IMG/VR virus record: IMGVR_UViG_3300045738_002063
Span: 1 to 29,739 of that record
DNA length: 29,739 bases
From: a virus
Reading direction: 5' to 3' (one strand)
A model generated the notes under the pieces. It saw nothing but the letters and a program-made list of their open reading frames with translations. It was not told where the DNA came from and made no database searches. The translations under genes were made by a program, and so were the position numbers. Below, in pieces: positions 1 to 29,739 of the stretch (the stretch's first letter is position 1; each line of letters starts with the position of its first letter).

Positions 1-123
1 AAACTCAGTAACAATATGTTAGCCTTACCATGCGGCTCACAATCAGTTAGATTTCGTCCACACTTAACATTTACCAGAGAAGATGTAGATACAGCAATCG
101 ACTTCATCAAAGCTGCTGTTTAG
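1..123 (+). CDS. Class III (PLP-dependent) aminotransferase, C-terminal 40 residues only
   Basis: Open from the first base of the window and closed by TAG at 121-123. The 40 visible residues include LPCG, then S-V-R-F-R-P-H-L-T, then T-R-E-D-V-D-T-A-I. This is the typical C-terminus of class III aminotransferases. The RFRP-L signature followed by a short acidic helix resembles L-lysine 6-aminotransferases and acetylornithine/GABA aminotransferase relatives, which move an amino group to 2-oxoglutarate and make glutamate. The PLP lysine and most of the enzyme lie outside the window, so substrate cannot be assigned. Only one base separates it from the convergent minus-strand gene. A glutamate dehydrogenase at 2.7-4.0 kb makes a link to amino-acid nitrogen metabolism possible. 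Family fairly sure, substrate not. Confidence 0.7.
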   Translation, partial: KLSNNMLALPCGSQSVRFRPHLTFTREDVDTAIDFIKAAV

Positions 124-124
124 A

Positions 125-1306
125 TTACTCTGAAATTTGCATGTCGCTGAATTTGATTCGAGTATTTTCCTTATACCAATCAAAGAAACTTTCTTTTTTC
201 ATATGAACTGGCCCCAGCTTTCGTGCGCCAGCCAGTGTTGGGTGTGATTGATCTGCCGGTTTCTTGGGGGTCGCTACCGGTTTCGCCGCAGGAGCCGCCG
301 CCTTCTTCGCTGCTTGCTCTTTCTGGTACTTATCCATCATTCCAACCATGTCCACCTTTTTTTTCTTAGGAGTCACCGCAGGCATCTGGGCTGCGGGTGC
401 TGCTGCTTGCGCTCCAGTATTGCTCTGAGATGTACCACCAGTGGTATCGTATGAAACAGTGGCGAGTGGGTCTGTGACAGGAGCCGCAGGCTTGACCACG
501 CCGGTCCCCAGTTGCTTTTCGGGTGTTGTCGGTGGTGTTGTCGGTGGTGTTGTCGGTGGTGGTGTCGGTGGTGGTGTTTGAGGTTGTGCGGCACCTTGAA
601 CAGCATCCCCCGCAGCGGCCACAACATTAGGTGTTGCCGATTTATTTTGCATCCCGGCACCACTGACCGCACCGCTTACTTGTTGAGCCACCTGTTTAGG
701 GTCTTGCTGCTGCTGTTGTTGCTGACCACCGCCAAACCAGTTCTTAACACCTGTCCAAGCTCTAGATAGTAACCCAGGTTTTTTCTGACCTTGATCTTGA
801 TCTTGACCTTGATCTTGTGCTTGTTGACCGCCACCAAATATATTTTTCATAATTGATGAACCGGCACCTTTTACAAGCGCAGTGTTCGCCCCAGCTTTCT
901 GTTGTGCTCTTGCAAGTCCCATTCCTGCGGTTTTCTGCTTGGCTTTATCAACACCCGCTTGACCACGAATCTGCTGCTGTTTGGCTTTCTCTTTATGCAA
1001 TGCTAACGCCCTTTTTTGGTCACCAGCGTATGCTCCTTTTTCAGGCACGTTGACGCCTAAGTTTTGAACTTGTTTAGCCGTATTAGCTTGTGTGCCCGGT
1101 ATGAATCCCTTGACCTTATCGAGAAATCCCTGCTCGTTTAGCATAAATTGATCGTCATCTAGAAACTCTTCATTAACAATCATAAAATGCAACAAATCAT
1201 CAATAACAATTTGGGCCGGAATGCCAGTTTCAACAATAATGTCCGCTAGGTTTTGAATCTCCCGCTCAACTTCTTTATTGTGATGAAACTCATTAAATTT
1301 ACTCAT
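125..1306 (-). CDS. Low-complexity tagged protein, probable internal virion/prohead core or scaffold-like protein
   Basis: 393 residues from ATG at 1306. An in-frame TTG at 1318 is less likely, because the ATG overlaps the upstream protease stop as ATGA (coupling). The N-terminus MSKFNEF matches the aromatic tag of several proteins in this window. Residues about 10-75 look helical and acidic. The rest is low complexity: Gln-rich tracts (QDQGQ repeats, a run of seven Q), two short W-containing segments around GGG (NIFGGG, NWFGGG), a Pro-Thr repeat (about residues 245-265), and Lys/Ala-rich stretches. A second aromatic motif, FFDWY, sits near the C-terminus. The DNA carries matching short tandem repeats (about 525-580 and 785-815). 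No enzyme domain is recognised. Internal head proteins of T4-like phages are often tagged and low complexity, so a packaged or scaffold role is inferred, not shown. Confidence 0.75.
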   Translation of the reverse strand: MSKFNEFHHNKEVEREIQNLADIIVETGIPAQIVIDDLLHFMIVNEEFLDDDQFMLNEQGFLDKVKGFIPGTQANTAKQVQNLGVNVPEKGAYAGDQKRALALHKEKAKQQQIRGQAGVDKAKQKTAGMGLARAQQKAGANTALVKGAGSSIMKNIFGGGQQAQDQGQDQDQGQKKPGLLSRAWTGVKNWFGGGQQQQQQQDPKQVAQQVSGAVSGAGMQNKSATPNVVAAAGDAVQGAAQPQTPPPTPPPTTPPTTPPTTPEKQLGTGVVKPAAPVTDPLATVSYDTTGGTSQSNTGAQAAAPAAQMPAVTPKKKKVDMVGMMDKYQKEQAAKKAAAPAAKPVATPKKPADQSHPTLAGARKLGPVHMKKESFFDWYKENTRIKFSDMQISE

Positions 1307-2130
1307 TTTTGGTCCCAAAATGTTTCTGGAGTTAACTCTCTATTGAACTCTGTATCATCCATCTTTAAATAAAAGAAAGGAATTACAGGTAATTTTACTT
1401 CTTTGTCAAACACGAAGCTTAGTCTATTATTTAGTTCTTCACTCCATTTTTTATATCTATTTATAGGAACAGCATAAGCCATTTGATTAACGTGTTGGTA
1501 ACTAAAATTTAGTCTAAATGTACGAATTGCCTGTATAACCGCAATTAGTTTGTTCTCATGGTATACACCACCACCAGAATCTCCTGGAACTGTGGGGGCT
1601 GAGAATCGAATTACATTTTTTACTTTAGGGGTGGTGTTGATATTTAAAGAAGTAATGATGCCGAATTCTACTCTTGGTACTTCCCCCATACCGCTACCAA
1701 CTCTAGTTATTTTATTGCCAATATAAAATTTAGATTCCGAACCTAAGTCGGCTGCATATAGTTCTTTATCGCTGGCGAATAAAACAACGGCTGTGTCTTT
1801 CTCATGGTCTATTTGATAGAATAAAGCAGGGTATTCTTTGAAACCAGTGATGGTTGACCAATCACTATAATTATAAACACGAACTACAAAATCATCAGAT
1901 GCTTTAGCTATATGTGCAACAGTTAGGGCTACGTTCAACCATTTATCACCATGCTTTTCACTTCTAATTACTATTCCTGATCCATTCCCGCCTACATGTG
2001 TTGGCCTGATTGTAACCGAAGGATAAAGACATTTAGTGTGAAGTATTTTGTCAGGCTCGCCGCTAAATACGTTAGAAGGTATTAGCAAAATAGCTAACAT
2101 AGCGAGATTAGTCATTATTGATGATCTCAT
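1303..2130 (-). CDS. Secreted trypsin-like serine protease (S1/HtrA-like fold)
   Basis: 275 residues from ATG at 2130. The longer open frame to 2253 would run into the divergent thioredoxin gene and would hide the signal peptide, so the internal start is preferred. Residues 1-23 form a signal peptide (hydrophobic AMLAILLIP, likely cleavage after VFS). The catalytic triad is visible: His73 in LTVAHI, Asp112 in HEKDTAVV, Ser185 in VPGDSGGG, with the usual GDSGG oxyanion segment. There is no PDZ domain, so it is a bare protease domain of usual length. Its stop overlaps the start of the tagged low-complexity gene (ATGA). The signal peptide predicts export to the host periplasm or outside. Possible roles are envelope attack, interference with host proteins, or processing of a partner. 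Fold and triad are seen; role is unknown. Confidence 0.85.
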   Translation of the reverse strand: MRSSIMTNLAMLAILLIPSNVFSGEPDKILHTKCLYPSVTIRPTHVGGNGSGIVIRSEKHGDKWLNVALTVAHIAKASDDFVVRVYNYSDWSTITGFKEYPALFYQIDHEKDTAVVLFASDKELYAADLGSESKFYIGNKITRVGSGMGEVPRVEFGIITSLNINTTPKVKNVIRFSAPTVPGDSGGGVYHENKLIAVIQAIRTFRLNFSYQHVNQMAYAVPINRYKKWSEELNNRLSFVFDKEVKLPVIPFFYLKMDDTEFNRELTPETFWDQK

Positions 2131-2160
2131 ACTTCTATCTAGAACAAATGGAGTTAAATT

Positions 2161-2664
2161 ATGAATAAGAACGTTCTCATAGTCGCCATTCTTCTTTTGG
2201 GAGTTGGAATTTTTGCGGCATATCAAAACAATAATATTGCAAATGACATACAACCAATTGCCAACAATAACACTACCAATCCTGAATTAAATAATTCACA
2301 ACCTCCGCAACCACAACTGCAACCACAAGTACCTATGATTCCAACATCATACGAAGAAGCTCTGCAAATTGCCCAAAAACAAAACAAACAAGTATTTTTA
2401 TTCTTTCACGCAAGTTGGTGTAACTGGTGCGAAAAAATGAAAGATGAAATCCTATCTGATGACGAGGTTAAGGCTACTCTTTCTAAGTATGTGATCTATC
2501 ACGTAGACACACAAAAAGAAAGGAACGTTGCCTCCAAATATAATGTCAGAGGCATTCCCGCATATGTGATTACCGATAAAACTGGCAAGCCATTGAAAAA
2601 CGGCAGCGGATTCAAAAAGACTGGAGGTTTCATAAATTGGTTGAATGGCAATGACAACAGGTAA
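2161..2664 (+). CDS. Membrane-anchored thioredoxin-like protein (WCNWC active site)
   Basis: 167 residues. Residues 5-20 form one hydrophobic N-terminal segment, either a signal anchor or an uncleaved signal. A flexible Asn/Pro/Gln linker (about 22-60) follows, then a thioredoxin fold with active site W86-C-N-W-C90 and the cis-proline loop GIPAYV (Pro133). The layout resembles DsbD C-terminal-like or thioredoxin_7 proteins, which carry electrons or rearrange disulfides outside the cytoplasm. GGAG at 2150-2153 is a good ribosome site. It is divergent from the secreted protease with only 30 bases between starts, so both may act in the periplasm, for example on disulfides of exported proteins. 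The domain is clear; the substrate is not. Confidence 0.85.
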   Translation: MNKNVLIVAILLLGVGIFAAYQNNNIANDIQPIANNNTTNPELNNSQPPQPQLQPQVPMIPTSYEEALQIAQKQNKQVFLFFHASWCNWCEKMKDEILSDDEVKATLSKYVIYHVDTQKERNVASKYNVRGIPAYVITDKTGKPLKNGSGFKKTGGFINWLNGNDNR

Positions 2665-2716
2665 CAACCCAACCGACGTTCGCCTGGATGAAAGGCCATC
2701 CTTTCGCTTGTGAAAC

Positions 2717-2722
2717 TATAAT
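2717..2722 (+). promoter_or_regulatory. Possible -10 element (TATAAT) ahead of glutamate dehydrogenase
   Basis: The 84-base gap before the dehydrogenase holds a perfect TATAAT followed by an A-tract, 26 bases upstream of the start codon. No convincing TTGACA lies 16-18 bases upstream, so the assignment is weak. A strong ribosome site (GAGGTG, 2738-2743) sits 5 bases before the ATG at 2749. Confidence 0.3.
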
Positions 2723-2748
2723 GTAAAAAAAAATAGTGAGGTGGATTT

Positions 2749-4011
2749 ATGTCATTGCTAGAAGGTGCCAAAACGTATCTGGCTGAGGCTATGAATTATG
2801 CAAACATAGACCCAGAAAGTCAGTTGCGTTTACAATACCCACAAAAAACGCTTCAAGTAGCAATACCAATGCGGCATGATGATGGCACGCTCAAAATGTA
2901 CAAAGCGTATCGTTGTCAATACGATGCAACATTGGGGCCTACCAAGGGCGGAATTAGATTTCATCCTCATGTAGATAGAGATCATGTAGAAGCCCTTGGA
3001 TTCTGGATGACTTTCAAGTGTGCTGCCGTAAAAGTTCCTTTCGGGGGAGCCAAGGGTGGTGTGGCAATTGACCCCAATACACTTTCTCATCGGGAACTTG
3101 AAAGAATCAGCAAAGCCTACATAAGTGCTTTCAAAGATTTTATAGGCCCTGATGAAGACATTCCTGCACCAGATTTGGGCACTAACGAACGTGTCATGGG
3201 ATGGATGTATTCAGAATATCGCCGTATTACAGGCGGCAATCCGAGAGCCATTATCACTGGTAAGCCTGTCGCTCTTGGTGGTATAGATGGTCGTGAATCG
3301 GCCACTGGCTATGGAGGGTTCTATGTTTTAGAAAACCTTATGGACAATCATCTCGACAAAATTAACTTGCCAGTTAAAGAAGATATCACAATTGCAATTC
3401 AGGGATTTGGGCAAGTGGGTTTTTGGTTTGCAGAAAAGTGTTTCAGGAACGGACTAAAAGTTATAGCTGCATCCAACCAATATGGTGGCGTCTATGATCC
3501 ACGAGGACTTTCACCCTATGAATGTAGAAAATGTCTTATAGAATCCGATGGGCAAGAATGGGGACAAGGAGAAAAAATAACGAATGAAGAATTGCTTGCC
3601 ATAGATTGTGATATCCTGGCTCCTGCCGCCATCGAGAGCGTTATTACTATTGATAATGCTGACAAAATAAAAGCCAGGATGGTGTTTGAACTAGCTAATG
3701 GCCCAACAACTTGTGAGTCGCATCACATCCTGGAAGATAAAGGAATCATTATCGTGCCAGATATTCTAGCAAATGCTGGTGGGGTAGTTGTGTCATTTTT
3801 TGAGTGGCTTCAAAACAAACACGGTGAAGATTGGGATAGAAACCGAGTGGACATCGGATTAAAGAAAAGAATGTGTTATGCCACAGAGAGAATGATGGCC
3901 CAACATTTTGAACATAAAATATCCATGAAAATCGCCACGTACACGCTGGCTTTGAAGAGGATTGCTAGTGCTAATGAATCTCTTGGTAACAAAGGATATT
4001 TTCAGCATTAG
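2749..4011 (+). CDS. gdhA: Glutamate dehydrogenase (Glu/Leu/Phe/Val dehydrogenase family), complete
   Basis: 420 residues, the normal length of small hexameric bacterial enzymes that interconvert glutamate with 2-oxoglutarate and ammonium. Key parts are present: TKGGIR (Lys66), catalytic Lys102 in PFGGAKGGV, PAPDLGT (Asp142), the TGKP-LGG-GR-ATGYG segment at about 170-189, the Rossmann loop GFGQVG (219-224), and the C-terminal ILANAGGVVVSFFEW block. Nothing looks truncated or mutated, so it is probably active. Cofactor preference (NAD or NADP) was not decided. It overlaps the convergent unknown gene by 4 bases. It is an unusual cargo gene for a phage and, with the aminotransferase end at 1-123, suggests control of amino-acid nitrogen during infection. 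Leucine or phenylalanine dehydrogenase is less likely at this length. Confidence 0.93.
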   Translation: MSLLEGAKTYLAEAMNYANIDPESQLRLQYPQKTLQVAIPMRHDDGTLKMYKAYRCQYDATLGPTKGGIRFHPHVDRDHVEALGFWMTFKCAAVKVPFGGAKGGVAIDPNTLSHRELERISKAYISAFKDFIGPDEDIPAPDLGTNERVMGWMYSEYRRITGGNPRAIITGKPVALGGIDGRESATGYGGFYVLENLMDNHLDKINLPVKEDITIAIQGFGQVGFWFAEKCFRNGLKVIAASNQYGGVYDPRGLSPYECRKCLIESDGQEWGQGEKITNEELLAIDCDILAPAAIESVITIDNADKIKARMVFELANGPTTCESHHILEDKGIIIVPDILANAGGVVVSFFEWLQNKHGEDWDRNRVDIGLKKRMCYATERMMAQHFEHKISMKIATYTLALKRIASANESLGNKGYFQH

Positions 4012-4352
4012 CGAGGAGTGGCAGCAGCCGGAATCGAGAATACTTCTCCTTTGATTCCCGAACTACTAATTTGAGGCAATATAATTGATATAGTTCTATT
4101 GCCAAAATCAGTAGTAAATGTCACGCATACTTCTTTTGTATACGGACTAAAGCTTACAATGTGCCATTTACTATCATCTAGTCCTTTGAAAAAATCTTTA
4201 AGCTTGTCGGTCGGCAAGCATGCCAATAAAGTAGCTTTTTGCAAACGATGATCCGCCAAACACGCACGTCGCCTAAATTGTCTAACATCTCGTCTATTAG
4301 CATTGGCCTGACCGGAAGGACGGTTCTCTGGCCTCAACGGTGGAACACTCAT
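4008..4352 (-). CDS. Unknown small protein
   Basis: 114 residues. The start at 4352 is backed by GGAG seven bases upstream. The N-terminal half is basic and Arg-rich (RRDVRQFRRR); the C-terminal half alternates hydrophobic and polar residues as beta strands do (HIVSFSPY, VCVTFTTDFG, TISIILPQ). No family was recognised. It converges on the dehydrogenase gene with a 4-base overlap and is the only minus gene between two plus blocks. Its ribosome site and clean frame support it as real. Confidence 0.6.
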   Translation of the reverse strand: MSVPPLRPENRPSGQANANRRDVRQFRRRACLADHRLQKATLLACLPTDKLKDFFKGLDDSKWHIVSFSPYTKEVCVTFTTDFGNRTISIILPQISSSGIKGEVFSIPAAATPR

Positions 4353-4403
4353 TTTAATTCTCCATAATTCATACTATTCTATCTAGCAAGGGGATGTGTT
4401 AAA

Positions 4404-4616
4404 ATGAGTAAGATACAAGAAGATAGCTTTTGGTTCGTTGATGAAGGTGTGCCAGAAGATGAGCAAAAAATGCAAGCTTTATGCCGTGCATGTGCTGAAG
4501 AAAAAAAATGTGGTTGGTTTTGGCAAGGATCAACTACAGGCTATGGAGACTACGATCTAAAATGTTCTGTTTGCGAACATATAATTCATCAACGAAAAGA
4601 AGAATATGTCAAATAA
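4404..4616 (+). CDS. Small CxxC protein, possible zinc-binding
   Basis: 70 residues, acidic at the N-terminus. It carries Cys27-x-x-Cys30, Cys36 and a second pair in CSVCEH, the spacing of a short zinc ribbon or treble clef. Aromatic residues (GWFWQG) lie between the Cys pairs. AGGGG upstream serves as ribosome site. It overlaps the methyltransferase start by 11 bases, so the two are likely co-translated. Zinc binding is inferred from the Cys pattern only; no named family was recognised. Confidence 0.6.
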   Translation: MSKIQEDSFWFVDEGVPEDEQKMQALCRACAEEKKCGWFWQGSTTGYGDYDLKCSVCEHIIHQRKEEYVK

Positions 4617-5421
4617 AATCAACAAGCTTCGACCTCCTGTCAAAATACATGGTGGCAAATATTATCTTGCAAAATGGGTTATAGATCATTTCCCAAAAGA
4701 CTATGAGCAATACGATTATATCGAGCCTTTTTGCGGTGCTGCCAGTGTGTTCATAAATAAAGAAAAATCGATTGGCATGGAAGTTGTTAGCGACATCGAC
4801 CTCGGTATGATCCAAATTTGGCGAGCATTACGGGATGAACCTGGGCAATTTATTGGAAGAATCAAGCGAACGAAGTATTCTGAACGGGTTTTCAAAAGAG
4901 AACTTAAAAAATCCCCTCCATTTGATGACTATATGGATCACGCAGTACACGAATATATTCTGCGGCGCATGAGCAGAGGCGGACTCAAGAAAGCATTCGC
5001 ATGGTCAAATAGATTAAGAGGAGGACAACCCGGTGATGTCAATGCCTGGGAAACCATGAAAGATTATCTCCACTTGATAGCAGAAAGAACTCAGGATTGT
5101 TATATTTTCTACAAACCCGCTCTGGATGTTGTTAATGCTTTCAACACGGTAAATACTCTTTGCTATTGTGATCCAACCTATCTCCACGAAACCAGAGAAT
5201 CAAAAGATGCTTATGATTTCGAGGTGACCACAGATGACCATATCGCCCTGGCGGAGAAATTAAATCAATTCAAGGGAAAGGTGGCAATCAGTGGGTATCC
5301 TTCTGCGTTGTATAATCGACTTTTCAAGGATTGGCGATGTGTTCGCAAAAGAATTGCCAATCATGCATCACAATCATCCACAAAAAAGAAAAAAACCGAG
5401 TGTCTATGGATGAATTACTAA
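4606..5421 (+). CDS. D12-class DNA N6-adenine methyltransferase (Dam-like)
   Basis: 271 residues, about the length of Dam/DpnM enzymes, which transfer a methyl group from SAM to adenine N6 in DNA. Motif X is KIHGGKYYLAKW (13-24). Motif I is the SAM-binding YIEPFCGAASVF (38-49). The catalytic motif reads C-D-P-T-Y at 188-192, where DPPY is the common form. Phages use such enzymes to protect DNA from restriction or to mark their own genome. No restriction enzyme is next to it, so it looks like an orphan methylase. Recognition sequence cannot be read off. The change to DPTY is worth noting, but the aspartate and tyrosine are kept. Confidence 0.85.
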   Translation: MSNKINKLRPPVKIHGGKYYLAKWVIDHFPKDYEQYDYIEPFCGAASVFINKEKSIGMEVVSDIDLGMIQIWRALRDEPGQFIGRIKRTKYSERVFKRELKKSPPFDDYMDHAVHEYILRRMSRGGLKKAFAWSNRLRGGQPGDVNAWETMKDYLHLIAERTQDCYIFYKPALDVVNAFNTVNTLCYCDPTYLHETRESKDAYDFEVTTDDHIALAEKLNQFKGKVAISGYPSALYNRLFKDWRCVRKRIANHASQSSTKKKKTECLWMNY

Positions 5422-5538
5422 ATGAACAATTCAGAAATGATATATGTTCTGTACATATGGCCTCTTATGGTAATTGGAACAATTGCTATAATTGGCTTGG
5501 TGGGCGAGCTTGTGTCTTGTCGCATGAATAAAAAGTAA
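5422..5538 (+). CDS. 38-residue single-helix membrane peptide
   Basis: ATG directly follows the methyltransferase stop (TAAATG). The peptide has a short polar start (MNNSE), one long hydrophobic helix from about residue 7 to 28 (including VIGTIAIIGLVG), and a polar basic tail ending MNKK. This is a typical small phage membrane peptide such as a holin-like, Rz-like or envelope-modifying peptide, but no family is recognised. No clear ribosome site is visible, so coupling to the methyltransferase is assumed. Confidence 0.5.
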   Translation: MNNSEMIYVLYIWPLMVIGTIAIIGLVGELVSCRMNKK

Positions 5539-5560
5539 GTTCTCTAATGTATATAGAATT

Positions 5561-5890
5561 GTGAAAAGTTGGAAAACATGGTTGAATAATCAGTTAATGG
5601 GCGATTTAGGAATAGCCAAATCGCCCATACATGGCATGGGAATTTTTGTCACAAATAGCATACCTGCGCATTTAGATTTAGGCCCAGCCCAAATTAAGAG
5701 CAACAATGGCTACGATATAACACAATTGGGAAAATACCATAATCATTCTAATAGCCCTACATGTTATAATAAAATGGTAGACAATGCTCGTCATCTTTTC
5801 CCTCATCATGATTTGGGCATAGGCGATGAGGTGACGGTTGATTACACGTTACAGAATGATTTGGAGCAGCCTATAGATGGATGGGCATAA
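5561..5890 (+). CDS. Minimal SET-domain protein with N-terminal aromatic tag
   Basis: 109 residues from GTG at 5561. The N-terminus MKSWKTWL matches the tag in four neighbours. The rest has SET-domain signatures in the correct order: GMGIFVTNSIP (25-35), the NHSNSPTC block (61-68, equivalent to NHSCxPN), and GDEVTVDY (88-95, equivalent to GEEL-xDY). SET domains usually methylate protein lysines using SAM. This one is only about 95 residues and lacks pre-SET and post-SET zinc regions, so it is a very compact form whose activity is uncertain. The tag suggests it may be packaged in the virion. A strong terminator follows. Domain call is fairly sure; substrate is unknown. Confidence 0.72.
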   Translation: MKSWKTWLNNQLMGDLGIAKSPIHGMGIFVTNSIPAHLDLGPAQIKSNNGYDITQLGKYHNHSNSPTCYNKMVDNARHLFPHHDLGIGDEVTVDYTLQNDLEQPIDGWA

Positions 5891-5903
5891 TCAGATTTAT
5901 TAT

Positions 5904-5943
5904 ACATAAGAAAAGCCCGCCGTGAGGCGGGCTTTTCTTATGT
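5904..5943. terminator. Strong bidirectional intrinsic terminator
   Basis: Perfect 18-bp inverted repeat with a GTGA loop (5922-5925). The stem core is GCCCGCC/GGCGGGC, flanked by A-rich and T-rich arms, so RNA from either strand gives a GC stem with U-rich 3' side. It separates the CxxC-methylase-SET group from the following virion-type gene group. Confidence 0.9.
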
Positions 5944-5961
5944 ACTAACAGTATATAACGT

Positions 5962-6153
5962 ATGTTGCTTCAATTTAGACAATGGCTAGAAGATGCTGGT
6001 GAGGTACATCCTCGATTGAACACTGATGCATACGCCGCAAAGGGTGCTCGTAGCAAAATGGTTCAAACCAATAGGGATAGGATGGAACCTAGTGAGTTCT
6101 CACCAGCCAAATTGTTTGGAAAGAAGAAAATGAAGAAGAAAATGAGTAAATAG
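5962..6153 (+). CDS. Small tagged basic protein
   Basis: 63 residues. The N-terminus MLLQFRQWLED carries the aromatic tag. The body is polar and the C-terminus is a lysine cluster (KKKMKKKMSK) that could bind DNA or acidic partners. It is the first gene after the terminator. No family recognised. A small tagged, basic protein would fit a packaged internal head protein, but this is inference. Confidence 0.55.
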   Translation: MLLQFRQWLEDAGEVHPRLNTDAYAAKGARSKMVQTNRDRMEPSEFSPAKLFGKKKMKKKMSK

Positions 6154-6190
6154 TCTAAATATCCTTAACAGGAAGTAATAGGAGATAATT

Positions 6191-6601
6191 ATGGCACAAA
6201 CATCAACTTCGCAACCAGTACATCCAGCTATTGTATTTGAAGTGGACTTAAGCCTCAATGCTACGGAAGGCATTGGCCCCAACACAAACGTATCGAACCC
6301 ACACATGCTACATCCAGGCGGTTTTCCAGATAGCACTTTAACTGCCGCACTCAGATCGGCGCATTTAGAAGGCGTTACACATATTGATGATGGCGACCTT
6401 GACGTGGACGGTGACGGAATATCAGAGGGCGATATTATGATTATAGGGCAAAAGGGTCATGGTGGATTGAGTCATGGTGACAGATTCACATTGCATGGCA
6501 AGGCAGCTATTGATTTTAGAGCATTATACGCAGACGGTTACGGTTTAGCCGACAGGGCTTGGGTAACAGAATTTTCATATAACGGAGTCGAAATAGTCTA
6601 A
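6191..6601 (+). CDS. Unknown acidic protein, probable virion-associated
   Basis: 136 residues with AGGAG about seven bases before the ATG. Acidic and Gly/Asp-rich, with a DGD-x-DVDGDG segment (about 74-83) that looks like a calcium-binding loop, and alternating beta-type residues elsewhere. No signal peptide or membrane segment. It leads the coupled set 6191-8002 and is separated from the next gene by 11 bases. Function not recognised; a structural role is suggested only by its neighbours. Confidence 0.65.
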   Translation: MAQTSTSQPVHPAIVFEVDLSLNATEGIGPNTNVSNPHMLHPGGFPDSTLTAALRSAHLEGVTHIDDGDLDVDGDGISEGDIMIIGQKGHGGLSHGDRFTLHGKAAIDFRALYADGYGLADRAWVTEFSYNGVEIV

Positions 6602-6612
6602 AAGGAGAATTA

Positions 6613-7032
6613 ATGAGCGTTTCTTTTGGCTCAATAATCGACAATATGGCCACGTACTACGAGGCCAAAACAGATCACGAAGAAGACGAACGTAACGATC
6701 CGCTTCTAGATAGTGGTGAGGAAACTCAATCAATGGATGTGGTTCGTTCGGGAATGAGCTTACGTACTCCTGAATGTGGAGATTTTTGGGATGATTTTAT
6801 TAGTCTATCTGGCAACTCTGAAGCACTATCTGAGTTGCTGGAAGTTCCCAGAGATAAGGTCGCCACTTGGAGTGCGAAAATACGTGCTACTATTGAAAGG
6901 GTTAAGAAAGCAGACGATCAAGAATCCTCAGATGAAAAATCTAATAGCATCTCAACCGGCAACGAACCAATGGGCGATGCCAATGGAGTAGACGCAACAC
7001 AACCACCCCCAGATATGAGGCCAACGCCATGA
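6613..7032 (+). CDS. Unknown acidic protein, possible phage core or assembly protein
   Basis: 139 residues after a good AGGAG site. The N-terminal part is very acidic; the middle (about 55-100) is helical, with CGDFWDDFISLSGN followed by SELLEVPRDKVATW; the C-terminus is disordered, polar and Pro-rich. Its stop overlaps the next start (ATGA), so translation is coupled. No enzyme motif seen. The helical core recalls small conserved phage proteins of unknown role. Confidence 0.65.
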   Translation: MSVSFGSIIDNMATYYEAKTDHEEDERNDPLLDSGEETQSMDVVRSGMSLRTPECGDFWDDFISLSGNSEALSELLEVPRDKVATWSAKIRATIERVKKADDQESSDEKSNSISTGNEPMGDANGVDATQPPPDMRPTP

Positions 7033-7559
7033 TGAAAACATTACAAGAATGGAAAGCAGGACAAGAACTTGAAGCAGTTATCAATGAGTTAGAAGATAAC
7101 TACCCTACGATAAAATTAGGGACAAATTACAGCGGAGGTCGCCTGGCGGATTTTGCGACAGGCATGGGTGCTAGTGATAGTGATAGTTCATTCAACTGGG
7201 ATCGTGTGGCTGGGGCATCTGGTCTAATGGGGACTGGTAGTCAGCATTCAGACCCAGCCCTAGCTAATAGACTGAAGCCTCTCGTCCGAGATGTCATGAA
7301 GAAAAACATGAAATCCGGGGACAGAGCGGCAGCCGTCCCAGAGACTTTTAAGACATTTATGACCACGGTGACCACTGTCGTGGCGACGGTGGCCCATGAG
7401 ATGTCCGAGAAGGACCGTGGTGGTGGTGGTGACGAAAAACTTCCCGGCCCCGATCCAGGCTGGAAGGATAGGGTCCGCAGATTTAACAAAGAAATTGCAC
7501 CGGATTTACGTCGCCGGGTAAGCGATCAAGACCAAGACGATAATGGGAGAGACGAATGA
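7029..7559 (+). CDS. Tagged unknown protein, possible internal virion protein
   Basis: 176 residues. It starts MMKTLQEW; from the second Met this reads M-K-T-L-Q-E-W, close to the T4 capsid-targeting peptide start M-K-T-Y-Q-E-F. A Gly/Ser-rich middle (about 38-75) is followed by a helical Met/Thr-rich stretch (about 85-130), a GGGGD linker and a charged C-terminus rich in Arg and Asp. GC content is higher than in the glycan island. Joined by ATGA overlaps to the genes on both sides. No catalytic motif recognised. Confidence 0.68.
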   Translation: MMKTLQEWKAGQELEAVINELEDNYPTIKLGTNYSGGRLADFATGMGASDSDSSFNWDRVAGASGLMGTGSQHSDPALANRLKPLVRDVMKKNMKSGDRAAAVPETFKTFMTTVTTVVATVAHEMSEKDRGGGGDEKLPGPDPGWKDRVRRFNKEIAPDLRRRVSDQDQDDNGRDE

Positions 7560-8002
7560 AGAAGTTTAATGAATGGCGAGTAATTAGAGAACAATCTCCA
7601 GAGCAGCCACCAGCGGATGTTGATGCGGCAGCAGGTCAGCAGATACAACAGGCCCCACACGTCCCACAGCAAGCTACAATCGCAACAAGAGCAATGGACG
7701 CTAAAAAAGATGTTCAAACTGCCGGGGCGAGGGGTGGTGAAGCGATATCGACAGCGGTACAGGCAATTATTGGTATCGCCCAACAAAATCCAGCAGCTTT
7801 AACTAAAATAGTTACAGCACTAGAGATGGGCGTTAAAGGTATAGAAGACCATCAAATGCAGCAACAATTGCAGGCATCTATGGACGGTCTCAAAACTGCC
7901 CTGAGACAAATTAGTGACAAGGCAACAGCAGGAGTGGGTCCGCAGCAACCGCAGCAACTTCAACCAGCCTCACCTGCGGTAGCTGGGCAAGCAACTGCCT
8001 AA
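7556..8002 (+). CDS. Tagged Gln/Ala-rich protein, possible prohead core or internal protein
   Basis: 148 residues starting MKKFNEWRVIRE. The tag is followed by I-R-E, which fits the (I/L)-x-E rule for cleavage by the T4 prohead protease. The body is Ala/Gln-rich: a disordered start, a long amphipathic helical region (about 50-125), and a Pro/Gln-rich end. Composition is like that of the tagged protein at 125-1306. Start overlaps the previous stop (ATGA). Core/scaffold role is inferred from tag, composition and coupling. Confidence 0.68.
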   Translation: MKKFNEWRVIREQSPEQPPADVDAAAGQQIQQAPHVPQQATIATRAMDAKKDVQTAGARGGEAISTAVQAIIGIAQQNPAALTKIVTALEMGVKGIEDHQMQQQLQASMDGLKTALRQISDKATAGVGPQQPQQLQPASPAVAGQATA

Positions 8003-8063
8003 ATGGTTCGACTTAGCATCTTGCCCAGGATGTGGCATAGCATAATTAATCAATGGGCATTAA

Positions 8064-10058
8064 ATGCAAGACGATAAAAAAAGAATCAAGGTTACAAATA
8101 AGCGACCTAATCTTGAAGATCGAATCAAAAAAGCCTTAGCCAAAAAGCCCACATCATCTTATCTGAACAATCAAGGCATTACTGCGGAAGTGCTTCGGAA
8201 AAATTTTGCCACAGGCGTCCCCGTTCAAACTCGTAAAAAGTTAAATGTTAAAGGTCGCAATAGGCGTAATGCCCGACCCGCAACTTCGGTAATGCATGTG
8301 CATCCAGGATCATTCGTCCCACCAACGCCCACAATGTTCCCAATGGACGAGTGGTTTCAAAACGACCAAGATGTAGATGTTTCCATAATCGTACCAATGT
8401 ACAGAAGCCATGACGTAATTCAAGATCAAATTAACTCATGGGACTTGGAAGATGATGGCCTCACCAAGGAAATAATTTACGTTAATGATGGATGTCCTAA
8501 TCAATCATATATAAAAGTTATCAAATCTTGGGAACAAAAACGCAAACAATTGAAAGCTCCTGTAGGTAAAATTGTCCTTAACGATAAAAATGGAGGATTC
8601 CCGTTTGCCTGCAACACGGGTGCCAAGTTCGCTTCCGGCAAATATCTCATATTCTTAAATGCTGATTGTGTTGTAACTCTCAATTGGATAAAACCTATGG
8701 TTGATCTAGTTGAGTCCAACAAAGAAATTGGCATCGTTGGAAATTTGCAGATCAAAGGAGATCGTGTAGATTCTGCTGGTTCTGAATGGGATTGGAATAG
8801 TAAATCATTCGTACATATTGGAAGAGGAATTTATCACGGAAAAAGAATATCCAAATCCTTCTTAATAAACGAACTACCAAGTGATTTGCAATGTCCACAA
8901 GAAAGAGAAATGGTAACCGGTTGTTGTTTTTTGATTCCTAAAGAATTATTTTACAATGTAGAAGGTTTCGATTTGCGTTATCGTATTGGTTATTGGGAAG
9001 ACGCTGACCTTTGTATGAGAGTCAGAAGCAATGGTTATAAAGTCTTCTTCACACCAGATTCCAGAATACACCACCAGGGAGGACATTCTAAGTCATGTGG
9101 ACATTACTTTATGAGGGATAACTACAGAATATTTGCTGACAAATGGCTTCACAATGGTCGAATAGATAGCATGGTTGGTGCAACAAGAAAACACATACCT
9201 ACTAATTGTAAAACCCTCAAAGACCATATCAATGGTAAAGTAGTAGGATGTGTAATTGCCTGCAATGAAGAAGAGTTTCTAGAGGTATCGGTTGACAGTA
9301 TAGCTAAGGTGGTGGACGAATGGGTATTTGTGATTGGGGGAAATAATTTCGCCTACAAAGCAGGCATGTGTGGCAAAAGCGGATTGCCCAACGATAACAC
9401 ATTAGAAATTGCAAATAAACTAGCAGATAAATATAATGGAACTGTAATCGAACCTCCAGGACGGTTATGGAAAGATAAAGTGGAAATGCGAAACGCCTAT
9501 GTCCCATTCCTGAAAACAAATGATTGGATGTTTATGTTGGATGGGGATGAAGTTTACAAAGAAGAACAACTTTACAAAGTGGCAGAGCTTACCAATAAAC
9601 ATGAAGTTCTTATTATGCAATTCTGGTTATTCTGGAATGATATGTGGACCAATGGAACTGGTACATGGGGAAACTACCCGCAAGAAAGATTGGTTCATTG
9701 GAAAGAAGGGTATGGATACAGAAAGAACAATCATCTCAACGTATCTAATGCCAGTGGGAAACCTGTTAATTCTATAGTTCCTTGCTGGAGAGGTTCAGAC
9801 AAATTATTCTATCATTATTCCTGGGTGCGGCCTGTAGAGAAAATCAGACAAAAATTGGCTTATTACAAGTATCAGTCAGGCAACACACAAGCAGAAACAT
9901 ATGTTGATAATGTTTTTCTAAAGTGGCGTAAAGATCAAAAATCGGTTCAGGGCAAAACCCACCCAATGGGCGGTGGCGGAACCGAGCCATTTCAGGGAAT
10001 TCATCCGGCTGGAATTCATCGGCTCATAGAAGATGGAATGTTCAACTTCAACGATTGA
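8064..10058 (+). CDS. Two-domain GT-A glycosyltransferase (GT2-like plus second GT2-like domain)
   Basis: 664 residues. After a basic, disordered N-terminus (1-100), the first domain (about 103-385) is a GT2-type transferase: VSIIVPMYRS, YVNDG, the metal-binding NADC (199-202), and the acceptor-side EDADLCMRVRSNGY block. A second GT-A-like domain begins near residue 390 (VVGCVIACNEEEFL) with its own D-x-D in MLDGDEVY. It probably adds two sugars in sequence from nucleotide-sugar donors in the cytoplasm. It opens the glycan island and is the only large multi-domain transferase in it. Donors and acceptor are unknown. Confidence 0.88.
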   Translation: MQDDKKRIKVTNKRPNLEDRIKKALAKKPTSSYLNNQGITAEVLRKNFATGVPVQTRKKLNVKGRNRRNARPATSVMHVHPGSFVPPTPTMFPMDEWFQNDQDVDVSIIVPMYRSHDVIQDQINSWDLEDDGLTKEIIYVNDGCPNQSYIKVIKSWEQKRKQLKAPVGKIVLNDKNGGFPFACNTGAKFASGKYLIFLNADCVVTLNWIKPMVDLVESNKEIGIVGNLQIKGDRVDSAGSEWDWNSKSFVHIGRGIYHGKRISKSFLINELPSDLQCPQEREMVTGCCFLIPKELFYNVEGFDLRYRIGYWEDADLCMRVRSNGYKVFFTPDSRIHHQGGHSKSCGHYFMRDNYRIFADKWLHNGRIDSMVGATRKHIPTNCKTLKDHINGKVVGCVIACNEEEFLEVSVDSIAKVVDEWVFVIGGNNFAYKAGMCGKSGLPNDNTLEIANKLADKYNGTVIEPPGRLWKDKVEMRNAYVPFLKTNDWMFMLDGDEVYKEEQLYKVAELTNKHEVLIMQFWLFWNDMWTNGTGTWGNYPQERLVHWKEGYGYRKNNHLNVSNASGKPVNSIVPCWRGSDKLFYHYSWVRPVEKIRQKLAYYKYQSGNTQAETYVDNVFLKWRKDQKSVQGKTHPMGGGGTEPFQGIHPAGIHRLIEDGMFNFND

Positions 10059-10097
10059 TGAATATCACTTTCTCAAACTCTAACGAAGGATAATAGA

Positions 10098-10625
10098 ATG
10101 AACCCACAACACATTATGGAAGAAGCAAAACTTAATGGTGTAAAAGTTTTTACTCATGATGTATTTGAAGATCATCGTGGGGATTATGTAGAAATATATG
10201 AAAAACCATTTTACAATCGGGCCGGTGTTAACATTGACTTTATACAAGATGACATTTCTACTTCTCACAAAAACGTCTTGAGAGGAATTCATGGAGATTA
10301 TGTGACCTGGAAATTAGTCACATGTCTTAGTGGTTCTTTTTATTCTGTAATTTTAGATATGAATAAAGAGTCAAGCACCTATAGACAATGGCTTTCGTTT
10401 GATCTAAATGACGAAACAAGGAAACAGATTTTAATCCCACCAGGATTTGGGAATAGTATATTGTCCTTAGAAGATGGTTCTGTTTACCACTACAAACAAT
10501 CAACCACATATAAAAAAGGACGACAGTTTACAGTTCGTTGGGATGATCCTCTTTTGAAAATAGATTGGCCAATTGAAAACCCCATTTTGTCTGAAAGGGA
10601 TTCTACTGCTGAGTTTTTAACATAA
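10098..10625 (+). CDS. RmlC-like nucleotide-sugar 3,5-epimerase
   Basis: 175 residues, normal length for the dTDP-4-dehydrorhamnose 3,5-epimerase cupin family. The family markers are present: FEDHRGDY (23-30), FIQDDISTS-KNVLRGIHGD with the expected catalytic His65, and IPPGFGNS. The G-I-H-G-D form differs from the GLHYQ of true RmlC and resembles epimerases acting on other 4-keto sugars, such as those in GDP-6-deoxyheptose pathways. GAAGGA provides a ribosome site. With the dehydratase and reductase-like SDRs nearby it could epimerise C3 and/or C5 of a 4-keto-6-deoxy sugar. Family firm, substrate open. Confidence 0.85.
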   Translation: MNPQHIMEEAKLNGVKVFTHDVFEDHRGDYVEIYEKPFYNRAGVNIDFIQDDISTSHKNVLRGIHGDYVTWKLVTCLSGSFYSVILDMNKESSTYRQWLSFDLNDETRKQILIPPGFGNSILSLEDGSVYHYKQSTTYKKGRQFTVRWDDPLLKIDWPIENPILSERDSTAEFLT

Positions 10626-10634
10626 GGACAAATA

Positions 10635-11627
10635 ATGACTTTCTACAAAGGCAAAAAAGTTCTGGTAACTGGCGGCACTGGAATGATTGGAGTTCAACTT
10701 GTCAAAAAACTTGTTGAAAAAGGGGCTGATGTTTCTGTTGTCTCGTTAGACTCTGAGGAACGTGCCAAATTTGTATTACCACCTGAAGCTAGTTTTAGCA
10801 GATGTAATCTGACAATAAAAACTCATTGCGATGAAGCCACAAGACAAAAAGATTTTGTATTCCATGTCGCTGGCATCAAAGGCTCAGTCAGCTTGGGGCG
10901 GTCAAAAGCCGCCACTTGGTTTACCCCGTTGCTACAATTTAATACCAACATGCAAGAAGCCGCATTCAAAAACGGCGTGGAAAGATACCTCTATACCAGC
11001 AGCATAGGAGTTTATCCAGAAGATACATTGTTTAAGGAAGACAATGCTTGGAATGGCCCTCCATTTTCTGTGGACGTTTATCCCGGCTGGGCAAAAAGAA
11101 TTGGAGAGCTTCATGCATGTGCATACAAGGAAGAGCATGGTTGGGATAAAATAGCTATTGTACGACCCGCCAACGTCTATGGTCCTTATGATAATTTTGA
11201 TCCAAAAACAGCAATGGTAGTTGGCGCTTTGGTTTATAAGTTTGCAAACTGCAATGGCGAAAAAGTTTCTGTTTGGGGCGACGGGACTGCCATACGTGAT
11301 TTTATTTTTTCAGAAGATGTTGCTGACGGTATGATGTTGGCCCTACAGAATGGAGCTAACTGTATTCCATTGAATATAGCCAGCGGTTTAAGAACATCTA
11401 TCAGAGAGCTTGCTGAGACGTTAGCTGAAAAGTTTGGGTACTCCAAAGACATTTTAGAGTTTGACACCTCACAGCCCACAGGTGAATCCATACGGCTTAT
11501 GGATGTAAGTCGTGCCAAAGAGACTATAGGGTTCACCGCTTCCACATCTATCAAGGATGGAATAAGCAAGACAGTGGATTGGTATATGAACAATCAAGAA
11601 ATTAACGGCAGGCACAGTGAATTATAA
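10635..11627 (+). CDS. NAD(P)-dependent SDR sugar-nucleotide epimerase/reductase (GDP-fucose-synthase-like)
   Basis: 330 residues, extended SDR. The cofactor loop is TGGTGMIG (12-19), the catalytic Ser region is YTSSIGVYP (120-128), and the catalytic Lys154 sits in YPGWAKR. The residue four before the Lys is Pro rather than the usual Tyr, with a Tyr one place earlier. Substrate-side RPANVYGPYDNF and IRDFIFSEDVADG are typical of the WcaG/Fcl group. AAGGAC precedes the start, and the gene follows the epimerase by 9 bases. It is likely to reduce or epimerise the product of the 3,5-epimerase. Other SDR activities are possible. Confidence 0.85.
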   Translation: MTFYKGKKVLVTGGTGMIGVQLVKKLVEKGADVSVVSLDSEERAKFVLPPEASFSRCNLTIKTHCDEATRQKDFVFHVAGIKGSVSLGRSKAATWFTPLLQFNTNMQEAAFKNGVERYLYTSSIGVYPEDTLFKEDNAWNGPPFSVDVYPGWAKRIGELHACAYKEEHGWDKIAIVRPANVYGPYDNFDPKTAMVVGALVYKFANCNGEKVSVWGDGTAIRDFIFSEDVADGMMLALQNGANCIPLNIASGLRTSIRELAETLAEKFGYSKDILEFDTSQPTGESIRLMDVSRAKETIGFTASTSIKDGISKTVDWYMNNQEINGRHSEL

Positions 11628-11642
11628 AGGAGCATATAACAC

Positions 11643-12350
11643 ATGATAGACATTGCTTTAGCCACAAAGTGGAGAGTCGATAAGTTAACACGAACTATTC
11701 AAGCATTTGTGGACAACACAGATGACCTTGGTACAATATGTGTAACATATGATTCTGATGATGCAGAAACCCACGCTGCTCGTGATGATATACTTAAAAA
11801 ATTTCCAGACAAGGTATCATTTGGCACATGTGATCCTGGAAGCTGCACTCGTGCAATGAACAAAAGCATAGAAAGAACAAAAACTAAATACATTGGTTTG
11901 TTCGCCGACGACGCAATTCTTAAAACAAAAGGATGGGACACATTATCTCTGTCCCTGTTTGATAAATATGAAGAATATCAATGTATATCCATTTCGGATA
12001 CGAGAACCCCTTCTATTACGCAAGAACTCCGGCACATTCATTATCCTTTCTTTGCAATTTTCGAAAGACAAGCATTGATGCAATTGGGAGGATATGATGA
12101 AAGATATCCTAGATCGGGAGCAGATAAACAATTAGGTGTAGACATGCTTCTAAACGATATGTTAATGATGGTTTCTGACGAAATCGTCGTCAAGCACATT
12201 AGAGACAATGACCGGTGCTTTAAGAACAATAGAGCACAGGGTCCAATAGATAACAAATTGTTTAACAAATTACTAAAAGCCAATAAAGACATGGTGATAA
12301 AAAAATATAAAGCAGTCGAAGATAAATGGGCACTATTGGTGAAGTCATAA
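11643..12350 (+). CDS. GT2-like glycosyltransferase
   Basis: 235 residues. GT-A features: an N-terminal strand IDIALATKWRVDKL, CVTYDSDD, a short helical region, and FADDAIL as the metal/nucleotide-sugar motif, then the acceptor-side LGGYDERYPRSGADKQLGVDML segment. It is shorter than usual GT2 enzymes but keeps the main blocks. AGGAG lies upstream, and the stop overlaps the next start (TAATG), so it is coupled to the dehydratase gene. Donor sugar unknown. Confidence 0.75.
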   Translation: MIDIALATKWRVDKLTRTIQAFVDNTDDLGTICVTYDSDDAETHAARDDILKKFPDKVSFGTCDPGSCTRAMNKSIERTKTKYIGLFADDAILKTKGWDTLSLSLFDKYEEYQCISISDTRTPSITQELRHIHYPFFAIFERQALMQLGGYDERYPRSGADKQLGVDMLLNDMLMMVSDEIVVKHIRDNDRCFKNNRAQGPIDNKLFNKLLKANKDMVIKKYKAVEDKWALLVKS

Positions 12351-13345
12351 TGAACATTCTATTAACTGGAATAACAGGCTTTGTAGGCAGCCACATGGCG
12401 GACTATCTCTTAAAAAATATACCTGATGTCGAAATCATTGCTAGTCGCAGATGGAGAAGCAAAGAAGATAACATTAAACATCTTATACATGATAAAAGAG
12501 TTAAATTTTTTGAGTCTGATTTGCTTGACAGAGGGAGCATTCATTCATTGGTCGAACAAAGTAAACCCGACTACGTATTTCACTTTGCTGCCCAGAGTTT
12601 CCCCGGAGCAAGTTTCAAAATTCCTATCTCTACTTTGCAAACAAACATCATAGGGACTACCAACTTGTTAGAGGAACTAGTTCAATCTAAGTTTGATCCC
12701 ATTGTGATTAGCGTGTCATCTAGTGAAGTTTATGGAATGCCCAGTGATGAAGATGACATGCCCATTAAGGAGACCAATCCGATACGTGCTGCAAATCCTT
12801 ATTCGATAAGCAAAGTGGGACATGATTTAATGTCTCAATATTTTTACAAAGCTTATGGACTTAAAGTGATTGTAACCAGAATGTTCAGTCACGAAGGCTC
12901 CCGAAGAGGCAAAGAATTTGCGATTTCTAGTTTCGCAAACCAAATCACAAAATTAGAAATGGATTACCTTGCGGACGCAGATTACGATGGGAATTTTAAG
13001 ATTTATGTAGGTAATTTGGAATCGGTACGAACATATTCACATATATCTGATGCTGTTCACGCTTATTGGTTAGCTGCTACAAAGGGAGTGATCGGAGAAG
13101 TATACAACATAGGCGGTAGTGACACATGCAAAGTAGGTGATGTTCTAGAGCTTTTGATGGATAAAAGCCACATACCAAAAAATAGATTTGAAATAGTAGT
13201 AGACCCAGATAGAATAAGGCCAACTGACATCACATTGCAAATACCGGATTGCACAAAATTCAAATGTGAAACAGGATGGGAGCCAACCAAAAACTTAGAA
13301 GACATAGTGTGTGATTTGTTGGATTATTGGAGAAACACATTGTAA
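12350..13345 (+). CDS. GDP-mannose 4,6-dehydratase-like SDR
   Basis: 331 residues from ATG at 12350 (the upstream ATG at 12326 lies inside the previous gene). NAD loop TGITGFVGSHMADYLL, Ser region SVSSSEVYG, and an intact Tyr-x-x-x-Lys in NPYSISK. The C-terminal RPTDI block followed by GWEPTKNLEDIV is typical of the Gmd/RmD group, which makes GDP-4-keto-6-deoxymannose from GDP-mannose. It is somewhat shorter than classic Gmd (about 370), so the substrate may be a related GDP sugar such as a GDP-heptose. Its last 93 bases recur at 14201-14293 in a diverged copy. Confidence 0.85.
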   Translation: MNILLTGITGFVGSHMADYLLKNIPDVEIIASRRWRSKEDNIKHLIHDKRVKFFESDLLDRGSIHSLVEQSKPDYVFHFAAQSFPGASFKIPISTLQTNIIGTTNLLEELVQSKFDPIVISVSSSEVYGMPSDEDDMPIKETNPIRAANPYSISKVGHDLMSQYFYKAYGLKVIVTRMFSHEGSRRGKEFAISSFANQITKLEMDYLADADYDGNFKIYVGNLESVRTYSHISDAVHAYWLAATKGVIGEVYNIGGSDTCKVGDVLELLMDKSHIPKNRFEIVVDPDRIRPTDITLQIPDCTKFKCETGWEPTKNLEDIVCDLLDYWRNTL

Positions 13346-13348
13346 TGG
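13256..13348 (+). repeat. Direct repeat, copy 1: 3' end of the dehydratase gene
   Basis: 93 bases covering the last 30 codons and 3 bases beyond. They match 14201-14293 with 5 mismatches and no gaps (88/93 by my alignment). Two mismatched codons change the residue (Cys to His, Asp to Asn); the others are silent, so the two copies look like alleles from different genomes rather than a fresh duplication. Confidence 0.95.
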
Positions 13349-13408
13349 TAGAAACTCCAAATGGATATGCATTTTAGACCAAATTGATATAACGAGGATA
13401 AATTTTCT

Positions 13409-14155
13409 ATGAAGTTGTTAGTGTACCAAATGGGCAAAGTTGCATCTAAGTCTTTAACCGCTTCTCTTTTGCGACACAAAGTAGATGTTATTTCATGCCA
13501 TTCTTTATTTGGGCCGCACATGATAAATGTTTCAAATTATGCTCCTGAAGAATTTTTTGATGCCTTGCAAAGAGTAAAAAAGAAGGCCAACATAGTAAGC
13601 AATAATATATTGTCAGACACCAAATTTATTACCATTGTAAGGGAACCCATATCGCAAGTTATATCTAACATTTATGAAAATTACAGAAGGTTTTGTCTAA
13701 GCACGAAAAAAGAGATCGACGTAGCTGATTTTTTTGTCAAGGCGATGAATAAAATGATCGGTGGAAATAAACCAGCAAACAAATTGGATGCTTACGTAGA
13801 ACATTTTCTACAATGGCCACTAATTTTTTTTGATTGCGAAATTAAACCGCATCTTGGCATAGATGTATATGACACATCATTCAATGGGGATAGCGTTGTT
13901 ATTGATGATAGGTTGTTAGTGTGCAAGTTTGAAAGAATCAATTATTGTTGTGAGGCAATAGCAAATTTCGCAGAAATTGATTCTTTCGATTTGATTGAGA
14001 AACAAAACATAAGACGTAACAAAAAATACGAAGAAATCAAAGCATCACTATTCCCACAACCCATAGTTGATTGGTATTGTGAATCTAAATATTGTCAGCA
14101 TTTTTACAAATCAGACATAGAGAGATTAAAACAAAAGTGGACACTAACAAATTGA
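13409..14155 (+). CDS. Sulfotransferase-like protein (cassette gene 1)
   Basis: 248 residues. The N-terminal VYQMGKVASKSL (5-16) is a PAPS 5'-phosphosulfate loop of the kind found in sulfotransferase and capsule-related families, and IVREPISQVIS (76-86) fits the 3'-phosphate-binding Arg/Ser. Such enzymes transfer sulfate from PAPS to a hydroxyl, here probably a sugar. The C-terminal half is not recognised and is Cys- and aromatic-rich. It lies on the plus strand 63 bases after the dehydratase and is followed at once by a copy of the TPP-enzyme 3' end, as if it once converged on that gene. Sulfate transfer is inferred from motifs. Confidence 0.7.
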   Translation: MKLLVYQMGKVASKSLTASLLRHKVDVISCHSLFGPHMINVSNYAPEEFFDALQRVKKKANIVSNNILSDTKFITIVREPISQVISNIYENYRRFCLSTKKEIDVADFFVKAMNKMIGGNKPANKLDAYVEHFLQWPLIFFDCEIKPHLGIDVYDTSFNGDSVVIDDRLLVCKFERINYCCEAIANFAEIDSFDLIEKQNIRRNKKYEEIKASLFPQPIVDWYCESKYCQHFYKSDIERLKQKWTLTN

Positions 14156-14293
14156 TGCAATCACTTACTGTAATTATCCCCATATTCTACCAACAATGAT
14201 AAATTCAAACATGAAACAGGATGGGAACCAACCAAAAACTTAGAAGATATAGTGTGTGATTTGTTGAATTATTGGAGAAACACATTGTAATGG
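14156..14293. pseudogene. Recombination scar: TPP-enzyme gene tail fused to dehydratase gene tail
   Basis: 14156-14200 is identical (45/45) to 14930-14974, the 3' end of the minus-strand E1-beta-like gene. It is joined directly to 14201-14293, a diverged copy of the dehydratase 3' end including its stop codon (TAA 14288-14290). Neither part has a start or an intact gene. The order dehydratase - gene 1 - TPP tail / dehydratase tail - gene 2 - TPP gene is what results if two versions of one locus, each with a different sulfotransferase in the same slot, are joined end to end. Confidence 0.9.
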
Positions 14294-14296
14294 AAG

Positions 14297-14911
14297 CTAG
14301 TATTTGTATTCAAAAAGATCAATATCCTTAGCGTATCGTTTGGCTACCTTCTTTACCAGTTCGGGAGTGTAAAACTCACGATGATGTGGATAAAGTTTAG
14401 ATGAGTTTTTTAGATGGTGAAGTTTAGCATACGGCATTCCATTTTTTTCACACACTGTCTTCCAACCTTCCTGAATATTTTCTATTCTACCAACAAAATC
14501 TACCAATAATTTATCATCTAGAGTCAGGTAATCGTGCTGATCTCGAATGTGATCCTCTTCTGAGATGCCCTCTATTGCACAAACGATATCGACGAACTCT
14601 TCAAAAGAAATTTTGTTAGATACGCCGGGTGCTATTACTTTGTTGTGAACCAACACTCTGTTTTGATAAGCCGATAAAAGCCGACGCCAAGGGTTCCTAA
14701 CAAAGGCAAATTTGAAGTAATCATCATACTCTTTGTCTAGCGTGGCTTCTTTTGTGAGATTCCCCTGGTGATCTCGATCATCGCCGTATTTACTTATGGC
14801 AAAGCCACTCTTCAACAATGTGGTTATAATAGATGTCGAAGCGACTTTGGGAATTCTGAAGTAGGTCGATTGGTACTTTTCTGAAGCAAAAATGAACAAT
14901 CTTTTTGTCAT
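14297..14911 (-). CDS. Sulfotransferase family 2-like enzyme (cassette gene 2)
   Basis: 204 residues from ATG at 14911 with AAGGAC five bases upstream. A GTG at 14938 overlapping the previous stop is a possible longer start. The PAPS loop is FRIPKVASTSI (18-28), and the 3'-phosphate motif is FVRNPWRRLLSAYQNR (70-85), both textbook carbohydrate sulfotransferase signatures; RDQHDYL and DFVGRIENI also fit the family. It probably sulfates a sugar of the island's glycan. It shares almost no sequence with gene 1 on the other side of the scar, so it is an alternative enzyme rather than a duplicate. Confidence 0.85.
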   Translation of the reverse strand: MTKRLFIFASEKYQSTYFRIPKVASTSIITTLLKSGFAISKYGDDRDHQGNLTKEATLDKEYDDYFKFAFVRNPWRRLLSAYQNRVLVHNKVIAPGVSNKISFEEFVDIVCAIEGISEEDHIRDQHDYLTLDDKLLVDFVGRIENIQEGWKTVCEKNGMPYAKLHHLKNSSKLYPHHREFYTPELVKKVAKRYAKDIDLFEYKY

Positions 14912-14929
14912 AATGTCCTTGCCCTTATC

Positions 14930-14974
14930 TGCAATCACTTACTGTAATTATCCCCATATTCTACCAACAATGAT
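14930..14974. repeat. Direct repeat: 3' end of the E1-beta-like gene (parent copy)
   Basis: 45 bases identical to 14156-14200. They include the stop codon of the E1-beta-like gene and its last 12-13 codons. After 14974 the parent gene continues, whereas the other copy switches to dehydratase sequence. Confidence 0.95.
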
Positions 14975-15471
14975 GGCCTACCTTCTTTTGCCCGATCATA
15001 AGCTTCAGAATAAGCAGGAAAGACTTCTTCTTTATCTTCTAAAAGATACACCTTGGTGTTGGTTAACATTTTTTCGTAGGCTTCTGTATGATTTTGGGTA
15101 TGTTGCACACCACCATCCAATGGCTCTAATGAGCCAACCGCAGTTCTTATGATTACACCACCATTCATTTTCCCTTTGGTCATGACTTCTAGTTTATCTA
15201 AATGATTCACCAATTGATTAGTAGCTAGAATAAGAAAATCCCATCGAGGATAACAGGTTACCGGTATAAACCCCTTCATGGACAAACCAATAGACATTCC
15301 CATTTGGGTTTCTTCAAACACAGGAAGTTCGATTCTTTTTGATTTGTCTATAGTTTTAAGCGTGCCGTATATAGAATTGCCATCATAGACCACTGATTGA
15401 CCTAGAAATAACACTTTGTCATCCTCTGCCAAGAATTCCATAGCTCTAATTAATTCATCTTTGTACGTCAT
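14935..15471 (-). CDS. Short E1-beta / transketolase-pyrimidine-domain TPP-enzyme subunit
   Basis: 178 residues from ATG at 15471, which overlaps the alpha-subunit stop (TAATG). It matches the pyrimidine-binding domain of pyruvate/2-oxo-acid dehydrogenase E1-beta: a Glu pair in VFEETQMGMSIGLSMKG (51-67; Glu53 or Glu54 would activate TPP), then PRWDFLILATNQLVNHLDK. Full E1-beta proteins have about 325 residues. Here the C-terminal transketolase domain is absent and the gene ends normally, so the enzyme is a minimal two-domain type. With the alpha subunit it may decarboxylate a 2-oxo acid and pass the acyl unit to a sugar. The reaction is not known. Confidence 0.78.
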   Translation of the reverse strand: MTYKDELIRAMEFLAEDDKVLFLGQSVVYDGNSIYGTLKTIDKSKRIELPVFEETQMGMSIGLSMKGFIPVTCYPRWDFLILATNQLVNHLDKLEVMTKGKMNGGVIIRTAVGSLEPLDGGVQHTQNHTEAYEKMLTNTKVYLLEDKEEVFPAYSEAYDRAKEGRPSLLVEYGDNYSK

Positions 15472-16112
15472 TAGAATGATACCCAAATACCTATACCATG
15501 ATGAGGGTATAGTCTTTCATATTGATAGTAAATTACGTCATCGGTCTCTTCCCATTTGGTCTTACTTCCCCAGGTTTCATCTGTGGGAGTATTAGTGCTC
15601 ATATTATTGTCTTCAACAACAAATTGTATGGGCAACTCAAATTTTTTTGAGTATTTGTATGCCTCATGGAATCCTCCTGTTTCTGCCGTCATATCTCCGA
15701 CAAAGACCCATACTCTTTGATTGTTCGGATTTCCTTCTAGCTTGAGAGCTTTTGCTACACCTAAAGCAATAGGAATAATACCGCCCACAATGGAAGATGT
15801 ATAAAAATTTGGGTCTCTATAAGAGATACTCATACTTTTTCGCAAATCAACAATATCACTCCATAATACATCTTCAGGAACACCATGCAATAATGCATGA
15901 TAATGATTTCTCCAAGAGGAAAATACCCAATCTTCATGTCCTACATATTGAAATATTTCTATTAAGTCTTCCTCATTATTGCCAGATAGATGTACTGGAC
16001 CACGAATTATTGACTTTTCATAGGCATCTCTTATAGATTTCTCAAACTCTATTAAATCATCAACTTTTTTGGTGATTTTCCTTATGGGCTTTAAATATGA
16101 TGGGATTTTCAT
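15471..16112 (-). CDS. Short E1-alpha-like TPP-binding subunit
   Basis: 213 residues; usual E1-alpha proteins have about 320-360. The TPP/Mg site is seen as VGDMTAETGGFHEAY (138-152) followed by VVEDNN (165-170), the GD-x(n)-N pattern, with Met in place of the usual Gly after GD. The upstream SWRNHYHALLHG segment resembles the E1-alpha RxHxxxL-G region. The C-terminus stops soon after the TPP site. Coupled to the beta subunit by TAATG. The 38 bases to the divergent SDR gene must hold both promoters, if there are any. Lipoamide partners (E2, E3) are not in the window, so a complete dehydrogenase complex is unlikely. Confidence 0.78.
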   Translation of the reverse strand: MKIPSYLKPIRKITKKVDDLIEFEKSIRDAYEKSIIRGPVHLSGNNEEDLIEIFQYVGHEDWVFSSWRNHYHALLHGVPEDVLWSDIVDLRKSMSISYRDPNFYTSSIVGGIIPIALGVAKALKLEGNPNNQRVWVFVGDMTAETGGFHEAYKYSKKFELPIQFVVEDNNMSTNTPTDETWGSKTKWEETDDVIYYQYERLYPHHGIGIWVSF

Positions 16113-16150
16113 AATTTATACTTTCTACGATATAATAGTTAAGAGGAATT

Positions 16151-17104
16151 ATGTTTAAAGACAAAACAGTGTTCATTCCAGGCGGTCGAACTGGTTTTTT
16201 AGGTACTAATTTTGTAAACAAACTGTTGCCCCAAGGGGCAACAGTTTTAGCTCACTCTTTTTCCAAAAAACCAGGATTCTTAAAGCCTTCCCCTAATTTG
16301 CTAGAAATGACTGGCCCTCTCACTCCAGATAATCTTCCTAAAGATTTAGACATTGACTATGTGATTCACTGCGCCGCTTATACGGCAGGTGCCCATGAAA
16401 TGACCAATAATCCTGTTGCTTTTGTCAATGAAAATACTTTTTCAAATTCGCATTTACTGGATTGGGCTGCTTTACGTGGTGTTAAAAAGTTCATATTCAT
16501 TAGTAGTTCTGCTATATATCCAAATGCTGATTACCCTTTAAAAGAGGAAGAAGGATTTATTGACGATCCTCCTGGTAATTATTTCGGTGTTGGGTGGATG
16601 AAAAGATACACTGAGAAATTAGCTAATTTCTATCATAAATGCTATGGAATGGAAGTGCTCATTATTCGCCCGTCTAATATTTATGGCCCTTTTTCTAATT
16701 TCGATTTACAACATTCGCATGTCTTGCCTGCTTTAATACGCAAATTTGATGAAAATCACAATCCTTTAGAGGTTTGGGGTTCCCCAGATGTTGTCAGGGA
16801 TTTTATCTATGTAGATGATTTTGTAGAAGGAGTGATATCTGCTTTCAATTTCTTTTCTGGCTTTGATGTTTTCAACATTGCCTCTGGAAAAACAATAACT
16901 ATTGGGGAATCCGTAGATTTGATTTCAGAACTTACCGATTACAAAGGAGAGATAATTTTTAATTCTTCAAAGCCAACTACTATTCACACCAGAGAAATAG
17001 ATATATCAAAAGCTAAATCATTATTGGGATTTGATACATTTACTTCTTTCAAAGATGGTCTAGAAAAAACAATAAATTGGTATAAAAGCAATGTTAACCA
17101 CTAA
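16151..17104 (+). CDS. SDR sugar-nucleotide epimerase/reductase (GDP-fucose-synthase-like), second copy type
   Basis: 317 residues after AAGAGGAATT (ribosome site). Cofactor loop GGRTGFLG (11-18), catalytic Ser region ISSSAIYP (117-124), and VGWMKRYTEK with Lys151. The position four before the Lys is Val; the nearest Tyr is seven before. RPSNIYGPFSNF and VRDFIYVDDFVEG are the substrate-side blocks. It is related to the SDR at 10635 but clearly not a recent duplicate. It overlaps the transketolase gene by 14 bases, so it likely acts in the same pathway, perhaps reducing or epimerising the sugar made by that enzyme. Confidence 0.83.
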   Translation: MFKDKTVFIPGGRTGFLGTNFVNKLLPQGATVLAHSFSKKPGFLKPSPNLLEMTGPLTPDNLPKDLDIDYVIHCAAYTAGAHEMTNNPVAFVNENTFSNSHLLDWAALRGVKKFIFISSSAIYPNADYPLKEEEGFIDDPPGNYFGVGWMKRYTEKLANFYHKCYGMEVLIIRPSNIYGPFSNFDLQHSHVLPALIRKFDENHNPLEVWGSPDVVRDFIYVDDFVEGVISAFNFFSGFDVFNIASGKTITIGESVDLISELTDYKGEIIFNSSKPTTIHTREIDISKAKSLLGFDTFTSFKDGLEKTINWYKSNVNH

Positions 17105-17903
17105 AGAGCTAAAAGACAAAGTAAAACAGACTAAACTTCGTACCTTTGATATGGTTATGAATGCTGGCAGAGGGCATCTAGGAGGTTCATTTTCATCTGT
17201 GGAAGTATTGGTATCATTGTATTATGGTGGCATTTTAAAATTTGATCCAGATAACCCGAAATGGGAGAAAAGAGATAGGATAATATTGAGTAAAGGGCAT
17301 GCTAACAATTGCCTTTGTGTTATCTTATCTGATTTGGGATATTTTGAAGAAAAAGAACTCGATTTATACTGTCAAAATGGAGGCACACTAGGAGGGCATA
17401 GTGATGATGTAGTTCCTGGCGTTGAAGCTGTCACAGGTTCTTTAGGGCATGGTCTTGGATTGGCTGCTGGTATGGCGTTGGGTCTCAAATTAGACGGCAG
17501 CAACAATCGCATTTTCTGCATTATAGGTGATGGGGAGAGTCAAGAGGGATCAATTTGGGAAGCGGCCATGTTTGCAGCCCATCATGAACTTCATAATTTA
17601 ACTGTTGTGCTAGATAGAAATCAATTAGGCAGTGAAGATTTTACAAAAGACACATGTAAACTAGAGCCACTGGTTGACAAATGGAAAAGTTTTGGATGGA
17701 TGGTTTGCGAAATGAATGGCCATGATATTGCTGAGTGTTTGCACACTCTTTCAACAGATTTTCAAGGCAATAATCCAGGTATAATTATTTCAAAAACAAT
17801 CAAAGGAAATGGAATGCCTTCTTTGGAAAATACTCCTAAGTCACACCACACGCTTCCCAAAGGAACTCAAATTGATGCAACGAGGAAAAATCTTCTATCA
17901 TGA
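17091..17903 (+). CDS. Transketolase N-terminal subunit (TPP-binding)
   Basis: 270 residues, the usual length of split N-terminal transketolases. GRGHLGGSFS (26-35), SKGHANN (67-73), GSLGHGLG, and the TPP/Mg motif GDGESQEGSIWEA (146-158) with Asn177 completing it. With the next gene it forms an alpha2-beta2 enzyme that moves a two-carbon ketol unit between sugars. Split transketolases occur in archaea and in surface-glycan or secondary-metabolism clusters. Here it is surrounded by sugar-nucleotide genes, so it may build a heptulose precursor or a branched sugar rather than serve the pentose phosphate pathway. Gene identity strong, reaction inferred. Confidence 0.92.
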   Translation: MLTTKELKDKVKQTKLRTFDMVMNAGRGHLGGSFSSVEVLVSLYYGGILKFDPDNPKWEKRDRIILSKGHANNCLCVILSDLGYFEEKELDLYCQNGGTLGGHSDDVVPGVEAVTGSLGHGLGLAAGMALGLKLDGSNNRIFCIIGDGESQEGSIWEAAMFAAHHELHNLTVVLDRNQLGSEDFTKDTCKLEPLVDKWKSFGWMVCEMNGHDIAECLHTLSTDFQGNNPGIIISKTIKGNGMPSLENTPKSHHTLPKGTQIDATRKNLLS

Positions 17904-17918
17904 ATAGTTGAGACAAAA

Positions 17919-18899
17919 GTGAACAATATAAAAACATACAATGATACAAGAGACGCAATTTTCGATGAATTATATGAGATCGCCATAGGCGATCCTAATG
18001 TCGTGGTTTTTAGTGCAGATACGAGCGCTATGAAATTTAGCGATTTCGAAAAAAATATTCCTAATCAATTTTACAACATTGGCATTGCAGAACAGAATGC
18101 CATGACCACGGCTGCTGGATTAACTCGTACTGGCAAAAAAGTGTTTGTATTTGGCATATCAAATTTTGTATCTCTTAGATGCTTTGAGCAAGTTAGAGTT
18201 GATATATGTGGGATGAAATGTCCTGTAGTTATTTTAGGAATGGGTGCAGGATATACTTATGCTCAAGATGGTTTAACCCATCATATGACAGAAGATATGG
18301 GAGCAATGAATACGCTTCCAGGGTTAACCATCTGGAATCCATCAGATTACACTATGACGGCTCATCTAATACATTTGGCATATGAAAAAAATGGACCTTG
18401 CTATTTGAGATTTGACAAAGGCCCATTTGATGGGCCGCTTGATTCAGTATATCCAGATGAATATGATTTTAGCGTTGGCGTCAATTGCTCTTCTCGCTCT
18501 CCTATTGGTGTTGATTCCAAAAAAGTTGCGATTGTTGGAACTGGAATTTCGACTAAGTGGTCGCATGAAATAGCCGTAAAATTACTAAAGAACGGGATAG
18601 CCACACAGGTCGTTGATCTTTACAGGATCAAGCCTCTAAATAAAGGTGCATTATTGGATTCGCTCGAAGGTTGCCAATTAGTTGTAACTCTAGAAGAACA
18701 CAATGTGCATGGTGGAATTGGAATGATCGTCAGTAACGCTATGATGGAAGAACAACTCTACATACCTGTTAAGAAATTCGGAGTGAACGATAGGTTTATA
18801 AGTGAGGTTGGAGATCGTGAATTTCTCAGAACCATAAATGGAATGGATGATTCAAGCGTAATACAAGGAATCAAAAATGCTCTACAAAAAACTGGGTAA
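17919..18899 (+). CDS. Transketolase C-terminal subunit
   Basis: 326 residues from GTG at 17919. The pyrimidine domain includes GIAEQNAMTTAAGL, where Glu58 is expected to activate TPP. RCFEQVRVDICG and GAGYTYAQDGLTHH continue the domain, and the C-terminal transketolase domain follows from about 200 (VAIVGTGI, VVTLEEHNVHGG). Length is full for a split C-subunit. It starts 15 bases after the N-subunit, and its end overlaps the aldo/keto reductase by 23 bases, so the three genes are co-translated. Confidence 0.92.
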   Translation: MNNIKTYNDTRDAIFDELYEIAIGDPNVVVFSADTSAMKFSDFEKNIPNQFYNIGIAEQNAMTTAAGLTRTGKKVFVFGISNFVSLRCFEQVRVDICGMKCPVVILGMGAGYTYAQDGLTHHMTEDMGAMNTLPGLTIWNPSDYTMTAHLIHLAYEKNGPCYLRFDKGPFDGPLDSVYPDEYDFSVGVNCSSRSPIGVDSKKVAIVGTGISTKWSHEIAVKLLKNGIATQVVDLYRIKPLNKGALLDSLEGCQLVVTLEEHNVHGGIGMIVSNAMMEEQLYIPVKKFGVNDRFISEVGDREFLRTINGMDDSSVIQGIKNALQKTG

Positions 18900-19890
18900 T
18901 ACGTCAAAAGTAATCCCGGTCATAGGCCAAGGAACGATGGGAATTGGGGGCAGGTTCTCATCTGATCGCTCCAATGACAAAAGTGGCATAGCAGCCCTCA
19001 AACATGGCGTGTCCTGTGGACTGTCTTTTGTTGACACGGCAGAAGCCTACGGTGGCGGTCATTCTGAAGAATTGATAGGGCGTGTGCGTGACATTTTTGT
19101 TGCCAGCAAAGTATCACCCGAAAATCTTAATCGCAAAAATCTAATCGCCGCTTGCGAGGCCAGCTTGAAAAGGCTGAAGAGAAACCATATTGATCTGTAT
19201 CAAATACACTGGCCTAACCCAGACATTCCCATTGAAGAGACTGCTGAAGCTCTCAATATATTGAAAAAGCAAGGGAAGATACGGTTCATTGGAGTCAGCA
19301 ATTTTACCGTTCAAGAGATTGTTCCTTTAATGGAAATGTGTGAAATTTCCTCCGCTCAGTCAGAGTACAATCTTTTTGATCGCACCGTCGAATCTAAATT
19401 GTTGCCGTACTGCCAAGAGAACAAAATAACTTTCATCGCATACACGCCATTGGATTTCGGGCGTTCGCTTCCAATACTGAAGGTACTTTCAAAAAAGTAT
19501 GATTCAACCCCACAGCAAATAGCATTAAAGTGGTTGGTTGACAAGGGTGTTGTGGCGATTCCTAAATCTATAAACCTTGACCACATAAAGAGTAACGCAG
19601 AATCAGTGTTGTTGGATATCGATCCAGACGATTCTATGCTTTTAGACTCGCTTCACGGCGAATTGCAACACATTTCAACAAAAGAGATTGCGTGCGACTC
19701 TTCTAACCTTGAAAACTTCGTACCAAGTTTTCAATCGCTTGGAGAATCATTAAAAAGTGGCATTCCAATGAAGCCGATTCGAGTCAAAAAACAAAAAGAT
19801 AGGTTTGAGTTGACAGAAGGCAAAATTAGATATTGGGCATGGAGACATGCCTTTGGCGACCACCCATGTCCAACATTAATACGGGAGTAA
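18877..19890 (+). CDS. Aldo/keto reductase with C-terminal ParB-like domain
   Basis: 337 residues. Residues 1-262 are a complete aldo/keto reductase: VDTAEAYGGG with Asp53 and Tyr58, Lys78 in FVASKVS, and His111 in YQIHWP, the catalytic tetrad. IPKS (228-231) lies in the cofactor region. The final 70 residues do not belong to that family. They read like a ParB/sulfiredoxin-like N-terminal domain: ISTKEI, SLGESLKSGIPMKPIRV (287-303), FELTEGKIRYWAWRHAFG (310-327), then CPTLIRE, matching the pattern PI-x-V, y-x-l-x-x-G-x-x-R, A-x-x-x-x-G, ip-x-i. It presumably reduces a sugar or keto intermediate with NADPH; the tail may bind a nucleotide. Fusion is clear by eye; role of the tail is open. Confidence 0.82.
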   Translation: MLYKKLGNTSKVIPVIGQGTMGIGGRFSSDRSNDKSGIAALKHGVSCGLSFVDTAEAYGGGHSEELIGRVRDIFVASKVSPENLNRKNLIAACEASLKRLKRNHIDLYQIHWPNPDIPIEETAEALNILKKQGKIRFIGVSNFTVQEIVPLMEMCEISSAQSEYNLFDRTVESKLLPYCQENKITFIAYTPLDFGRSLPILKVLSKKYDSTPQQIALKWLVDKGVVAIPKSINLDHIKSNAESVLLDIDPDDSMLLDSLHGELQHISTKEIACDSSNLENFVPSFQSLGESLKSGIPMKPIRVKKQKDRFELTEGKIRYWAWRHAFGDHPCPTLIRE

Positions 19891-19892
19891 AA

Positions 19893-20654
19893 ATGACCGA
19901 CCAGATAGATAGACAAGAGTTATATCGCAGTGATGAAGAAGCAAAGATCAGAGGCAATTTTGTTCAACACTTTCGTCAATGTCCCATTCCTGATGAGGAT
20001 ATTTTACAAAACCTGGGCCTCTTTCTAAACTCCAAAAACCTCTCTAGAATTTTGTTTATGGATCATCTCTACAAGCAAATCGTAGACACACATGGTATTA
20101 TCGTTGAGTTCGGCACTCGTTGGGGTCAAAACACTTCATTGTTCTCTGCTTTGCGAGGCATCTACGAGCCTTTCAATCGCATTCGCAAAATCGTAGGGTT
20201 TGATACATTTACTGGATTCCCATCTTTGACCGATAGTGATAATCTAGAATGTGACATCATGCACGAAGGAGGTTTAGCCTGCACTGAGAAGTATGAAGAA
20301 TATCTTGAGAAGGTACTAGAGTTTCAAGAACAAGACAATCCCATGTCTCATGTGAAAAAGTTTGAAATCCGTAAAGGTGATGCTACATGTGAAATTGAAA
20401 AATACATAAAAGAATATCCAGAAACTATAATTTCTCTAGCATTTTTTGATTTCGATATTTACGAACCAACTAAAAAGTGTTTAGAAGCCATAAAGCCACG
20501 ACTCGTCAAAGGAAGCATATTGGCCTTTGATGAATTATGTGACCGAGACTCACCGGGAGAAACAAAAGCTTTACAAGAAGTATTTGGTCTCAACAATATA
20601 AGACTAAAACGACACAGATATTGCTCCAGAACCTCTTACTTCGAAGTCGAATAA
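19893..20654 (+). CDS. TylF/MycF-like O-methyltransferase
   Basis: 253 residues from ATG at 19893 with GGGAG upstream (the in-frame ATG at 19833 lies inside the previous gene). SAM-binding VEFGTRWGQN (71-80), FDTFTGFP, then DFDIYEPTKKCLEAIKPRL and GSILAFDEL, the typical acidic metal-binding part of the macrocin O-methyltransferase family. Such enzymes methylate sugar hydroxyls of glycans or antibiotics. It fits O-methyl capping of the island's sugar. It follows the reductase by 2 bases. Confidence 0.85.
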   Translation: MTDQIDRQELYRSDEEAKIRGNFVQHFRQCPIPDEDILQNLGLFLNSKNLSRILFMDHLYKQIVDTHGIIVEFGTRWGQNTSLFSALRGIYEPFNRIRKIVGFDTFTGFPSLTDSDNLECDIMHEGGLACTEKYEEYLEKVLEFQEQDNPMSHVKKFEIRKGDATCEIEKYIKEYPETIISLAFFDFDIYEPTKKCLEAIKPRLVKGSILAFDELCDRDSPGETKALQEVFGLNNIRLKRHRYCSRTSYFEVE

Positions 20655-20671
20655 AATAGGGTAAATCATAG

Positions 20672-21577
20672 ATGAATCTAACAACAGAAAATTTTATAGA
20701 CCTTTTTGAACTAACAGACATTTCTTCAAGATGTCAAAATTTAGTAGATACTTATGATTTTAGTTATGAACCAACAACTGGAGATCAGCGAGATGAAATA
20801 ATCTTAACTATATTATCGGCCTTATATCGTGGATTTGATAAAACTGGTAATGTTTCCAAGTGGAATGAAGGGTGGGAAGAAAACTTTCAAGCGTATTTAA
20901 AATCAGGCAAAAATCCTGAGTTTCTTATGCCACGATACTACAAAAGAACACCTTCACCTTTGCGTTTGCAAAAAAACTTCATTCTTCCCAATGATGGCAA
21001 TTTTGAAACTAGCTTTTTTGATGTTCTACGAATGTGGGTAGCAGAAGAGTACATTTCAACATCAGACCATGTATATGAATTTGGCTGCGGACCTGCACAC
21101 AACTTACTTGCTTTTAACGAAATATTCCCAAATAAACAATACACAGGCTTAGATTGGGCAATTCCTTCTCAAAAAATCATAAAAGCAATTGACAAGCCAA
21201 ATATTTCAGGAGATTATTTCGATATGTTGTGTCCTAATAATTTGCAACTAAAGCCTGGATCGTTAGTGCTTACTATCGGCGCATTGGAACAGTTAGGTAG
21301 TAAATTCGACACCATCATGGAATACTGGATGAAGCAACCAGTATCTATGTTTGTCCATCTAGAACCCATAATAGAGTTTTATGATCCATCTAACCTACTT
21401 GATTATTTAGCCATTAAGTATACACAGGATCGTAATTACCTTCAGGGATACATGACGTTACTTCAAAAAATGAATGATGAAGGAACTATAGAAATAACAA
21501 AAAAAACCAGAGTGCCTTTTGGAGGTTTGTTTAATGAAGGATGGAATATTATATCATGGAGGAAAAATGAGTGTTAG
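20672..21577 (+). CDS. Class I SAM-dependent methyltransferase
   Basis: 301 residues. A large N-terminal region (1-125) precedes motif I, VYEFGCGPAHNLLAF, then YTGLDWA and LVLTIGALEQLG, which together form a Rossmann methyltransferase. No named subfamily recognised. Methyltransferases with such leading domains are seen next to glycosyltransferases, so a sugar or glycan acceptor is likely. Overlaps the next gene by 11 bases, which suggests coupling. Confidence 0.75.
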   Translation: MNLTTENFIDLFELTDISSRCQNLVDTYDFSYEPTTGDQRDEIILTILSALYRGFDKTGNVSKWNEGWEENFQAYLKSGKNPEFLMPRYYKRTPSPLRLQKNFILPNDGNFETSFFDVLRMWVAEEYISTSDHVYEFGCGPAHNLLAFNEIFPNKQYTGLDWAIPSQKIIKAIDKPNISGDYFDMLCPNNLQLKPGSLVLTIGALEQLGSKFDTIMEYWMKQPVSMFVHLEPIIEFYDPSNLLDYLAIKYTQDRNYLQGYMTLLQKMNDEGTIEITKKTRVPFGGLFNEGWNIISWRKNEC

Positions 21578-22322
21578 TCTTTTTGGAAGTTGTATACGTG
21601 CTGAAAACTGGTTAAGCATTTATGAAAAATTATCATCCCAAAACGATATAGACTTTGAATTAGTTTTTTCAGGACATATTCGTCCCAATTTTGCTTTGCC
21701 TGATAATTTCAAATATATTTATGCTAATGTCAAACCCCCGCAATGTTGGAGCATAGCGGCTAGAGAAAGTAAAGGCCATATAGTTTCTAATTTTGGAGAC
21801 GACATTGATCTAAGTGAACATGCATTAGATAAAGCTTATGAAGCATTTCTGAAAGAGAATAATTCTAAGGCCGTTATAGTTCCAGAATTTTACCATCACA
21901 ATCAAAGAACGGTGCTAAGTTCAACGCATTATTTGGTAACAAAAAATTCATCCACACCAATTGTTCCCCAAGCATTAGCGTTCTATGATAGAGAATTCTT
22001 TTTAAAGTTAAACGGATCAGATCGTAGATTTGCCGCTACTTTAGGGGATTACGATCTATACTTGCAAGCTATGAAAAAAGGGGCTTATTTAGTATTTTGT
22101 GATGACATATGGCAAAGACATAGCGATGAAGGTTCTAAAGGTAAAAAAAATCAAAGCTTATTGTACAAAAGGCATCGGCAAGTAGATCGCCCATTACTGT
22201 ACAGTTTATGGTTAAAGGAAGGAAACTTTGTTGATAGAACGTCTCATCATAAGCCATTTATATATGATGATACCATATATACGGTAAATCAGGGAACCTC
22301 TTGGACACCTTCAAAATTTTAA
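21567..22322 (+). CDS. GT-A type glycosyltransferase (GT2-like)
   Basis: 251 residues from ATG at 21567 with GGAGG seven bases before it; longer in-frame starts lie within the methyltransferase gene. MSVSLFGSCIRAENW, VFSGHI, then NFGDDIDL as the D-x-D-type motif, and RRFAATLGDYDLYLQAMKKG, the usual acceptor-side block. It is a compact transferase like the one at 11643. Donor sugar unknown. Confidence 0.72.
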   Translation: MSVSLFGSCIRAENWLSIYEKLSSQNDIDFELVFSGHIRPNFALPDNFKYIYANVKPPQCWSIAARESKGHIVSNFGDDIDLSEHALDKAYEAFLKENNSKAVIVPEFYHHNQRTVLSSTHYLVTKNSSTPIVPQALAFYDREFFLKLNGSDRRFAATLGDYDLYLQAMKKGAYLVFCDDIWQRHSDEGSKGKKNQSLLYKRHRQVDRPLLYSLWLKEGNFVDRTSHHKPFIYDDTIYTVNQGTSWTPSKF

Positions 22323-22347
22323 TTTCCTGTGGCCCGAAGGACGGATA

Positions 22348-22776
22348 ATGAACCGTAAATATTTACCTTCTTTTGCTGATTTGATAGACCGTTTATCTAT
22401 CGATCAACTCAAAGAAGTATTCGTACCAGAGAATAAGCAAAATTATCGTGATGAAATGGATCGTATTTGTCATGATATTGGAATTTTGATTAACGAAGAA
22501 GACATTAAGTTAACACCTCGTTTACTTCGATCCATTGTTGTATTGTCTCAAATCAATGCACATATTTGGTATAATGAAAGTTGTGCTCGCAGTGGGGAAG
22601 CTCAAGATTTAGAAAAACTTCGTTTAACTCATGGAATCAATGGTATAAGAAATTATGCCAAGAATGTTATACTAGCCGAGATAGGTGCAGAGCACGGATT
22701 CGATTATAAAACAGATAGCCTTGCTGCGGATTTCAAAGAATGGGAAGTTGATCTTGGTAAAGATGAGAATGAGTAA
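22348..22776 (+). CDS. Conserved phage-type small helical protein, function unknown
   Basis: 142 residues with AAGGA upstream. Mostly helical and charged: YLPSFADLIDRLSIDQLKEVF at the start, a middle with WYNESCARSGEAQDLEKLRLTHG-type polar helices, and an acidic C-terminus. I recall similar proteins beside glycosyltransferases in phage and environmental contigs, but without a known role. It ends the plus-strand run and converges with the GT17-like gene across 7 bases. Confidence 0.65.
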   Translation: MNRKYLPSFADLIDRLSIDQLKEVFVPENKQNYRDEMDRICHDIGILINEEDIKLTPRLLRSIVVLSQINAHIWYNESCARSGEAQDLEKLRLTHGINGIRNYAKNVILAEIGAEHGFDYKTDSLAADFKEWEVDLGKDENE

Positions 22777-22783
22777 AGACTAC

Positions 22784-23566
22784 TTATGCCCACGCAATCC
22801 ACTCCTTCCAATCATCCAAATTGTTTTTAATGGTATCTGGATATGTTTCATCAATGGGAACAATTTTCATATCTCGATTTCTAAATAGGTCTTTTTTATT
22901 CTCAATCAATTCATTAATTATATCTACGTTGAAACGATTCCCCAAGTAGTCTTTTTTACTAGCATGAACAAAACTATTCAACTTGTATTGAATTTCTTCT
23001 GGAGAAGCAAGATAGCTAAAATGTTTGCCCAGAGTTTTAACAACAATCGGTTTTCTTCCAGATTCATTTATTTTATGGCGAAGTCGTGTTAAAGTTTTGC
23101 AAGATTGTTTGAAAAACTTACCAGTCAAACCGATAGAACTAGTCCAGTTTTCTCCCAGTAGCATGTTGATTTTGTAGTAGTAAATTGGCATATTAAATCT
23201 AATATATTCCAATTCTCTTATCTTGTCTATCAATCTTTCCATTTCTTTAGCAGGCAACAACTCATCCAAGTCGCAAGAAATAATTATATCATCATCGCTT
23301 ATGTCCCTGCCAATCATTGCTCTGTTACGTTGATGGCCTTCATTGTGAAAAGAATTATTGGTGAACTCGTTAGCCTTTACTAACACTTTTTCTAACTTGG
23401 GATGGTTATACTTATCATTATTGAACAATAATACTTTTTTGTTTTTATTTGTATGAGTTCTTTCGGCCTCTACAATAATCATTTTGTCTACGTAATCCAT
23501 CTGTTCTGCTATCTTTAAGTCTAACAGTTTGAATTCGTTAAAAAACATCGAGCAACTGTATATCAT
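22784..23566 (-). CDS. GT17-like glycosyltransferase
   Basis: 260 residues with the hallmarks of family GT17 (beta-1,4-GlcNAc-transferase-like): the opening MIYSCSMFFNEFKLLDLKI, VDKMIIVEAERTH (26-38), a QRNRAM segment, D-L-D-E (99-102) as nucleotide-sugar metal motif, and KHFSYL further on. It probably transfers a GlcNAc-like sugar in the cytoplasm. Its ATG overlaps the upstream sulfotransferase stop (TAATG), so the two are coupled. Confidence 0.85.
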   Translation of the reverse strand: MIYSCSMFFNEFKLLDLKIAEQMDYVDKMIIVEAERTHTNKNKKVLLFNNDKYNHPKLEKVLVKANEFTNNSFHNEGHQRNRAMIGRDISDDDIIISCDLDELLPAKEMERLIDKIRELEYIRFNMPIYYYKINMLLGENWTSSIGLTGKFFKQSCKTLTRLRHKINESGRKPIVVKTLGKHFSYLASPEEIQYKLNSFVHASKKDYLGNRFNVDIINELIENKKDLFRNRDMKIVPIDETYPDTIKNNLDDWKEWIAWA

Positions 23567-24213
23567 TAGCGATACTCATAACCTGCCATTTTCATAGCGT
23601 TTTTATCTAATTGATTATTGATACGTTGAATTTGTTTCTTGTTGAATTTCCCAAAATTTGGTTTGAACTTTTTTTGGGAATCTTTGCGAGCGGGGTTGAT
23701 TCTTGTTTCAATCACCAACAATTTGTCTTTTTCTTCAATTCCAAAATTTATTTTGAGTCGAGTAAGCACTTGTACTTGATTATCAATCATATCCTCAAAC
23801 TTTACTTGCTGAAGAATGGTCTGGTCGTTATACATTTTTAGCCAATGTACGGTAAGTTCGTTATAAACATCGATAGGGAGACCTGAAGATTTAACACGAT
23901 TTTCATCTTTGTAGTGCCAACATGGATAGTCTAAAAATTTATCGAATGGTTTCTTATTGCCCCTTGTGCGTGATTCAAAGTCATAAAGAGAATGCAGCCA
24001 ATCATAAGGATTTTTAGTGCATATAACAAATTTCAAATCATCAATACGTATCTTCTTTTTTACATCCGTGATAGATCGACCTTTTAAACTATTTCTGCCA
24101 TGCTTCCAACAAGGATAATTATTCAATAACAAGCATTTTAGATTACTGCAAATACAGAATTCTGTTACATTCGTACACGTTCTGGGTAAGCCAAATATTT
24201 TTATTGCCTTCAA
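23566..24213 (-). CDS. Sulfotransferase-like protein (third in the window)
   Basis: 215 residues from TTG at 24213, chosen because GAGGAGG lies five bases upstream. P-loop-like KIFGLPRTCTN (5-15) for PAPS and VICTKNPYDWLHSLY (63-77) with a Ser for the 3'-phosphate. The fold pattern fits small phage and bacterial sulfotransferases; sequence is far from the two at 13.4-14.9 kb. It is followed by GT17 in the same unit and preceded by a broken pyruvyltransferase. Sulfation of a sugar is the likely job. Confidence 0.72.
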   Translation of the reverse strand: MKAIKIFGLPRTCTNVTEFCICSNLKCLLLNNYPCWKHGRNSLKGRSITDVKKKIRIDDLKFVICTKNPYDWLHSLYDFESRTRGNKKPFDKFLDYPCWHYKDENRVKSSGLPIDVYNELTVHWLKMYNDQTILQQVKFEDMIDNQVQVLTRLKINFGIEEKDKLLVIETRINPARKDSQKKFKPNFGKFNKKQIQRINNQLDKNAMKMAGYEYR

Positions 24214-24246
24214 ATTTTCCTCCTCAGTGTATCGTAGTCAAGATAC

Positions 24247-24360
24247 TTAGCTAAAATCTCTTTTGTTAATTACTTTCTCGATAAGATTTTGCACGCCAAA
24301 TAGAATAAACTCATCACCACAATTCCATTGTCTGGTAGTAGAGGCAATTATGTTAATCAC
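24247..24360 (-). pseudogene. Truncated polysaccharide pyruvyl transferase-like gene (N-terminal remnant)
   Basis: GTG at 24360 overlaps the methyltransferase stop (GTGA) and has AAGGAG upstream, so it was a normal coupled gene. Its 37 codons include INIIASTTRQWN and CGDEFILFGVQNLIE, which match the start of pyruvyl transferase-like proteins (the wN-x-GDE-x-il-x-G pattern). The frame then ends after KVINKRDFS, about 300 residues too early, and the sulfotransferase begins 34 bases later. Deletion during a gene swap is the likeliest cause. The remnant family call rests on one motif. Confidence 0.6.
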
Positions 24361-25043
24361 GACTCTCTCCTTAATAAGGTTTGCGGCGGTCCTGCATAAA
24401 CTAATCGATATCCATTCTTTAGAAGCCAAGGAATCGCTTTAGCTCCTTTGCCCTTCCAGGGATTTGATCCTTTGGTATCATCAAACAGAATGTGGCCACC
24501 AATCTCTACCTTTTTGTAAGCCGCCTTTGCTTGTTCCATATGGACAATTTCTGATCCATCAACAGAAACTTCATATCCCTTAATGCCTTGACAAATTTCG
24601 CCCTCATGAAACGGGTGTCGGTGTGCGAGGTTATCCAGATACAAAAAAGCAATATCTTGATCGAACTCTTCTAAAAATTTCTTTCCATCCATAGTAACGA
24701 CTTCGCAATTTGCACCTTTTTCTTCCACCAAGCCTTCTAGAAATTCTTTAATGTCTTCTCTAATATCAACCGTCCACATTTTAGCGTGTGATCGTGCAGT
24801 AGCACGTAATAGAATTTCTGTAGATTTTTGACTGGTGGGAACTGGATGTTGCGATCCAATTTCCACGATGTTTTTAGATAGCGTGTCTCTAACAAGTGAT
24901 CCTACATCACAACTAATAACGGACATCTCTACCTCCTTTTTCTTCTCACTAAGGCTGGCAACCTCTACGGTCGGTTTTATTTTCCTTTTGATTCTTCTGC
25001 TTCTGCCCCTTGATCGGCTGGGTCTGCCACCACAACAACTCAT
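24357..25043 (-). CDS. Class I methyltransferase-like protein with basic Cys-containing N-terminus
   Basis: 228 residues with AAGGAG before the ATG. The first 25 residues are MSCCGG followed by an Arg/Ser/Lys cluster, probably a flexible basic tail. SAM-type core: IVEIGSQHPVP, WTVDIRED, DIAFLYLDNLAHRHP, then GGHILFDDTKG, the order seen in Methyltransf_24/TylF-like enzymes. It may methylate a sugar or amino acid in the glycan. It lies in the minus operon with the GT9, sulfotransferase and GT17 genes. Confidence 0.75.
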   Translation of the reverse strand: MSCCGGRPSRSRGRSRRIKRKIKPTVEVASLSEKKKEVEMSVISCDVGSLVRDTLSKNIVEIGSQHPVPTSQKSTEILLRATARSHAKMWTVDIREDIKEFLEGLVEEKGANCEVVTMDGKKFLEEFDQDIAFLYLDNLAHRHPFHEGEICQGIKGYEVSVDGSEIVHMEQAKAAYKKVEIGGHILFDDTKGSNPWKGKGAKAIPWLLKNGYRLVYAGPPQTLLRRES

Positions 25044-25090
25044 AATACTCCTTTATTTGGTTTAATAATCCTTATTTGTTGCCTTGTAGT

Positions 25091-26023
25091 TTAGTCACGG
25101 ACTACGTTTTGATAAACTCCTCCATACTGTTTGATTTCTTCTAAAACAAAATCTACAGACATGTCTTTCATACACTTCATGTGAACTGGACAATCATATT
25201 TTCCTCCACCAAATATTTGCTTGCCATCTGGTCCAGCGGTAAACTGGCATGGCCTGCACGGCAAATTGATTGCTATTACATGGGCATTTGAAGAAAATGG
25301 TTTGTTCTTAATGTCGGATGAAGGCCCAAACAACACATAAGTGGGAATTCCCGTGGCTGCTGCTACATGTGATAAACCACCATCATTTCCTACAAACATG
25401 CTGCACTTAGATATGAAATAGGCCGTTTCTTGAAGCCCTCCTGTAAAAAACTCTACATGACTTGGCCAATCCCAAGGTCGTTTAATCCAAGTAGGATTGC
25501 CATGAGAGTATATATCTTCCTTTTTCCCAACTACCACTACACGTTTAAAGTGTTTTGCAAGTAAATCATATTTATCCCATCGTTTCATCGCCCAATCTGG
25601 TTTCGATCCTGGATAAATAGCAACGGTATTGGATTCTGGGATGCGACCCTGATTGCCAAGATTAATTTTAGCATCTGGCATCGGAGTGGTTATGCCCGCC
25701 TGCTTAGCCAAATCATAGTACACATTGGCTTCTGGGATATGTTGGGCATAATGAATTCCACTGCATTTGGTATGTTTGGAATTTAGCCTAATTCCCGGTG
25801 TAAACGGTCCATTTAATTGGTAGTCAAAAGGAATTTTGGGTTCTTTAGAAGGACTAACAAACAAATTCCTAACACACGACAAGTTGAAGATATCTAGATC
25901 ACAACTACTATTGCAGTGCAATCGAAGGTCTACATTATGACCTTCAGACGCCGTAGCCTGCACGGCTGGTGTGGCTTGTACAATATTACCTATTCCGCCA
26001 CCAAGAACGAATATAACATCCAT
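25091..26023 (-). CDS. GT9 (heptosyltransferase-family) glycosyltransferase
   Basis: 310 residues. GGGIGNIVQATPAV (8-21) is the N-terminal acceptor loop of ADP-heptose:LPS heptosyltransferases. AIYPGSKPDWAMKRW and VGNDGGLSHVAAATGIPTYVLFGPSS form the nucleotide-sugar-binding C-domain. LPCRPCQF with later Cys residues is common in the family. GT9 enzymes use heptose or related donors; this fits the possible heptose-like sugar of the island. No clear Shine-Dalgarno site is visible. A late-promoter-like element lies 22 bases before the start. First gene of the minus unit. Confidence 0.88.
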   Translation of the reverse strand: MDVIFVLGGGIGNIVQATPAVQATASEGHNVDLRLHCNSSCDLDIFNLSCVRNLFVSPSKEPKIPFDYQLNGPFTPGIRLNSKHTKCSGIHYAQHIPEANVYYDLAKQAGITTPMPDAKINLGNQGRIPESNTVAIYPGSKPDWAMKRWDKYDLLAKHFKRVVVVGKKEDIYSHGNPTWIKRPWDWPSHVEFFTGGLQETAYFISKCSMFVGNDGGLSHVAAATGIPTYVLFGPSSDIKNKPFSSNAHVIAINLPCRPCQFTAGPDGKQIFGGGKYDCPVHMKCMKDMSVDFVLEEIKQYGGVYQNVVRD

Positions 26024-26196
26024 AACATAAATTAGTGATAAAGCCTATTTATAACCACTTGATTTGCCAATTACCCAATAATTGTAAAGAGGTGAAAAAT
26101 AATATATCACAAGTAGCATAAATATCATAAGAACAGGCGTGTTACACATATTGTGATTGCGCCAAAACTTATTGAACACAATTGAAAGGCTTCAAA
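26024..26196. promoter_or_regulatory. Divergent intergenic region with T4-late-promoter-like box
   Basis: 173 bases between the GT9 gene (minus) and the first structural gene (plus). TATAAATA, the T4 late promoter consensus, reads on the minus strand at 26053-26046, 22 bases before the GT9 start. CATAAATA, one base off, reads on the plus strand at 26117-26124. An imperfect stem-loop (GGCG...CACA tat TGTG...CGCC) spans 26136-26163. Such 8-mers are expected a few times by chance in 30 kb of this composition, so the promoter call is tentative. Confidence 0.4.
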
Positions 26197-26610
26197 ATGG
26201 CAAACTTACTTTATGATCTAGGAAGACAAAAATTCCTCAATGGGGAAATTGATTGGACCGATGACACCATCAAATTATTATTGGTAGACACAGGGAATTA
26301 CACGGTTAACATCGCCACACATGAATTTCATTCAGATATTACTGCCGCTGGGATCGAGGCAACATCGGGGGCCTTCGGCAGCAAATCAAGTGCGGCAGGA
26401 GTAGCTGGTGCAGCCAATGTAGTTTTATCGTCGGTATCTGCCTCAGCGGACGAATGTGAAGCAATCATCATTTACAAAGAGGGCGGGTCGAGCGGCACGT
26501 CTCCTTTGATTGCTTATATAGATACGGCCACAGGATTACCAGTTACGCCCAATGGTGCAGACATCACTATTGAATGGGACACCGGGTCCGACCTAATATT
26601 CAAGTTATAA
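26197..26610 (+). CDS. Conserved small phage virion-type protein
   Basis: 137 residues from ATG at 26197 (the TTG at 26182 is less likely). MANLLYDLGRQKFLNGEIDWTDD-type opening followed by IKLLLVDTGNY and HEFHSDI; the rest is small-residue-rich beta structure ending with DITIEWD. I recognise this pattern from a widespread phage protein placed among tail or head genes, often called structural or hypothetical. Its position just before fibre-like genes supports a virion part. Exact role is unknown. Confidence 0.75.
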   Translation: MANLLYDLGRQKFLNGEIDWTDDTIKLLLVDTGNYTVNIATHEFHSDITAAGIEATSGAFGSKSSAAGVAGAANVVLSSVSASADECEAIIIYKEGGSSGTSPLIAYIDTATGLPVTPNGADITIEWDTGSDLIFKL

Positions 26611-26654
26611 GCCAAGGAATGGTTTACAACTTGAATAGGACAATGGAGTGACCT

Positions 26655-26726
26655 ATGGCAATTTTGCACGTATCAAATTACGCAATGATTAATGGATGGC
26701 GACGAGTTGACTGGAGATTCCTTTGA
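26655..26726 (+). other. Short frame with good ribosome site, probable true start of the following gene
   Basis: 23 codons from ATG (MAILHVSNYAMI...) with GGAG seven bases upstream, ending in TGA at 26724-26726. The frame at 26692-26880 overlaps it, lacks its own ribosome site, and begins right where this peptide loses sense. A +1 shift near 26690 would fuse the two. Could be a sequencing error, a programmed shift or a leader peptide. Confidence 0.5.
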
Positions 26727-26880
26727 GATTCCTTTTGGCGAGAAACAGGAATTCTTTCTCGGTCAGAATGGAATCAAAAAGGTGTGGGCCAAGGCTGCGG
26801 CTTCGACTACTCCCATTAATCATGGACCCATGTACATCCTAACCTCATTAGGAGAAGTTGTCGGCCAGTCAGTCGGATAG
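26692..26880 (+). CDS. Small virion-type protein, possibly lacking its N-terminus through a frameshift
   Basis: 62 codons from ATG at 26692. DGDELTGDSFEIPFGEKQEFFLG at the start, then GIKKVWAKAAAST and a beta-rich end. The pattern looks like a small surface or fibre accessory protein with two beta sheets. The ATG lacks a ribosome site, and a better start lies at 26655 in the other frame (see that entry). Sits between the conserved virion protein and the large fibre-like gene. No named family. Confidence 0.55.
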   Translation: MDGDELTGDSFEIPFGEKQEFFLGQNGIKKVWAKAAASTTPINHGPMYILTSLGEVVGQSVG

Positions 26881-26888
26881 GTAAATAA

Positions 26889-29333
26889 ATGGTACAATAC
26901 GCAAGACCTGATCAAGATGATACAGACGGCAACTGGACTGACCAAGATGATGGTTCAAGCCTATATGAAGCTATTGATGAAGCCAGCGCCGACGATGCCA
27001 CGACGTATATCAAAGCTACCGATAATTACTCAGACGAGACGTGCATTGTACGTCTGAGCGACGTATCGGCACCGGCCACAACAGGGACGTATATCAAATA
27101 TAAGGCAAAGGCTTCGGATGACGGCGGCATGATGAGCAGCGGTCCACCTGGGTTGAAGTTGGAGTTATTACAGGGCGGTGTACTCAAGGCGAGTACGGGC
27201 ATCAACAGCAGCGTGAGCACAAGCAGCTTCACGGATTACTCGTACACGATCTCAGATGTCAGCGGCATCAGTGATTGGACTGACTTGACGCTACGAATCA
27301 CGATGACCACTAATTCTGGAATTGGTGACTACATGTACGTTACGCAGGCGTACTTGGAGACACAGGACGCAGCATCAGGCGGACCGATCTGGCACGTATC
27401 AGCTTCCGGCAGCGGCTCGTCTCCTTACAGCGATTGGAGCACGGCGGCTACCAATATAGCAACCGTTGACGCTCTGGCGGCGGCTGGCGATACGATATAT
27501 GTGGCCAATGATTATAGTTCAGCATACTCGGAATCTACCACTTTGGATTTCTCCAATGGCACACTATTAGAACCGATAAAAATAATTTCTGTTGATCCCT
27601 CGACTGGCTCGCCAACAGATGGGGATGACAGCAATTATCTAGCTGGTGCAACTATAGGCGCATCTTCTGGTACTCTAAAGATTGATGGCAACATAAGGGC
27701 TTGGGGCATCGACATTACAATCACCGGCACCACGGCAGACCTTTATCTTCAGTACAGCGCAAGTGGAGACTCCCCCTCCGTCATAGTGCAAAAATGGTAT
27801 CAAAGTGAAATGACTTCGATTAGTGATTTCATAATTGCATATTCTTGCAATCGATCTAAGTTCTATTTTGATTCTTGTTCATTCATTCGGAATTATTCAT
27901 CTGCTGAAGGATTTCAAATGGCCACTGACAACGGGCAAGGCAATTCCATGTTTCTCAAAAATTGCACATTCACAAAAACGAGTGGCTATGATCGACTAAT
28001 TAGCAGCGTTGGTAAAGATGGAACCATAGTGGAGTTCGAGGGGTGCGATGTATCAGACTTCGGTGGAATCTTAAACACCGAACCAGAAGGACAATCGAGG
28101 GTGCTCCTTCGTGGTTGCGAAGTAAACTCTTCCCTTTCATTGGTCGGAGGGACAATGGATGATGCCTCGGTGGTGATGCTCGAAGCGTGCAGCAATGGTA
28201 ATATTCCCACTCCAGAACTTGGTGTTACTGAGATTGAAACATCATTCGGAACCATTAAATCGTCATTGTCGAACTATAGAACTGATGGTGCTGACGACGG
28301 CGAACAGACAAATGCTCATTCATGGGAAATGGCATCAAGCTCTAGTGTGAAAGAATTTGTTAATCCTCTTGTCTCGCCACCAATGGTTGTATGGAACGAT
28401 GGATCAGCATCCCCTCCTGGTGCATCGGCATCTGAAACCTTCGATTCCGGTGATGAGGTAGACTCAAAATATAATTTCACCACTAGTGGAGACCCAGGCA
28501 GAGTTGGGAGGCATATGAACGCAGTGTTCTCCTGCACAGTGAACATTCCAACCGGTGTAGACCCGGAAGGGTGCATTTTTGAAATGGGGAACTCCTCCAA
28601 AGGCGGGTACATAGGATTTAACGGTTCCTATGATCTAGTGATTCGGGCTGGGAACGGATCATCAACTTTAACCGGCACCGATATTGCCCGAACTACAGTG
28701 GCCTTTGCAGATTTACCGTCCAACGTGGACTTTGAATTGATGTGGGAATTTTCTCAGAACCCTGTTGGTCGTGTCCGAGTGTGGATCGATGGAAAATTGA
28801 TGGGAATAGGCACAACCAGCGATGGTTCTGCTTTTAGTGGTGATACTTGGTCATCTACCGCTCATGGACAATACAATGGGTCTTACGACGGAATCATTCT
28901 AGGAGAGTCAGGAAGTTATAGTGCAACTGTTACCACATCGGGGGTTCTACTTCAGTCTTCATTGAGTTATTGGCACGATGTCCTGGCAGGAGCGTCCAAG
29001 AATTTTAAGGTATTTATTGCGTCTAGTACAACGCTTCAAGACGATGAGGCATGGGTTGAGTTAATTGGTCCAGCCGAGAGAACATCTACATCAACACGGT
29101 ACGTCGAACGGAGCAATGATACTACGGCTGGTAGTGTGCCAATGAACCCGACAGATACTCCGTCTAATCTCACTACTGACTCGTCAAGCACCTGGACAGG
29201 TTCAAATGTTGGAACAAAACAAGAAATAAGTATTGCATACGTACCGGGTATTTCCGGGCCGGTGACAATGAGGGTTTGTTTAGCAAAAGCTTCAACAACA
29301 ATTTATGTTGACCCCAAGATTGACGTAAGTTAA
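26889..29333 (+). CDS. Large beta-rich virion protein (tail fibre/spike-like) with beta-helix and LamG-like parts
   Basis: 814 residues. Residues 1-160 form a Ser/Thr/Asp-rich beta-sandwich-like domain, ending YMYVTQAYLE. From about 168 (IWHVSASGSGSSPYSDWSTA, AAAGDTIYVANDY) the sequence takes on the pattern of a right-handed parallel beta-helix, as in tailspikes and pectate-lyase folds, up to about 460. Residues about 525-690 look like a concanavalin/LamG-like sugar-binding domain (WEFSQNPVGRVRVWIDGKL). The last 120 residues are another beta domain. No catalytic residues identified. Probably a receptor-binding or carbohydrate-binding virion part. GC content changes sharply inside the gene, suggesting domain swaps. 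Confidence 0.75.
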   Translation: MVQYARPDQDDTDGNWTDQDDGSSLYEAIDEASADDATTYIKATDNYSDETCIVRLSDVSAPATTGTYIKYKAKASDDGGMMSSGPPGLKLELLQGGVLKASTGINSSVSTSSFTDYSYTISDVSGISDWTDLTLRITMTTNSGIGDYMYVTQAYLETQDAASGGPIWHVSASGSGSSPYSDWSTAATNIATVDALAAAGDTIYVANDYSSAYSESTTLDFSNGTLLEPIKIISVDPSTGSPTDGDDSNYLAGATIGASSGTLKIDGNIRAWGIDITITGTTADLYLQYSASGDSPSVIVQKWYQSEMTSISDFIIAYSCNRSKFYFDSCSFIRNYSSAEGFQMATDNGQGNSMFLKNCTFTKTSGYDRLISSVGKDGTIVEFEGCDVSDFGGILNTEPEGQSRVLLRGCEVNSSLSLVGGTMDDASVVMLEACSNGNIPTPELGVTEIETSFGTIKSSLSNYRTDGADDGEQTNAHSWEMASSSSVKEFVNPLVSPPMVVWNDGSASPPGASASETFDSGDEVDSKYNFTTSGDPGRVGRHMNAVFSCTVNIPTGVDPEGCIFEMGNSSKGGYIGFNGSYDLVIRAGNGSSTLTGTDIARTTVAFADLPSNVDFELMWEFSQNPVGRVRVWIDGKLMGIGTTSDGSAFSGDTWSSTAHGQYNGSYDGIILGESGSYSATVTTSGVLLQSSLSYWHDVLAGASKNFKVFIASSTTLQDDEAWVELIGPAERTSTSTRYVERSNDTTAGSVPMNPTDTPSNLTTDSSSTWTGSNVGTKQEISIAYVPGISGPVTMRVCLAKASTTIYVDPKIDVS

Positions 29334-29345
29334 AGGGGACATCCA

Positions 29346-29739
29346 ATGGCCAGAGACTTATTTATTGGAGGCGTTCAGTACACCGAGAGCGGTGAACAAG
29401 AATATTTCATTGAAGGTGTACAGGCGAATGAAGCCGGTCAAGTCAATCAAGAAGTTGAACTCACTGGCATAGCTTCTGAGGAGGCATTCGGTACATCTAA
29501 GTTAAACCAAGAAGTTAAACCAACTGGCATAGCTTCTGCCGAAGCATTCGGCACATCTAAGTTAAACCAAGAAGTTAAACCAACTGGCATAGCTTCTGCC
29601 GAAGCATTCGGCACATCTAAGTTAAACCAAGAAGTTAAACCAACTGGCATAGCTTCTGCCGAAGCATTCGGCACATCTAAGTTAAACCAAGAAGTTAAAC
29701 CAACTGGCATAGCTTCTGCCGAAGCATTCGGCACATCTA
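29346..29739 (+). CDS. Repeat-containing virion protein, 5' part (runs off the window)
   Basis: Starts MARDLFIGGVQYTESGEQEYFIEGVQ after a GGGG ribosome site. It then enters a 20-residue repeat with the core G-I-A-S-A-E-A-F-G-T-S-K-L-N-Q-E-V-K-P-T. The SAEAFG pentapeptide-like motif is common in phage tail and surface proteins, where it forms extended beta-repeats. No stop before the window end, so length and C-terminus are unknown. Follows the fibre-like gene by 12 bases. Confidence 0.75.
   Translation, partial: MARDLFIGGVQYTESGEQEYFIEGVQANEAGQVNQEVELTGIASEEAFGTSKLNQEVKPTGIASAEAFGTSKLNQEVKPTGIASAEAFGTSKLNQEVKPTGIASAEAFGTSKLNQEVKPTGIASAEAFGTS
29450..29739. repeat. 60-bp tandem repeat, about 4.8 copies, open at the window end
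   Basis: Period exactly 60 bases, so the reading frame is kept. From 29493 to the end the copies are identical; the first copy (about 29450-29492) differs in a few positions (GAGGAG in place of GCCGAA, GGTACA in place of GGCACA). Lack of silent changes between later copies means recent expansion by slippage or recombination. True copy number may be larger, since assemblies often break or collapse here. Confidence 0.97.

Follow-up and report, generated by a model that had tools for sequence, protein, structure and literature searches.

The glycan gene cluster of an uncultured phage holds two sulfotransferase-like genes of opposite orientation, STA and STB, separated by redundant copies of the 3' ends of two neighbouring genes. 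We consider it probable that this locus is a phage merodiploid, which arose when the genomes of two related co-infecting phages underwent a single unequal crossover of the near-blunt (illegitimate) type. The DNA analysed (hereafter the window) comprises 29,739 bases and represents one metagenomic virus contig, taken as an entire IMG/VR record; the features discussed are collected in Table 1. The order along the contig is D(+), STA(+), TPPb tail, D tail, STB(-), TPPb(-), TPPa(-), as a preliminary description of the sequence had given it, and the D, TPPb and both sulfotransferase ORFs are all intact. The most likely start of STB is the ATG at 14911, while the mechanical ORF reaches 14938 via a GTG. 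Judging from their domain matches, an E1-type TPP enzyme is split between TPPb and TPPa; TPPb also matches the PDH E1 beta subfamily model (1e-13, under that model's cut-off).

Table 1. Features of the double sulfotransferase locus and of the related transketolase gene (coordinates are those of the window).
Feature	Position	Strand	Description
D	12350-13345	+	Intact sugar-nucleotide 4,6-dehydratase-like gene, GDP_Man_Dehyd; Pfam PF16363 6e-69
D 3' tail, reference copy	13256-13351	+	Reference copy of 96-nt direct repeat
Transketolase-N (TkN) tail copy	13380-13410	+	Last codons; matches 17868-17898; directly upstream of STA
STA	13409-14155	+	Sulfotransferase-like, Pfam NKWYS (PF10364) 2e-8; KVASKS and REP-x6-S motifs
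TPPb 3' tail copy	14156-14200	+	12 codons, stop, 5 nt; 45/45 vs 14930-14974
D 3' tail copy	14201-14296	+	29 codons, stop, 6 nt; 90/96 vs 13256-13351
STB	14297-14911	-	Sulfotransferase, Pfam Sulfotransfer_2 (PF03567) 1e-23, residues 8-203
TPPb 3' tail, reference copy	14930-14974	+	Reference copy of 45-nt direct repeat
TPPb	14935-15471	-	Intact transketolase/E1-beta pyrimidine-binding subunit; PF02779 1e-6
TPPa	15471-16112	-	E1-alpha-like TPP-binding subunit; PF00676 8.5e-15
TkN gene	17091-17903		3' end resembles stretch before STA
TkN 3' end, source-like copy	17868-17898	+	Within gene 17091-17903

Further glycan genes surround the locus, namely epimerases, a dTDP-sugar isomerase, glycosyltransferases and a transketolase in two pieces, and the neighbours also include an aldo-keto reductase, a weak methyltransferase match and a weak third sulfotransferase-like gene (23566-24213, Sulfotransfer_1 7e-4, below cut-off). 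Elsewhere in the window we noted a Glu/Leu/Phe/Val dehydrogenase gene (2749-4011, 2e-58 and 1e-53), which is odd cargo for a virus contig, and a 60-bp tandem repeat (29445-29739, self-matches 85-97%) that reaches past the right contig end, so the assembly probably stops there.

Repeat searches of the window returned just two families, the D tail and the TPPb tail, both of which had already been described, with E-values of 4e-36 and 1e-16, respectively, in a BLAST comparison within the window. Indeed, the mechanical search recovered the perfect copy of the E1-beta-like (TPPb) 3' end exactly as first reported, and the copy of the dehydratase 3' end, first reported as 14201-14293 (88/93, two amino-acid changes), proved to extend 3 nt further, to 14296. 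The borders of the two copies are sharp: the TPPb-tail copy starts at base 1 past the STA stop codon, the D-tail copy stops at the final base preceding the STB stop codon, and at 14200/14201 the two abut without visible overlap. As a point against the proposed crossover, no microhomology to the reference D copy (D1) is visible at this junction, the comparison resting on D1, whose upstream sequence, unlike that of the second copy (D2), is present in the window. The pattern is far beyond chance, and it is what joining D-A-TPP and D-B-TPP versions of the locus end to end would produce, in line with the preliminary description. An inversion scar is ruled out, as the tail copies are direct and not inverted repeats.

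Under the crossover that we favour, parent 1 would have carried dehydratase-A(+)-TPPb(-) and parent 2, in the same cell, dehydratase-B(-)-TPPb(-). In parent 1 the break would have fallen 45 nt into the TPPb 3' end, in parent 2 approximately 90 nt ahead of the dehydratase stop codon, and joining of these ends would yield a recombinant that keeps both sulfotransferases, with the redundant gene tails left between the cassettes. Because the offset of such a crossover overlaps rather than deletes, the genes would stay whole and two redundant tails would remain. The tandem tail copies with their exact gene-end borders argue for this origin, as do the intact flanking and sulfotransferase genes; the order of the copies assigns each end to a parent, and the 45-nt and 96-nt repeats would mark stretches in which the postulated parents were alike. 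Also in its favour are the codon differences between the D copies, a third tail copy in front of STA and the restriction of such copies to the window, all described below.

The same joint could have been made during library preparation or assembly, if co-existing D-A-TPP and D-B-TPP strains had been stitched together at 14200/14201. We have a single metagenomic virus contig, an exact search of IMG/VR for the junction gave no match in any second contig, and the two D copies do resemble strain alleles. However, no k-mer is shared at the joint, hence a de Bruijn assembler would have had no overlap to follow, and the first difference between D1 and D2 lies 9 nt inside the D copy, hence there is no clean graph branch on the D side. 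Moreover, a third tail, that of TkN in front of STA (see below), records a rearrangement at the same place that is not derivable from the 14200/14201 join. A chimera thus appears unlikely to us.

Four codons separate the two D copies, TGT>CAT (C>H) at codon 4 of the copy, GAG>GAA, GAC>GAT and GAT>AAT (D>N), of which two are silent changes and the first is a two-base change; the N of the 'NYW' in the D-tail copy is also present in relatives. A single crossover does not predict that the TPPb-tail copies are identical whereas the D copies are 5% apart, but the difference (0/45 against 5/93) is non-significant, and the two pairs are not distinguishable in divergence (Fisher p 0.17). Equal divergence of the two pairs, which this test allows, would fit an internal tandem duplication of the segment from D tail through sulfotransferase to TPPb tail, after which recombination or divergence would have replaced one of the sulfotransferases; the result would be the same double-tail joint. 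This route requires two events, and divergence offers no explanation for an STA and STB that point in opposite directions and are not similar by BLAST; nor are silent and two-base changes within 29 codons what one would expect of decay after a recent duplication. We consider it improbable. The claim that the differences point to a donor strain rather than to simple duplication was only partly borne out: the comparison of divergences does not separate the two, and it is the two-base and silent changes that incline us to derive the D copy from an allele of a functional gene.

The TkN tail is an addition to the preliminary description, which had two tail copies. The match of approximately 31 nt is in frame, reading QIDITRINFL-stop before STA and QIDATRKNLLS-stop at the end of the TkN gene, and the stop codon of the copy overlaps the STA start as ATGA. 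Its ungapped score of 42 stands against a maximum of 32 among 1000 dinucleotide shuffles (none reached 40) and a score of 29 for the runner-up tail match among the 33 window genes tested. The copy includes a Shine-Dalgarno-like GAGGA, but a mere shared ribosome-binding site is an unlikely explanation, as ACGAGGA precedes no other listed gene and the match spans 31 nt. From sequence comparison, either of the two TkN-tail copies may be the original. The match suggests that STA probably once sat directly behind a transketolase-N gene. STA would then have come with the flank of another gene and have moved at least once before, so the crossover site would already have been rearranged earlier, and the history of the locus exceeds one clean join.

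Tails of genes from the same island on both sides of STA would also be expected if STA had been inserted stepwise behind D in a D-B-TPP phage, bringing the tails of its earlier neighbours (TkN left, TPPb right), and if the D tail had been doubled where STA entered; TkN does adjoin TPPb in some relatives, the order in loci L061-L063 being TPPa-TPPb-TkN-TkC. Yet the TPPb tail requires a separate source and the scheme more events, and no transposase, integrase or homing-endonuclease match was found among the genes scanned. We hold this route to be very unlikely. Nor does a transposable or homing cassette find support: Pfam gave no recombinase or endonuclease match among the genes scanned, and the repeats are tails of neighbour genes, not inverted ends.

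The two genes retained at the locus had been called unrelated sulfotransferases. That both are sulfotransferases is likely, given their Pfam matches, which exceed the curated model cut-offs in both cases, and their PAPS-binding motifs. In STA the two motifs occur in order (KVASKS at residue 10, VREP-x6-S downstream), an arrangement found in 2 of 200,000 shuffles of STA, and the equivalents in STB are KVASTS and VRNP-x6-S; the Sulfotransfer_2 profile covers the whole STB protein. 'Unrelated', however, is too strong a word. BLASTP of STA against STB detected no significant similarity, but the PAPS motifs common to both make it probable that the two share an enzyme class; their presumed target would be a surface glycan. 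STB is 27-32% identical in amino acids to phage proteins, two of which are annotated as sulfotransferases, whereas STA had no match among phage proteins. Neither protein had relatives in IMG/VR, and STA had none in GTDB contigs either. When 19 related records were scanned for the PF03567 and PF10364 families the outcome was negative, but it carries no weight, as the control genomes also gave no match. A PDB sequence search with STA gave no match, and there is no solved homologue by sequence for STA or STB; single-sequence AlphaFold models were poor (mean pLDDT 32 for STA and 34 for STB).

We also looked for the single-cassette loci D-A-TPP and D-B-TPP that would represent the parents. Neither was present in IMG/VR, GTDB contigs or INPHARED, and near relatives were absent altogether, amino-acid identity to the nearest relative being 65% for D (IMG/VR) and 63% for TPPb; this counts against the proposed crossover. 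In the related IMG/VR loci having both D and TPP genes, these genes are all co-directional, in orders that include TPPa-TPPb-epimerase-D and D-TPPa-TPPb, and a convergent D-X-TPPb pair with a gene between was found in none of the related loci. The TPPa-TPPb pair of the window (14935-16112) is thus inverted relative to every related locus in which it occurs along with D. A defined swap slot with a conserved gene on either side did not find support in these comparisons. Since no close relatives were found, a slot at short range is unsupported rather than refuted, and since no parent-like sequence was found in IMG/VR, GTDB contigs or INPHARED, it would be deduced from this single locus.

The repeat spacings predict two precise deletions. 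Recombination between the 96-nt repeats would remove 945 nt and give D-B-TPP, and recombination between the 45-nt repeats would remove 774 nt and give D-A-TPP. Either single allele should therefore segregate from the double locus. A more far-reaching proposal, that the site is a recombination hotspot where gene 3' ends serve as splice points for cassettes, and that phages of this population maintain an unstable double locus from which either of two sulfation alleles segregates, reversibly altering the sulfation of a surface glycan, strikes us as highly doubtful. A regulatory role for the scar (terminator, promoter or RNA fold) was rejected, as promoter and terminator counts are at chance level and the RNA fold has a z of +1.27; the scar contains no terminator, and its only promoter-like matches are 9-of-12 and on the minus strand.

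Tailed phages are mosaics shaped by illegitimate recombination, in which imprecise joints at gene borders leave the genes whole and short redundant fragments behind. The joint described here likewise keeps genes whole and leaves a fragment of each postulated parental flank, but most such joints lose their fragments, whereas here two tails of known origin stand in tandem and both alternative genes are kept. The mechanism is ordinary phage mosaicism, with a footprint that is unusually well preserved. Marine T4-like phages have hyperplastic or LPS-gene regions, in which clusters of LPS and glycan genes vary between phages, and illegitimate recombination during concatemer formation, together with mispackaging, was proposed there for gain and loss (PMC3037559; PMC4503421). 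Our locus also lies in a glycan gene cluster; those papers, however, deal with genes gained and lost, not with a merodiploid joint that keeps the tails of both parents, and the present phage need not belong to that family. In the promoter-early stem-loop (PeSL) cassettes of T4-like phages, as they are presented in PMC4503421 (citing Arbiol 2010 and Comeau 2014), genes could be shuffled by recombination at short repeats that separate the cassettes. Compared with the PeSL cassettes as outlined there, our locus has no promoter, terminator or stem-loop above chance at its repeats, which are gene tails. If the merodiploid is real, the way in which a phage gains glycan-modifying genes can be read from it unusually well, as from a fossil, with a joint that names both parents; reads could reveal segregation of the alleles, as two exact deletion products are predicted; and an offset crossover can retain both alleles in place of exchanging them.

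Lastly, we surveyed the window together with 143 related loci, 144 non-redundant sequences in all (1.53 Mb, 1783 ORFs). The 3' tail of every ORF of 100 aa or more was searched against its own locus, with gene heads as the control. The window alone yielded tail copies outside ORFs, namely the two in the scar and the TkN tail, which just overlaps the STA start; being confined to one of 144 sequences, such copies are no generic property of loci of this kind. The head control gave one case, a 74-nt gene-head fragment ahead of a full copy of the same head (L101:9645-9926), which resembles an insertion or deletion remnant. In another related locus (L219:7648-9180), missed by the survey filters, the 3' tail of one gene occurs twice (41/45, same frame), once on each side of the next gene downstream (7719-9122); this 45-nt repeat is AT-rich and weaker than those of the window, and is a possible second tail duplication.
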